DNA of 64,000 bases from Haemophilus parainfluenzae ATCC 33392 (GTDB lineage Bacteria; Pseudomonadota; Gammaproteobacteria; Enterobacterales; Pasteurellaceae), in contig NZ_CP133470.1 of assembly GCF_031191205.1 (NCBI RefSeq), positions 1,247,501 to 1,311,500 of the forward strand, read 5' to 3'. Of this stretch, positions 1 to 64,000 are shown piece by piece. The position numbers were made by a program, and so were the translations under genes. How positions within the stretch are numbered: position 1 is the first letter of the stretch; every line of letters starts with the position of its first letter. The notes beneath the pieces were generated by a model, which saw only the letters and a list, made by a program, of their open reading frames with translations, was not told the DNA's origin and ran no database searches.

Positions 1-946
1 GTTTGGGTAATTTACTGTGGATATAAATGGCCATTAAGTGTGATAAGAAGAGGGCACGGAGACGTTTTTCTTCACTCACGTTTAAATAATCGGCGACCAC
101 AACCACGGGCATAGTGGCGGCAATACCTTGGTTACCTGAACCTGAATTACTCATCGCTGGTAATGTGGCTCCCCCCATACGCGCATCGGAGGCTGCGGTG
201 GTTTCAATCATGATTTTACTGAGTAAATCATCTGACATTAAGCCACTACCAACTTGTTTGCGTAACGTTCTGCCAATATGTAAACCATAATTTTCGCGCA
301 ATCCTTCGTTAGACAGCGCGCGGTTGAGCGCGGCAGCTTGTCCGATAAAGCGGATTTTATCGAGTTCGACTTCACAAGAAAATTCAAAGATTTCACGTGA
401 GTTCACCTGTTTAAAAATATCATAAGGATCGCAATCAGCACATTCATCATGTTCTTTCTTAAAAATAATTTCACCATTTTTTTCAATCAAAATGATGTTG
501 GTATGTTGATCTTGAATGGCTACTTTCACTCGGTCGTTATCGGCGAACAACACGGCTTCCGAATATAAAATATGCTCAGTTTGATGAATATCGATATTAA
601 CGAGTTTTTTATCAAGCATTGCCTTGGCTTGGGAAACTTGCTCTGGCGTGATGTGTTTTAATACTTCCAACTCACTCTCAGGATCACCGCCTAAAGCACC
701 AATCGCCGCGGCAATAGGTAAGCCCACCATGCCGGTTCCAGGAACTGCAACACCTAAGCCATTTTTCATTAAGTTTGGTGACACTTTGGCTTCAATACGC
801 TCCGGTGTTTTGCCTAAATATTTAGCCGCCGTTGCTGCGGCAAGCGCTAAAGAGATAGGCTCAGTACAGCCAAGTGCGGGAACCACATCACGTTCCACAA
901 GATGAAGTAATGGTTTTTCGATTTCATTGAGTCTTTCTTGATTCAT
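1..946 (-). CDS. UPF0597/YhaM-family L-cysteine desulfidase-like protein (C-terminus cut by window edge)
   Basis: Reading from the ATG complement at 944-946, the protein begins MNQERLNEIEKPLLHLVE and stays open to the left edge, so about 315 residues are present and the C-terminus is missing. Recognisable family motifs are GCTEPISLA near residue 26, a cysteine pair in ECADCDPYDIF near the middle, and the glycine-rich SGSGNQGI in the C-terminal half. These match the UPF0597 family (E. coli YhaM/CyuA, cysteine desulfidase, related to the L-serine dehydratase alpha chain), whose conserved cysteines are thought to hold a 4Fe-4S cluster. The expected reaction releases sulfide, ammonia and pyruvate from cysteine. 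It lies downstream of the cupin gene and polA on the same strand. Substrate (cysteine or serine) cannot be settled from sequence. Confidence 0.85.
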   Translation of the reverse strand, partial: MNQERLNEIEKPLLHLVERDVVPALGCTEPISLALAAATAAKYLGKTPERIEAKVSPNLMKNGLGVAVPGTGMVGLPIAAAIGALGGDPESELEVLKHITPEQVSQAKAMLDKKLVNIDIHQTEHILYSEAVLFADNDRVKVAIQDQHTNIILIEKNGEIIFKKEHDECADCDPYDIFKQVNSREIFEFSCEVELDKIRFIGQAAALNRALSNEGLRENYGLHIGRTLRKQVGSGLMSDDLLSKIMIETTAASDARMGGATLPAMSNSGSGNQGIAATMPVVVVADYLNVSEEKRLRALFLSHLMAIYIHSKLPK

Positions 947-964
947 AAAATTCTTTTTAATATG

Positions 965-1279
965 TTAAATGCTGTCTTCTTTCTCTATGACTAATATGCG
1001 CGCTTCACCTTGTGGATGAGCAACATGTTCGGTACCGATACCCGCATAAAAAATATCACCTGTATGGAGCAATACGGTTTTCTCTTGGCCGTCTTCTTTG
1101 TAGCGCATTTCCACAGTACCATCCATGACAGCAAAGACTTCTTCACCGTCATTGATATGCCATTTGTAAGGTTTATCTGTCCAGTGAAGACGCACGGAAA
1201 TGCCATTCATATTGGTAATATCCAGTGCTCCCCAAGCACGTTCTGCCGTAAAGTGCTGACTTTGAATAACTTTATTCAT
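965..1279 (-). CDS. small cupin-domain protein
   Basis: A 104-residue single-domain cupin. The middle has the two cupin motifs: WHINDGEEVFAVMDG (motif 1, with His and Glu) and HTGDIFYAGIGTEHVAHP (motif 2, with a metal-binding type His). It has no signal peptide or membrane segment, so it is probably cytosolic. Cupins of this size often bind a metal and a small ligand, but the ligand is unknown here. An AAGGAA ribosome binding site precedes the ATG. The gene follows polA by about 11 bases and precedes the cysteine desulfidase-like gene, all on the minus strand, so co-transcription is possible. Confidence 0.85.
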   Translation of the reverse strand: MNKVIQSQHFTAERAWGALDITNMNGISVRLHWTDKPYKWHINDGEEVFAVMDGTVEMRYKEDGQEKTVLLHTGDIFYAGIGTEHVAHPQGEARILVIEKEDSI

Positions 1280-1290
1280 GACTAAATTCC

Positions 1291-4089
1291 TTAGTGCGCC
1301 TCATCCCAGTTAGTGCCTTGCCCCACATCTACAATCAATGGCACCACTAAATCAGCTGCGCTTTCCATGTGTGTTTTGATGAGTTTGCTATAAAACTCGA
1401 CTTTTTCTGACCGCACTTCAAACACCAATTCATCGTGCACCTGCATAATCATCGCAATATCGGGATCGTTTTGTAGTTTTTGATCCAATTGAATCATGGC
1501 TCGTTTAATAATATCTGCGGCGGTGCCTTGCATTGGCGCATTGATTGCTACACGCTCGGCAGCTTTACGGCGCATACCGTTAGAGGAGTTGATATCCGGC
1601 AGATATAAACGACGGCCGAATAGGGTTTCCACATAGCCTTGGGCTTTGGCTTTTTCGCGAATATCGTGCATAAAAGTTTGTACGCCCGGATAGCGTTTGA
1701 AATATAAATCCATATAGCTCTGGGCATCGGCGCGGCCAATACCGAGTTGGCGCGATAAGCCAAAGGCAGACATACCATAAATTAAACCGAAGTTAATTGC
1801 CTTAGCATTGCGGCGTTGCTCGGAGGTTACTTCATCCAGTGCCACCCCAAAGATTTCTGCCGCAGTAGAGCGGTGAATATCTTTGCCTTGGGTAAAGGCA
1901 TTAATTAAGCCCTGATCCTGTGATAGGTGCGCCATAATGCGTAGCTCGATTTGCGAATAGTCGGCTGCCACAACAGTAAAGCCTTCGCGCGCAATAAATG
2001 CCTGACGAATACGACGGCCTTCTTCATTACGAATTGGAATGTTTTGCAGATTCGGATCACTTGATGAAAGACGACCGGTTGCTGTTACCGCTTGATGGTA
2101 GGAAGTATGAACTCGACCCGTTTGTGGATTTACCATTTGCGGCAATTTATCAGTGTAGGTGGATTTTAGTTTGCTGAGACCTCGATGTTCTACCAACACT
2201 TTCGGTAATTCGTGACTAAATGCCAGTTCCTCCAATACTTCCTCGTTAGTAGATGGCGCCCCTTTTGGTGTTTTTTGAATGACCGGCAAACCTAATTTAT
2301 CAAATAAAATTTCCTGTAATTGTTTGGTTGAGGCCAAATTAAATGGCTGCCCCGCCAAGACATAGGCCTGTTCTTCTAATTCACTTAAACGGTTAGCGAT
2401 TTCGTTGGATTGCAGGAATAGCGCATCGCTATCAATTAAAACACCACGACGTTCCATACGGGAAAGTACACCTAACAACGGCAATTCCATTTCTTTAAAG
2501 AGTTTTTCCAGAGTGGGTTCTTTAGAGAGTTTTTCCCATAGCACTTGTTGCAGCTTCATTGTCACATCAGCATCTTCCGCCGCGTACTCGGCGGCTTTTT
2601 CCAACGGAATTTGGTTAAAAGTCAGCTGATTTTTACCTTTGCCTGCAATCTCTTCAAAAGTGATTGTTTGATGCCCTAAATAACGTTTCGCCAGATCGTC
2701 CATATTATGACGCCCCGTGCTATTAAGCACGTAGGATTCGAGCATAGTATCGAAAGCCACACCTTGCACATCAATGCCATTACGGGCAAAGATGGTGAGG
2801 TCGTATTTGAAGTTTTGCCCGACTTTTTGAATAGCAGGATTTTCTAAAACCGGTTTTAACAGAGCAAGTGCGGTTGTTTTTTCAAGGGTTTTCGGCGCAC
2901 CTAAATAATCTAATTGTAGCGGTAAGTAAGCTGCTTCACCGTTTTCTAACGCAAAGGAAATCCCTACTAGGTTGGCAGCCATATAATCTAAATTATTGGT
3001 TTCAGTATCTAGAGCAAAAAGTTTGGCTTGCTTGAGTTTTTCCACCCAACGATTTAAATCCGCTTCGGTGAGCAAGGTTTCATAACGGCTACGATCAATT
3101 TGAATTGCTGGTAATGCTTCATCGTCATTATTTTGAGCAAGCGCTGGTGTGGCTTGATAATGATTAATTTTAGTCGGTTGTTCATTGTTATTGGTGATGG
3201 AATCAGCGCCATTCATCACTTCATTGAGCCAACGTTTGAATTCATAGCGGCCGAAATATTCAGTGAGTTGATCGTTATTGCTTGCACCAAGGGTAAGTTG
3301 TTCCGGAGTGATATCGAGAGCGACATCGGTTTTAATAGTGGCAAGGCGATAGGATAAATCGGCCATTTCTTTTTCCGCCAATAATTTGTCCCCTAATTTT
3401 TTTGCTCCACGAATTGGCAATTCGGCCACTTTGTCTAAGTTGGCATAAATTTCTGCCATACTGCCGATACCCTGCAAGAGACCAAGTGCCGTTTTTTCAC
3501 CGACACCCGCTACGCCTGGAATATTATCGGCACTATCACCCATTAGCGCTAAGTAATCGATGATGAGCTCTGGCGGAATACCGTATTTTTCAATCACGGC
3601 CTCGCGATCCAATAAGGTATTATTCATGGTGTTGATCAACATAATGTTGTCATCCACCAGTTGTGCCATATCCTTATCTCCGGTACTGATCAACACTTTT
3701 TGATTGGCTTTAGAAGCCTCTACCGCCAAGGTACCGATGACATCGTCAGCCTCCACGCCTTCGATGACTAACAGAGGAATGCCAAGGGCACGGATAATAT
3801 CGTGTAACGGCTGAATTTGTTTGCGTAGGTCGTCTGGCATCGGTGGACGATGGGATTTATATTGTTCAAACATTTCATCACGGAAAGTTTTGCCCTTTGC
3901 ATCAAAGACCACCGCAATATGGCTCGGTTGTACTTGCGAAATCAGGCTTTTGAGCATATTTAATACACCGTACATGGCACCAGTCGGTTCGCCAGCAGAA
4001 TTGGTGAGCGGCGGAAAAGCATGAAAAGCACGATATAAATAAGATGAACCGTCCACTAGGACTAATGGATTAGGAGCGATAGTTGGCAT
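1291..4089 (-). CDS. polA: DNA polymerase I
   Basis: A 932-residue family A DNA polymerase, near the 928 of E. coli. The N-terminal 300 residues form the 5'-nuclease domain ([12 protein letters not shown] at the start; [10 protein letters not shown]). The middle is a DEDD 3'-5' exonuclease with the acidic motif [12 protein letters not shown], so proofreading looks intact. The polymerase domain has motif A DYSQIELR, motif [15 protein letters not shown] and motif [11 protein letters not shown] with its Asp at about residue 886. It fills gaps in repair and removes Okazaki primers. I chose the start at 4089 (MPTIAPNP) because a GGAAG ribosome binding site sits just upstream; an in-frame ATG 12 codons earlier lacks one. 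zapA is divergent. Confidence 0.97.
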
Positions 4090-4249
4090 AAATCTTCCGT
4101 TCAAAAATAATGAAAAGTGTCGCATTATAGCGTAAATTACGAAATGGGGCGAACGGATAAAGTGCGGTCAATTAAACGTAAAAATTATGACGAAGGCATT
4201 TGGCTGTGGCATAATAGGAGTACTTGAGCATTCAACATAAGGGAATAAT

Positions 4250-4555
4250 ATGTCATTAAAACTGGTTGAAGTTGTTGTATTAGGGCAAGTGTTGCGCTTG
4301 AATGTCCCTGCTGAACAAGAAGAGATTTTGCGTCAAGCGGCGCGTAATTTAGATCTTCAAGTGTCTGAAATGAAAGAGCGTACAGGTTTATTACAATTAG
4401 ACCGTGTGCTTTCTATTGTTGCCTTGAATTTAAGTTTTGAATTAACCCAAGAAAAAAATAAAAATGCCCAGATTGAAAACGTGTTATGTACGCGAATTCA
4501 ACAGTTAGATCATTCTTTAGAGAATGCATTAGGTGGGCGAACCATCGTAGATTAA
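4250..4555 (+). CDS. zapA: cell division protein ZapA
   Basis: A 101-residue ZapA-family protein. It has an N-terminal beta region (VEVVVLGQVLRLNVPAEQEEILRQAA) typical of the globular head and a C-terminal heptad-rich coiled coil (from about residue 60). ZapA binds FtsZ and bundles its filaments at midcell. A GGGA-type ribosome binding site lies before the ATG. In E. coli zapA is followed by the 6S RNA gene and fau; here those two lie about 27 kb away next to bamD, and zapA ends at a hairpin shared with queH. Confidence 0.93.
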   Translation: MSLKLVEVVVLGQVLRLNVPAEQEEILRQAARNLDLQVSEMKERTGLLQLDRVLSIVALNLSFELTQEKNKNAQIENVLCTRIQQLDHSLENALGGRTIVD

Positions 4556-4560
4556 ATAAA

Positions 4561-4594
4561 AAAGAACCGCATGTTGAAAGTGCGGTTCTTTTTT
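4561..4594. terminator. bidirectional terminator between zapA and queH
   Basis: An 11-bp stem (AAAGAACCGCA / TGCGGTTCTTT) is flanked by A and T tracts, so it can work for both converging genes. The right arm contains an uptake signal core. Confidence 0.85.
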
Positions 4595-4605
4595 TTATGT
4601 GTTTT

Positions 4606-5331
4606 TTAATCTGGCGTGTAATAGAGTTTACCAATTTCAATTTTTTGTCGCCCTGTTTCTTCACGCCATTTATTGCTGTCTCGTAAAGAATAAACACAGC
4701 CACAATATTCCTGTTGATAAAAACGTTCACGCTTACTGATTTCGATCATGCGTTGCGATCCACCTGCTTTACGCCAGTTGTAATCCCAATAAATCACATC
4801 ATCATATTTTTCAGCCGCACGGTGACCACAACCATTAATTTGATCCATGTCTTTCCAGCGGGAAATACCAAGACAGCTGGTGAATACAGGGAAACCATGC
4901 TCATGAGCATATTCAGCGGCTTTTTCAAAACGCATATCAAAACACATGGTACAGCGAATGCCACGTTCAGGTTCCCATTCCATGCCTTTTGCGCGATCAA
5001 ACCATTGTTGGCGATCGTAGTCTGCATCAATAAACGGAATCCCAAATTTTTTGGCAAAACGGATGTTTTCTTCTTTACGAATTAAATATTCCTTCAATGG
5101 ATGAATATTCGGATTGTAAAAATAAATCGTAAACTCAATACCTGAGGCCAAAATGGCTTCCATCACTTCACCTGAGCAAGGTGCACAGCAAGAGTGGAGA
5201 AGCAACTTATTATGTCCTTCAGGTAATTCAAGTTTTTCACGAATAAAAGGCGCATTGGGATCCTTGCGCACTTTTTGTTTGCGCGATTTATGTTGAAAAA
5301 CGACCGCACTTTGAGATTGTTGTTCTATCAT
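4606..5331 (-). CDS. queH: epoxyqueuosine reductase QueH
   Basis: A 241-residue DUF208/QueH protein. It carries the diagnostic cysteines [12 protein letters not shown] near residue 50, [10 protein letters not shown] in the middle, and a C-terminal EYCGCVYSL. In known QueH these hold an iron-sulfur cluster and a redox-active disulfide. It reduces epoxyqueuosine in tRNA to queuosine, the last step of the pathway that also uses tgt and queA, both present near 41-44 kb. Its ATG overlaps the TGA of the preceding orf120 (ATGA), indicating translational coupling. An uptake signal lies in its 5' coding part. Confidence 0.93.
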
Positions 5332-5690
5332 ATGTTAAAGATATTTTCTATCCCAGAATATTTATTACTGACATATTCATATAAGTTATGAGCAGGAATT
5401 GAATCATTTATACTTTGCCAAGTTATTTGATCATTATTAATAAGTGCTAATCCAACTTTTTCTAAGTTGAAAAACTTATCATATTCTCCTAAGTACTCAG
5501 GCACTCTATATTTAAATAGATATAATTTCCCTGAACTGTTATTTATACCATAAGCTATATAACATGAGACTATAGTGAGTTCAGTAGTTGCGTATAAAAT
5601 TGTTGGAGGAGATGTCATCTTCCATGTAACAATATCTTCTACTGACTTTTTTAGTAACTCATTAATAATAGAAATTTCATTTGCAGTCAT
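5328..5690 (-). CDS. hypothetical protein, AT-rich, coupled to queH
   Basis: A 120-residue protein of unknown family, visibly more AT-rich than its neighbours. It is mostly soluble in appearance: an N-terminal helix-like stretch, then alternating hydrophobic and aromatic residues ([16 protein letters not shown]), with many Asn, Ile and Tyr. I see no catalytic motif. It lies 19 bases downstream of orf155 and its stop codon overlaps the queH start. It is therefore embedded in the ispB-queH operon rather than carrying its own transcription unit. Function unknown. Confidence 0.7.
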
Positions 5691-5709
5691 ATAAACATCT
5701 CTTTAGTAA

Positions 5710-6177
5710 TCATTCGGCTTTTCTCGCGTTTAACGCTTGTATATTTTTTAACGCTTGAGATAGAGTTGCCAAATGATTGTAATAACTCCAAGCATCCTCA
5801 TATGTTAAATTATCCTTTGAAAGATTAATAAACATCTTTGTTTCAGATTTAAATGTACCGACATGTTTGCCAATTGATGTTTTTGGATGTTCATAAGTAA
5901 TAACAATTCCATTAATCTTTTTTATTAGCTTCCATACGGCTAGCTTTTGTTCTTCAAAATCACCCTTGGCAGTAATCTCCTTAGTGTAGTCATCATACGC
6001 TTGAGAAATCTGATCTGTGATGTAAAAGTTAGAACTTTTTTCATTATACAGTTTATATAGCTTATTCGTTTTAAACCACACACAGCATGTTATAACTGTT
6101 CCAAGTATAGTTGCAATTATTGATAGATTTTGAACAAAATTAGGAAATAAATTATCTGTAATCCATTTAAGCTCCAT
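5710..6177 (-). CDS. hypothetical membrane-anchored protein in the ispB-queH operon
   Basis: A 155-residue protein with one predicted N-terminal membrane segment at about residues 14-36 (VQNLSIIATILGTVITCCVW). A charged, helical domain follows (KLYNEKSSNFYITDQISQAYDDYTKEI), probably on the cytosolic side. The start codon directly follows the ispB stop (TAGATG), and an AGGAG ribosome binding site 7 bases upstream lies inside the end of ispB. The coding sequence is AT-rich. I do not recognise a family. The position suggests an accessory insertion that uses the host operon for expression. Confidence 0.72.
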   Translation of the reverse strand: MELKWITDNLFPNFVQNLSIIATILGTVITCCVWFKTNKLYKLYNEKSSNFYITDQISQAYDDYTKEITAKGDFEEQKLAVWKLIKKINGIVITYEHPKTSIGKHVGTFKSETKMFINLSKDNLTYEDAWSYYNHLATLSQALKNIQALNARKAE

Positions 6178-7173
6178 CTAATAGCTCCTAGAAACAGATA
6201 AATAAGCTAGAGAAATTAACGCTTGTTTATATTCACTTTCTGGCAAAATCTGAATCGCATCAATGGCCTTTTGTGCTTCTTGTTTCGCACGATCCATTGC
6301 ATAATCGAGGGATTTATGTTCAGCCATAATCGCAAGCACTTCATCGATCGCATCACGTTTTCCGCCTTGTTCAATGGCTTCACGAATAAGCGCAGCTTGT
6401 TGTGGATTACCGTGACGCATTGCGTGTAATAAAGGAAGAGTAGGTTTACCTTCAGCGAGGTCATCACCCACATTTTTTCCTAATGCCGCAGCGTTAGCGC
6501 TGTAATCTAGCACGTCATCTACTAATTGGAATGCGGTACCGAGATAGCGACCATATTCTTGAAATGCGGTTTCAATTGATTTTTCAGCACCTGCAACAAT
6601 TGCCACAGATTGTGCTGCCACTTCAAATAAGCGTGCCGTTTTACTATAAATCACACGCATATAGCTTTCTTCAGTGGTATCCGGATCATTCACGTTCATT
6701 AATTGTTGAACTTCACCTTCAGCCAACACGTTGGTGGCATCTGCCATAATACGAAGAATATCTAGCGATTGTAACTGCGCCACTAATTGGAATGCACGAG
6801 TATAAATGAAGTCACCCACTAATACGCTAGCGGCATTACCAAAGGCAGAGTTTGCCGTTGCTCGACCTCGACGCATATCCGATTCATCCACCACATCATC
6901 ATGTAATAAAGAAGCGGTGTGAATAAATTCTACAAAGGTCGCACAAGTCGCCACTTTATCGCTTTCGTAGCCTAATGCACGCGCCGCTAAAACCGCAATA
7001 AGTGGTCGAATACGTTTTCCGCCACCTTGCACAATATAAAAGCCAAGCTGATTAACCATCGGCACATCGGAGTTAATTTGTGCTAAAATGGCTTGGTTAA
7101 CTTTCTGCATATCCGCATCTGTTAATGCTTGGATTGCATGCATATCCATTAAATCTTGTTTGTTCATCTTCAT
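6178..7173 (-). CDS. ispB: octaprenyl diphosphate synthase
   Basis: A 331-residue trans-prenyltransferase. It contains the two aspartate-rich motifs, DDVVD at residues 92-96 and DDVLD at 219-223, plus GGGKRIRP near residue 50 for isopentenyl diphosphate binding. It makes the polyprenyl chain of ubiquinone and menaquinone in the cytosol. Two start codons are possible (ATG at 7173 or the one two codons later); neither has a strong ribosome binding site. It heads the operon ispB-orf155-orf120-queH and is divergent from rplU, as in related genomes. Confidence 0.95.
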   Translation of the reverse strand: MKMNKQDLMDMHAIQALTDADMQKVNQAILAQINSDVPMVNQLGFYIVQGGGKRIRPLIAVLAARALGYESDKVATCATFVEFIHTASLLHDDVVDESDMRRGRATANSAFGNAASVLVGDFIYTRAFQLVAQLQSLDILRIMADATNVLAEGEVQQLMNVNDPDTTEESYMRVIYSKTARLFEVAAQSVAIVAGAEKSIETAFQEYGRYLGTAFQLVDDVLDYSANAAALGKNVGDDLAEGKPTLPLLHAMRHGNPQQAALIREAIEQGGKRDAIDEVLAIMAEHKSLDYAMDRAKQEAQKAIDAIQILPESEYKQALISLAYLSVSRSY

Positions 7174-7291
7174 TTGGTTCGATGGTTGTGTATATAAAAG
7201 AAAAGTGCGGTGAATTTTACCCGATTTTTCAGGGTTTCTGAAATTAAACTCGAGGAAAAGCGCTTTTTTTTATTTTATTGCAAATAAGTGC

Positions 7292-7320
7292 TTGCGATCG
7301 AGTTGTTTTTTCCGTAGAAT
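7292..7320 (+). promoter_or_regulatory. sigma-70 promoter of rplU-rpmA
   Basis: TTGCGA at 7292-7297 and TAGAAT at 7315-7320 are separated by 17 bases and lie about 75 bases before the rplU start codon, giving a leader that also holds a near-match uptake signal. Confidence 0.6.
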
Positions 7321-7396
7321 TTGCGACCTATTTATATGAATTTTGAAGTGCGGACCGAAAATAGTAACGGAGAAGCACAATTATAGCGGAGTATTT

Positions 7397-7708
7397 ATGT
7401 ACGCAGTTTTCCAAAGTGGCGGTAAACAACACCGTGTGAGCGAAGGTCAAGTCGTTCGTTTAGAAAAACTTGAACTTGCAACTGGCGCAACAGTTGAGTT
7501 CGACTCAGTGTTGATGGTCGTTAATGGTGAAGATGTTAAAATTGGTGCACCAGTAGTAGCTGGCGCGAAAGTAGTGGCTGAAGTTGTGGCACAAGGTCGT
7601 GGCGATAAAGTTAAAATCGTTAAGTTCCGTCGTCGTAAACACAGCCGTAAACAACAAGGTCATCGTCAGTGGTTCACAGAAGTGAAAATCACTGGGATTC
7701 AAGCATAA
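7397..7708 (+). CDS. rplU: 50S ribosomal protein L21
   Basis: A 103-residue L21, the usual length, starting [14 protein letters not shown]. The basic C-terminal block ([16 protein letters not shown]) contacts 23S rRNA. The start at 7397 has a GCGGAG ribosome binding site; an upstream in-frame ATG at 7343 would add 18 residues not found in L21. It is followed 20 bases later by rpmA. Confidence 0.97.
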
Positions 7709-7728
7709 TTTCAGAGGAGATCAAGTAG

Positions 7729-7986
7729 ATGGCAACTAAAAAAGCTGGTGGTTCAACTCGTAACGGTCGTGATTCTGAAGCTAAACGCCTTGGTGTTAAA
7801 CGTTTCGGTGGCGAATCTGTATTAGCAGGTAGCATCATTGTACGTCAACGTGGTACTAAATTCCACGCAGGTAACAACGTAGGTATGGGTCGTGACCACA
7901 CCTTATTTGCTACCGCTGACGGTAAAGTAAAATTTGAAGTTAAAGGCGAGAAAAGCCGTAAATACGTGAGTATTGTAACTGAATAA
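7729..7986 (+). CDS. rpmA: 50S ribosomal protein L27
   Basis: An 85-residue L27, full length. The N-terminal [17 protein letters not shown] reaches into the peptidyl transferase centre in known ribosomes, and no cleavable extension is present. The remainder ([22 protein letters not shown]) is typical. A GAGGAG ribosome binding site precedes it. It is co-transcribed with rplU and ends at a strong terminator. Confidence 0.97.
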
Positions 7987-8005
7987 TTTTACATCTGATT
8001 TGATA

Positions 8006-8037
8006 AACGCCCCGCATTATCTGTGGGGCGTTTTCTT
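8006..8037 (+). terminator. terminator after rpmA
   Basis: GC-rich stem AACGCCCCGC / GTGGGGCGTT with a 7-base loop, followed by TTTTC. Confidence 0.88.
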
Positions 8038-8172
8038 TGTTTTCTTACCTGTGATTTACAATCATTAATCAAATCTGTTATCTTGGCACTGTCATTCATT
8101 CTCTTCAATATTTCTTAGAATGAAATTTACCTGAATTCCTAACTGTACTTTAGTAAAATAAAGGAAGATATC

Positions 8173-9090
8173 ATGAAACAACAACCGCTTTTAGGTTTTC
8201 TCTTCGCTTTAATTACAGCGATGGCGTGGGGATCTTTACCTATTGCGTTAAAACAGGTTCTATCAGTGATGACACCACAAACGATCGTTTGGTATCGATT
8301 TGCGGTAGCTTCTCTTGCACTATTGATTCTGTTAGGTTATAAGAAAAAACTGCCACAATTTTCGAAAGGTGGTCGTTTTATTTGGCTTGTACTCATCGGT
8401 GTAGCAGGGTTAGCGGGTAATTTCTTTTTATTCAATAGCTCACTTAATTTTATCGATCCTTCTTCGGCTCAAATTTTTATTCATTTTTCTTCTTTTGGTA
8501 TGTTAATTTGCGGTATTTTTGTCTTTAAAGAAAAGCTCGGATTACATCAAAAGATTGGTTTAGGTTTGTTATTGGCTGGGTTGGTGCTTTTCTTCAATGA
8601 TAAGCTTGAGGTGTTTAAAGGAGAGACTGGTTATTTAACGGGCGTCTTATTAAGCCTAACAGCCTCATTAGTTTGGGTTGCTTATGGTATGGCACAAAAG
8701 CTCATGCTCCGTCGTTTTAGTTAGCAACAAATTTTATTAATGATGTATTTCGGCTGTCTTTTAGTCTTTACACCTGTAGCCGAATTTTCACAAGTGAGTA
8801 ACCTCACCCCGTTTGCATTCGGTTGTTTTGTTTATTGCTGCTTGAATACGTTATTTGGTTATGGGGCTTATGCTGAGGCGCTTAATCGTTGGGAGGTTTC
8901 TAAAGTAAGCGTAGTGATAACCTTAGTACCACTCTTTACCATTTTCTTTGCCCATCTTGCCCATTATGTGAGCCCTGAGAATTTTGCCGCGCCAGAATTA
9001 AATATGATTAGCTATATTGGGGCGTTTGTTGTAGTATGCGGAGCAATTTTGTCGGCAATCGGACATAAGTTATTACCGCAATCAAAATAA
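8173..9090 (+). pseudogene. DMT/EamA-family transporter interrupted by an in-frame stop
   Basis: The segments 8173-8724 (183 residues) and 8740-9090 (116 residues) are in the same frame, separated by a single TAG at 8722-8724. Read through, they give one EamA protein of about 305 residues with ten hydrophobic segments, the normal size. The first half starts with LGFLFALITAMAWGSLPIALK (first EamA repeat). The second carries ALNRWEVSKVSVVITLVPLFTI (second repeat). The gene lies between rpmA and obgE, where H. influenzae, as I recall, has an intact permease. The product would export a small metabolite; substrate unknown. One base change explains the defect, so it is either a young pseudogene, a suppressed stop, or a sequencing error. 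Confidence 0.85.
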
Positions 9091-10290
<1,200 letters not shown>

Positions 10291-10303
10291 TCCCTAAATA
10301 AAA

Positions 10304-10334
10304 AAAAGAGCGGAAATTTGACCGCTCTTTTTTA
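10304..10334. terminator. terminator between obgE and rpmJ2
   Basis: Stem AAGAGCGG / CCGCTCTT with an 8-base loop, a T tract on the right and an A tract on the left, so it can serve both converging genes. Confidence 0.85.
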
Positions 10335-10340
10335 TTGCTG

Positions 10341-10478
10341 TTAACCTTTCTTTTTCCCACCTTGACGCGCTTTAAAGCGAGGGTTGGTTTTCGAAATGAC
10401 ATAGACGACACCGTGGCGGCGAACAATTTTGCAGCCAGGACGGTTTTTAGCACTTTTGAGTGAAGATAATACTTTCAT
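10341..10478 (-). CDS. 50S ribosomal protein L36, type B (YkgO-like)
   Basis: A 45-residue basic protein, too short for many gene callers. It starts [19 protein letters not shown] and ends in GGKKKG. L36 sequences of this longer kind (E. coli YkgO) replace the zinc-binding L36. Only one Cys (residue 16) remains, so the zinc ribbon of ordinary L36 cannot form. An AGGA ribosome binding site precedes it, and it lies 9 bases after the type-B L31 gene, matching the ykgM-ykgO pair of enterobacteria. Likely expressed when metal is limited. Confidence 0.9.
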
Positions 10479-10487
10479 TGAACATTC

Positions 10488-10754
10488 CTATTTTGATTTA
10501 AATGCACCAAACTTACCGTAGCGGTTTGCAAATTCACTTGCACGACCTTCGTTACCAATTTGACGAGTTTTACCAGTATAAAATGGGTGAGAAGCAGATG
10601 AAGTATCACACATAAATACAGGGTATTCGTTACCATCTTCCCATTTCATGGTGTTGTTAGTTTTAGCACAAGAACGGATGAGAAAGCCTTGTTTCGCATT
10701 GGAATCATAAAATAAAACGGTACGATAATTTTCAGGGTGAATGCCTTTTTTCAT
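10488..10754 (-). CDS. 50S ribosomal protein L31, type B (YkgM-like)
   Basis: An 88-residue L31 of the long, C-minus type ([17 protein letters not shown]...). The CxxC pairs of zinc-binding L31 are missing; only isolated Cys in IRSCAKT and FMCDTSS remain. In other bacteria this paralogue is derepressed in zinc shortage and frees zinc by displacing the zinc-bound L31. An AAGGAGC ribosome binding site precedes the ATG. Upstream is an AT-rich palindrome resembling a Fur box. Forms an operon with the L36 gene. Confidence 0.93.
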
Positions 10755-10804
10755 TAGAGCTCCTTATATGACGGAAATAATTGGGCGAAGATACTAATTT
10801 AAAA

Positions 10805-10823
10805 GAGAATGATTATCAATGTA
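10805..10823 (-). promoter_or_regulatory. Fur-like operator upstream of the type-B L31/L36 operon
   Basis: The 19 bases match the classical 19-base Fur consensus at 14 positions by eye, with core AATGATTATCAAT. It lies 50 bases upstream of the L31 start codon. A Zur-family regulator is the alternative, as it controls this gene pair in other proteobacteria. Confidence 0.45.
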
Positions 10824-10866
10824 TTTTTATTCATAGCGATGAGAATTTTTTTCATATTGAAAAAAG

Positions 10867-10897
10867 AAAAATGCCTTTCGGTTGAAAGGCATTTTGT
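10867..10897 (-). terminator. terminator after smpB
   Basis: Stem AATGCCTTTC / GAAAGGCATT with a 4-base loop; the minus strand continues into a T-rich run. It lies 17 bases beyond the smpB stop. Confidence 0.85.
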
Positions 10898-10913
10898 CTG
10901 CTTGGAGGGAGAG

Positions 10914-11396
10914 TTATCCACGATTCGCATTTTTCATAATACGCTCTTTTGCTACTTTCCATTCACGCTCTTTAATATCATCACGTTTATCATGTTGTTT
11001 TTTACCTTTCGCAAGACCGATTTTGATCTTCGCCCAAGGGCCTTTCCAATAAAGAGAAAGGGCAACAATGGTAAAACCATCACGGCTTGATTTACCGAAA
11101 AGATTATCCAGTTCACGTTTATTCAATAAAAGTTTACGTGTACGCGTCGGATCGCAAACTACGTGAGTTGAGGCTAAGCTTAATGGTTGAATGGTTGCAC
11201 CAAATAAATAGGCTTCACCGTTTTTAAAAATGATATAGCTGTCGCTGATATTGGCTTTACCCGCGCGCATTGATTTGACTTCCCAACCTTGTAATTCAAG
11301 GCCGGCTTCAATCTCATCTTCAATAAAATATTCATGTCGAGCTCGTTTGTTTAACGCAATGGTATTGGAGCCGACTTTGACTTTCTTCTTGGTCAT
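10914..11396 (-). CDS. smpB: SsrA-binding protein SmpB
   Basis: A 160-residue SmpB, the same length as in E. coli. It shows the OB-fold core ([39 protein letters not shown]) and a basic C-terminal tail ([20 protein letters not shown]) that mimics the codon-anticodon helix in the decoding site. It delivers tmRNA to stalled ribosomes; the tmRNA gene itself is not in this window. No clear operon partner: it is flanked by terminators on both sides. Confidence 0.96.
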
Positions 11397-11464
11397 TGTT
11401 ATCCGTTGTTCATTAATCGTAAATTGGCGTTGATTTTACCGAATCTCGCCGTGGATAGCAAAAA

Positions 11465-11495
11465 ACAAAAGGCTGATTTGACTCAGCCTTTTATT
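11465..11495 (-). terminator. terminator after arcA
   Basis: Stem AAAGGCTGA / TCAGCCTTT with a 7-base loop, followed on the minus strand by a T-rich run; 17 bases beyond the arcA stop. Confidence 0.82.
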
Positions 11496-11508
11496 ACTTA
11501 ATGATAGA

Positions 11509-12222
11509 TTACTCTTCTAATTCACCACAGAAACGATAGCCTTCACCATGCACGGTAGCAATGATTTCTGGTGTATTAGGATGATCTTCAAAATGCTTAC
11601 GAATACGACGAATTGTTACATCTACAGTACGATCTTGTGGTTTTAATTCACGCCCTGTCATTTTTTGCAATAATTCTTCACGTGTTTGCAATTTGCCTGG
11701 GTTTTCACAGAAATGCAACATGGCACGAAATTCACTACGAGGCAATTTAAATTCAACGCCTTCTGGTGTAATTAAATTATGGCTATTTAAATCCAGCGTC
11801 CAACCATTAAAACGATAGTTCTCACGTTGTAAATGGGCTTCTTTACCATTTAATGTCATCGTGCGATGTAATAAATTTCGTGCACGAATAGTAAGTTCTC
11901 TAGGGTTAAATGGCTTTGTAAGATAATCATCGGCTCCGATTTCTAAACCTAAAATTTTATCGACCTCATTATCTCGCCCAGTGAGGAAAATCAAAGGGAT
12001 AGGTGTTTTTTCACGTAATTCACGACCTAGTAATAAACCATTCTTACCAGGTAAGTTGATATCTAATACAATGAGATTAACCGTTTCTGAATTTAGCTGA
12101 CGATACATTTCTGCACCATCTTGTGCTTGTAATACGTCATAGCCTTCAGCTTCGAAAATTCCTTTTAATGTATTACGGGTTACCGCTTCATCTTCCACGA
12201 TGAGGATTTTTGGGGTAGCCAT
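11509..12222 (-). CDS. arcA: two-component response regulator ArcA
   Basis: A 237-residue OmpR/PhoB-class regulator. The receiver domain has the acidic pocket ED at residues 10-11, phospho-acceptor D54 in [12 protein letters not shown] and Lys in DYLTKPFNP. The C-terminal winged helix carries [18 protein letters not shown]. ArcA with the ArcB kinase controls respiratory and fermentative genes according to oxygen and quinone state. A good ribosome binding site (AAGGAGC) lies before the ATG. It is divergent from dsbD. Confidence 0.95.
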
Positions 12223-12399
12223 TCATTGCTCCTTGTTATACTTTATTATGAGTATATTCTATAATTGTAACATTGCTGTAACAACAGAAAAGTATGGTCA
12301 TTTTTTTAAATTACATTTAATTTTATGATCTAAGTCATAAATTCTTAACATTCTGTTCATCTATGCTAGAATTTTAACAGGAACAACAAATGGAACTTT

Positions 12400-14169
12400 A
12401 TGATGAAGCGAATTCTTCTTTTTTTATTTTTTATTTTTACCGCACTTTCCACTCAAGCCGGTCTTTTTGATAAAAAATCAGCTTTCTTACCTGTGGATGA
12501 CGCTTTTCAATTTTCAGCTGCGAAAAGCGATAATCAAGAAAATGTGATCGTCAAGTGGTCAATTGCAGAAGGGTATTATCTCTATCAAGATAAAATTTCC
12601 GTGAAACTTAACCAAGCGGAAACCCCATCCTTTGATGTGCCGACATTTTCTATTTCACCTGAAGATTATAACGATCCTTATTTTGGCTTAATGAAGATTT
12701 TCAAAAAGCCGGTACAAGCTATTTTTAAAGCAAGCCAGCCGCCCTTTAAAGCGGAAGATGTGATTGAAATTGCTTACCAAGGTTGTACTGAGGGCTTTTG
12801 TTATCCCCCTGAAGTGAAAGAAATTAAAGTGGCGGATTTGCCTATTGTCCAGGTTACCGATACTGAAAAAACATCGGAAAAATCGACCGCACTTTCAGCA
12901 CAACCTAAAGCAGAGCAAGACCGTTTAGCGGAAAGTTTATTTAATAGCAAATATGCCGTATTTGGTTTCTTTTTATTGGGCTTAGGTTTGGCTTTTACCC
13001 CCTGTGTGTTGCCAATGCTACCATTGCTTTCAGCGATAGTAATTGGTCAAAATCAACGCCCTAATATGTGGCGCGCTTTCGCATTAAGTTTTGTATATGT
13101 GCAGGGGATGGCGCTGACTTATACCTTACTAGGCTTGATTGTAGCTGCAATTGGTTTGCCATTCCAAGTGGCGTTGCAACATCCTTATGTGATGATTGGG
13201 TTATCAATCATCTTTGTTTTGTTAGCTTTGTCGATGTTCGGGGTATTTACCTTACAGCTTCCAAGCTCATTACAAACAAAACTATCTTTACTTAGTCAAC
13301 AGCAAAAAGCCGGTGCCTTTGGTGGAGTGTTCTTAATGGGAATGATTGCGGGACTTGTCGCTTCACCTTGTACATCAGCACCGCTTTCAGGGGCCTTGCT
13401 TTATGTGGCGCAGAGTGGCGATTTATTCACTGGTGCGATTACGCTTTATTTGCTCGCATTAGGGATGGGCGTACCACTTATTTTAATCACCTTATTCGGT
13501 AATAAAATCCTGCCTAAATCAGGTATGTGGATGGAAACGGTCAAAAAGCTCTTTGGCTTTGTGATGCTCGCATTACCGGTATTCTTAATTTCTCGTATTT
13601 TACCAGATGAATGGACACCAAGATTATGGGCGATGCTCGGCACTGCATTTTTTATTTGGTTTGCTTTCCAAATGCCGAAGAATGGTACAGGTTGGCTATT
13701 CCGAATTCTATTTTTAGTGGCAGCGATGATTAGTGTGAAACCTCTTCAAGCATGGGTTTGGGGTGAAGGCTCTGCACAAAGTGCGGTCGAAAATAAATTG
13801 GTTTCTCACGTTGAATTTAAACAAGTGAAAAGTGAAGCTGAATTGCAACAAGCACTGGCGGAAAATAACAAATCACTGGTGATGCTCGATCTTTATGCGG
13901 ATTGGTGTGTGGCTTGTAAAGAGTTTGAAAAAGAAACATTTAGCGATCCTCGTGTACAAAAAACCTTTGGCGATATGTTGCTCCTTCAAGTTGATATGAC
14001 AAAAAACTCTGAAGAAAACCGTGCTTTAATGACAAAATATAAAGTGCTAGGTTTACCGACTATTTTGTTCTTTAATCAAGATGGAAAAGAAATCGAGGGG
14101 AGTCGTATTAACGGATTCATGTCGCCTGTTGAGTTTCTACAATGGATTGAGAAAATCAGTAAACCATAA
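12400..14169 (+). CDS. dsbD: thiol:disulfide interchange protein DsbD
   Basis: A 589-residue DsbD. It has an N-terminal signal peptide (about residues 1-20), then the periplasmic alpha domain with its redox Cys129 and Cys134 (GCTEGFCYPP). The central domain of about eight membrane helices has TPCVLPMLP and ASPCTSAP. The C-terminal thioredoxin-like gamma domain has ADWCVACK. It moves electrons from cytosolic thioredoxin to the periplasm, for DsbC, DsbG and cytochrome c maturation. All three cysteine pairs are present. The second codon is also ATG, so the start may be 12403. Three uptake signal cores lie inside the gene. Confidence 0.96.
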   Translation: MMKRILLFLFFIFTALSTQAGLFDKKSAFLPVDDAFQFSAAKSDNQENVIVKWSIAEGYYLYQDKISVKLNQAETPSFDVPTFSISPEDYNDPYFGLMKIFKKPVQAIFKASQPPFKAEDVIEIAYQGCTEGFCYPPEVKEIKVADLPIVQVTDTEKTSEKSTALSAQPKAEQDRLAESLFNSKYAVFGFFLLGLGLAFTPCVLPMLPLLSAIVIGQNQRPNMWRAFALSFVYVQGMALTYTLLGLIVAAIGLPFQVALQHPYVMIGLSIIFVLLALSMFGVFTLQLPSSLQTKLSLLSQQQKAGAFGGVFLMGMIAGLVASPCTSAPLSGALLYVAQSGDLFTGAITLYLLALGMGVPLILITLFGNKILPKSGMWMETVKKLFGFVMLALPVFLISRILPDEWTPRLWAMLGTAFFIWFAFQMPKNGTGWLFRILFLVAAMISVKPLQAWVWGEGSAQSAVENKLVSHVEFKQVKSEAELQQALAENNKSLVMLDLYADWCVACKEFEKETFSDPRVQKTFGDMLLLQVDMTKNSEENRALMTKYKVLGLPTILFFNQDGKEIEGSRINGFMSPVEFLQWIEKISKP

Positions 14170-14285
14170 AATTATTTCTTAATCGTAAAAAGTCCTTTTC
14201 GATTTAAGGTATTGCTTAGTGTTAAGTTAATCATTAATATACACCCCGTTCTCAAATCACTTTTTATTTTTATGAGGTAAACTTT

Positions 14286-14684
14286 ATGAAAAACTTAGAA
14301 AAATATTCTCCGTATGTTTTAGCTTTATTACGTATCATCGCTGCCTATATGTTTATCTTGCACGGTACAGCGAAATTCTGGGAATTCCCAGTGTCAATGA
14401 CTGGTGGTAATGGTGCGGTGGGCGATCCACTAATGATCGTTGGTGGGATAATTGAGATTGTCGGTTCAATCTTATTAATTTTAGGTTTATTTGTTCGCCC
14501 AGCGGCATTTATCCTTTCAGGTCAAATGGCTTATGCATATTTCTTCATGCATGTAGCAGGTAAAGGGAATTTGTTCTTCCCAATCGCGAACGGTGGTGAA
14601 CTTGCTTTATTTTATTCTTTAGTGTTCTTCTATTTTGTGTTTGCTGGTGCCGGCGCATTTTCTCTAGACAACCGCAAACGTTAA
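14286..14684 (+). CDS. DoxX-family membrane protein
   Basis: A 132-residue protein with four hydrophobic helices. It shows the DoxX signature: ALLRIIAAYMFILHGTAKF at the start, IVGGIIEIVGSILLILGLFVRPAAFILSG in the middle, and GGELALFYSLVFFYFVFAGAG at the end. DoxX proteins sit in the inner membrane; some relatives are linked to thiosulfate oxidation, quinone reduction or redox stress, but no activity can be assigned here. A GAGG ribosome binding site precedes it, and it has its own terminator. Confidence 0.88.
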   Translation: MKNLEKYSPYVLALLRIIAAYMFILHGTAKFWEFPVSMTGGNGAVGDPLMIVGGIIEIVGSILLILGLFVRPAAFILSGQMAYAYFFMHVAGKGNLFFPIANGGELALFYSLVFFYFVFAGAGAFSLDNRKR

Positions 14685-14706
14685 TCAATTATCTCATTAA
14701 TTTATT

Positions 14707-14732
14707 GCCCGCATTTTGCGGGCTTTTTTTTT
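14707..14732 (+). terminator. terminator after the DoxX gene
   Basis: Stem GCCCGCA / TGCGGGC with a 3-base loop followed by nine T. Confidence 0.92.
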
Positions 14733-14794
14733 AATCAATTAAATAAATCACACACTTTTAAGTGTGCTTACCAGTAAAATTTTTTCTATATAAA

Positions 14795-14815
14795 AGCAAA
14801 CGTTTGCGCTATAAT
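14795..14815 (+). promoter_or_regulatory. PurR operator overlapping the purH promoter
   Basis: The 16-base palindrome AGCAAACGTTTGCGCT (14795-14810) fits the PurR consensus and abuts TATAAT at 14810-14815, so a bound repressor would cover the -10 element. The purH start codon follows 43 bases later. Confidence 0.88.
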
Positions 14816-14857
14816 TTATCCCACTTATTTTTAACCATTTAATGAAAGGAAAATGTA

Positions 14858-16456
14858 ATGACAGATCGTCCAATTCGTCAGGCTTTACTGAGTGTTTCTG
14901 ATAAAGCCGGTATCGTAGAATTTGCTCAAGGCTTAATACAGCGTGGTGTAAAACTACTTTCCACAGGCGGTACTGCAAAATTGTTAGAGCAACATGGTTT
15001 GCCGGTGACTGAAGTGTCTGATTATACGGGATTCCCTGAAATGATGGACGGTCGTGTAAAAACCTTACATCCAAAAGTGCATGGCGGGATTCTTGGGCGT
15101 CGTGGTACAGATGATGCGATCATGCAGCAACATGGCATTGAAGGCATTGATATGGTCGTCGTGAATTTATATCCATTTGCAGCCACCGTGGCTAAACCAG
15201 ATTGCACATTGGCTGATGCAGTAGAAAATATAGATATCGGTGGGCCAACCATGGTACGTTCTGCAGCGAAAAACCATAAAGATGTGGCGATTGTAGTGAA
15301 TAATCATGATTTTAACGCCATTCTTGCTGAAATGGATAAACACCACAACAGCTTAACGCTTGAAACCCGTTTTGATCTTGCCATCAAAGCATTTGAACAT
15401 ACCGCTCAATATGATTCTATGATTGCTAACTACTTTGGACAAATGGTGAAACCGTATCATGTGGCAGAGGAAGAAGATGCCAATGCGAAGTGCGGTCAAT
15501 TCCCACGTACTTTAAACCTTAACTTCGTGCGTAAACAAACCATGCGTTATGGGGAGAACGCTCATCAAAATGCGGCCTTCTATGTTGATTTAAATGTGAA
15601 AGAAGCAAGCGTAGCTACCGCTCATCAATTACAAGGTAAAGCCTTGTCTTACAATAATATTGCTGACACCGATGCAGCACTTGAATGCGTGAAAGAATTT
15701 GATGAGCCGGCTTGCGTGATCGTTAAACACGCTAATCCATGCGGTGTGGCTTTAGGTAAAGATATTTTAGAAGCTTATAACCGTGCTTACCAAACCGATC
15801 CAACTTCTGCATTTGGCGGCATTATTGCTTTCAACCGTGAATTAGACGAAAAAACCGCGACTGAAATTGTGGAACGTCAATTTGTTGAAGTGATTATTGC
15901 ACCGAAAGTATCAGCTGAAGCGCAAGAAGTGGTGAAACGTAAGAAAAATGTTCGTTTGCTTGAATGTGGCGAGTGGACGTCACGTTCTGAACGTCTAGAT
16001 TTCAAACGTGTAAACGGCGGTTTATTAGTGCAAGATGCGGATTTAGGCATGGTTGGCGTGGATGATTTAAAAGTGGTAAGTAAACGTCAGCCAACTGAAC
16101 AAGAACTAAAAGACTTATTGTTCTGCTGGAAAGTAGCGAAATTTGTGAAATCGAATGCCATTGTTTACGCCAAAGACAATCAAACTATCGGTATCGGTGC
16201 TGGCCAAATGAGCCGCGTATATTCTGCGAAGATTGCAGGGATTAAGGCACAGGATGAAGGTTTAACCGTAGCCGGTTGTGTGATGGCATCTGATGCATTC
16301 TTCCCATTCCGTGACGGTATTGATGCGGCGGCGAAAGTGGGAATTCAATGTGTTATCCATCCAGGTGGTTCAATGCGCGATCAAGAAGTCATTGATGCAG
16401 CGGATGAACATAATATGGTGATGGTATTAACTGGAATGCGTCATTTTAGACATTAA
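14858..16456 (+). CDS. purH: bifunctional AICAR formyltransferase / IMP cyclohydrolase
   Basis: A 532-residue PurH. The N-terminal IMP cyclohydrolase (MGS-like) domain covers about residues 1-200 ([24 protein letters not shown]). The C-terminal AICAR transformylase contains [12 protein letters not shown] and [23 protein letters not shown], with the catalytic Lys-His pair. It catalyses the last two steps of IMP synthesis. An AAAGGAAA ribosome binding site precedes it. A PurR box covers its promoter, and purD follows 180 bases later on the same strand. Confidence 0.97.
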
Positions 16457-16495
16457 TTTATGTCGTAACTTCGCTCAATGAGCGACTTACTTATT

Positions 16496-16532
16496 CCCCC
16501 TCTTTCGTAAAGAGGGGGCGAGGGGGAGATTT
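16496..16532 (+). repeat. REP-like palindromic element, left copy
   Basis: An 11-base-arm hairpin (CCCCCTCTTTCGTAAAGAGGGGG) is followed by a purine-rich tail CGAGGGGGAGATTT. It lies in the purH-purD intergenic gap and has an inverted partner at 16575-16607. Confidence 0.75.
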
Positions 16533-16574
16533 AAACGATGCTAAATATACTATGAGGTTGAAATAACTTCTGCC

Positions 16575-16607
16575 AAATCTCCCCTACCCCTCTTTGCTAA
16601 AGAGGGG
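16575..16607 (-). repeat. REP-like palindromic element, right (inverted) copy
   Basis: On the minus strand it reads as CCCCTCTTTAGCAAAGAGG and then GGTAGGGGAGATTT, the same hairpin-plus-tail as 16496-16532 in opposite orientation. The two form a BIME-like inverted pair. Confidence 0.75.
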
Positions 16608-16636
16608 ATTAAATTCAAAAAGATACAAGGAGTATT

Positions 16637-17920
16637 ATGAACATTCTCATCATCGGAAATGGCGGTCGTGAACACGCCTTGGCTTGGAAAGCAGCACAAT
16701 CTCCATTGGCAGATAAAGTTTTTGTCGCACCGGGCAATGCGGGTACAGCATTGGAACACAAAGTAGAAAACGTAAATATTTCTGCAACAGATATCCCCGC
16801 ATTAGTTAAATTTGCTCAAGATAAACAAATTGGATTAACCATTGTTGGCCCTGAAGCCCCATTAGTAATTGGGGTAGTCGATGCATTTCGGGCTGCAGGA
16901 TTAAAAATTTTTGGTCCAACTCAAGCGGCTGCACAATTGGAAGGTTCAAAAGCATTTACCAAAGATTTCCTCGCTCGTCATAAAATCCCAACGGCAGAAT
17001 ATCAAAACTTCACCGAAGTAGAACCTGCATTGGCGTACTTGCGTGAGAAAGGTGCACCAATTGTCGTTAAAGCGGATGGTTTAGCGGCGGGTAAAGGGGT
17101 AATCGTTGCAATGACATTGCAAGAAGCGGAAGACGCTGTGCGTGATATGCTTTCTGGCAATGCCTTTGGCGAAGCGGGTAGCCGAGTGGTGATTGAAGAG
17201 TTTTTAGATGGCGAAGAAGCCAGTTTTATCATCATGGTGGACGGTAAAAACGTCGAGCCTATGGCAACCAGTCAAGACCATAAACGCGTGGGCGAAAATG
17301 ATACAGGTTTAAATACTGGTGGCATGGGGGCGTATTCGCCTGCACCAGTGGTGACATCAGAAATTCATGATCGCATTATGCGTGAAGTGATTTATCCAAC
17401 GGTTAATGGCATGGCGGCAGAAGGCAATGTTTACACCGGTTTCTTGTATGCGGGATTGATGATCATGCCAAATGGTCAGCCGAAAGTAATTGAATTTAAC
17501 TGCCGTTTTGGCGATCCAGAAACACAGCCAATTATGCTACGCCTCGAATCAGATCTCGTTGAGCTTTGTCTTAAAGCTTGCGAGGGAAAATTGGATGAAG
17601 TGAAATCCCAATGGAATCCAAAAGCGTCCTTAGGTATTGTGTTAGCCGCGGAAGGCTATCCAGGCGATTATCGTAAAGGCGATGTGATTAGTGGTTTACC
17701 ACAAAGTGCGGTCGAAAATGAGAAAGTTTTCTTAGCGGGTGTCGCAGAAAAAGAAGGCAAATTAGTTACGAATGGCGGTCGCGTGCTTTGTGTTACTGCA
17801 TTAGGCGAAAGCGTATTTGAAGCTCAACAAAAAGCCTTAAAACTAGCTGAACAAATTCAATGGACAGGACGTTTTTATCGTCGAGATATTGGTCATCGTG
17901 CCGTCGCTCGTGAACAATAA
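16637..17920 (+). CDS. purD: phosphoribosylamine-glycine ligase
   Basis: A 427-residue ATP-grasp enzyme. It starts MNILIIGNGGREHALAWK (PurD N-domain) and has the ATP-grasp core VVKADGLAAGKGV and the metal-binding stretch VIEFNCRFGDPETQ. It converts phosphoribosylamine and glycine to GAR, the second step of purine synthesis. An AAGGAG ribosome binding site precedes it. Glycine supply by glyA, 2.7 kb downstream on the same strand, fits the pathway. An uptake signal core lies in the C-terminal third. Confidence 0.97.
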   Translation: MNILIIGNGGREHALAWKAAQSPLADKVFVAPGNAGTALEHKVENVNISATDIPALVKFAQDKQIGLTIVGPEAPLVIGVVDAFRAAGLKIFGPTQAAAQLEGSKAFTKDFLARHKIPTAEYQNFTEVEPALAYLREKGAPIVVKADGLAAGKGVIVAMTLQEAEDAVRDMLSGNAFGEAGSRVVIEEFLDGEEASFIIMVDGKNVEPMATSQDHKRVGENDTGLNTGGMGAYSPAPVVTSEIHDRIMREVIYPTVNGMAAEGNVYTGFLYAGLMIMPNGQPKVIEFNCRFGDPETQPIMLRLESDLVELCLKACEGKLDEVKSQWNPKASLGIVLAAEGYPGDYRKGDVISGLPQSAVENEKVFLAGVAEKEGKLVTNGGRVLCVTALGESVFEAQQKALKLAEQIQWTGRFYRRDIGHRAVAREQ

Positions 17921-17950
17921 AAATTAACTACTTTAATGGTAAGGGCTCGA

Positions 17951-19174
17951 ATGGATTATAAAAATAAAGAATTATGTCGTCTCCGCACAATCAGTTTTTT
18001 TCTGACGTTACATAAAGATAAAACGCAATGGGAAGACGCCCTTTATTCGGTGAAACGTGATGTGGATTTATTATTGCCAGCTGTTCAGAAAGCAGGTTAT
18101 ACCTTGCAATCGATTCGAGTGATCACCAATCCCTTTGGTGAATATTTGGATTTAACCAATTTGCAGACAGCAAAAGCAGATTTGCAGTATTTAACGGAAT
18201 TATTGAATAAATTTAATGAAAGTGGAATTCGTCTTCGATTTGCAATAGGTGCAGCGAGAAATAAAGAGGAAATTGCTTTATTACCAGAGTTAATCGCCGC
18301 TTATGGCGACTTGTGTAATGCTTGTGTCAATGTGCCATTAGATGAAAATGGCGTGTTAGATAATGAACTTATTGAGCAATCTGTTTATGCGGTACAACGA
18401 ATTGCAAATATCACACCACGTGGCGAAGGTAATTTTAACTTTACGGTGAATTTTAACTGCAAGCCATTTATTCCTTATTTCCCCGCCGGTTATCATCTAA
18501 GTCATTTACCAAACAGTTTTGTCATTGGTTTAGAAACACCCGATTTATTAGTCGAAGTATTAAAATCTGTGCCAAAATCGCCTCATAATCAATTTTATGC
18601 TGATTGTTATCAGGCTATGTCGCAAGCTCTGCAATATCATGTAGATCAAGTATTAGAGATGTTAAGTGCGGCCAAATTATCAGGTGAATTTGAATTTGCA
18701 GGCATTGATAGTTCGGCGGCACCATCTAAAAATTGTGCATCCATGACAAAAGTGTATGAATTAATGGGATTACCCTATTTTGGTGCGGCTGGTTCAGTCG
18801 AGGTTTCTGCGCTACTGACAAAAGTGTTTAAATCAGTCCAACGTGTGCCATTGGTTGGGTTTTCTGGATTAATGTTGGCGGTGACAGAAGATTTAGGTTT
18901 AGCCGAAGGGACACAAAAACAAGATTTCGATATTCGTGCTTTACTGACGTATAGCGCAGTATGTGGTATCGGTTTAGATACGGTCCCTGTAGCGGGAAAT
19001 GCTAAGGCTGAAAGCATCGCGGCGATTATGCGTGATACGGGGACGATGGCATTTCGCTTAAATAAACCACTAACTGTACGCTTATTTCCCATTCCGAATA
19101 AGGTTGCAGGTGAAATATCAGAATTTGAGAGTGATGATTTATGTAACTGCCGCCTTTTACACATTCCTGATTAA
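17951..19174 (+). CDS. DUF711 (UPF0210)-family protein
   Basis: A protein of about 407 residues that fits DUF711. Recognised blocks are LRTISFFLTL near the N-terminus, FAGIDSSAAPS in the middle (GIDxSLAPT in relatives), and GIGLDTVPVAGNAKAESIAAIMRDTGTMAFRLNKPLTVRLFPIP near the C-terminus, quoted here only as a region. No signal peptide or membrane span. Family function is unknown. I chose ATG 17951 because AAGGG lies five bases upstream; ATG 17936 is possible but has no ribosome binding site. It follows purD by about 30 bases and separates purD from glyA, so it looks like an accessory gene in the purine cluster. Confidence 0.72.
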   Translation: MDYKNKELCRLRTISFFLTLHKDKTQWEDALYSVKRDVDLLLPAVQKAGYTLQSIRVITNPFGEYLDLTNLQTAKADLQYLTELLNKFNESGIRLRFAIGAARNKEEIALLPELIAAYGDLCNACVNVPLDENGVLDNELIEQSVYAVQRIANITPRGEGNFNFTVNFNCKPFIPYFPAGYHLSHLPNSFVIGLETPDLLVEVLKSVPKSPHNQFYADCYQAMSQALQYHVDQVLEMLSAAKLSGEFEFAGIDSSAAPSKNCASMTKVYELMGLPYFGAAGSVEVSALLTKVFKSVQRVPLVGFSGLMLAVTEDLGLAEGTQKQDFDIRALLTYSAVCGIGLDTVPVAGNAKAESIAAIMRDTGTMAFRLNKPLTVRLFPIPNKVAGEISEFESDDLCNCRLLHIPD

Positions 19175-19237
19175 ACGAAAATTTCCCTATTTTGTTGTGA
19201 ACAACGTTATCCCTACTGTTAATAAAAGGAGTATCTC

Positions 19238-19783
19238 ATGAGAAAATTAATATTAGGTGGCCTTGTTGCTGCATTATTAACGGCTTGCTCGGGGGCTTCA
19301 AATGTCTCACAAAGCTCAACATTAGATGGCGAGTGGATTTGTCATACTATCCCGACACAAGATAAACAAACTTACGATCGATTAGATCACTTTGTCTTAA
19401 AGCCAGATGGAACAGGCGCCTTGCGAGGCATTTCCTACATTGAATTGGATAAAGAGACGACTATTCGTTATTTAACAAAAGGTAAGGTGAAATGGCAGAG
19501 CCAAAATAATGTCTTGAGTTTTGATTTTGTTAATCGCGCTATGGTGCCTGCGCACAGTAATAATGTGGCTAAAGCCATTAAGCAAGATAAGAAATTACAA
19601 AAACAAGAAAAAGAGAAATTGGCTGCGTTTTATAGCAAATCAGGCGATCACGTGAATATGCCAATTGAACTTAAACAGAATGGCAATCAACTAATTTTAG
19701 GTAAGGATTTTGCGACTTGCCGACGAGTCACCGAGAATGACAAAGATATTCAGTTATTGAATAAATGGTTTGTGAAGAAATAA
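19238..19783 (+). CDS. putative lipoprotein (copy 1 of a tandem pair)
   Basis: A 181-residue protein with a lipoprotein signal peptide; the lipobox is LLTAC with Cys17. The mature part has an ordered start DGEWICH and a late CRRV, suggesting one disulfide in a small globular domain. It is followed by a truncated paralogue with the same upstream sequence (TAATAAAAGGAGTAT), so the two arose by tandem duplication. I do not recognise the family; the DGEW...GxxSYI...W pattern resembles small lipocalin-like periplasmic domains, but this is only an impression. Localisation to outer or inner membrane is unknown. Confidence 0.75.
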   Translation: MRKLILGGLVAALLTACSGASNVSQSSTLDGEWICHTIPTQDKQTYDRLDHFVLKPDGTGALRGISYIELDKETTIRYLTKGKVKWQSQNNVLSFDFVNRAMVPAHSNNVAKAIKQDKKLQKQEKEKLAAFYSKSGDHVNMPIELKQNGNQLILGKDFATCRRVTENDKDIQLLNKWFVKK

Positions 19784-19879
19784 ATATAATTATTTTAAGC
19801 TTGATAAAAAACAAGCATGATTTTAACCGCACTTTATTTTTGTAAGTGCTGAAATCAACTTAATAAAAGGAGTATTACT

Positions 19880-19903
19880 ATGAGAAAATTAGTATTACTA
19901 TGA
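19880..19903 (+). CDS. 7-codon mini-cistron created by a 20-base duplication
   Basis: The 20 bases at 19871-19890 are repeated exactly at 19891-19910. The first copy keeps the ribosome binding site (AAAAGGAG), and its ATG now encodes only MRKLVLL before TGA. That TGA overlaps the ATG of the second copy (ATGA). Whether it is translated is inferred. Confidence 0.5.
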   Translation: MRKLVLL

Positions 19904-20469
19904 GAAAATTAGTATTAGGTAGTCTTGTCGCTGTATTGCTATCGGGATGTGCAACGGCGCATCAGAAAACTGAACAGGAAAAAGCGTTGGTGGGTGATTG
20001 GATTTGTCATGTGAAACCCGCCGCCAAGGCACCTTTGCCAGTTGAACATTTTGATTATGTCACTTATCGAGCAGATCAAACTGTGCTTCTACGCGGTATT
20101 TCACAGATTGATACAAAAGAAGGCTGGATGCGTTATTTATTGCAAGCTAAAGCTAAATGGCAGGCGAGTGATGGTAAGTTAAGTTATGACTTTACCGATC
20201 GTCTATTTAAAACAGCCCATTCACCACAAGTCGCGAAAATTATTGAACAATCTCCAGAATTTAAAGAATTAGATAAGGAATTTGTTTAACCTTGTGATCG
20301 TTGTGGTGATCATTTGGATATGAAGATTAAAATGAAAAGTCCAACAAGGATGACAAATTTTAATACTTATACGAAAGAAACCAGCCAATGCCGTAAACTC
20401 GGTGCTGGTGAGAAAACAAAAGAAGTTAAATTAATTGAAAAATTAGTGAAAGAAAAAGGCTCGATTTAG
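19900..20469 (+). pseudogene. putative lipoprotein (copy 2), interrupted by an in-frame stop
   Basis: From ATG 19900 the sequence encodes a lipoprotein signal peptide with lipobox LLSGC and a domain similar to copy 1 (GDWICH, RGISQID, KWQASDGKLSYDF). It stops at TAA 20287-20289 after 129 residues. The same frame stays open after the stop to TAG 20467-20469. There it encodes CGDHLDMKIKMK and later SQCRKL, which align with SGDHVNMPIELK and ATCRRV of copy 1. So the C-terminal 59 codons are still recognisable and the stop is a nonsense change or small alteration. The upstream 20-base duplication also moves the start away from its ribosome binding site. It is probably a decaying duplicate, though a short 129-residue lipoprotein could still be made. 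Confidence 0.8.
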
Positions 20470-20584
20470 ATAAATGAATGTTTTTCATTGTAATAATGAA
20501 AAATATGGTCGAAATTTTTGATTAAGTTTTTGCCTAGAAACAGGTAAACTATACACAAATAATGCAAACAACGAGGAAAACACA

Positions 20585-21850
20585 ATGTTTAAAAAAAGTA
20601 TGAACATCGCTGATTACGATCCGGTTCTATGGCAAGCCATTCAGGACGAAAATCGTCGTCAAGAAGAGCATATCGAACTTATCGCGTCTGAAAACTATGC
20701 GAGTCCACGCGTAATGGAAGCGCAAGGTTCACAGTTTACTAACAAGTATGCTGAAGGCTATCCTGGTAAACGTTACTACGGCGGTTGTGAGTACGCAGAC
20801 ATTGTGGAGCAGTTGGCGATTGATCGCGCGAAAGAGTTATTTGGTGCGGATTATGTGAACGTACAACCACACTCAGGTTCACAAGCAAATGCGGCAGTAT
20901 ATGGTGCATTAATCAATGCGGGCGATACCATTTTAGGGATGGATTTAGCACACGGTGGTCACTTAACCCATGGGGCAAAAGTGAGTTTCTCCGGTAAAAT
21001 CTATAATTCTGTACTTTATGGTATCACTGCTGATGGTTTAATCGACTATGAAGATGTGCGTCAAAAAGCGTTAGAACATAAACCAAAAATGATCGTGGCG
21101 GGTTTCTCTGCTTATTCTCAAGTGGTAGATTGGAAAAAAATGCGCGAAATTGCGGATGAAGTGGGCGCGTATTTATTTGTTGATATGGCTCACGTTGCGG
21201 GCTTAATCGCAGCAGGTTTATATCCAAACCCATTACCATACGCACATGTTGTAACAACGACCACCCATAAAACCTTAGGTGGTCCACGTGGTGGTTTAAT
21301 CCTTTCTTCTTGTGGTGATGAAGAGCTTTATAAACGCTTACAATCTTCTGTTTTCCCTGCAAACCAAGGTGGTCCATTAGTTCACATTATTGCGGCGAAA
21401 GCAGTATGTTTCAAAGAAGCATTAGAGCCTGCTTATAAAGAATACCAAGCAAACGTGATTAAAAATGCGAAAGCAATGGTAGAAGTGTTTAAACAACGTG
21501 GTTATGACGTGGTTTCAAATGGCACAGAAAACCATTTATTCTTAGTCAGTTTCATCAAACAAGGTTTAACCGGTAAAGCAGCAGATGCCGCGTTAGGTAA
21601 AGCGAATATCACAGTGAATAAAAACTCCGTACCAAATGATCCACAAAAACCATTTGTGACCTCTGGTATCCGTGTAGGTACACCAGCAGTGACTCGTCGA
21701 GGTTTTAACGAACAAGACTGTCGTGAATTAGCCGGTTGGATGTGTGATGTATTGGATGCATTAGGCAAAGAAAACGAAGAACAAGTGATTACAGCAACCA
21801 AAGAAAAAGTATTGGCAATCTGCAAACGTCTTCCTGTTTACGCAAACTAA
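20585..21850 (+). CDS. glyA: serine hydroxymethyltransferase
   Basis: A 421-residue PLP enzyme (E. coli 417). It has the typical N-terminus ([18 protein letters not shown]), [11 protein letters not shown] in the cofactor site and the PLP lysine in [14 protein letters not shown]. It converts serine and tetrahydrofolate to glycine and methylene-THF, feeding purD and folate-dependent purine steps. A GAGGAAA ribosome binding site precedes the ATG. It ends at a strong hairpin. No convincing PurR box was found upstream. Confidence 0.97.
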
Positions 21851-21869
21851 TTTTTCATCTTTGCTAAAC

Positions 21870-21907
21870 GAAACGGTGACATCAATGAAGGATGTTACCG
21901 TTTTTTA
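21870..21907 (+). terminator. terminator after glyA
   Basis: Stem AACGGTGACATC / GATGTTACCGTT (one mismatch pair) with a 7-base loop and then six T. Confidence 0.88.
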
Positions 21908-22204
21908 TTTCAATTTTTTATGATTTATAGGGAAAGGTAAAGGCTAATTAGTTGATGTTATAGTGCTATTTTTCTGAGTAATAGAATAGTTGAATAAAAT
22001 AATATATTATTTGGTAACTCAACTAAACGATAAATATATTAATTCTTCAGCCTAAAGAGCCCGGGTAAAAAACAGTCTCCATTATGCTTACTCAAATTGC
22101 CACGATAGTGGTTTAACGGTGCTGAGCCTATTATCCAATTTAGTTAAAAATCCAACCGCACTTTCGATTCAATTGAAATACATTTATCTCCCAAAGGAAG
22201 TCCT
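21907..22204. other. AT-rich intergenic gap between glyA and the Sel1-repeat gene
   Basis: About 300 bases with no credible gene. Contains one uptake signal core (ACCGCACTT near 22157) and a ribosome binding site (AAGGAAG) just before the next gene. A GC-richer patch near 22055-22130 (around AGCCCGGG) has no hairpin or tRNA fold that I can support. Confidence 0.5.
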
Positions 22205-23914
22205 ATGTTTAAAACATTATTAAATTTATTTTGCTCGACTGACAAAAATAGTCTTGAAGCCTTAAAGCAACATGCAGAACAAGGTGATGCAGAGGCAATA
22301 TATCAGTTGGGGAGAGTATATGCTCTTGGTAAAGGGGAAGAAGTCGATTACGATAAAGCAATGACGTTATATCACCGCGCGAATGCATTGGGTTATCCAT
22401 TAGCGGCAAATAATATTGGTGCGCTTTATGATGATATGGGTGAGCCCGAAAAATCAGTAGAATGGTTTGAGCAAGGCATTCGTCAAGGCGATAAACGAGC
22501 GACAATTAGTTTGGGACGATTCTATCTTTTAGGCATTGGCGTGGAGCAAGACACATTTAAAGGCGTTGAAATGCTTAAGAAATATGACAATGATGGGCTT
22601 GCTTCATACCTTTTAGCGCAGGTATATGATGGTGTTATAGGATATGAAGTTCCAATTAATTATCCTAAAGCATTGGAATATTACTTGCTTGCTGAAAAGA
22701 ATAAACAAGATTTAACCAATGAAGATTTAATGACGCTTTATAATAACCTTGGGACACTCTACAACGCTCACGAGGATATTCCAACTAATTATGCTGAAGC
22801 GCAAAAATACCTAACCAAAGCTGCTGAAATGGGGCTTCCTAATGCAATGTATGGTTTAGCAAATTTACACGATTTCAGAGGGGATAAAAAACAAGCCTTT
22901 AAATGGTATTTAAAAGCCGCTGAAAATGGCTTAATTGATGCCTATTACTATGTTGGTAATGCTTATAAAAGAGGTGAGGGCATTCAACAAGATAGCCAGA
23001 AAGCCTTGAAATGGCTAGAGCTAGCAGCAGAATACCAAATGAGGGATGCGGCTAGGGAATTGGCTGAGATTTACCAGGATGGGCTAGGTAATGTGCCACA
23101 AAATTTAGAAAAAGCTCAAGCGTTTTATCTACTTGCCAAAGAAGCTGGAGAGAATGTCGAACGCTCAGTACAACAACTTCGAAGCCGTCTTGCTGTGCGA
23201 GATAATTTTGATGAATTACTTGAACGCGCTAAAGAAGGCGATCTTGATGCACAAAAGGATTTAGCGATGGCTTACGTTCGAGGTGATGAAATTGAACAGA
23301 ATAATGAAGAAGCCTTTAAATGGTATAAAGCCGCTGCGGAACAAGGTGATGCTGATGCACAAAATAGTCTGTACAATCGCTATGCAAAAGGCGAAGGAGT
23401 TGAACAAAATAGCGAAGAAGCGATGAAATGGCTACATCGTAGTGCAGAACAAGGTCATGGGCTGGCTTACTATAATTTAGGATTTGAATATAGTTCAGGT
23501 GATTTAGTTAGAAAAGATGAATTAGAAGCGATCAAATGGTATAAAAAGGCCGCGAAAAAAGACGTCACGGAAGCTTATTATCAACTTGGATTTCTTTATA
23601 CTTATGGCGATACTATTAAAAAAGATTATCAGTCTGCACGGGAATATTATGAATTGGCGGGCGGAAGCTGGAACGGTGAAGCGCAAAATGAGTTAGGCAT
23701 TCTTCACTTTAATGGGTTAGGCACACCAAAAGATAATGCTAAAGCTTTTTTGTATTTCCAACTTGCTGCTGAAAATGGCAGTCCTGAGGGAATGTATAAT
23801 TTAGGTGCGATGTATGACAATGGCTTTGGCACAAAACGCAACCGCAAATTTGCCACCCAATGGTTTAAAAAATCCTGTGAAGCTGGATATGAAAAAGCGT
23901 GCGAGATGCTATAA
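22205..23914 (+). CDS. large Sel1-like repeat (TPR-type) protein
   Basis: A 569-residue protein built of Sel1-like repeats of about 36 residues (A-x-x-x-L-G-x-x-Y-x-x-G-x-G-V-x-x-D-x-x-x-A). About a dozen run from residue 18 to the end, for example EAIYQLGRVYALGKGEEVDYDKAM and AQNELGILHFNGLGTPKDNAKAF regions. No signal peptide: the start MFKTLLNLFCSTDKN is short and followed directly by repeats, so it is probably cytosolic. Such proteins act as scaffolds for protein-protein contact and are often strain-variable. A terminal CEAGYEKACEM adds two Cys. Partner and role unknown. Confidence 0.88.
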   Translation: MFKTLLNLFCSTDKNSLEALKQHAEQGDAEAIYQLGRVYALGKGEEVDYDKAMTLYHRANALGYPLAANNIGALYDDMGEPEKSVEWFEQGIRQGDKRATISLGRFYLLGIGVEQDTFKGVEMLKKYDNDGLASYLLAQVYDGVIGYEVPINYPKALEYYLLAEKNKQDLTNEDLMTLYNNLGTLYNAHEDIPTNYAEAQKYLTKAAEMGLPNAMYGLANLHDFRGDKKQAFKWYLKAAENGLIDAYYYVGNAYKRGEGIQQDSQKALKWLELAAEYQMRDAARELAEIYQDGLGNVPQNLEKAQAFYLLAKEAGENVERSVQQLRSRLAVRDNFDELLERAKEGDLDAQKDLAMAYVRGDEIEQNNEEAFKWYKAAAEQGDADAQNSLYNRYAKGEGVEQNSEEAMKWLHRSAEQGHGLAYYNLGFEYSSGDLVRKDELEAIKWYKKAAKKDVTEAYYQLGFLYTYGDTIKKDYQSAREYYELAGGSWNGEAQNELGILHFNGLGTPKDNAKAFLYFQLAAENGSPEGMYNLGAMYDNGFGTKRNRKFATQWFKKSCEAGYEKACEML

Positions 23915-24018
23915 AAATAACACCTTACTTGATGTTTTTTCATGCAAAAGGAGAGGCGTAATACCAGATCAATATGTTAAAATGAACTATTATTTTTTGA
24001 TCTTCTCGTTTACGCATA

Positions 24019-24294
24019 ATGCTGATTCAGCTTTTATTTGTGATGTTAGCGGCGATGAATATCGCCGCTTATTTTTTAATGTGGAAAGACAAAGTTCGCG
24101 CGGTTCGTCACGGCTGGCGAATTTCTGAAAATACTTTCTTTCTATTAAGCCTGCTTGGTGGGTTTATTGGTGTTGATTGTGGGATGAAACGCTTTCGTCA
24201 TAAAACCAAACACTTTAGTTTTAAATTTGTTGTTATTCTCAGTGCCTTTATTTGGTTGATCTTAATGCCTTATTGGTATTTCTTTCTTGAATAA
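24019..24294 (+). CDS. DUF1294-family small membrane protein
   Basis: A 91-residue protein with two to three hydrophobic helices. It shows the DUF1294 signature: KDKVRAVRHGWRISENTFF, then LLGGFIGVDCGMKRFRHKTKHFSFK. Many relatives carry a cold-shock domain in front; here only the membrane domain is present. No strong ribosome binding site is seen. Function unknown; it converges on dsbB across a shared terminator. Confidence 0.82.
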   Translation: MLIQLLFVMLAAMNIAAYFLMWKDKVRAVRHGWRISENTFFLLSLLGGFIGVDCGMKRFRHKTKHFSFKFVVILSAFIWLILMPYWYFFLE

Positions 24295-24325
24295 TGTTGA
24301 GTACAGAATGACTTTCAGTAAGAAA

Positions 24326-24356
24326 AAAGCCTAGAGAATATCTCTAGGCTTTTTAG
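24326..24356. terminator. bidirectional terminator between the DUF1294 gene and dsbB
   Basis: Stem AAAGCCTAGAGA / TCTCTAGGCTTT with a 3-4 base loop, A tract on the left and T tract on the right. Confidence 0.88.
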
Positions 24357-24368
24357 TATGCGATTAGA

Positions 24369-24902
24369 CTACTTAAAAATGAGGCGTCGATTTCGACTTT
24401 TCTTCACTTGTGAAAGTGTAATTAATCCCAACACAATGACATAGACAGCGAAAATAAATACCAACCATTGCACCATCGTGATGCCGAAAAGTGACCATTG
24501 GCTTTCGTTGCAGCTGCCTGTCGGATTGAAGACCGCAGGTAGCCATTTATGGAATGGTAACGTTTCTGGAAAGTTTGGTATAAATTCACATTGTTTCCAT
24601 GGCGCAGGGGTCATTTGTAAATCAAGGTGACGAATGGAAATCATTAATCCTTTGATTGCACTAAATAAACCCACAATAAGAGCAAGAATGCGGACAATAA
24701 GCGAACTAGGGGCTAAGGCGCCGATAAAACCAGCAATAAATAACCCTACCATAGCTAAACGTTCGTAAACACAAAGTACGCAAGGTTGTAAACCCATTCC
24801 GTATTGAAAGTAAAGTGCGGTCGATTCTAAGGCAAATACGGAAAATGCCAAAAAGATCCACGCTGAACGTTTAAGGGATAATTGCTTAAAAAAGTCGAGC
24901 AT
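24369..24902 (-). CDS. dsbB: disulfide bond formation protein DsbB
   Basis: A 177-residue inner-membrane protein with four helices. The first periplasmic loop has CVLC (in LQPCVLCVYERLAM) and the second has Cys in WKQCEFIPN and GSCNESQW, the two redox pairs of DsbB. It reoxidises DsbA and passes electrons to quinone, complementing dsbD at 12.4 kb on the reducing side. A GGAG ribosome binding site precedes it. It follows nhaB by 19 bases on the same strand. One uptake signal lies in the N-terminal part. Confidence 0.95.
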   Translation of the reverse strand: MLDFFKQLSLKRSAWIFLAFSVFALESTALYFQYGMGLQPCVLCVYERLAMVGLFIAGFIGALAPSSLIVRILALIVGLFSAIKGLMISIRHLDLQMTPAPWKQCEFIPNFPETLPFHKWLPAVFNPTGSCNESQWSLFGITMVQWLVFIFAVYVIVLGLITLSQVKKSRNRRLIFK

Positions 24903-24921
24903 TCTTTCTCCTTATGCTTCA

Positions 24922-26460
24922 TTAAATTGGAAGAATTAAGCCAAGGTTTGCAAGCCAAATCGTCATTCCTGGTAGGATAAATTCGATTGCAAGGAAACCA
25001 ACTAGCGTTAATACGATAGTGTAAGGCAATGCCATGTAGACCATTCTACCATAAGAAAGTTTAATTAACGGTGCAAGCGATGATGTTAATAAGAACAAGA
25101 ACGCGGCTTGACCGTTTGGTGTAGCGACAGAAGGTAAGTTTGTACCTGTATTGATTGCTACCGCAAGTAATTCAAATTGGTGCGGTGTAATTGCGCCTGT
25201 CGCAAGGGCATGTTTCGCTTCATTGATATAAACTGTTGCTACGAATACGTTATCAGAAATCGCAGACAGTAAACCGTTGAAACAGTAGAATAATGCTAAC
25301 TGTGTTTTCTCTTCAGAACTTAATACAAAGTGAATAATTGGCGCAAAGAGTTTTTGATCGATAATCACTGCAACGACAGAGAAAAACACCACTAATAGTG
25401 CAGTGAAAGGTAAACTTTCTTGGAATGCTTTACCAATAGCATGTTCATCAGTTACACCAGTAAAGGTTGTCGCAAGAATGATCACGCTTAAACCAATCAA
25501 GCCTACGGCCGCTAAGTGGAAAGCTAAACCTAAGATCAACCAAACCGCGATAACCGCTTGGACAGAAAGACGAATCTTATCTTGTTTAGACATTTTTTGT
25601 GCGTTTTCACGATCTAAATCCGCTAAGACTTGCCATACTTCTTCTGGTAGTTTTTCACCATAACCGAATAATTTAAATTTTTCGACTAAAATACAAGTGA
25701 GTAATCCACAGATAAATACAGGGACTGTCACAGGTGCCATACGGAAGAAAAATTCAATGAAATTCCATTTAGCTTGTTCTGCAATGATTAAGTTTTGAGG
25801 TTCCCCCACCATGGTCATGACACCACCGAGTGCGGTACCGACACCAGCATGCATCATTAAGCTACGTAAGAAAGAGCGGAATTTTTCGAGAGTTTCGTGA
25901 TTTTTTATTTTGTTATCATCGGAAATATCAACCGCATCTTGTAGATTTTTCCCTGATGCCACTTTGTGATAAACCCCATAGAAACCCATGGCAACACTGA
26001 TGATGACCGCCACAACAGTTAGTGCATCTAAGAAAGCTGAAAGAAATGCAGCACTAAAACAGAATGCTAAAGAGAGAACGATTTTAGAACGAATACGCAC
26101 TAATAATTTGGTGAAAACATAAAGCAAAAGTTGCTTCATAAAATAAATACCGGCCACCATGAAGATTAAAAGTAAAAGCACTTCAAAGTTTGCCACGATC
26201 TCCGCTTTAACGTGTTCAGCATTTGTCATGCCAATAGCAATGGCTTCAAATGCTAATAAACCACCCGGTTGAAGAGGGTAGCATTTTAATGCCATGGCTA
26301 GCGTGAAAATAAACTCGGCAACGAGTAGCCAACCTGCAAGAAATGGACTAACAAAAAAGAATAAAATCGGGTTAATTACCAGGAAGGCAATAATAGTTAA
26401 TTTATACCAATCTGGACTTGCGCCCAGAAAGTTTTTCATAAATGCTTGTGTGTAAGTCAT
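24922..26460 (-). CDS. nhaB: Na+/H+ antiporter NhaB
   Basis: A 512-residue polytopic protein of the IT superfamily, about the E. coli length of 513. Typical NhaB text includes [13 protein letters not shown] at the start, [29 protein letters not shown], and [23 protein letters not shown] near the end. It expels Na+ in exchange for protons. It is divergent from fadR, an arrangement also found in E. coli, and probably co-transcribed with dsbB. Confidence 0.96.
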
Positions 26461-26594
26461 ATCGAACTCCGTTTTTTTATAGTCTTAACATTGTAATATA
26501 TACAGCTTTAAAGGATAATAGACCAGTTAAAGATTTATTGAATAAATCACATTTTTTTGATCTTTTTAAGCTTTTTTATATTTATTTTATATTT

Positions 26595-27323
26595 ATGCAA
26601 ACAGATAATACCCTTTTACGGGCTCAAAGCCCAGCCGCACTTGCCGAAGAATATATTGTTAGAAGCATTTGGGATGATGTATTTCCCGCGGGTACCAATC
26701 TTCCTTCTGAACGTGATTTAGCTGATAAAATCGGTGTGACACGCACCACATTACGTGAAGTATTACAGCGTTTAGCACGAGATGGATGGCTTACCATTCA
26801 ACACGGCAAGCCGACCAAAGTCAATGATATTTGGGATACAGCCGGCCCAAGCATTATTGAAACCTTAATTACCTTAGATCGTCAGAGTGCGCCATTAATC
26901 ATTGAAAATATGCTTTCGTTGCGTAGTCGTATGTCTGAATCTTATATTTATGAAGCTGTCAAAAATTCACCTAAAGCCTCGGTTGCTTTGTTTAAAGGGC
27001 TAGATTCATTAGAAAACACCGCTGAAAGTTACATGGAATTCGATTATGCCTTATTCCGCCAATTTACAGTCATGGCGAATAAACCCTTCTATCGTTTGAT
27101 TTTTAATAGTTTACGTGGGGTTTATCATAAAATTGGCTTATTGTTTTTCAGCGAAGAAAAACATCGCCAAGTCACGCATGATTTCTATGTTGAATTGCGC
27201 GATATTTGTGAAAGTGGCCAATCCGATTTAGTGGTAGGCTGTATTCGCAAACATAAGCAAGTGACTTCCGCTTACTGGCGAACCATTTTAGAAAGTTTGC
27301 CAAAAGATTTAGAAACAGAATAA
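26595..27323 (+). CDS. fadR: fatty acid metabolism regulator FadR
   Basis: A 242-residue GntR-family regulator. The N-terminal winged helix holds [32 protein letters not shown], given here as a region. The C-terminal FCD-type acyl-CoA domain has [17 protein letters not shown] and [10 protein letters not shown]. Long-chain acyl-CoA releases it from DNA, switching between fatty acid synthesis and breakdown. I chose ATG 26595 ([14 protein letters not shown]) because it matches the family start; upstream in-frame ATG 26442 would run into nhaB. Confidence 0.95.
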
Positions 27324-27325
27324 TA

Positions 27326-27361
27326 TGAAAAGTGCGGTTGAAAATGACCGCACTTTTTCCT
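27326..27361 (+). terminator. inverted uptake-signal terminator after fadR
   Basis: AAAAGTGCGG and CCGCACTTTT form a 10-bp stem with a 10-base loop, followed by TT and pyrimidines. Both arms contain the uptake signal. Confidence 0.82.
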
Positions 27362-27381
27362 TATATCAAAGACTCAATATT

Positions 27382-28116
27382 ATGCGTATTCCAAGAATTT
27401 ATCACCCAGAATCTCTTAAAAATCAATCTACTTGTCAACTTTCAGAAGATGCGGCTAATCACGTAGGACGTGTACTTCGAATGACTGAAAGTGAGCAAAT
27501 TGAATTATTTGATGGAAGTAATCATATTTATCCAGCCAAAATTATTGAAGTGAGCAAAAAAGCCGTTAAAGTGGAAATTCTAGGCTGTGAATTGAGTGAT
27601 AAAGAGTCGAATTTATCGATTCACTTAGGGCAGGTTATTTCCCGTGGTGATCGAATGGAATTTACAATCCAAAAATCTGTGGAATTGGGCGTGAACGTGA
27701 TTACACCATTGTGGTCAGAACGCTGTGGCGTGAAGCTAGACGGCGAACGCATGGATAAGAAAATTCAACAATGGCAAAAAATTGCTATTGCCGCTTGTGA
27801 ACAATGTGGCCGTAACGTTGTACCAGAAATTCGCCCATTAATGAAATTACAAGATTGGTGTGCAGAAAATGATGGTACGTTGAAATTGAATTTACATCCA
27901 AGAGCCCAATATTCTATTAAAACCTTGCCTTCCATTCCCAAAGAAGGGGTTCGTTTGCTTATTGGTTCAGAAGGTGGTTTATCACCTCAAGAAATCGTTC
28001 AAACTGAACAACAAGGATTTACTGAAATTTTATTAGGAAAGCGTGTGTTACGCACAGAAACGGCTTCTTTAGCAGCTATTAGCGCGTTACAAATTTGTTT
28101 TGGAGATTTGGGATAA
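27382..28116 (+). CDS. rsmE: 16S rRNA (uracil1498-N3)-methyltransferase RsmE
   Basis: A 244-residue SPOUT methyltransferase. It starts [12 protein letters not shown] and has the PUA-like N-domain. In the C-terminal half the knot motifs are [14 protein letters not shown] and [18 protein letters not shown]. It methylates U1498 of 16S rRNA. The start at 27382 lies after the fadR terminator; an in-frame ATG at 27325 would place the N-terminus inside that hairpin. Its stop overlaps yqgE, so rsmE-yqgE-ruvX is an operon. Confidence 0.95.
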
Positions 28117-28118
28117 TG

Positions 28119-28676
28119 ATGGATTTACAAGGGCAATTTTTAATTGCGATGCCACAGTTGGAGGATTATTTCCAAAATACCGTGGTGTATATGTGCGAGC
28201 ATAATGAGCAAGGTTCGATGGGCTTAGTGATTAATCAACCCACTGATTTAAGCATTGCAGAGCTATATTCAAAAATGAATTTTATGATGAAAAATGACCG
28301 CACTTTTAGCAATGAACTTGTACTTGCGGGTGGTCCAGTACATTCTGAGCGTGGTTTTATTTTGCATAAGAAAACCGCGAAAGAATTTGAGCATAGTTAT
28401 AAAATTACTGATGATATGTATCTCACCACGTCAGCAGATATTGTGGAAACCTTTGGTTCAGCGGATGCGCCTGAGAAATATCTTGTTGCACTCGGTTGTG
28501 CCAGTTGGACAGCAGGGCAGCTTGAACAAGAGATTGCAGATAATGCGTGGTTAGTGGCACCGGCTTCAGACACCATTTTGTTTGAAACGATTTATGAAGA
28601 TCGTTATCCTGCCGCGAATCAATTATTAGGGATTCATCCTCATAATTTTGTCTTTTCACAAGTGGGGCATAGTTAA
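28119..28676 (+). CDS. YqgE/AlgH-family protein
   Basis: A 185-residue UPF0301 protein, near the E. coli length of 187. It starts [30 protein letters not shown] and contains [15 protein letters not shown] and the glycine pocket [15 protein letters not shown]. AlgH/YqgE has no proven biochemical activity. Two adjacent ATG codons (28116 and 28119) are possible; the first overlaps the rsmE stop. Its stop overlaps the ruvX start (TAATG), a neighbourhood conserved in gammaproteobacteria. It contains an uptake signal core. Confidence 0.93.
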
Positions 28677-29095
28677 TGGGCATCACGGCAATCGCGTTTG
28701 ATTTTGGCACAAAAAGCATTGGTTGTGCGGTCGGGCAAAGTATCACAGGTACGGCACAAGCCTTACCTGCATTTAAAGCGCAAGATGGGATTCCAAACTG
28801 GGATGCTATTGAAAAATGTTTAAAGGATTGGAAGCCTGATGTTATTGTGGTGGGATTGCCTTTAAATATGGATGGTACCGAGCAAGATTTAACACTTCGT
28901 GCGAAAAAATTTGCCAATCGCTTAAATGGTCGTTTCGGTATTAAAGTAGAACTGCAAGATGAGCGCTTAACGACGGTTTCTGCTAGAGATGAAATTTTCC
29001 AGCGTGGCGGTTATCGCGCCCTCAATAAAGGCAAAGTCGATGGAATTTCTGCTTGTCTGATTTTAGAAAGTTGGTTCGAAAGTTATTCAGAATAA
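28676..29095 (+). CDS. ruvX: YqgF/RuvX, pre-16S rRNA nuclease (Holliday junction resolvase-like)
   Basis: A 139-residue RNase H-like protein. It has the first acidic motif [27 protein letters not shown], and the late [11 protein letters not shown] and [11 protein letters not shown] with the second acidic residues. E. coli YqgF acts in 5' processing of 16S rRNA; resolvase activity has also been proposed. The gene overlaps yqgE by one base. It ends just before a shared hairpin. Confidence 0.95.
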
Positions 29096-29103
29096 GCCAA
29101 AAA

Positions 29104-29132
29104 TAAACCGCACTTTAATGTGCGGTTTGTTG
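29104..29132. terminator. bidirectional terminator between ruvX and pgeF
   Basis: Stem AAACCGCAC / GTGCGGTTT with a 6-base loop; the left arm is an uptake signal core. Confidence 0.8.
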
Positions 29133-29143
29133 TATTTATGAGT

Positions 29144-29881
29144 TTATTTTTTTATCCAAATCAGACTTGCCATTCGACCTGTTTTGCTATCTCGACGATA
29201 GGAAAAGAAGCTCTCTTTTTCTGTGAATGTGCAGTGTTCTCCACCGTAAATTTGGGTAATCCCTAATTTATTGAGGCGTTGTGTAGCAATTTGATAAAGA
29301 TTACAGAGGTATTTTCCTGCTTCATTCGGATCTGGTCGAAAAGCTGTTTCTGCAATTGGGTCAAAAGCCATAAATTGCTCAATCACTTCTTTTCCTACTT
29401 GGAACGCATTGGGGCCGATAGCAGGTCCAAACCACGCGATAATCTCTTCGGGGGCAGATTGGAAACATTTCACCGTTTCTTCTAAAACACCATCACAGAG
29501 TCCGCGCCAGCCTGCATGTGCTGCAGCCACTTCAGTGCCTAGTTTATTGGTGAATAAAACTGGCAAGCAATCAGCCGTCATCACCAAACAGACTTGGTTA
29601 GGTTGATTGGTGTAAACTGCATCAGCTTCAAAATTATTTCCCTCATAAGGTACTGTAATCACACGAGTGCTGTGCGTTTGAGTTAAAAACAACGGGAAAT
29701 GTGGCAGATTAAATTTTTCAACCAATAAAGTGCGGTTAGTTTTGACCGCACTTTTATCATCTTCGACATGATCGCCTAAATTGAAACTCTCGAAAGGCGG
29801 CAGGCTTACGCCCCCTTCTCTTGTGGTCGTAAAAGCTTGGATGTGTGGTGGAACAGTCCAGTTTGGAACAATGCTTTTCAT
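29144..29881 (-). CDS. pgeF: peptidoglycan editing factor PgeF / LACC1-type purine nucleoside enzyme (DUF152)
   Basis: A 245-residue DUF152 protein. It holds the metal-site text LTQTHSTRV, MTADCLPVLF and AAHAGWRGLCDGVL, with the His-Cys-His set that binds zinc. Relatives are called YfiH/PgeF, reported to correct misincorporated peptidoglycan residues, while the human homologue acts on purine nucleosides. Which is true here cannot be told. It lies 1 base after rluD on the same strand. An inverted pair of uptake signals lies within its coding sequence at 29727-29756. Confidence 0.92.
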   Translation of the reverse strand: MKSIVPNWTVPPHIQAFTTTREGGVSLPPFESFNLGDHVEDDKSAVKTNRTLLVEKFNLPHFPLFLTQTHSTRVITVPYEGNNFEADAVYTNQPNQVCLVMTADCLPVLFTNKLGTEVAAAHAGWRGLCDGVLEETVKCFQSAPEEIIAWFGPAIGPNAFQVGKEVIEQFMAFDPIAETAFRPDPNEAGKYLCNLYQIATQRLNKLGITQIYGGEHCTFTEKESFFSYRRDSKTGRMASLIWIKK

Positions 29882-29882
29882 C

Positions 29883-30857
29883 TTAATAATCCAACTCGTC
29901 TTTGTGTTCGAGGTAATCCGCTTTTAAGGCATGAAGTAATTCGACAAAGTCATCCGGTAATGGGGCATACCATTCCATCATTTCTCCCGTAATCGGGTGA
30001 GCTAAACGCAACATAACCGCATGTAAGGCTTGACGTTTAAAATTACGCAGCACTTCAGTAAAGGCTTTGCTTGCATTTTTAGGTGGACGAGGACGACCAC
30101 CGTAAGTTTGATCACCTAATAATGGATGTGCGATATGCGCCATGTGCACACGAATTTGGTGAGTACGACCGGTTTCTAAACGTAAGCGTAAGCGGGTGTA
30201 ATTACGGAAGTTTTCCATAATGCGGTAGTGCGTCACAGCCGGTTTACCCATTGGGTGAACCGCCATCAATGTGCGTTTTGTCGCATGACGAGCCATTGGC
30301 TGATCTACTGTGCCGCCTTTGGTCATAATGCCACTGGCGACGGCTTCGTATTCACGAGTGATCTTACGTTTTTGTAAGTCACGCACGAGCTTAGTTTGTG
30401 CGGGGATCGTTTTAGCAACAACCATGAGACCCGTCGTATCTTTATCTAAACGATGCACAATCCCTGCGCGTGGTACTTCGGCAATAGGTGGATAGTGATA
30501 GAGTAGTGCGTTAAGTACCGTTCCGTCTGGATTGCCTGCACCGGGATGAACCACGAGATCTTTAGGTTTGTTAATCACGATAATATCGTCATCTTCATAA
30601 ACGATATTGAGCGGAATATTTTGTGGCTCAAAACGGTTTTCATCTTCTACTTCTACCGAAATTTCAATTTGCTCTCCGCCATAAACTTTTGCACGTGGAA
30701 TATCGGCAATTTCACCGTTCATTTTTACCTGTTTTGCTTCAATCCAGGTTTTTAAACGCGAACGGGAATATTCTGGGAACAACTCTGCTAGGGTTTGATC
30801 TAAACGCTGTCCCATTTGTTCGGGCTGAATTTCAGCCGTTAAGGTAATTTGTGGCAT
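29883..30857 (-). CDS. rluD: 23S rRNA pseudouridine(1911/1915/1917) synthase RluD
   Basis: A 324-residue RluA-family synthase. It has an N-terminal S4 domain (about residues 15-75; RLDQTLAELFPEYSRSRLKTWI) and the catalytic motif AGIVHRLDKDTTGLMVVAK with its Asp near residue 139. It modifies helix 69 of 23S rRNA. It is divergent from bamD, whose product is linked to it by gene order only. An uptake signal is absent in this gene. Confidence 0.95.
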   Translation of the reverse strand: MPQITLTAEIQPEQMGQRLDQTLAELFPEYSRSRLKTWIEAKQVKMNGEIADIPRAKVYGGEQIEISVEVEDENRFEPQNIPLNIVYEDDDIIVINKPKDLVVHPGAGNPDGTVLNALLYHYPPIAEVPRAGIVHRLDKDTTGLMVVAKTIPAQTKLVRDLQKRKITREYEAVASGIMTKGGTVDQPMARHATKRTLMAVHPMGKPAVTHYRIMENFRNYTRLRLRLETGRTHQIRVHMAHIAHPLLGDQTYGGRPRPPKNASKAFTEVLRNFKRQALHAVMLRLAHPITGEMMEWYAPLPDDFVELLHALKADYLEHKDELDY

Positions 30858-30966
30858 AAAAAATCCATCTAAAAATTTAAAAAGTTGGCTTATTGTGTAA
30901 TGTTCTATACAATATTCGTTAATTGTAACTTATTTATTGATTTTCGTAAAAATTAAGGAAAAAAGA

Positions 30967-31758
30967 ATGCGTAAAATAAAATCTCTTGCACTAATTGCAT
31001 TGACCTCATTCGCGATTGCAGCTTGTAGCAGTGGTAATAAAGAAGTGGAACAAGCTTCTGTTGATGACCTTTATGCAAAAGGGGCAGCAGCATTGCAAGA
31101 AGGAAGCTATTCTGACTCGATTCGTTATTTAAAAGCAGCAACAGAGCGTTTCCCTGGTAGTACTTACCAAGAGCAAGCAATGCTTGATTTAATTTATGCA
31201 AACTATAAAACGCAAGATTACACCGCAACGTTGGTAACCGTAGATAACTACTTACACCAATTCCCACAAAGTCCAAACCGTGACTATGCAGTGTATATGG
31301 CGGGTTTAACAAACTTAGCAACGGCCGATAACATGATCCAAGATTTCTTTGGTATCGATCGTGCAACGCGTGAAACCACTTCAATGAAAACGGCGTTTTC
31401 AAACTTCCAAAGCTTAGTGCGTGCGTTCCCAAATAGCCCATATTCACAAGATGCAGTAGCACGTATGGCATACATCAAAGATTCATTAGCTCGTCATGAA
31501 TTAGAAATTGCAAAATTCTATGCAAAACGTGATGCATGGGTAGCTGTAGCAAACCGTGTAGTGGGTATGTTACAACAATATCCAGATGCCAAAGCGACTT
31601 ACGAAGGTTTATTCTTAATGAAAGAAGCCTATGAAAAAATGGGTTTACAACAATTAGCGAGTCAAACTCAACAAGTCATCGATGCGAATAAAGATAAACA
31701 ATTTGCGGACGTGAAAAAACTGGAAGAGTCTGATTTAATTCAACCGGTTAAAAAATAA
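30967..31758 (+). CDS. bamD: outer membrane assembly lipoprotein BamD
   Basis: A 263-residue lipoprotein. The signal peptide has lipobox FAIAAC with Cys19. The mature protein consists of TPR repeats (DDLYAKGAAALQEGSYSDSI; YTATLVTVDNYLHQFPQS; NFQSLVRAFPNSPYSQDAV). It is part of the BAM complex that inserts outer membrane proteins such as the autotransporter at 49 kb. I chose ATG 30967 because AAGGAAAA lies upstream; ATG 30937 would give an atypical N-terminus. Confidence 0.96.
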   Translation: MRKIKSLALIALTSFAIAACSSGNKEVEQASVDDLYAKGAAALQEGSYSDSIRYLKAATERFPGSTYQEQAMLDLIYANYKTQDYTATLVTVDNYLHQFPQSPNRDYAVYMAGLTNLATADNMIQDFFGIDRATRETTSMKTAFSNFQSLVRAFPNSPYSQDAVARMAYIKDSLARHELEIAKFYAKRDAWVAVANRVVGMLQQYPDAKATYEGLFLMKEAYEKMGLQQLASQTQQVIDANKDKQFADVKKLEESDLIQPVKK

Positions 31759-31850
31759 TCCCGTCCCTTGTGGGACGTGCTTGAATAAGCAAAATTATTC
31801 AAATAAAGGCTAGTCAAACTAATCAAATTGAGCTAGTATAAATTTAAAAG

Positions 31851-32048
31851 ATTTCCTGGGGTGTTCGTGGATGGGTTATGTCCCTGAGCCGATACTTAGA
31901 ACTTTATAAATCGGTTTCCCGCCATTGGTGTGTAGGCTTGACCTTTGACTTTGTCATTGGACTAAAGAAACCTAAAAATGGCCTTACCGGTTTCCTTGGA
32001 CCGTCGGGTTCAAGGACTACTACTCGTAGCGGCACTCTGGGACCTTCC
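31851..32048 (+). ncRNA. ssrS: 6S RNA
   Basis: About 198 bases with strong similarity to gammaproteobacterial 6S RNA. The conserved TCCCTGAGCCGATAC lies at 31890-31904. A long open-complex-like bulge in the middle follows, then GGGTTCAAGGACTAC near 32006-32020, AGCGGCA and a closing stem at the end. 6S RNA binds sigma-70 RNA polymerase and downregulates it in stationary phase. TAGTAT at 31834-31839 could be the -10 element. The gene lies directly before fau, as in E. coli ssrS-ygfA. Confidence 0.92.
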
Positions 32049-32073
32049 TTTAAAATCCATTCTTTCCAATCGA

Positions 32074-32646
32074 ATGAAATCAACACAGCAAACGCTTCGC
32101 AATCAACTCCGTCAACAAATTCGTAAAACACGAGCAAATTTGACCGCTCTTCAGCAGCAACAGGCGGAAGATTCTATCACTCAACAAGCACTTGCGTTAA
32201 TTGAAGAACGAAATGCTCAGCATATTGCTTTGTATCTTTCCTTTGATGGAGAAATCTCCACGGATAAACTCATCAAAATCCTTTGGGCGCAAGGTAAACA
32301 GGTTTATTTGCCGGTATTACACCCTTTCAATCCGAATCATCTTTTGTTTTTACGTTATTTGCCAGATACACCGATGCTGAAAAATAAATTTGGCATTTGG
32401 GAGCCAAAACTCAATGTGCAAAACGTATTGCCTTTGGATGAATTAGATATTCTTTTTACGCCACTCGTCGCGTTTGATAAACAGGGGAATCGCTTAGGCA
32501 TGGGCGGTGGTTTTTATGACCGCACTTTACAACATTGGCAGAAATCTCCTTTTATCCCCGTGGGATTAGCCCATCAATGTCAGCAAGTCGAACAGCTTCC
32601 AACAGAAGCGTGGGACGTGCCACTTCATCAAATCTTAGTTGCTTAA
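32074..32646 (+). CDS. fau: 5-formyltetrahydrofolate cyclo-ligase
   Basis: A 190-residue enzyme. It starts MKSTQQTLRNQLRQQIRKTR and shows the family motif LGMGGGFYDR near the end (phosphate/ATP binding), plus VYLPVLHP and FTPLVAFD. It turns 5-formyl-THF to methenyl-THF, supplying one-carbon units for purH. An ATG at 31978 in the same frame would start inside the 6S RNA gene and add 32 non-conserved residues; ATG 32074 fits the family. No clear separate promoter: it may be read from the 6S RNA promoter. It contains an uptake signal. Confidence 0.94.
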   Translation: MKSTQQTLRNQLRQQIRKTRANLTALQQQQAEDSITQQALALIEERNAQHIALYLSFDGEISTDKLIKILWAQGKQVYLPVLHPFNPNHLLFLRYLPDTPMLKNKFGIWEPKLNVQNVLPLDELDILFTPLVAFDKQGNRLGMGGGFYDRTLQHWQKSPFIPVGLAHQCQQVEQLPTEAWDVPLHQILVA

Positions 32647-32700
32647 ACCTATCAAGACGTAAAGTTTGATAGAAAAAATTAAAAATAGTCTATTTTTTCT

Positions 32701-32729
32701 CTTGAAATCCCAAAAAAGGGTCTTATTTA
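32701..32729 (+). promoter_or_regulatory. putative heat-shock (sigma-32) promoter of clpB
   Basis: CTTGAAA at 32701-32707 matches the sigma-32 -35 element; TCTTATTTA at 32721-32729, 13 bases later, resembles CCCCATTTA. A GGGGATGACCCC palindrome lies in the leader (32742-32753). Confidence 0.55.
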
Positions 32730-32781
32730 ATTACTCATAAAGGGGATGACCCCAAGTATTTTATGCAGGAGAAGATAAGAT

Positions 32782-35352
32782 ATGAATATTGAAAAATTTA
32801 CCACTAAATTCCAACAAGCACTTAGTGAAGCACAGTCATTAGCGCTTGGTAAAGATAATCAGTTTATTGAACCAGTGCATTTATTGGCCGCACTTTTAAA
32901 TCAACAAGACGGTTCAATTGCACCGATTTTGACAGCAAGTGGCGTGAATGTCGCGTTATTACGTAATGAATTAAACGCAGAATTGAATAAATTGCCACAA
33001 GTGTCAGGTAATGGCGGAGACGTGCAAATTTCTCGTCAATTACTCAACTTATTGAATTTATGTGACAAATTAGCACAACAAAAACAAGATAAATTTATTT
33101 CCAGTGAATTGTTCTTATTGGCGGCGCTTGAAGAGCGTGGTGCATTAAATGACATTTTGAAAAAATGTGGTGCGAAAAAAGAACAAATTTTACAAGCGAT
33201 TCAACATATTCGCGGAGGACAAAGCGTGAACGATCAAAATGCAGAAGAAAGCAGACAAGCTCTTGAAAAATATACGATTGATTTAACAGCTCGTGCTGAA
33301 AGTGGCAAACTCGACCCGGTTATTGGTCGTGATGAAGAAATTCGTCGAGCCATTCAAGTATTACAACGTCGTACCAAAAACAACCCAGTATTAATCGGTG
33401 AGCCTGGTGTAGGTAAAACCGCTATTGTAGAAGGTTTGGCACAACGTATTGTCAATGGTGAAGTACCGGAAGGCTTGAAAAACAAACGTGTCCTTTCTTT
33501 AGATATGGGGGCCTTGATTGCAGGTGCTAAATATCGTGGTGAATTTGAAGAACGTTTAAAAGCGGTATTAAATGAACTTGCAAAAGAAGAAGGTCGCGTG
33601 ATCCTCTTTATTGATGAAATCCATACCATGGTTGGTGCAGGTAAAACTGACGGTGCGATGGATGCAGGCAACTTATTAAAACCAAGTTTAGCTCGTGGTG
33701 AATTACACTGTGTGGGGGCAACAACGTTAGACGAATATCGTCAGTATATTGAGAAAGATGCGGCGCTTGAACGTCGTTTCCAAAAAGTCTTTGTAGATGA
33801 ACCAAGTGTAGAAGATACCATTGCGATCTTACGTGGTTTGAAAGAGCGTTATGAGATCCATCACCATGTAGATATTACTGACCCTGCAATCGTAGCTGCG
33901 GCAACACTTTCGCATCGTTATATTTCAGATCGTCAATTGCCGGATAAAGCAATCGATCTAATCGATGAAGCTGCTTCAAGCATCCGTATGGAAATTGACT
34001 CTAAACCAGAGCCACTCGATCGTCTTGAACGCCGTATCATCCAATTAAAATTGGAACAACAGGCGTTACAAAAAGAAGAAGACGAAGCAAGCCGTAAACG
34101 TTTAGAAATGTTAGAAAAAGAACTTTCTGATAAAGAACGTGAATATGCTGAACTTGAAGAAGTATGGAAATCAGAAAAAGCGGCGCTTTCAGGTTCTCAA
34201 CACATCAAACAAGAGTTAGATGCGGCGAAAACTGAAATGGAACAAGCGCGTCGTGCTGGCGATTTAAGCAAAATGTCTGAGCTGCAATATGGGCGTATTC
34301 CTGAATTGGAAAAACAACTTGCAGCCGCTGAAACCGGTGAAGGCAAAGAAATGAGCCTATTACGCTATCGTGTGACAGATGAAGAAATTGCGGAAGTACT
34401 TTCTAAAGCAACTGGCATTCCAGTTTCTAAAATGATGGAAGGTGAGAAAGAAAAACTCTTACGTATGGAAGAAGAATTGCACAAACGTGTGATCGGTCAA
34501 GAAGAAGCAGTTGATGCCGTCGCGAACGCAATTCGTCGTAGCCGTGCAGGGCTTTCAGATCCTAACCGCCCAATTGGTTCTTTCTTATTCTTAGGTCCAA
34601 CTGGTGTAGGTAAAACCGAGCTTTGTAAAACGTTGGCGAAATTCCTCTTTGACAGCGAAGATGCAATGGTGCGTATTGATATGTCAGAGTTTATGGAAAA
34701 ACACAGCGTATCTCGTTTAGTGGGTGCGCCTCCAGGCTACGTAGGCTATGAAGAAGGTGGTTACTTAACTGAAGCAGTTCGTCGTCGTCCATATTCAGTA
34801 ATTTTGCTCGATGAAGTGGAAAAAGCACATGCGGATGTATTCAACATCTTATTACAAGTGTTGGATGATGGCCGTTTAACTGATGGTCAAGGTCGTACAG
34901 TGGACTTCCGTAACACCGTGGTGATTATGACCTCTAACTTGGGTTCTGATTTAATTCAAGGTAGCAAAAACGAAAGCTATGGCGAAATGAAAGCCTTAGT
35001 GATGTCAGTGGTGAGCCAACATTTCCGTCCGGAATTCATCAACCGTATTGACGAAACTGTGGTATTCCACCCACTGGGCAAAGAAAATATCCGTGCGATT
35101 GCAAGCATCCAATTAGAACGTCTAGCAAAACGTATGGAAACTCGTGGTTACGAATTGGTGTTTACCGAAGCGTTATTAGATTTCATTGGTGAAGTGGGTT
35201 ACGACCCAATTTATGGGGCGCGTCCATTAAAACGTGCAATCCAACAAGAGATCGAAAACAGCTTGGCACAACAAGTTCTATCTGGTCAATTATTACCAGG
35301 TAAAGTGGTCACAGTAGATTATGTGGATGGCAAAGTTCAAGCCAGACAATAA
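32782..35352 (+). CDS. clpB: disaggregating chaperone ClpB
   Basis: An 856-residue Hsp100 protein (E. coli 857). It has the N-domain (1-145) and AAA+ domain 1 with Walker A GEPGVGKT near residue 206. The middle coiled coil runs about 410-525 ([19 protein letters not shown] and [19 protein letters not shown]). AAA+ domain 2 has GPTGVGKT near 606 and [15 protein letters not shown] sensor region. It works with DnaK to rescue aggregated proteins. A CAGGAGAAG ribosome binding site precedes it. Heat-shock type promoter sequences are visible upstream. Confidence 0.97.
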
Positions 35353-35362
35353 TTTGTAAAAT

Positions 35363-35397
35363 GAAAGCCATTTAGTGAAAGCTAAATGGCTTTTTTA
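35363..35397 (+). terminator. terminator after clpB
   Basis: Stem AAAGCCATTTAG / CTAAATGGCTTT with a 6-base loop and then a T tract. Confidence 0.9.
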
Positions 35398-35463
35398 TGC
35401 TTTGGTAAAAGATAAAATAGGGTAGAATGACGCTGTGTATTGCGTATAAAAATGAGGAAAAAA

Positions 35464-36396
<933 letters not shown>

Positions 36397-36397
<1 letters not shown>

Positions 36398-37437
36398 TGG
36401 AAAAAAACTTAAATTTTAACCGCACTGTAGTCGCTATGGCGGCTTTAGTAATTGTGTTTGCGGGAATTAAACTGGCGGCAGAGATTGTCGTGCCTTTTTT
36501 ATTGGCATTATTTATCGCTATTATTTGTTCGCCGGTAATTAAAGCGATGACACAACGCAAAGTGCCGCATGGTATTGCTATTGCCTTGTTGTTTATCCTA
36601 ATTTTAATCGTATTCTTTTTCCTAGCGGGATTAATTAATAGCAGTGTACAAGAATTTACACGCTCGATTCCTCAATATAAAGTGCTGCTTTCGGAGCGTG
36701 TAAATGACGTTATGGCATTAGCACAAAAACTGAAATTGCCGATTGTGATTTCTCGCGAAGCCATTATGGAGCATTTTGATCCAAGTGTGATCATGAACTT
36801 TGTGAGCCGTTTGTTATTAAACTTTTCTGGCGTGGTGACGAATGTTTTTGTGTTGATTTTAGCGGTGATTTTTATGCTGCTTGAAGCACCAACTATGAAG
36901 CATAAACTTGCTTTAGTTTTAAGTGACAATGAACATGATGTTGTCGCGGAAGAACATCATATTGATCGTATTTTAGACGGTGTAATTAGTTATCTTGGTG
37001 TGAAAACGGTGATTAGTTTGTTGACTGGTTTCACAACTTGGATTTTATTGGACGTAGCGGGTGTGCAATATGCGATTTTATGGGCAACCTTAAGCTTCTT
37101 ATTAAATTACATTCCGAATATCGGTTCCATTATTGCAGCAGTACCTATTATTGTTCAAGCGTTATTGCTGAATGGATTTGGTGTAGGCATGGGCGTAACC
37201 GTCGGTATTATTGTATTAAATATTGTGATCGGTAATATTATTGAACCGAAAATGATGGGTAAAACCTTAGGGCTTTCTACCTTGGTCGTATTCTTTTCGT
37301 TGCTTTTCTGGGGATGGTTGCTCGGTACAGTCGGTATGTTACTTTCAGTGCCGCTAACAATGGCGTTTAAAATTACCTTGGAAAGCTCTGAATCAACGAA
37401 GAAATATGCGGCTTTATTAGGAGATGTAAACGACTAA
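36397..37437 (+). CDS. AI-2E family transporter (PerM/TqsA-like)
   Basis: A 346-residue inner-membrane protein with seven or eight hydrophobic helices. Family text includes IVVPFLLALFIAIICSPVIKAMTQRKVP, PNIGSIIAAVPIIVQALLL and IIEPKMMGKTLGLSTLVVFFSLLFWGWLLG, described here by region. The family includes TqsA (autoinducer-2 export), but other members transport other substrates. The start codon is GTG 36397, overlapping the glnB stop, and an uptake signal variant lies in the first codons. Confidence 0.9.
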
Positions 37438-37471
37438 AGTGCAGTCATAAAAAATGTCATAATTTTAGCAA

Positions 37472-37503
37472 TAAAAAAGCCACCGTTATGGTGGCTTTCT
37501 TTT
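37472..37503. terminator. bidirectional terminator between the AI-2E transporter gene and secF
   Basis: Stem AAAGCCACC / GGTGGCTTT with a 5-6 base loop, A tract left and T tract right. Confidence 0.88.
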
Positions 37504-37521
37504 TATCTGATGTTTAATAGA

Positions 37522-38496
37522 TTAAGGTAAATCATCGATTTCTTTATCCACTTTTGGTGGAATCATATGTTCACGGCGTAGGCCGATATCATAAGCAATC
37601 GCAATCGCGATAAAGATTGATGAGTAAGTACCAAAACCGATACCAATTAATAACGCTAATGAGAAGTTATGAATTGATGGACCACCAAAGAAGAACAAGG
37701 CAATCACAACAAGAAGCGTTGTGAGAGATGTCATGATGGTTCTCGATAAGGTTTGCGTTAAGGAAATATCAATAATATCGATGGTTTCTACACGGCGAAT
37801 TTTACGGAAGTTTTCACGTACACGGTCGAATACCACGATACTATCGTTGATAGAATAACCTACAACGGAAAGAATCGCCGCCACGAAGGTTAAATCCATT
37901 TCGACTTGTAATGCAGAGAAAACACCGAGTGTAATCACCACGTCATGCGCAAGTGAGGCAATACCACCAAAACCTAAACGCCATTCAAAACGTGAGCCCA
38001 CGTAAATTAACATCATTGCTAGGGTTGCAAGGGTCGCATAAACCGCACCTTGAGCCAGTTCTTCACCCACATTCGGACCGACGAATTCGATACTGTTAAT
38101 ATGAATATTAGGATCAATTGTTTGGAGCATGCTTTTAACGTGATCACCAATAGCTGAATCGTTATTATCAGCCGGTAAGCGGATCATCACGTCTTGTACA
38201 GAACCCGTTGTTTGTACAATTGGACTTGCAATCCCGTTTTGATTTAATGTGCCACGGATTTTCTCTAAATCAGCCGGTTGTGAGAAGTGCGTATCAAATA
38301 CCACACCACCGGTAAAATCCAAGCCCCAGTTGAAGCCTTTTGTCACAATGAAGAAGAGGGAAATCGCCATTAAAATGATGGAAAAGGTATATCCCACAAA
38401 TCTCACTTTCATAAATTCAGTGAGAGGGAATGGCAATTTAATCCCATTCACTTCACGGATAAAATGTCCGTTTTTATCTTTTGCAAATAATCTCAT
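37522..38496 (-). CDS. secF: protein translocase subunit SecF
   Basis: A 324-residue SecF (E. coli 323). It has an N-terminal membrane helix, a periplasmic loop (WGLDFTGGVVFDTHF), then five helices with VVGYSINDSIVVFDRVREN, the SecF signature for proton-driven function. It forms the SecDF complex that pulls preproteins across the membrane. It is last in queA-tgt-...-yajC-secD-secF, separated by 10 bases from secD. Confidence 0.96.
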   Translation of the reverse strand: MRLFAKDKNGHFIREVNGIKLPFPLTEFMKVRFVGYTFSIILMAISLFFIVTKGFNWGLDFTGGVVFDTHFSQPADLEKIRGTLNQNGIASPIVQTTGSVQDVMIRLPADNNDSAIGDHVKSMLQTIDPNIHINSIEFVGPNVGEELAQGAVYATLATLAMMLIYVGSRFEWRLGFGGIASLAHDVVITLGVFSALQVEMDLTFVAAILSVVGYSINDSIVVFDRVRENFRKIRRVETIDIIDISLTQTLSRTIMTSLTTLLVVIALFFFGGPSIHNFSLALLIGIGFGTYSSIFIAIAIAYDIGLRREHMIPPKVDKEIDDLP

Positions 38497-38506
38497 CTTA
38501 TCCTAC

Positions 38507-40357
38507 CTAAATTGATAATTTTTCAAGACGTTTACCGCCGTATAGGAAGTTCACGATAGCACGTGTTCCAGTAATCGCTGTAAACATTGAAATTGCTACA
38601 CCTAATGCAAGGGTTACCGCAAAGCCTTGAATTGGACCGGTACCCACAGCATAAAGAATGATTGCCGTTAAAATTGTAGTTAAGTTCGCATCGAAGATAG
38701 AGGTGAATGCACCGTTATAACCTTCGTTAATGGCTTGCTGGATTGGACGGCCATTACGAATCTCTTCTTTGATACGTTCAAAAATAAGTACGTTGGCATC
38801 CACCGACATCCCCAGGGTTAATACGATACCCGCAATCCCCGGCATGGTGAGTGTTGCACCAGGTAGGATAGACATCAAACCGACTAATAAAACGATATTA
38901 ATCACCAAGGCAAAGCTTGCGATAATACCAAAGACTTTATAGTAAACCAGCATGAAGACAATGACCGCAATTAAGCCCCAGAAGCTTGCATCAATACCTT
39001 GTTCTACGTTTTGTGCACCAAGAGAAGGACCGATTGTACGTTCTTCAACAATTTGCACTGGCGCGATTAATGCACCTGATTTTAATAACATAGAAAGGTT
39101 TTGTGCTTCTGCAGAACTGCTTACACCTGTAATTTGGAAGTTAGAACTGAAGCGACCTTGAATAGTAGCAACGTTAATCACTTCTTCACTTTTCTCTAAA
39201 ATGGTTTTGCCATTTTCGTCTTTTTTACCGTTGTCTTTGTATTCTACATACAAGGTTGCCATTGGTTTTTTATAGTATTTCTTGGTAGTTTGCGACATGA
39301 TTTCGCCGCCTTCACTGTCCAAGGTCACACTTACTTGTGGCGTACTGGTGTGTTGGTCTAAGCCCGAGCTTGAGTTGATAATGTGTTCACCACCCAATAC
39401 CGCACGTTTGTAAAGTGCAACAGGTCTACCTTGACGGTCATATTTGATTTCTGTGTCAGAAGGTAACATACCGCGCGCTGCTGATTCAGGGTTCACCAAC
39501 GAATTCACAATACGGAATTCAAGTGTTGCAGTTGCCCCTAAGATTTCTTTTGCTCGCGCAGTATCTTGAACGCCCGGCAATTCGATTACGATACGTTCTG
39601 CGCCTTGACGTTGGATCACTGCTTCAGCTACGCCTAATTCAGCAACACGTTTACGCAAAATCGTTAAGTTTTGCTCGATCGCTAAGTTACGTGATTCAGT
39701 TAATGATGCTTCAGAAAGGGCAAGATTTAAGGTGTTGTCACCAATATCAGATACGTCTAATGTTGGGTGTAATTGACGAATAATACGCGCTGCTTTCGAC
39801 ATTTGGTCAGCGTTTTCTAATGTGACCGTTGTACCAAATTTGTCACCGTTTTTAATTGCCGTAAACTGAATCTTTTCTTTACGTAATTCGTTGCGTAATG
39901 TGTCTTGTAACTGTTCTTGACGTTTAGCAAGCGCAGAATTCATGTCCACTTCCATCAAGAAACGTACCCCACCACGTAAGTCCAAGCCCCATTTCATTGG
40001 ATTAGCCCCAATGCTGCTTAACCAAGCCGGTGTTGCTGGTGCAAGGTTTAATGCCGTGGTGTAGTTGTTGCCAAGTTTTTCTGCAATTTTATCTTTGGCA
40101 AGAAGTTGGTCATCTGTGTTGTTGAAACGGGCAAGAATAGAGCCATTTTCAAGAACGATAGATTTGGTTGAAAGGTTATTTTCTTTTAGTACGTTTTGTA
40201 CTTCAGTTAATGCGGTGGTGTCTGCTTGTTGTCCGCGAGTACCAGAAATTTGTACCGCAGGATCTTCACCATAGATATTTGGAAGAGAGTATAAAGCACC
40301 AATGGCGACCACAAGGATCACCATTAGATTCTTCCATAATGGGTAACGATTTAACAT
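38507..40357 (-). CDS. secD: protein translocase subunit SecD
   Basis: A 616-residue SecD (E. coli 615). It has helix 1 at residues 8-27, a large periplasmic domain (LGLDLRGGVRFLMEVDM-type WGLDLRGG near residue 122), and the six-helix C-terminal part with GMSVDANVLIFERIKEEIRNG. An intact D-E-R motif. It is part of SecDF-YajC. It lies 23 bases downstream of yajC. A GGGAAA ribosome binding site precedes the ATG. Confidence 0.96.
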   Translation of the reverse strand: MLNRYPLWKNLMVILVVAIGALYSLPNIYGEDPAVQISGTRGQQADTTALTEVQNVLKENNLSTKSIVLENGSILARFNNTDDQLLAKDKIAEKLGNNYTTALNLAPATPAWLSSIGANPMKWGLDLRGGVRFLMEVDMNSALAKRQEQLQDTLRNELRKEKIQFTAIKNGDKFGTTVTLENADQMSKAARIIRQLHPTLDVSDIGDNTLNLALSEASLTESRNLAIEQNLTILRKRVAELGVAEAVIQRQGAERIVIELPGVQDTARAKEILGATATLEFRIVNSLVNPESAARGMLPSDTEIKYDRQGRPVALYKRAVLGGEHIINSSSGLDQHTSTPQVSVTLDSEGGEIMSQTTKKYYKKPMATLYVEYKDNGKKDENGKTILEKSEEVINVATIQGRFSSNFQITGVSSSAEAQNLSMLLKSGALIAPVQIVEERTIGPSLGAQNVEQGIDASFWGLIAVIVFMLVYYKVFGIIASFALVINIVLLVGLMSILPGATLTMPGIAGIVLTLGMSVDANVLIFERIKEEIRNGRPIQQAINEGYNGAFTSIFDANLTTILTAIILYAVGTGPIQGFAVTLALGVAISMFTAITGTRAIVNFLYGGKRLEKLSI

Positions 40358-40380
40358 AGTTTTCCCTTTAGGAATTTAAA

Positions 40381-40671
40381 TTAGAGAGATTTTACAGAAC
40401 CTTTCGGTAATACTGAAACGATGTAGTTACGGTTAATCGTGATTTCAGTGGTATCGTTTAACGCGATAACAATTTCAGCACCTTCGGTTACTTTAGTGAT
40501 TTTACCAATCAAACCACCAGCGGTTAATACTTCAGTGCCTTTCGCTAATTCAGACATTAATTTTTTGTGTTCTTTATTACGTTTCGCTTGTGGGCGGTAA
40601 ATCATAAAATAAAAAATTAAACCGAAGATCACGAAAATAAATAACGTGGACATTGGGCTTTGTGCTTCCAT
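40381..40671 (-). CDS. yajC: preprotein translocase subunit YajC
   Basis: A 96-residue single-span protein. The N-terminal helix is MSTLFIFVIFGLIFYFMIYRPQ and the soluble part has the YajC text RPQAKRNKEHKKLMSELAKGTEVLTAGG. It associates with SecDF. An AAGGAAAA ribosome binding site precedes it. Unlike E. coli, two further genes separate it from tgt. Confidence 0.93.
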   Translation of the reverse strand: MEAQSPMSTLFIFVIFGLIFYFMIYRPQAKRNKEHKKLMSELAKGTEVLTAGGLIGKITKVTEGAEIVIALNDTTEITINRNYIVSVLPKGSVKSL

Positions 40672-40772
40672 TGTGTTTTCCTTATAAATGAAAAGTTAAA
40701 AGTGTGCGTAAAATACCATAAAACGGCATTCAGTAAAAGCCGATGAAGGCAATAACAACGAGAATTTTAGGA

Positions 40773-41000
40773 TTAATTGATTTTTTTCAAGCAAACTTCG
40801 AAGATTTGCTCGGAAAGCCAATGTTTATCCACTAATTCACATTGATTTTCTTCACAAAAAACAACAAAATTTTCTACCGCACTTTGACGATTTAATTGCA
40901 AAACTAATTCATCATTTGGCGCTAAATTTGCCAAAGCTTTCTTCGCCGTTAAAAGCGGAATCGGGCAGGAAAGTGCGGTCAAATTTAATTGATATTTCAT
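40773..41000 (-). CDS. TusA/SirA-family sulfurtransferase-like protein
   Basis: A 75-residue protein with the family motif CPIP (CPxP) in [20 protein letters not shown], placing the sulfur-carrying Cys at residue 12. Members transfer persulfide sulfur to targets such as tRNA thiolation or molybdoenzyme factors. It is close to YedF/TusA but the substrate is undetermined. It starts three bases after the stop of the hemerythrin-like gene. Two uptake signal cores lie in the gene. Confidence 0.88.
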
Positions 41001-41003
41001 GAT

Positions 41004-41516
41004 TTAAGCTTGACGACGAGCAAACATAATTTTGCCCATAGCCGTGAGTTGTTCTGCGGATAAATATTGCTTACCAAGCTCAAATAGCGGCTCTTCAAGG
41101 GCAATGTGTCTATCATAGCTCGCCACAAACAGCGTAATCAGCCTTTCATCTACATCAGTGCGTTTCTCAGCAATTAATTCTTCTAGCTGCTCAGAAAGCT
41201 TTGCCCAATTTTCATGCAAAGTAACATGTTGGCGTTCTAATTCATCTACCGATTCTTTCGTTTGAGGCGCTTTTTCAATTAAAGCGGGGAAGAAGTCTTT
41301 TTCTTCATCATCATGGTGAAGTGGAGCCGCGTGATTAAAATACTGCAAAATGGTTTTCACATCATTTAATACAGCTTGATTCACGCCATTCTTTTCTAAA
41401 TAGCCTGGAAGAATGGTGAGCTGCTTGCAAAAGCGTTTCACTTTGCTATGACAAGCATAAAGCATATCAATCGGTTCATTCCAAGTGGCAAATTGTTGAG
41501 GTTCGAGGATTTGCAT
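41004..41516 (-). CDS. hemerythrin-domain (HHE) protein
   Basis: A 170-residue four-helix protein with the HHE pattern: ACHSKVKRFC, NHAAPLHHDDEEKDFFPAL, ERQHVTLHENW and YDRHIALEEPLFEL. The His and Glu residues are spaced to bind a di-iron centre. Related proteins sense oxygen or nitric oxide or repair iron-sulfur clusters; the choice is open. I started at ATG 41516 (MQILEPQQF) with an AGGAAA ribosome binding site; ATG 41558 adds 14 residues and falls in the uptake-signal hairpin. It follows tgt and precedes the TusA-like gene, an accessory pair within the tgt-yajC operon. Confidence 0.88.
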   Translation of the reverse strand: MQILEPQQFATWNEPIDMLYACHSKVKRFCKQLTILPGYLEKNGVNQAVLNDVKTILQYFNHAAPLHHDDEEKDFFPALIEKAPQTKESVDELERQHVTLHENWAKLSEQLEELIAEKRTDVDERLITLFVASYDRHIALEEPLFELGKQYLSAEQLTAMGKIMFARRQA

Positions 41517-41533
41517 AAGGTTTCCTTTGTTAA

Positions 41534-41576
41534 AAAGTGCGGTCAAAAAATATTTCATTTTTCTACCGCACTTTCA
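41534..41576 (-). terminator. inverted uptake-signal hairpin after tgt
   Basis: AAAGTGCGGT and ACCGCACTTT form a 10-bp stem with a 21-base loop, five bases past the tgt stop. On the minus strand it is followed by TTAACAAAGG, which is not a strong T tract, so it may attenuate rather than end transcription. Confidence 0.65.
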
Positions 41577-41580
41577 TCAA

Positions 41581-42738
<1,158 letters not shown>

Positions 42739-42776
42739 TCAACGAATAAACAGTTCGTAGGTTGTTATTCAATAAA

Positions 42777-42799
42777 AAAGCCTGTTAGTACAGGCTTCT
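42777..42799 (-). terminator. terminator after queA
   Basis: Stem AAGCCTG / CAGGCTT with loop; the minus strand runs on into a T tract. Confidence 0.8.
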
Positions 42800-42841
42800 T
42801 GATAGGTATTTTATGAGTTGGTTGAAAATAAGTCAAACCAC

Positions 42842-43933
42842 TTATTCTAACCCTTTCACATTGGGATTTTTAGTAATGAACATCGCATCGCCATAACTGA
42901 AAAAACGGTAGCGATTTTCGACCGCACTTTTATAGGCGTTCATGGTGTGGCTAAAGCCTGCGAAGGCAGACACCAACATAATCAATGTGCTTTCTGGTAA
43001 GTGGAAGTTGGTAATTAATGCATCCACCACACGGAATGATTTACCCGGGTAAATAAAAATAGACGTATCAGAAAAATAAGGTTCAATTAAATCTGGGTTG
43101 CCATTTTCTTCTGCGGATAGGGCAGCGGTTTCAACAGAACGTACTGATGTTGTGCCTACTGCAATGACACGTTTACCCGCTTTCTTCGTTTCAATAATGG
43201 CATTGCAGACTTCTTGAGAAAGCTCCACATATTCTGCATGCATAATGTGATCTTCAATATTTTCAACACGTACAGGTTGGAATGTACCCGCACCTACGTG
43301 CAAAGTTACAAATTCAAAATTGACACCTTTTTCGTGTAGCTTTTGTAAAAGCTCATCATCAAAATGCAAGCCAGCCGTTGGCGCTGCCACTGCACCAGGT
43401 ACTTTGTTATACACGGTTTGATAGCATTCTTGATCTGCCTCTTCATCAGGTCGATCAATATAAGGCGGCAAAGGCATATGACCGATTTCTTGCAACACAT
43501 CAAGCACATTGCGACTTTTATCTGCTAATTCCACTTCAAAAAGGGCATCTTGACGACCAACCATAATGGCTTTTACGCCATTATTTTCACCGAGTTTATC
43601 TTCGCCTAAAAATAATTCTGTACCTTCTTTCGGGGCTTTTGACGAACGAATATGTGCTAAGAAATGATGTTCACTTAAAACACGTTCCACCAACACTTCA
43701 ATTTTACCGCCGCTGGCTTTACGACCAAACATACGAGCAGGGATCACACGTGTATTGTTAAAAATCAACAAATCCCCTTCATCGATTAAATCCAATACAT
43801 CGGTAAAAGTGCGGTGAGAAATTTCACCGTTTTCGCCATTAAGTTGTAGCAAGCGGCAAGAAGAGCGATCTTCTTTAGGATAACGAGCAATCAGCTCATC
43901 AGGTAAGTTAAAATGAAAGTCAGAAACACGCAT
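42842..43933 (-). CDS. queA: S-adenosylmethionine:tRNA ribosyltransferase-isomerase QueA
   Basis: A 363-residue QueA (E. coli 356). It starts [16 protein letters not shown] and has [31 protein letters not shown] and [17 protein letters not shown]. It adds the epoxycyclopentanediol to preQ1-tRNA. The gene is first in the queA-tgt-HHE-tusA-like-yajC-secD-secF run. Two uptake signal cores lie within it. Confidence 0.96.
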
Positions 43934-44077
43934 AATTGTAAATCATGAAAGCTAAAAATGGGGCATAGTCTAGAGTGAATAAGGGGGAAATACAAGGGGG
44001 AATGTTGTTGGGCATGAATTGGCTTGAGAGATAGAGTAGGGCGGCAAATATTATACTATTTAAATTTATTAAGTTTT

Positions 44078-44109
44078 ATTGCAACGTAAAACCGCCTAGA
44101 GGCGCAGCC
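44078..44109 (-). repeat. heavily degenerate CRISPR repeat relic
   Basis: By eye about 19 of 32 positions match the array consensus, including CAAC at the 5' part and CCGCC...AGGCG at the stem. It ends 32 bases before the next repeat relic, about one spacer length. It could be chance; the spacing is the main support. Confidence 0.4.
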
Positions 44110-44141
44110 TATTTAGATGTGAAAAATTTTCCTTTCTCCAT

Positions 44142-44173
44142 GTTTCAACACACAGCCGCGCGGAGGCGGCTAG
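44142..44173 (-). repeat. isolated CRISPR repeat (relic of the array's old end)
   Basis: The 32 bases match the repeat at 44664-44695 over 30 bases from GTTTCAACACAC to GGCGGCT, differing only at the last bases. It lies on the far side of the VOC gene from the main array. Confidence 0.85.
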
Positions 44174-44204
44174 GGTGTATGGCGTAGCCACGCATTAAGT
44201 TAAC

Positions 44205-44555
44205 TTATTCATGCTGCAAAATATTCACTAGCCGCCCAAACGGATCACGCACAAAAAAACGGCGCACGCCCCAGGGCTCAGTGACTGGTCCGTATTCAGG
44301 TGTGAAACCAGCATGCTGCATCCGTTCCAATAATTCGCCCAGATTGTCCACTTCAATAGACAAATCAGGCACAGGCATGCCAGAACCGCCTTCACTGGCA
44401 AAACTAACCTGCACAGACATGGTTGTATCCTGCCCGTAGGTCTGTATCCAACCATGATCCATTAGCAATTCCAGTCCAAGCAAGTCATGGTAGAAAGCCT
44501 TTGCTGCGACGGGTTGGGTTACGTTGATATTGGCCACAATGCGTTTAACGCCCAT
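44205..44555 (-). CDS. VOC-superfamily (glyoxalase / bleomycin resistance-like) protein inside a CRISPR array
   Basis: A 116-residue protein with the VOC fold. It opens GVKRIVANINVTQPVAAKAFYHDLLGLEL, has the middle LSIEVDNLGELLERMQHAG, and ends GVRRFFVRDPFGRLVNILQHE (all cited by region). The usual metal ligands are weak: the first strand has no His, and the final strand reads VNILQ rather than the usual E-containing form, so it may be of the ligand-binding or antibiotic-binding type without a metal. The gene is richer in GC than its neighbours, a sign of transfer. AAGGAAAG precedes the ATG. Repeat relics stand on both sides. Function unknown; a drug- or metabolite-binding role is a guess. 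Confidence 0.88.
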   Translation of the reverse strand: MGVKRIVANINVTQPVAAKAFYHDLLGLELLMDHGWIQTYGQDTTMSVQVSFASEGGSGMPVPDLSIEVDNLGELLERMQHAGFTPEYGPVTEPWGVRRFFVRDPFGRLVNILQHE

Positions 44556-44597
44556 GTTCTTTCCTTATTAACTAACGTTGTTCCCTTCGGTGCTTGT

Positions 44598-44829
44598 TTT
44601 TCAACATGCAGCCGCGCGAAGGCGGCTGCTGGTTAAATCTTGATTTAAAAACAAGAAAAAGTAGTTTCAACACACAGCCGCGCGGAGGCGGCTGCATATA
44701 AAACATGGGATTTTGTGAGTTATTGCCCTGTTTCAACACACAGCCGCCCGAAGGCGGCTGCTTAGCTTGATTGTGCGTGTCATTGTTTCATTTTGCGGTT
44801 TCAACACACAGCCGCCCGAAGGCGGCTGC
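44598..44829 (-). CRISPR. small CRISPR array, 4 repeats and 3 spacers, type I-C-like, no cas genes in window
   Basis: Repeats of 32 bases lie at 44598-44629, 44664-44695, 44730-44761 and 44798-44829; spacers are 34, 34 and 36 bases. The two right-hand repeats are identical; the others carry point changes, the leftmost most. The repeat has a GCCGCC / GGCGGC stem, and in transcription orientation (minus strand) ends TTGAAAC, like type I-C repeats. The conserved end and AT-rich leader on the right indicate transcription from right to left. No cas gene is seen in this 64-kb window, so any matching Cas proteins would be elsewhere or absent. Confidence 0.92.
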
Positions 44830-44950
44830 CTATTATCCCATTGTTAAATATAAAATTATGAGATAGTGTACGCCTTTTTATTATGGCTTCAATATGATAA
44901 TGAAATATATATTAAATTTGTGATCTATATCTCAAAATTTATTTTGGGCA
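44830..44950 (-). promoter_or_regulatory. AT-rich CRISPR leader
   Basis: About 120 bases right of the first intact repeat are strongly AT-rich with several TATA-like stretches and no gene. This is where a leader with promoter and integration sites would be. The exact promoter was not determined. Confidence 0.55.
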
Positions 44951-44984
44951 TAAAAAAAGCCCTTTCAAAAAGGTGAAAGGGCAA
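44950..44984 (-). terminator. terminator downstream of trhP
   Basis: Stem GCCCTTTC / GAAAGGGC with an 8-base loop; the minus strand continues with seven T. It separates trhP from the CRISPR leader. Confidence 0.8.
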
Positions 44985-45081
44985 AATATTTGGAGTCATA
45001 CTATGAGTTGTTGAATTAACAAATCAGGTATGGGACGTATTATAGTTTATTTATTAACAAATGCAACATTTTTTTAACAAA

Positions 45082-46461
45082 TTAATTATGTGGATTGCGC
45101 GTGTTGGTGTTGACTAGGTTACGCATCAACAAGGCATAATCAAGCTGGATGTCTTGTGGCACATCTAAAAAGACAAAATGGCCATCGCCGAGTGCGGCTT
45201 CCACATTTTCGTTTTTGCGATTGAGCATTTTTTCAATCTTAAAGACGATATTGCCTTGTGGAGTCATCATTTCTACTTCATCACCAAGCAAGAATTTGTT
45301 TTTCACTGCCACTTCAGCCATGCCTTGTTCATTACGTTTACCGGTAAATTCACCAACAAATTGTTGGCGTTCAGAGATAGAGTAGCCGTATTCATAATTT
45401 TGGTATTCATCGTGCGTATGACGACGTAAGAAACCTTCGGTATAACCACGGTGTGCAAGGGATTCCAAAGTATCCATTAAGCTTTCATCAAATGGTTTGC
45501 CCGCTGCCGCATCATCAATGGCTTTGCGATAAACTTGAGCGGTTCTTGCACAGTAATAGAAGGATTTAGTACGGCCTTCGATTTTTAAAGAATGCACACC
45601 AAGTGCGGTCAATTTTTCCACGTGTTGTACGGCACGTAGATCTTTCGAGTTCATAAAGTAGGTGCCGTGCTCATCTTCAAACGCTGTCATTTGTTCATCG
45701 GGTTTTTGTGATTCGGTATAAAGGAAGACTTTATCCGTTACCGCACCTTCGCCTAAAGTTGGCGCGACATTTTTCACTTCGATTTGTTGAGCGGGATCGA
45801 TTTTCGGCACGATGTTGCCTACTTCATCTGTGGTGCCTTCTTCCATTTTGTATTCCCAACGGCAAGCATTGGTGCAAGTGCCTTGGTTTGGGTCGCGTTT
45901 GTTGATATAGCCAGAAAGTAAGCAGCGGCCAGAATACGCCATACATAACGCACCGTGTACGAAAATTTCGAGTTCGATATCAGGCACGTGTTGGCGAATT
46001 TCAGCGATCTCTTCAATGGATAATTCGCGCGATAAAATCACACGGGTTAATCCCATTTGTTTCCAGAATTTGACGGTCGCCCAGTTTACCGCATTCGCTT
46101 GTACAGAAAGGTGAATATCAATATCAGGGAAGTTTTCACGCACCAACATGATTAAGCCTGGGTCAGACATAATTAAGGCATCAGGGCCCATGTCGATCAC
46201 AGGTTGTAAATCTTTGATAAAGGTTTTGAGTTTGGAGTTATGCGGTGCAATGTTTACGACCACATAGAATTTTTTGCCAAGTGCATGGGCTTCATCGATC
46301 CCGATTTTTAAATTGGCATGATTAAATTCATTGTTGCGTACACGTAAGCTGTAACGTGGTTGGCCTGCATAAACGGCATCTGCACCATACGCAAAGGCAT
46401 AGCGCATATTTTTTAGGGAGCCAGCAGGGGAGAGTAATTCAGGTTTAAATGGGGTTGTCAT
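45082..46461 (-). CDS. trhP: tRNA 5-hydroxyuridine synthesis protein TrhP (YegQ, U32 family)
   Basis: A 459-residue U32-family protein. It starts MTTPFKPELLSPAGSLKNMRYAFAYGADAVYAG and carries the family cysteines in HGALCMAYSGRCLLSGY and GTCTNACRWEY, which hold an iron-sulfur cluster in relatives, plus LKIEGRTKSFYY. TrhP and prephenate supply hydroxylation of U34 in tRNAs with 5-oxyacetyl or methoxy uridine. The family name 'peptidase U32' is historical. One uptake signal core lies in the gene. Confidence 0.9.
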   Translation of the reverse strand: MTTPFKPELLSPAGSLKNMRYAFAYGADAVYAGQPRYSLRVRNNEFNHANLKIGIDEAHALGKKFYVVVNIAPHNSKLKTFIKDLQPVIDMGPDALIMSDPGLIMLVRENFPDIDIHLSVQANAVNWATVKFWKQMGLTRVILSRELSIEEIAEIRQHVPDIELEIFVHGALCMAYSGRCLLSGYINKRDPNQGTCTNACRWEYKMEEGTTDEVGNIVPKIDPAQQIEVKNVAPTLGEGAVTDKVFLYTESQKPDEQMTAFEDEHGTYFMNSKDLRAVQHVEKLTALGVHSLKIEGRTKSFYYCARTAQVYRKAIDDAAAGKPFDESLMDTLESLAHRGYTEGFLRRHTHDEYQNYEYGYSISERQQFVGEFTGKRNEQGMAEVAVKNKFLLGDEVEMMTPQGNIVFKIEKMLNRKNENVEAALGDGHFVFLDVPQDIQLDYALLMRNLVNTNTRNPHN

Positions 46462-46599
46462 AATGTTCTCTTGTCTGATTTCAGGTCAGTAGCTTGCTTT
46501 TGGCAAGCCGTATTAAAGGCCTGTATTTTAGGCGGATTTAGGGATTTGTAAAGTAAAAGTGCGGTTAGTTTTTTGATTGTTTTTTAAGGCTAGAAATAA

Positions 46600-46626
46600 A
46601 AAAGGCGAACCATTGTTCGCCTTATC
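46600..46626 (-). terminator. terminator after the purine permease gene
   Basis: Stem AAGGCGAAC / GTTCGCCTT with a 5-base loop, then a T tract on the minus strand. Confidence 0.85.
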
Positions 46627-46640
46627 AAGATTGTATTTAA

Positions 46641-47957
46641 TTAAATCGCCCAGCCGCCTGCGTAGAATGCGACAAGTACAACAGCGATGATAATTGTGCC
46701 GATATTGAGTTTTTTCACATCGCCACTCACGATACGACCAATTACTAATGCCGCAAAGCCAAGCATGATACCGGTTACGATGTTTGCCGTTAACACGATG
46801 AATACCGCGCAAACTAAGCCGCTCATTGCGCCTACGAAATCATCGAAGTCTAATTTGCTCACATTGCTTAACATTAATAAGCCCACATACATTAATGCCG
46901 GGGCAGTTGCGTAACCTGGCACTAAGAATGCAAGTGGTTGGAAGAATAACATCAATAAGAATAATACGCCGACGACGATAGCGGTGATACCAGTTTTACC
47001 GCCTGCGGCTGTACCTGCTGCTGATTCGATATAAACGGCTGCCGGTGCAGTACCAAATAAGCCTGAGAATAAACTACTTACAGAGTCAGAGGTTAAGGCT
47101 TTGCCACCGTTGATGATTTGCCCGTCTTTATCTAATAGGTCAGCTTGTCCTGCAACGGCACGAATAGTACCTGTTGCATCAAATACCGCTGTCATCACTA
47201 AAGCAAAAACAATCGGTAAAATAGCCGGTTGTAATGCACCTTGTAAATCTAATTGTAAGAAAAGTGAGTTTTCACCAAAGGTTGGCATTTTGAAGATTTG
47301 GCCATTGAATGTTACGTTTGGATCGAAGATTAAACCGACGATAGTAATCGCGATGATGACCCATAAAATCCCGCCTTTTACTTTCATTTTTTCTAAGCCG
47401 ATAATGAATGCAAGACCGATTAAAGACATCATTACTGGGAACGAGGTGAAATCGCCTAATTTAACCGGTAAACCTGCTTGGTTGCCGACTACTAAGCCTA
47501 CGCCATTTGCGGCGATTAAAAGTAAGAATAGGCCGATCCCGATCCCTGCACCATGAGCGATACTTGATGGCAGGTTACGTAAGATCCATGAACGAATACC
47601 TGTTGCCGAAATTAAGGTGAACACTAAACCCATGAGGAATACCGCACCTAATGCCACAGGAATAGAAACATGTTGACCAATCACTAAGCTAAATGCGGTG
47701 AAGGCAGTTAATGAAATAGCACAGCCGATTGCCATTGGCGCATTTGCCCAAAAGCCTATTAAGATCGAACCAAGACCCGCGACTAAACAGGTTGCGATAA
47801 ACACCGATTCTGCCGGAAAGCCTGCATCACCAAGCATTTTAGGCACAACAATCACGGAATACACCATGGCTAAGAAGGTGGTTAAACCCGCAATGATTTC
47901 TTGACGAACCGTTGAACCGCGTTTACTGAGTTCAAAGGTTTTTTCTAAACTTGACAT
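46641..47957 (-). CDS. NCS2-family purine permease (AzgA-like)
   Basis: A 438-residue protein with about 12-14 helices. It has the AzgA-like NCS2 text: [20 protein letters not shown] near the start, [18 protein letters not shown] in the centre and a late [19 protein letters not shown]. Proton symport of adenine, guanine or hypoxanthine is likely; which purine is unknown. I chose ATG 47957 ([14 protein letters not shown]) because GGGGA lies upstream; ATG 47981 is unsupported. A PurR box in its promoter region supports the purine role. Confidence 0.92.
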
Positions 47958-48014
47958 AAAGTCCCCTAGGTTAATAATCAAAAAGATGTGCCATTTTATA
48001 GTAAATCATTTAAA

Positions 48015-48030
48015 AGTAAACGTTTGCGTA
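48015..48030 (-). promoter_or_regulatory. PurR operator of the purine permease gene
   Basis: AGTAAACGTTTGCGTA is a near-perfect PurR palindrome with the same AAACGTTTGCG core as the purH operator. It lies about 58 bases before the permease start, just upstream of a TATAAA -10 at 47995-48000. Confidence 0.85.
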
Positions 48031-48155
48031 ATTGTTTTATAGAAGTTGGATGGAAAAGTGCGGTCGCTTTTGAGGATGTTTTTCGCATATTTTTTTATCG
48101 ACTAAAAACTGCTATACTCTGAAAGTTTTTAACGTAATCAAAAAAAGGAAAAACA

Positions 48156-48686
48156 ATGGCTGATTTTAATCAAATTTTAACGCCAGGCGATGTAGATGCT
48201 GGCATTATCAATGTGGTAAATGAAATTCCAGAAGGTAGCTGCCACAAAATAGAATGGAACCGTAAAGTTGCAGCGTTCCAGTTAGACCGTGTTGAGCCAG
48301 CGATCTTCGCAAAACCAACTAACTATGGTTTCATTCCACAAACTTTAGACGAAGATGGCGATGAGTTAGATGTTTTATTATTAACTCGCCAACCACTTGC
48401 AACAGGTGTATTCCTTGAAGCAAAAGTAATCGGGGTGATGAAATTCGTTGATGATGGCGAAGTGGACGATAAAATCGTTTGTGTGCCAGCAGATGACCGC
48501 GATACCGGCAATGCATACAACAGCCTTGCCGATGTACCAGCGCAATTAATCAAACAAATTGAATTCCACTTCAATAACTACAAAGCATTGAAAAAACCAG
48601 GTTCAACGAAAGTAACTCACTGGGGTGATGTAGAAGAAGCGAAAGAAGTGATTCGTGAATCAATCAAACGTTGGAATGAACGTTAA
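48156..48686 (+). CDS. ppa: inorganic pyrophosphatase
   Basis: A 176-residue family I pyrophosphatase (E. coli 176). It has KIEWNRKVAAFQLDRV, NYGFIPQTLDEDGDELDVLLL with the D-x-D-x-x-D metal ligands, VPADDRDTGN and HFNNYKALKKPG. It hydrolyses the pyrophosphate released by polA and purine steps. An AAGGAAAAA ribosome binding site precedes the start, and a hairpin follows. Confidence 0.96.
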   Translation: MADFNQILTPGDVDAGIINVVNEIPEGSCHKIEWNRKVAAFQLDRVEPAIFAKPTNYGFIPQTLDEDGDELDVLLLTRQPLATGVFLEAKVIGVMKFVDDGEVDDKIVCVPADDRDTGNAYNSLADVPAQLIKQIEFHFNNYKALKKPGSTKVTHWGDVEEAKEVIRESIKRWNER

Positions 48687-48705
48687 TTTTTCATGTTAGT
48701 GAATT

Positions 48706-48737
48706 TAAAAGGCATCAGATTGATGCCTTTTGTTTTT
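48706..48737 (+). terminator. terminator after ppa
   Basis: Stem AAAGGCATCA / TGATGCCTTT with a 4-base loop, followed by TGTTTTT. Confidence 0.85.
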
Positions 48738-48935
48738 ATAGATGAATAAAAGTATAATTAAAATTAGCTATATAAACTTCTAGAATCAGCATGTTTTTAA
48801 CCGTACTCGTAATGAGATTGAACTAAAAAGTAGGATATCGTTGTGGAGAAAGCTTAATAGACAAAGAAGAAATGGAGTTAGAGATTTAATATAAACAAGA
48901 AAAAATAAAGAATTGGGTAAAGGGAGTAATCACTA
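48738..48935 (+). other. AT-rich gap with a possible gene remnant
   Basis: No credible complete gene. Between about 48790 and 48890 one plus-strand frame stays open for about 31 codons from NRTRNEIELKSR to RDLI before TAA, without start codon. It is basic and could be a gene remnant or chance. Confidence 0.35.
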
Positions 48936-49157
48936 ATGAATAAAATTCTTCAAATTATTATTCTTTTAATAATGATATTTTTATGTTGTTTTTTTGTGTT
49001 TTCATTAGGTTTAATAATATTTTCATTTGTTATGAATGGAGGTTCTATTTCTTTAGATGAGACAATGGAAATAATAGTTTTTTGCTTTAAATTGTTTTTA
49101 TTAGGCTCTCCTTTGATATTATTATCAATATTTATTTCAAATAGAATTAGGAAATAG
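48936..49157 (+). CDS. small hydrophobic membrane protein, unknown
   Basis: A 73-residue protein with two membrane helices: residues 4-31 (ILQIIILLIMIFLCCFFVFSL region) and residues 46-68 (IVFCFKLFLLGSPLILLSIFI region), with a short loop containing GGSISLDE between and a basic end NRIRK. An AAGGGAG ribosome binding site lies 10 bases before the ATG. Strongly AT-rich. No family recognised. It could be a small toxin-like or accessory protein, but nothing shows this. Confidence 0.6.
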   Translation: MNKILQIIILLIMIFLCCFFVFSLGLIIFSFVMNGGSISLDETMEIIVFCFKLFLLGSPLILLSIFISNRIRK

Positions 49158-49279
49158 AATTTTAGAGGTGTTTTAAAAAACATGCTTTGAAAAGAAACAT
49201 CAATATCTTAGTTTTTTAGATTTCTAGAAGATAGGGAGGTAGAATCTTCCTAGCATAATAATTTAAAATACTGAAGTAC

Positions 49280-49338
49280 AAAGTGCGGTCAATTTTCAAA
49301 GAGTTTTAAAACCTCTCAAAAATTGACCGCACTTTTGT
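49280..49338 (-). terminator. long inverted uptake-signal terminator after the autotransporter gene
   Basis: A perfect 17-bp stem (AAAGTGCGGTCAATTTT / its complement) with 22 bases between the arms. Both arms hold an uptake signal. It lies 14 bases beyond the autotransporter stop. Confidence 0.85.
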
Positions 49339-49352
49339 CTTATTGAATATCG

Positions 49353-52300
49353 TTAAAATGAGAAACGTAGTTCTGCATTAACATTATTCGCTTTCGTATC
49401 GTGGTTGTAAGCACCTTGATAGCCAACTTTTACGCTAAATGCTGGTGTGAACTGCGCTTGTAATGCCACACCTGTTGTAACGACATTTTTCAATTCTTTA
49501 CCATAAAGATTCGCTACACCTTGGTTATTGATAACCAAGCTGCCTTCAGCGGCTTTATCTTTGTGGAAACGATGATAAGCCACATCACCTAATAAGTTTA
49601 ATTGAACGCCACCAATTGCAAATGGAATGGATGGACGTAAACCTGCAGAGGTAACGATTAAATCACGATTGTTGTCTTTTAACTGCACTTCGTCTTTTGT
49701 CACACCTTTGTTTTTGATGTGCATATAGCTTACGCCAGCGTATGGTTCAATTGCAAAATGTTCCCCTTTTAAGCCTGTGTAGGCAAGCTCAGCAAAGACA
49801 TTTTGTGTTTGGCTATGGCTTTTCACCCCTTGTGCAAATTCAGCACGTTGTTCGTGTTTACCCCAACTTTGAATAAAACCAATTTTCGGTGTTAACACGT
49901 TGAAACGATGTTCAGCTGTTAAGCCTAAATGTACGGCACGATCTTTCGAAGTGCGGTCAATTTTGTGGCTGTTTTGTGTTGAACCAACAAATACACCTAA
50001 ATGTTTGTTTGTATCAATGGTTGCATCAATACCCACAAGTTGATTGTACGCATGACTGCTTAAACTATCCGTGCTGAAGTGAGTGAAGGTGCCACTTGTC
50101 CAAATTTGTGTGCCGGTATTAAGTTGTGCTCTTACTGTACCCGGTTGGGCAAGTTGCTGACGAAGCAATAAGCCATTTAACACATTGTGTTGTTGGGCAG
50201 CGAGATCCTCATCATAGCTTAAACGAGCAAAAGCTTGGCGAGCATTCTCTTCAGTTCCCAAAACAAGGTTTTGGTAATCAGGGCTGTTTGTTGCTGCATC
50301 TAAAGCATTGGCGATAGCCACTTCATTTTCAGTGGTTGCCGCAGATGAAAGGGCTTTTTTCTGAACGGTTACTTTCAACGTATTTGCATTACTTTCATTT
50401 TTAACCGCAAAGAAATCATAAGTGCGAGGTGTTTCAACTACCGCATTTTCAGCTCCCACAAATGAGCCAGTACCTTGTACGGAAACTGCTTTTTGTGGAT
50501 CTTGTTGTAATTGAGGCAGAATTTCTTCGTCAAATTTATTTGGCACTAAAATAGAACCGTCTGCAAAGGTTGCATTGACGTTAGCAATACCATTATTCAG
50601 TAACAAACGACCACCTTTTTCCACGGTTGCGGTGACCGTTTTCGCGGTGCTGGTTAAGGTTTCGGTGACAAATCCATTCTCACTTGGTTTAGTAACTTCC
50701 GCTTTCGGTAACACTTCCAATGTTGCACCTTGTTTTACGATGACTTGTTGTGTCGAACCAAGGGATTGATTTAACCCTGAAAGTTGACCTTCATTTACAG
50801 TAATTGCACCGGTGAAGCTGTTATTACCTGTGAGCGTTAAGGTACCTGACCCATTTTTAGTTAATGTGCCGACATAGCCTTGTGCGGCACGTTCATTACG
50901 AGCCACTTCACGTGCTAAACCGACTTGATATTCCGCTTTTTCTTCTGCTGTCGCGCCTGCACGATTTTGCATTAATGCTTGTAATTCTGCTTTGCGCGTT
51001 GTCCAAGTTGCGGCTTCAGCTTGATCTTCGACTTGACGTGCTTTGATGGCTTTATCGCTAATATCATTTGACCAAACATCATTTTGATTGAGGTTGATTT
51101 TTACGTTTCCTAAGAATTGACCTGGGCCAAACATGGCTTTGCCAAGATCTAAAATACCCCAACCCCAAACGTTACTTGGTACACCTTGTTCGGTTTCCCA
51201 ACGTTCTAACGGTTTACCTTCAAGCCCTTTACGAAGTGTGGTTTGTCTTGCTGTAGTCAGCATGACATCACGCGCTTGATCGGTTGTCATGTATGGATAG
51301 CGAGAAAGAATGACACCTAATGCACCACTTACGTGTGGGGCAGCCATTGAAGTACCACCGGCCGATTTGTAAATAGGGTCACCATAAGTATTGTTGTCTT
51401 GTAATTGAATGTAGGAGGAATAGATGTTGGCGGATGGCGCTGCAATCGTCCACCATTTGGAATGGCCGGCTAAGTTAAATTCTTGAATATCTGCGCCTGC
51501 TTTTTCATCACTCACATCGTCATTTGAGTCATTCGGATAGCCTTCACCACCGACTTGCCCCGTGACGTTTACCCAGTATTTTTCTGCATCAGGTCTGAAA
51601 TATGGCAACATAGCACGCGTAAAAGATTCAACCATCATACTACGGTTACCCGCTGTAAAGACTTGAATCACTTGTTTATTTTTTGCCACTTCATAAGCCG
51701 CATCAACGAAGTTTTTCTCACCACTGGTGACAAATTGATAATAAGCTTTTTCAGCTTCGCCTAAATTACTTAAATAAATATGTGCTGCAGGACTGGAAAT
51801 TGGTTCAGGTGCTTTTGGTACATCGTAGTATTGCACGCCATATTCAGGCACATCACGCCAATCATATTTTGGTTTGTAGCCTTGTGCGCCAGCAAAGGAT
51901 GAATTGACACGACGGTTTGAACCCCAACTGTTATTAATCACTTTTGCACCGGCATCTGCTAGGGCCGAGTAGCCCTGTAAGAAGAAACTATAGTCTTGGT
52001 TTGGACCATAGGTCATGTTGTCGTTACCACCTGTGTTGGCAGAATAGAGGTTAGCACCGAATGCTACACCATGCATTTCATTGCCGTCACGGCTTGCCGC
52101 CATTGTCCCGCCAACATGCGTACCGTGCGCATCATTGGTATATTTATGCCATGCCCCGTCAATATTGAAGGCTTCACCTTTAGTGAAGATGCCATTATCT
52201 GTTTTATCGAAATTGCGTTTACCGTTTTTTACTGGTTCATTTTTATTAATTGGACCATTTCCTACCGATGCATCGGGATAACGCATGCCATCTTTACTAT

Positions 52301-52586
52301 AAGTCCCTTCCGTTTTTACAACGTGGATTCGACCGTCTTGAAATTCAGGGTGGTTTAATAGCACACCTGAATCCATCACGCCGATTTTTACGCCTGAACC
52401 ATTAAAGCCAAGAGCGTAAGCCGTGGAGGCATTCATTGAGGTTAAGCCCCAGTCTTTGAGGTATTCAGCGCTTTCCCAACTTTTGGTATTACCGGCTTGG
52501 CCTTGTTCAGAATAAGCGGCTGCATTAGCAGCATACCAACCAACAAGTAGTGCGAGTGCGGTTTTTTGAAGTGTTTGAGGTTTCAT
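49353..52586 (-). CDS. subtilisin-type serine protease autotransporter
   Basis: A 1077-residue type Va autotransporter. The signal peptide ends about residue 24 (YAANAAA). The S8 protease domain has catalytic Asp72 (GVMDSGV), His154 (AHGTHVGG) and Ser413 (GGTSMAAPHV). A linker with GTLTLTGNNSFTGAITVNEGQL, the passenger-associated repeat, follows near residues 585-605. The last 270 residues form a beta-barrel ending NAELRFSF with terminal Phe. Related proteins (SphB1, NalP, Ssa1) process surface proteins of the same cell. It has no lipobox, unlike NalP. The gene is divergent from galE. Substrates unknown. Three residues of the triad are intact, so it should be active. Confidence 0.94.
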   Translation of the reverse strand: MKPQTLQKTALALLVGWYAANAAAYSEQGQAGNTKSWESAEYLKDWGLTSMNASTAYALGFNGSGVKIGVMDSGVLLNHPEFQDGRIHVVKTEGTYSKDGMRYPDASVGNGPINKNEPVKNGKRNFDKTDNGIFTKGEAFNIDGAWHKYTNDAHGTHVGGTMAASRDGNEMHGVAFGANLYSANTGGNDNMTYGPNQDYSFFLQGYSALADAGAKVINNSWGSNRRVNSSFAGAQGYKPKYDWRDVPEYGVQYYDVPKAPEPISSPAAHIYLSNLGEAEKAYYQFVTSGEKNFVDAAYEVAKNKQVIQVFTAGNRSMMVESFTRAMLPYFRPDAEKYWVNVTGQVGGEGYPNDSNDDVSDEKAGADIQEFNLAGHSKWWTIAAPSANIYSSYIQLQDNNTYGDPIYKSAGGTSMAAPHVSGALGVILSRYPYMTTDQARDVMLTTARQTTLRKGLEGKPLERWETEQGVPSNVWGWGILDLGKAMFGPGQFLGNVKINLNQNDVWSNDISDKAIKARQVEDQAEAATWTTRKAELQALMQNRAGATAEEKAEYQVGLAREVARNERAAQGYVGTLTKNGSGTLTLTGNNSFTGAITVNEGQLSGLNQSLGSTQQVIVKQGATLEVLPKAEVTKPSENGFVTETLTSTAKTVTATVEKGGRLLLNNGIANVNATFADGSILVPNKFDEEILPQLQQDPQKAVSVQGTGSFVGAENAVVETPRTYDFFAVKNESNANTLKVTVQKKALSSAATTENEVAIANALDAATNSPDYQNLVLGTEENARQAFARLSYDEDLAAQQHNVLNGLLLRQQLAQPGTVRAQLNTGTQIWTSGTFTHFSTDSLSSHAYNQLVGIDATIDTNKHLGVFVGSTQNSHKIDRTSKDRAVHLGLTAEHRFNVLTPKIGFIQSWGKHEQRAEFAQGVKSHSQTQNVFAELAYTGLKGEHFAIEPYAGVSYMHIKNKGVTKDEVQLKDNNRDLIVTSAGLRPSIPFAIGGVQLNLLGDVAYHRFHKDKAAEGSLVINNQGVANLYGKELKNVVTTGVALQAQFTPAFSVKVGYQGAYNHDTKANNVNAELRFSF

Positions 52587-52687
52587 ATTGTCTTCCTTTA
52601 TCTTTTTGATTTTAGGAGACTATTATTCGTCTCATCGCGAAGCGCTTCAATGACTCAAATCAAAATTCCAGAGAAAAATGTTTATTC

Positions 52688-52703
52688 TGTGACAACGATC
52701 ACA
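52688..52703. promoter_or_regulatory. CRP binding site between the autotransporter gene and galE
   Basis: TGTGA and TCACA flank six bases (52688-52703), a perfect half-site pair of the classical CRP consensus. It is centred about 97 bases before galE and 109 before the autotransporter start. Either or both genes may be controlled. Confidence 0.75.
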
Positions 52704-52755
52704 CCAAAGTGCGGTCAAAATAGGGGATAAATTTATGTATCGTAGAAATCAATGT

Positions 52756-52761
52756 TATAAT
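52756..52761 (+). promoter_or_regulatory. galE -10 element
   Basis: TATAAT lies 31 bases before the galE ATG. No good -35 is seen, as expected for an activator-dependent promoter; the CRP site lies upstream. Confidence 0.5.
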
Positions 52762-52791
52762 TTGCGAACAAAAATGATTAAGGAGTAACTC

Positions 52792-53808
52792 ATGGCTATT
52801 TTAGTAACGGGTGGCGCAGGCTATATCGGTTCACACACTGTAGTGGAATTATTAAATGCAAATAAAGATGTCGTGGTATTGGATAATTTATGCAATTCAT
52901 CGCCAAAATCTTTAGAACGCGTCAAAGAAATCACGGGCAAAGACGTGAAATTTTATGAAGGTGATATTTTAGATCGTGCTTTATTACAAAAAATCTTTGC
53001 TGAAAACAGCATTCAGTCGGTAATCCATTTTGCCGGTTTAAAAGCCGTGGGTGAAAGTGTTCAAAAACCCGCTGAATACTACATGAATAACGTCGCAGGC
53101 ACGATTGTTCTCATTCAAGAAATGAAAAAAGCAGGCGTGTGGAACTTTGTATTTAGTTCATCTGCAACGGTTTATGGCGATCCGGAAATCATTCCAATTA
53201 CAGAAGATTGCAAAGTGGGCGGTACAACCAACCCTTACGGAACCTCTAAATACATGGTGGAACAAATTCTGACCGATGTTGCGAAAGCTGAACCACAATT
53301 TAGCATGACGATTTTACGTTATTTCAATCCAGTAGGCGCTCACGCAAGCGGCTTGATTGGTGAAGATCCAAATGGTATTCCAAATAATTTATTGCCTTAC
53401 ATCAGCCAAGTTGCGATCGGTAAATTACCACAACTTTCGGTGTTTGGTAGCGATTATGATACTCATGATGGTACAGGTGTACGTGATTATATCCATGTGG
53501 TGGATTTAGCGATTGGTCACTTAAAAGCATTAAATCGCCATGAAAATGACGCAGGTTTACACATTTATAACTTAGGTACAGGTACGGGTTATTCTGTGCT
53601 TGATATGGTGAAAGCGTTTGAACAAGCGAACAATATCGAAATCCCGTATCGTCTTGTTGCGCGTCGCCCTGGTGATATTGCAACATGCTATTCTGATCCA
53701 AGTCTTGCTGCGAAAGAGTTAAATTGGACAGCTGAACGTGGTCTTGAGCAAATGATGAAAGACACTTGGAATTGGCAAAAAAATAATCCAAAAGGATACA
53801 GAGATTAA
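52792..53808 (+). CDS. galE: UDP-glucose 4-epimerase
   Basis: A 338-residue SDR epimerase, same length as E. coli. It has the NAD motif [10 protein letters not shown] at residues 6-15, SSSATVYG and catalytic Tyr-Lys in [12 protein letters not shown]. It interconverts UDP-glucose and UDP-galactose for lipooligosaccharide synthesis. AAGGAG precedes the ATG. Regulated possibly by CRP. Confidence 0.97.
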
Positions 53809-53888
53809 TCTCACTCTTATTGGGCGGAGTATCATTCCGCCCTTAATATTTTAATCAGATAAAACACGCTCAAAAATAACCGCACTTT

Positions 53889-55163
53889 ATGTCAGAACAA
53901 TCCCTTTCTAGTCAAATATTTACCCGCAAAATGCTGATCTGTGTTTTCACTGGATTTAGTTCGGGCTTACCACTTTTCGTGTTATTGCAAATGTTGCCAG
54001 TGTGGCTGACAGATAAGAAACTTTCCGTTGAATTAATCGGTGCATTGACAGGGGTGATGGTGCCATATGGTTTGAAGTTTTTATGGGCACCGTTATTAGA
54101 CCGCTATTTCCCGCATTTTTTAGGTCGTCGTCGTAGTTGGTTATTGATTTCTCAAGTGATTTTGCTGATTTCCCTTTATGCGATTAGTCAGTTTGATCCC
54201 GTGGCTGAGTTAAGTATGGTAGCTAAAATTGCCACATTCATTGCTTTTTTCTCAGCGACACAAGATATTGTACTCGATGCTTATCGTCGTGAAATTTTAA
54301 CGGATAATGAATTAGGATTGGGGAACACCATCCACATTAATGCTTATCGCGTTGCAGGCTTAATTCCAGGGGGGCTCTCGCTTTATTTAGCGACGATTTA
54401 TCCATGGGAAACCGTCTTTTTATTGACCGCACTTTGTATGTTAGCGGGCATATTTATGACGCTCTTTTTAGCGAAAGAACCGCAGATTGCACAGGTCGAT
54501 CGTGAGCAACCTTTCTATATGGTGTTTTGGATACCTTTGAAAGAGTTCTTCCAACGCAAAGGTGTCGCCCAAGCCATCGGTTTTTTACTCTTTTTGTTCT
54601 TGTATAAATTTGGTGATTCATTTGCCACTACGTTACAAACGAAATTCGTCTATGACATGGGCTTTGAAAAAGAGCATATTGCGTTGGTGGTAAAAAGCAC
54701 TTCACTTTGGGCGAGTATCTCTGCTGGTCTCGTGGGCGGTGTGATCATGCTGCGTTTAGGGATTAACCGCGCATTATGGGTATTTGGTTTTATCCAATTA
54801 ATCACTATTGGTGGATTTATTTGGTTAGCGGCATTTGGGCATTTTGACCAAATTGGCGCCGCAGAACTTTGGAAATTAGGTTTCGTGATTGCGGGTGAAT
54901 ATATTGGTGTCGGTCTCGGCACAGCCGCCTTTGTCGCCTTTATGGCTCGCGAAACAAATCCACTTTATACTGCCACTCAATTAGCCTTATTTACCAGCCT
55001 TTCCGCTTTACCAAGTAAAGGGCTTGGTATGTTATCGGGTTACCTAGTCAAAGCAGTAGGTTACTATCATTTTTTCTGGATTTGTTTATTCCTCGCTATC
55101 CCAGGAATGATTTGTTTATTCTGGGTGGCGCCATGGAATGAAAAAGGAAATGAAAAAGCTTAA
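53889..55163 (+). CDS. ampG: muropeptide permease AmpG
   Basis: A 424-residue MFS protein with 12 helices. AmpG text includes FSSGLPLFVLLQMLPVWLTDKK, PYGLKFLWAPLLDRY, SATQDIVLDAYRREILTD and the late QLALFTSLSALPSKGLG. It imports anhydro-muropeptides for cell-wall recycling. The start is 80 bases after galE; an uptake signal lies directly before it and another inside. Fits with dacA and rodA further right in cell-wall turnover. Confidence 0.93.
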   Translation: MSEQSLSSQIFTRKMLICVFTGFSSGLPLFVLLQMLPVWLTDKKLSVELIGALTGVMVPYGLKFLWAPLLDRYFPHFLGRRRSWLLISQVILLISLYAISQFDPVAELSMVAKIATFIAFFSATQDIVLDAYRREILTDNELGLGNTIHINAYRVAGLIPGGLSLYLATIYPWETVFLLTALCMLAGIFMTLFLAKEPQIAQVDREQPFYMVFWIPLKEFFQRKGVAQAIGFLLFLFLYKFGDSFATTLQTKFVYDMGFEKEHIALVVKSTSLWASISAGLVGGVIMLRLGINRALWVFGFIQLITIGGFIWLAAFGHFDQIGAAELWKLGFVIAGEYIGVGLGTAAFVAFMARETNPLYTATQLALFTSLSALPSKGLGMLSGYLVKAVGYYHFFWICLFLAIPGMICLFWVAPWNEKGNEKA

Positions 55164-55222
55164 AATAAAATAAAGTGCGGTCAAAATTAACAGCAAAATC
55201 ATTTGACCAAACAAGGCTTTAA

Positions 55223-55906
<684 letters not shown>

Positions 55907-55920
55907 AATAGACTGGAAAC

Positions 55921-55956
55921 TGACCGCACTTTGAAGATTAAAGTGCGGTTAATTTT
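55921..55956 (+). terminator. inverted uptake-signal terminator after adk
   Basis: ACCGCACTTT / AAAGTGCGGT, a 10-bp stem with a 7-base loop, followed by TAATTTTT. Confidence 0.82.
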
Positions 55957-56003
55957 TCAAAAGGATTTTGAGATCGTAAATTGAGATCGTATTTGGGGAC
56001 ATT

Positions 56004-58028
56004 ATGAGCAAGAAAAGAACAATAGCATTGACGATTTCGGCTATCGCAGTGGCACTTGGGATTGGCGCACAATTTTACACCAATCATAAAATCGATCAGG
56101 TGTTAAAAAATTTCCCTTATTCTTTGGATAACCAAGCAACATTGAATGTGACGCAAACCGCGAAAAACTTTTTTATTCGTGAGTTGATCTTTAGTGTAAA
56201 AGATAGTGATGCGAAAAGCACAAATGTGATTTCAACTAAGCTCACCGCACTGCCTTTCTTCATTACAGCGGAGTCTCAGCTGTCCGAGCAATTAGTTCGT
56301 CAATTAAATAAAACATTAAATATCACGATTGATAAAAACACGATTAATAGTAAATTTTCGCCGGTAGGGGATTATTTACAGTCTGATATTTTGACGGAAT
56401 TCCGTGATTTTGCGAATAAGTCCCAAAACCTTTCTATTGGTCTTCATTTCTTAAAAAATAAAGAAGTTGAGCTAAAAACAAACTTAAGTGGTTTTAATTA
56501 CGATAAAGACACGAAACTTGAAGAAATTGAGGGTGAAGCTCGCCTTGTGCCTGTTGGAGCAAATCAATATGACCTATCAAGTATTGACTTAACCGCGAAA
56601 AATGCCGAAGTGGCATTGTTAAATGGGGAAAATACACATGTTTATTTTAAAAATGCCACTTATCATTTTGATGTGAAACCTGGAGAATCAGATAAACGTG
56701 ATCTAAGTACAAAATTTAGTAGTGATATTTTACGCATTGCCAATAAAAGCCGTACGACAGAAGAAAGCCAAGCAACAGCAGGTGGTTTGAATTTATTGAT
56801 TAAACAAAATGGCGTGCCAAGTGCGGTCAATTTTCATCATGAATTTAAAAAATTAAGTGATGGCTCATTAGATATTAAAGACGGCGTCAATTTGTTAACG
56901 AAAATTTTTACACAAAACGATCGTTTTGATGGTTCATTATCGGTACTTTCTGTCAATGTGCCTAAAAATAATCAACCTTACTTTAACTTACAAAATGCCA
57001 GTCTTGAACTTAAGTTGGCGAATACAGATTTAACCAAAGCCAATGTGGATTTCAAATTAAATGTTGAAAGTGTGAAACAAACTCCTGCCGATGAAGAGCG
57101 TAAATGGGAAGCTAAAGGCGGTAAAGTTAATATTCAGTTAGATGATTACAACGTGGCAAACGAATTGGCGTTTGTACCGTTTTTATTAGATGCTTTTGCT
57201 GAGAAAGAGGCACCGTCAAAAGACAATAAAGACTTCTTGAATGCCAAAGATAAATGGGTGAGAGAATTTAGTGGCAAAACCAATATTGAGGCCGCATTAA
57301 AATCATTTAATATGGCCGATCTAGTGCTTGATGACGTATCAGCCAGTGATAAGACGGAAACATTAGACAATGATCAATATAATGAACATATCACATTGTC
57401 TGCGAATAAAGCGAGTTACCCAAGTGCAGGTTTCGAATTTGAAAAATTAGCGGTTGATGCACCATTTAAAATTAATCACAGCAAAGCGCATTTATCAGCA
57501 AGATTTTGCTCAGCACCGTTTTATGGGGCCTTATGCAGCACACATTTAACGTCAGCAACATTTGATAAATACATCAAAAACTCATGGAAAGAGCTTGATT
57601 TAATTGTTGATAATGCAACGTTGAATTTAAATCTAAATACTTATCCAGAGACTAATGCTTATCCTGTTAAATTGGAAGTGAGTGGTATTGTGCCTCAAGT
57701 GCCCGAAGATGATTTATCAGACATGATTCCAGATAATATTGAAGGCACATTTAATCTGACATTAAGTAAAATGTTGTTTGATGATCAAAATGAAAAAGCC
57801 TTAGCCATTAAGGAAAATTCATACTTTTGGCAATATTTAAGTAGCTTTGTGAAACATGATGGAAAACTTCACCGAGAATTTGTGGAAGAAGGTGATAATT
57901 ACGTTTCTAGAGTGGAAAAAACGGAAAATGGCTACTTAATTAATGGTCGTACGCTTGAAGATCTTCGTCAAGAAAGCATGATGGAGAGTGATGAGGGCGA
58001 AGAAGAGAAGCCAGCAGCAACTGACTAG
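56004..58028 (+). CDS. YdgA-like (DUF945-type) membrane-anchored periplasmic protein
   Basis: A 674-residue protein with one N-terminal membrane anchor (residues 6-24) followed by a large extracytoplasmic domain rich in beta-strand patterns and Lys/Asn/Asp. It resembles the DUF945/YdgA architecture at the N-terminus (anchor, then TNHKIDQVL) and at the C-terminus (VEKTENGYLINGRTLEDL), but is longer than the roughly 500 residues of YdgA. An acidic tail ends it (ESDEGEEEK). An 11-base direct repeat (TTGAGATCGTA) lies just before its start. Function unknown; family call is tentative. Confidence 0.7.
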   Translation: MSKKRTIALTISAIAVALGIGAQFYTNHKIDQVLKNFPYSLDNQATLNVTQTAKNFFIRELIFSVKDSDAKSTNVISTKLTALPFFITAESQLSEQLVRQLNKTLNITIDKNTINSKFSPVGDYLQSDILTEFRDFANKSQNLSIGLHFLKNKEVELKTNLSGFNYDKDTKLEEIEGEARLVPVGANQYDLSSIDLTAKNAEVALLNGENTHVYFKNATYHFDVKPGESDKRDLSTKFSSDILRIANKSRTTEESQATAGGLNLLIKQNGVPSAVNFHHEFKKLSDGSLDIKDGVNLLTKIFTQNDRFDGSLSVLSVNVPKNNQPYFNLQNASLELKLANTDLTKANVDFKLNVESVKQTPADEERKWEAKGGKVNIQLDDYNVANELAFVPFLLDAFAEKEAPSKDNKDFLNAKDKWVREFSGKTNIEAALKSFNMADLVLDDVSASDKTETLDNDQYNEHITLSANKASYPSAGFEFEKLAVDAPFKINHSKAHLSARFCSAPFYGALCSTHLTSATFDKYIKNSWKELDLIVDNATLNLNLNTYPETNAYPVKLEVSGIVPQVPEDDLSDMIPDNIEGTFNLTLSKMLFDDQNEKALAIKENSYFWQYLSSFVKHDGKLHREFVEEGDNYVSRVEKTENGYLINGRTLEDLRQESMMESDEGEEEKPAATD

Positions 58029-58045
58029 TTGAAAGGATAATATAA

Positions 58046-58088
58046 AAAATGACCGCACTTGAGATTCAAAATGCGGTCATTTTTTTAT
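58046..58088. terminator. bidirectional terminator between the YdgA-like gene and lipA
   Basis: Stem AATGACCGCA / TGCGGTCATT with loop, then a T tract on the right and an A tract on the left. The left arm holds an uptake signal. Confidence 0.85.
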
Positions 58089-58098
58089 CTGTTTTTGA

Positions 58099-59061
58099 TT
58101 ACTTCACTAATCCACCACTTGCTTGTAAATCAGCATGGTAGGAAGAGCGAACAAATGGGCCACAGGCTGCGTGTTCAAAGCCCATTGCGTTGGCTTTATC
58201 ACGGAACTCATCAAATTCGGCTGGTGGCACATAGCGCGCAACCGGTAAGTGATGGCGACTAGGTTGAAGATATTGACCCAGTGTAAGCATGGTTACGCCG
58301 TTTGCACGTAAGTCTTCCATGACTTGAAGAATTTCTTCATTAGTTTCACCTAATCCAACCATTAAACCTGATTTTGTTGGGATGTTTGGGAACATTTCTT
58401 TGAAATCATGAAGCAATTTTAAAGACCACTGATAATCAGCGCCCGGACGAATTTCTTTATACAAACGTGGCACATTTTCCAAGTTGTGGTTGAACACATC
58501 CGGTGGATTGTCTTTTAATTTTTCTAAGGCTTGAGTAATACGTCCACGGAAATCAGGAACCAAAATCTCAATTTTGATGCCAGGATTTAATGCGCGCACT
58601 TCTTTTACACATTCAGCAAAATGACCTGCGCCACGATCAGGCAAATCATCACGGTCTACAGAGGTAATCACCACATATTTCAACTTCATATCTTGGATAG
58701 TTTCAGCTAATTTACGTGGTTCATCTGGATCGGGTGGTAATGGTTTACCATGTGCAACGTCACAGAAAGGGCAACGACGAGTACAAATCGCCCCTAAAAT
58801 CATAAAGGTTGCTGTACCATGGTTAAAGCACTCGTGTAAATTTGGACAAGACGCTTCTTCGCAGACAGAATGTAGGCCATGACGACGCATCCCATTTTTA
58901 ATGGTCTCGATCTTTAATGAGCTAGATGGCAATTTGATTTTCATCCATTCCGGCTTTTTCAATAATTCTTGATTAGGATCGATGTTTTTAACAGGGATAA
59001 TTGATGTTTTGGCTGCATCACGGTATTTCACACCGCGTTCCATTTTAAAAGGCGTTGACAT
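58099..59061 (-). CDS. lipA: lipoyl synthase
   Basis: A 320-residue radical SAM enzyme. The SAM cluster motif is CTRRCPFC near residue 91, and the auxiliary cluster is [12 protein letters not shown] near residue 64. It inserts two sulfurs into octanoyl groups on E2 and GcvH proteins. It lies downstream of lipB with a hairpin between. The end is followed by the shared terminator. Confidence 0.97.
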
Positions 59062-59075
59062 TGTTCTTTCCTAAA

Positions 59076-59102
59076 GAAAAATGCCTGATTTAGGCATTTT
59101 TA
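59076..59102 (-). terminator. hairpin between lipB and lipA
   Basis: Stem AAAAATGCC / GGCATTTTT with a 6-base loop; on the minus strand it is followed by T-rich sequence, so lipA may be partly separate from lipB. Confidence 0.7.
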
Positions 59103-59123
59103 AATGTATTATAAAAGTGAATG

Positions 59124-59765
59124 TTATAAATTTGTAACATTATAGCCCAAAAGTTCGGCAAAGTGTTTAATTAATTTTGGGGAAACCTTGTCAAGTGTTG
59201 CCTCTTCTTTACCAATAAAGTCAGCAAGCTGACACATTTCAAGCCCTGCATAGCCACAAGGATTAATGTAGTGGAAAGGATTGAGATCCATATTGATATT
59301 AAACGCGAGCCCATGGAAAGAGCAGCCTTTTCGAATGCGTAAACCTAATGAACAGATTTTTTTGCCATCAATATACACGCCAGGTGCATCTGGTTTGGGA
59401 TAACCTTCAATACCATAGTCTGCTAGGGTTTTTACAACGGATTGTTCAAGTGCTGTCACTAATTGGCGAACATTTAAATGTTCATGACGTTTAATATCAA
59501 TGAGTACATACATGACCTGCTGACCAGGACCATGATAGGTAATTTGACCACCACGATCGGATTGAACAACAGGTATATTACTACTTTGTAATAAGTGCTC
59601 TGGTTTGCCTGCTTGGCCTTGTGTGAAAACAGGATGATGCTCAACTAACCAAATTTCATCGGTGGTTTCTGCATTTCGATTATCGGTGAATTTCTGCATT
59701 TTATGCCAGATTTCCTGATAATCTTGTAATCCTAATTGACGGACAATTAAATCAGTATTGCTCAT
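59124..59765 (-). CDS. lipB: octanoyltransferase LipB
   Basis: A 213-residue LipB (E. coli 213). It has the motif [18 protein letters not shown], the core [41 protein letters not shown] with the catalytic Lys, and [10 protein letters not shown] with the catalytic Cys. It transfers octanoate from ACP to E2 proteins. ATG 59765 lies one base after the ybeD stop; ATG 59792 would overlap ybeD by 26 bases. Confidence 0.95.
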
Positions 59766-59766
59766 T

Positions 59767-60045
59767 TTAGAGAACCATTTTAACGCCTTCAACTTTTGAA
59801 AGTTCTTTGTAAAGTGTTTCTACTTGCTCAAAGTTTTGCGCGACGATATCAATCGAAACTGAATTATAAGTGCCTTTACTACTGCGTTTTTCCTTTGGAA
59901 TATAATCACCCGGTAAATATTTTTGTATCACCGCGATGATGTCTTGTGCTAACCCCTCGCGGTTAACGCCTGCGACTTTAAATGTCATTGCAGCTGGGAA
60001 TTCCATTACTTCTTTTAGTTTTTCATAATCGTTTTCGGTTGCCAT
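59767..60045 (-). CDS. ybeD: DUF493/YbeD-family protein
   Basis: A 92-residue YbeD-like protein (E. coli 87). It contains [23 protein letters not shown] and a C-terminal beta-alpha stretch, [29 protein letters not shown], an ACT-like fold in relatives. Role not established. It lies between dacA and lipB, as in many gammaproteobacteria. AAGGAAAC precedes the start. Confidence 0.9.
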
Positions 60046-60065
60046 GTTGTTTCCTTAATTTAAGA

Positions 60066-60102
60066 ATAAGGTGTGTGAATCAGCTAAATTCACACACCTT
60101 AC
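60066..60102 (-). terminator. hairpin between dacA and ybeD
   Basis: A 13-bp stem (AAGGTGTGTGAAT / ATTCACACACCTT) with a 7-base loop. The minus-strand T tract after it is weak, so it may be an attenuator or mRNA-stabilising hairpin. Confidence 0.6.
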
Positions 60103-60153
60103 GAATTTATTGATGTGATATAAATGGGGAAGTGCGGTTAATTTTCAAGGTGT

Positions 60154-61341
60154 TTAGTCGAATAATCCTTTAACCGTTAACACTAACCAGTCCCAACCTT
60201 TTCCTAAGAAGCCGCCTTCTTGTACATCTTCTAATGCTTGAAGATTCACTGTTGCGACATCTTTACCATCTAATTGATAAACGATTTTACCTACCACTTG
60301 GCCTTTTGCTAAAGGTGCTTGTAAGTATTTGTTATCTAATTCGTAACGTGCTTTTAAGTCAGCTTGTTTACCTTTTGGCACGGTAATAAATCCATCTTGT
60401 AATACACCAACTTTTACCTCACCTTTATCACCGTAGTAAACCGATTGTTTTGAAATTTCTTCATTGGCTTTGTAGGTTTTTAAGGTTTCAAAGTTAGCAA
60501 AACCCCATTGTAAGAGTTTTTTACTTTCAACTTCACGGCCTTTATAGGTAGGCACGCCCATGACAACAGAAATCAAACGCATATTGTTTGGGCTTGTTGC
60601 TGATGCGACAAGGTTATAACCTGCTTGGCTTGTGTGACCGGTTTTCATACCATCCACGTTAATGGTTTTATCCCATAATAAACCATTACGATTAGGTTGT
60701 TTGATTTTGTTGAAAGTAAAGTCTTTTTCCGCGTAGATTTTATATTCTTCCGGTAAATCACGAATAATATGCGCACCAATAATCGCCATATCACGTGCAG
60801 TTGAATATTGGTTTGGATCGTCTAAACCATGTGGTGTAGTGAAGTTAGTATTTTTTAAGCCAAATTGTTGAACGTATTTATTCATGGTATCAACGAAGTT
60901 AGCCACGGTACCCGAAATATGTTCAGCTACTGCAACACAGGCATCATTACCAGAAACAATGATAATCCCTTTGTTTAAATCACCCACTGACACTTGTTGA
61001 TTTAAATTTAAGAACATTTTTGACGAATCAGGGAAATTTCTACCCCAAGCGCTTTCGCTAATTGTCACCATATCTTCATTATGGATTTTACCTTGTTTTA
61101 ATGCCGCACCAACCACATAACTGGTCATCATTTTCGTTAATGAAGCAGGGTATTGGCGTTGATCAGGGTTAAGTGATGCCAGTACCGCACCAGAATTGTA
61201 ATCCATTAAAACATAAGTTTGTGCATTCACTTCCGGTATTGCAATACCATATTGAATGTCTTCAGATGCGGCAAATGTTGATGCTGCCATTAATCCCGAG
61301 CATAGTACAATTTTTTTCAATTTTGCAGATTGTTTTAACAT
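60154..61341 (-). CDS. dacA: D-alanyl-D-alanine carboxypeptidase (PBP5/6)
   Basis: A 395-residue penicillin-binding protein (E. coli PBP5 403). Signal peptide to about residue 24. Active-site motifs are SLTKMM (SxxK), SGNDA (SxN) and KTGHT. The C-terminus ends in an amphipathic helix GWDWLVLTVKGLFD that anchors it to the inner membrane surface. It removes terminal D-Ala from peptidoglycan. It lies 21 bases after rlpA. Confidence 0.96.
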   Translation of the reverse strand: MLKQSAKLKKIVLCSGLMAASTFAASEDIQYGIAIPEVNAQTYVLMDYNSGAVLASLNPDQRQYPASLTKMMTSYVVGAALKQGKIHNEDMVTISESAWGRNFPDSSKMFLNLNQQVSVGDLNKGIIIVSGNDACVAVAEHISGTVANFVDTMNKYVQQFGLKNTNFTTPHGLDDPNQYSTARDMAIIGAHIIRDLPEEYKIYAEKDFTFNKIKQPNRNGLLWDKTINVDGMKTGHTSQAGYNLVASATSPNNMRLISVVMGVPTYKGREVESKKLLQWGFANFETLKTYKANEEISKQSVYYGDKGEVKVGVLQDGFITVPKGKQADLKARYELDNKYLQAPLAKGQVVGKIVYQLDGKDVATVNLQALEDVQEGGFLGKGWDWLVLTVKGLFD

Positions 61342-61362
61342 AGCATTTCCTTTAATAGCTTA

Positions 61363-62220
61363 TTAGTTTTTATAAGTATAAACGATTACGGGTTGCCCAT
61401 TGATCGTTTTTTGTAATTTTGTTTTTAATTGATTAATATCCGATTGCTCCGTTAATGGACCAAAATGGATTTCGTAGTTTTGCCCATTTTGATTAATTTC
61501 AGTTTTGATGTCGTCTAGTGCGAGTTTTGTGATGATGCTTTCTGCTTGATTTTTTGACGACAGAGCGAGTAGTTTTAGCTTGAAGACAGTTTTTGCATTG
61601 TTTGTGCTTTCTAAGTTTTGATTTTTTTTTTCGTTATTTTTATTGATAACTAAACGGTCACTGGCTTCTTGCGTTTTTGCATGCTTAGCGAGTGTTTTTG
61701 CTCCTGCACCTGAAATTTGACCTTCATGATCCACGTGTAAGGCTTCAATTCTTACTTGTCCTGTACCACGAGCAATAAGGCCTAATTCTTTCGCAGCCGA
61801 ATGGGATAAGTCAATGATACGTTTCTCACTGAATGGGCCGCGATCATTAATTCGCACAATCACTTTGCGATTATTATGCAAGTTTGTGACAACTGCATAA
61901 GAGTTTAAAGGCAACGTTTTATGGGCTGCAGTGAAAAGAGCCGAATTATAGCGTTCACCATTAGCTGTTTTACGACCATTAAATTTATGGTGGTAATAGC
62001 TTGCTGTCCCTTCTTTTGAATAGGATTTCGCCTCATCACCTTGTGTGGTGTATGTTTTACCATTCACTTCATAGCTCTGTGGCGCTTGAACGGTCGTGGT
62101 AATCGACAGTGAATCTCCTTGAATACCATACATTTTTTGCGTATCGGCAAAAGCAGAAAAACTTGAGCTGCTTATCAAGGTAAAAAGTGCGGTCGTTTTT
62201 AAGATGTTTTTTAATGTCAT
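61363..62220 (-). CDS. rlpA: septal-ring lytic transglycosylase family protein RlpA
   Basis: A 285-residue RlpA. It has a signal peptide (MTLKNILKTTALFTLI region), a double-psi beta-barrel domain (ASYYHHKFNGRKTANGERYN, INDRGPFSEKRIIDLS, with the catalytic-type His/Asp pattern) and a C-terminal SPOR domain (about residues 215-285) that binds denuded glycan at septa. No lipobox Cys is seen, unlike E. coli RlpA. Ten A in a row lie in the coding strand (61622-61631). I chose ATG 62220; TTG 62235 is possible. An uptake signal lies early in the gene. Confidence 0.92.
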   Translation of the reverse strand: MTLKNILKTTALFTLISSSSFSAFADTQKMYGIQGDSLSITTTVQAPQSYEVNGKTYTTQGDEAKSYSKEGTASYYHHKFNGRKTANGERYNSALFTAAHKTLPLNSYAVVTNLHNNRKVIVRINDRGPFSEKRIIDLSHSAAKELGLIARGTGQVRIEALHVDHEGQISGAGAKTLAKHAKTQEASDRLVINKNNEKKNQNLESTNNAKTVFKLKLLALSSKNQAESIITKLALDDIKTEINQNGQNYEIHFGPLTEQSDINQLKTKLQKTINGQPVIVYTYKN

Positions 62221-62273
62221 ACTTATTACTTTCAAGATTATCGGTGCTCTTCATAAGAAAGCCAAAAGGGAAA

Positions 62274-63389
62274 TTAGTTCCCTTTCATAAAGCGAGGTTT
62301 GTGAGTATGAATGGACATCACTAAACCAAAGCTTGCCATGATGGCGACATATGAGGTACCGCCGTAGCTAAAGAGTGGTAAAGGCACCCCTACAACAGGC
62401 AAAATGCCACTCACCATACCAATATTCACGAAGACATAAACGAAGAATATCAGTGTGGTTGCGCCCGCAAGAATACGCCCGAAAGAGGTTTCTGCATTTA
62501 CCGCAATTATTAAGCCACGGATAATAATAAACAAATAAATTGCCATCAGAATAAGAAAACCGACCATTCCATGTTCTTCACTCATCACGGCAAAAATAAA
62601 ATCAGTGTGTGGTTCAGGCAAAAATTCTAATTGGGATTGTGTCCCTTGCATCCATCCCTTGCCAGATATACCGCCTGAACCGATGGCAATTTTGGATTGC
62701 AAAATGTGATAACCTGCCCCCAAAGGATCTTTTTCGGGGTCAAGCAAGGTTAATACACGCATGCGTTGGTAATCATGCATTAAATACATCCACATGATAG
62801 GAATAAATGCCGCTAAACCAACTACTGCAGCAAGAATTAGCCACCAACTCATCCCAGCTAAGAATACCACGAATAGGCCTGATGCACTAACCAGAATTGA
62901 CGTGCCTAAGTCTGGTTGAATAGCCACAAGTAAAGTTGGCACAATAATCATGGCAATAGCAATAAAGGTTTCGCTCATTTTCGGTGGTAATGGACGGTTA
63001 CCTAAATATACCGCAACCATTAATGGTACCGCGAGTTTGACAATTTCAGAAGGCTGAAAGCGAATAAACCCAAGATCTAACCAACGTTGTGCTCCTTTAC
63101 TGGTTGTTCCGATAGCATCAACCAAGATCAGCATGATAAAACCCACCAAATATAAGTAAGGGGCGAGTCGCTGATAAAATTTAGGGGGAAGTTGTGCCAT
63201 AATCATCATGACAGTAAAACCTAATATGACCTGAATGATACGATTTTGGAACATCACTTCACTGGCACCAGATGCACTATAAAGCACAAGCATGCCATAG
63301 GCTGTAATAGCGGCTAATCCAATAAATAATAAAAAATCAATATGTAAGCGTTGCCATAATCGCAAGCATAGAGGCACTTTTTCTTCCAT
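62274..63389 (-). CDS. rodA: rod shape-determining protein RodA
   Basis: A 371-residue SEDS protein with ten helices (E. coli 370). It has [63 protein letters not shown] and [15 protein letters not shown]; the acidic residue in QPDLGT matches the glycosyltransferase centre. It polymerises glycan strands with PBP2. Its ATG overlaps the mrdA stop (TAATG). Confidence 0.96.
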
Positions 63390-64000
63390 TATTCATTCTC
63401 ACTTGGTTGAGATTCTAGTGCTGGCGCATCTAAATCAGTTTGGTTCGTCTTTTTCTCTTTTTCAGCATTTTCTAGACGTTCAATTTGCGGCAAGCGTTTA
63501 TTCAAGTAGAAATCCATAATTTGCCGTGCAATTGGCGCCGCATTACTTGAACCACCGCCCGCGTTTTCTAAAATAATGGTGACAACTAATTTTGGATCTT
63601 CATAAGGCGCATAAGCCGTGAACCAAGCATGGTCATGTAATTCTTTTTTCAATCCCGCGGCATTATATTTTTGGTTTTCTTTTAAGCTGAACACTTGTGC
63701 GGTACCGGATTTCCCTGCTACATGATAATTCGTGCCGATAAAGGCTTTTCGCCCTGTTCCTGCACCTGAATTCACCACATTGAACATACCGCGCTTAGCC
63801 GCATCCCAATAAGCTTGTTTCGGGTCGGTAATATCTTCATATAAAAGCGGGTCTTGATACGGTTCAATGGTGGCACCCTCAACTGATTTCATTAAATGTG
63901 GCGTATGAATTTTACCGTTATTGACTACAATAGAAGTCGCTTTTGCCACTTGTAATGGTGTCGCTGTCCAATACCCCTGCCCAATACCCACTGAGATTGT
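63389..64000 (-). CDS. mrdA: penicillin-binding protein 2 (C-terminal part; cut by right edge)
   Basis: The C-terminal 203 residues of a transpeptidase, open to the right edge. It has [16 protein letters not shown], the KSGTAQV (KTG-type) box and [19 protein letters not shown], all typical of PBP2. The catalytic Ser motif lies beyond the edge. The end is a Lys/Asn-rich tail. It partners with RodA in the elongasome; the two genes overlap by one base. Confidence 0.95.

Follow-up and report, generated by a model that had tools for sequence, protein, structure and literature searches.

How does an intact gene for a VOC-fold protein come to lie among CRISPR repeats in Haemophilus parainfluenzae ATCC 33392? 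The gene is found between trhP and queA in a window of 64,000 nt, which is the whole stretch of DNA that was analysed (NZ_CP133470.1:1,247,501-1,311,500; all coordinates are positions in this window), and is flanked there by five type I-C repeats and an eroded terminal repeat (Table 1). The explanation that we favour, and to which we give a probability of about 0.7, is that this is a fossil type I-C locus from which the cas operon and the leader have been deleted, and in which a foreign VOC gene has lodged, with the former cas promoter probably driving its transcription. At the trhP-queA site there would once have been a type I-C CRISPR-Cas locus, and a deletion that removed the cas operon and the leader would have joined the upstream (promoter) region of cas3 to a repeat. 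A short piece of foreign DNA, with VOC as its single gene, would have ended up after the fourth repeat, with the last of the well-kept repeats on its other side; most likely its source was another bacterium, presumably an oral one, and its route natural uptake followed by recombination. Transcription would probably start at the former cas promoter and reach the gene after passing four repeats and three spacers; the four repeats would form a hairpin-rich 5' leader of the transcript, with no crRNA processing, and the protein would be translated from a ribosome-binding-like site of its own. We regard the locus as a fossil curiosity that carries a passenger gene, not as a new system. Its significance is to show that an intact foreign gene can be housed in a dead array, downstream of a former cas promoter.

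Table 1. Features of the relict array and its surroundings, in window coordinates.
Feature	Position	Strand	Remarks
Degenerate terminal repeat, trailer end, adjoins queA	44078..44109	-	13 mismatches to consensus; position and sequence common to G006 and G005
Oldest spacer	44110..44141	-	Common to G006 (L130); with the terminal repeat 63/64 bases match
I-C repeat	44142..44173	-	4 mismatches; the two VOC-side bases 44172-44173 differ
30-base flank, clipped spacer or imported flank	44174..44203		Outside the C. hominis homology block
VOC-fold gene, 116 aa, intact, foreign	44205..44555	-	ORF, Pfam and homology comparisons
Ribosome-binding-like AAGGAA	44561..44566	-	5 bases before the VOC ATG; the C. 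hominis gene has the same upstream
28-base flank	44570..44597		Outside the C. hominis homology block
I-C repeat	44598..44629	-	4 mismatches, three in the VOC-proximal half
Spacer, 34 bases	44630..44663	-	Read between repeats
I-C repeat	44664..44695	-	2 mismatches
Spacer, 34 bases	44696..44729	-	Read between repeats
I-C repeat, canonical	44730..44761	-	0 mismatches
Spacer, 36 bases	44762..44797	-	Read between repeats
I-C repeat, canonical, now first, without leader	44798..44829	-	0 mismatches
Former cas3 upstream region, fused to first repeat	44830..44946	-	88% identity to G002, up to 2 bases short of the cas3 TTG
Promoter-like TTGAAG-N16-TACACT	44865..44892	-	Hexamers identical in G002
Terminator-like hairpin between trhP and array, putative role	44959..44982	-	Hairpin scan: 2 sites in 43940-45081, 1.4 expected

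The repeats are real. The 32-base repeat is identical to that of another genome of the genus, G006, where it adjoins Cas5c, Cas8c/Csd1, Cas7/Csd2 and Cas1c. An exhaustive, ungapped scan of both strands of the whole window with the I-C repeat gave copies at 44798, 44730, 44664, 44598 and 44142 with 0, 0, 2, 4 and 4 mismatches, and, at up to 10 mismatches, one extra match on the other strand at 44608 (10 mismatches) that lies across the 44598 copy, which is palindromic. Across 40 simulated sequences of 64 kb each (order-2 Markov), the best match to arise by chance had 11-14 mismatches, and the copy at 44142 is therefore real. The copy at 44078-44109, with 13 mismatches, is at chance level when taken alone, but it is real by homology, since 63 of the 64 bases in 44078-44141 are identical to the last spacer and terminal degenerate repeat of G006, and since G005 has a less eroded terminal repeat at the corresponding place (L129:7041, 8 mismatches). 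Chance matches as an explanation of the left repeats are thus ruled out by simulation for one and by homology for the other, and a gene-sized gap between repeats need not mean that the repeats are accidental. Two canonical and three near copies, with three main spacers of 34-36 bases, make this a type I-C array, and all of its complete intervals other than the one with the VOC gene measure 32-36 bases. An earlier note on this DNA had reported repeats at 44598-44829, 44142-44173 and 44078-44109, and all of them are borne out. So is its observation that repeat quality falls from right to left, in the order of mismatches just given and ending with the 13 of the terminal copy, as in a decaying array, and its view of the left repeats as the old (trailer) end, which the oldest spacer and terminal repeat of G006 match. 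For the oldest spacer and the three full ones, one 22-base piece each was compared with the viral contigs, and none had an exact match there, inexact targets being possible; one of the full spacers (44762-44797) had no match in phage records.

Among related genomes, G006 has an array without the VOC gene at the matching site. The comparison covered ten other genomes of the genus, with one genome per species searchable. Between trhP and queA, G006 carries cas3 (two ORFs, the second recognised solely through its similarity to cas3 of G002), then three more genes, then cas5c, cas8c, cas7 and cas4 (the last as two ORFs), and after another two ORFs cas1 and cas2; the leader and an array of 11 perfect repeats, with spacers of 33-36 bases, come next, followed by queA. 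G002 has cas3 and cas5c adjoining trhP and, near queA, at least part of cas7, then cas4, cas1, cas2, a leader and two repeats with 4 mismatches each; some 38.5 kb separate the two parts examined, and cas8c was located in neither. Less is left in G005 (cas pieces, one near repeat and the eroded terminal repeat), in G008 (a 40-residue piece of cas3, an OLD-like gene and two repeats), in G010 (pieces of cas1, cas4 and cas3, with no repeat even when 9 mismatches are allowed) and in G003 (a cas3-like piece of 52 residues and other DNA, without a repeat). The site is nearly empty in G001, G004 and G009, with about 20 bases between the homologous sides and no repeat (G001 being the one read directly), and G007 is not collinear there. 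By these comparisons the window is one state within a decay series of an I-C locus, and a single chromosomal site in one genus presents the states from a near-complete locus to a nearly clean loss.

Several other genes are lodged at this site. The OLD-like gene of G008 occupies the trhP-queA site at L132:1270-3099 and ends 12 bases before a repeat; an OLD-like gene beside leftover repeats suggests that the site may be a hot spot for defence genes. In G006 three genes, the first of them NA37-like, lie between cas3 and cas5c (L130:3348-6586), and a solitary repeat-like copy with 5 mismatches stands immediately before cas5c, where it could be an insert boundary or a repeat mimic able to bind Cas5c. 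The gap between cas4 and cas1 in the same genome (L130:10689-12248) holds an ORF with a SLATT_5 domain and a second ORF without a Pfam match, so that more genes are lodged inside the I-C operon itself.

The right side of the array was taken for the leader end in the earlier note, and this has to be revised. The leader common to G002, G005 and G006 is absent beside the first repeat here, and homology to the region before cas3 of G002, 88% identical, begins exactly at 44830, so that cas3-upstream DNA occupies the place of the leader and a leader on this side is ruled out. A missing leader and a cas3 upstream region flush with a repeat mean that a deletion took the cas operon together with the leader, and it is by this loss that the cas promoter region was joined to the repeat. 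The flank of a relict array may accordingly be a cas promoter rather than a leader. A similar junction is seen in G053, which belongs to another genus, where a stretch of cas3 (L137:8094-8231, residues 22-56) comes within 1 base of a canonical repeat that has no leader, in parallel with the junction at 44829/44830 in the window.

The searches for I-C cas genes, in cis and in trans, were negative. The Cas5 family has no match in the strain's own genome, and the single Cas1 match there is of type II and stands beside Cas9 (this genome-wide search covered Cas5 and Cas1); neither the cas proteins of G006 nor cas3 and cas5 of G002 have a match in the window (tblastn, 1e-4). Processing of I-C repeats requires Cas5c. 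With no Cas5 match and only a type II Cas1, an I-C crRNA function is not to be expected. One point against the favoured explanation concerns the ancestor of the locus. Local homology to G006 extends over queA and on through the terminal repeat and the oldest spacer into the 44142 repeat, where it stops at 44171; the fused flank fits only G002 well and the trailer fits G006, so that the ancestor is a composite, and no compared genome shows it whole. The type II locus of the own genome (L170, G000:C1:1607000-1623000) encodes a Cas9 of 1054 aa, Cas1 and Cas2, has 31 repeats of another sequence at a spacing of about 66 bases, and would by its gene content be II-C. Since it is present, it is only the I-C locus that this genome has lost.

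The gene itself is foreign. Its product scores 43.5 bits against PF00903 (Pfam Glyoxalase, cut-off 20.6), which places it in the VOC superfamily, and has no match in NCBIfam. GC is 49.6% against 40.0% for the window, and GC3 is 49.6% (queA 32.7%, trhP 41.7%). None of the ten other genomes of the genus has a match, in the family the gene is found in one genome of 140, namely its own, and among the genomes of 100 relatives (own included) there is one other match, at 61%. Relatives are encoded in 264 genome-contig stretches, and among the best 80 of these, which were kept, the best named one is from Cardiobacterium hominis (86% aa) and the next is at 73%; in the family of C. hominis the gene occurs in 1 of 12 genomes, that of C. 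hominis itself. ENA-sourced proteins are up to 91-96% identical, plasmid relatives reach at most 70% aa, and the viral contigs and phage records searched contain no relative, although the searches of genome contigs and viral contigs may omit records of the own or a very near genome. The earlier note had described a foreign, GC-richer gene of the VOC fold that lies between the repeats and points along array transcription (minus strand), and the Pfam match, GC, GC3, homology and sporadic distribution all agree with that description.

The closest solved relative, Atu1953 (PDB 2pjs), aligns over residues 1-115 (E = 9.4e-42), but 2pjs is listed as uncharacterized and no function is therefore transferred. 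Between the VOC gene and its C. hominis relative dN is 0.066 and dS 0.98, and the resulting dN/dS of 0.068 indicates purifying selection, but the low ratio spans the time before the insertion as well and is for this reason not proof that the present copy is in use. The protein falls in a conserved VOC group in an alignment of 34 rows, in which N9 is nearly invariant and N111 invariant; both stand at what we take to be metal-ligand positions, and from these conserved asparagines one might guess that the protein is a non-metal binder. A structure model had a mean pLDDT of 68, a confidence too low for use. Its most likely role is that of a small VOC protein in ligand binding or detoxification.

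The geometry of the insert bears on how it came here. The interval between the repeats (44174-44597) is 424 bases long, that is 30 + 366 + 28, where the 366 bases at 44204-44569 are the limits of the DNA homology to C. hominis (82.5% nt). The flanks of 30 and 28 bases have no known homology and together make 58 bases, more than the 32-36 of one spacer, and the proposal of one spacer plus about 390 foreign bases is not supported. A single gene does stand between repeats, near the old end; the insert may lie flush with the repeats with imported flanks, in one spacer with extra bases, or in place of a repeat between two clipped spacers. In both flanking repeats the side that faces the VOC gene is altered (44172-44173 in one, 44598 and 44607-44608 in the other), changes that resemble junction scars and could be ordinary decay. 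With up to 3 mismatches allowed, the stretch 44172-44195 has a single occurrence in the strain's genome. A 20-base part of the 44174-44203 flank and a 22-base part of the 44570-44597 flank had no exact match in the viral contigs, no donor of the flanks was found in viral contigs, plasmids, phages or the C. hominis family (12 genomes), and no uptake sequence is present in the insert.

Against simple uptake and recombination stand three other routes of entry. The VOC gene could have arrived within a piece of another bacterium's I-C array, by recombination between repeats. The 44598 repeat, which has a sequence of its own here, and the alteration of both adjacent repeats towards the gene would suit this, and 10 of the 100 relatives' genomes, own included, have repeats of this family when up to 3 mismatches are allowed. 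However, the other 9 array-bearing genomes have no VOC match, C. hominis has no I-C repeat at up to 3 mismatches, and no such repeat accompanies the gene at 81 loci of VOC relatives (the best 80 of the 264 contig stretches and one from the 100-genome search), where the best match, at 11 mismatches, is at chance level; we regard the route as possible but unlikely. Still less can be said for the idea that Cas1-Cas2 integrated a stretch of DNA as long as a gene in the manner of an oversized spacer, which we find hardly credible. It would explain an interval that has a repeat at either end and no further array sequence recognised inside, but the other complete intervals are 32-36 bases here and 33-36 in G006, the gene is near the old end and not at the leader end, and both flanking repeats are altered.

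The earlier note had also thought of an integron-like or other cassette, and a single-gene unit with short flanks and a sporadic distribution is indeed what a self-inserting mobile gene cassette, whether integron-like or a small transposable unit, would look like. A simple pattern scan for attC-like core pairs (GTTRRRY/RYYYAAC) gave none in the VOC flanks, however, with matches only inside the gene and at 44632. There are no inverted repeats of at least 20 bases in 43500-45800, and the insert's ORFs of at least 70 aa are the VOC gene and one overlapping frame only, with no integrase or transposase among them. The lack of a relative in the viral contigs and phage records and the distance to the plasmid ones point the same way, so that the insert has the marks neither of an integron gene cassette nor of an IS or transposon insertion, and a mobile cassette is very improbable.

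If the locus is, as we favour, a fossil with a passenger gene, the gene might still be expressed. TTGAAG-N16-TACACT (44892-44865) faces the repeats and the VOC gene and is kept identically before cas3 of G002, and on these grounds the former cas promoter probably drives the gene. By hand count the hexamers agree with the consensus at 8 of 12 positions; an automatic promoter scan, whose threshold was stricter, left the site out and found hardly more promoter-like sites than expected (3 against 2.4). Expression together with the crRNA precursor, as had been suggested, does not fit a locus with no leader and no Cas5 match in its genome, and could at best be read-through from the former cas promoter. 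The 5' stretch has a strong RNA fold (z -5.35), for which the hairpin-forming repeats alone can be an explanation, and Rfam gives one match near the array, below the gathering score of its family. If the stretch is transcribed, parts of a CRISPR locus have been re-used as the control region of a gene. It could be speculated that collapse at the leader-side edge of a repeat recurrently turns dead arrays into landing sites for genes, and that the cas promoter and the repeat hairpins then regulate the captured gene. The hints are three leaderless loci examined post hoc, namely the cas3 upstream region flush with a repeat here, the G053 cas3 1 base and the OLD-like gene of G008 12 bases before one, and we consider so general a rule doubtful.

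Type I-C is the most prevalent subtype in Haemophilus, with the order cas3-cas5-cas8c-cas7-cas4-cas1-cas2 followed by the array, according to PMC13016550. The present locus is like it in the 32-base repeat as in G006, in spacer lengths, adjacency to queA and a degenerate terminal repeat, and unlike it in that no I-C cas genes were found, that the leader is gone and that one interval of 424 bases bears a gene. For Escherichia, Salmonella and Shigella, PMC2886076 describes degraded loci with cas deletions, IS elements in cas genes and irregular array spacing caused by transposases, as well as degenerate terminal repeats, and reports that leaders remain in genomes with degraded systems. Loss of cas genes, few remaining repeats and an insertion in the locus are shared with these; the differences are that the insert here is a single non-transposase gene and that the leader has been lost. 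Inactivation of cas genes by IS transposition, as reported in PMC10359306, is likewise a case of foreign DNA within a CRISPR-Cas locus, but here there are no IS hallmarks and it is the array that was hit, not a cas gene. Array decay and insertions are by these precedents known in kind. None of the titles and opening lines of abstracts in the open-access literature searched describes a VOC gene inside an array, which does not prove that there is none, and within those same records there is no counterpart to the variant met here, in which a single gene that is not mobile would make use of a former cas promoter.

Two minor observations concern the relatives. In C. hominis the VOC relative is immediately preceded by short tandem repeats (L034:4669-4916) whose motif is GCCAAGCGG, and transposase-like ORFs, judged by eye, are found nearby. 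The I-C loci L126, L130, L135, L136, L138 and L164 fall into two effector modules, one of the G006/G016 type and one of the G002/G029/G041 type, with a similar adaptation module; across the two, cas1 is 86-98% identical and the identity of cas5 and cas7 goes down to 29-35%, a pattern that suggests module exchange at one locus.
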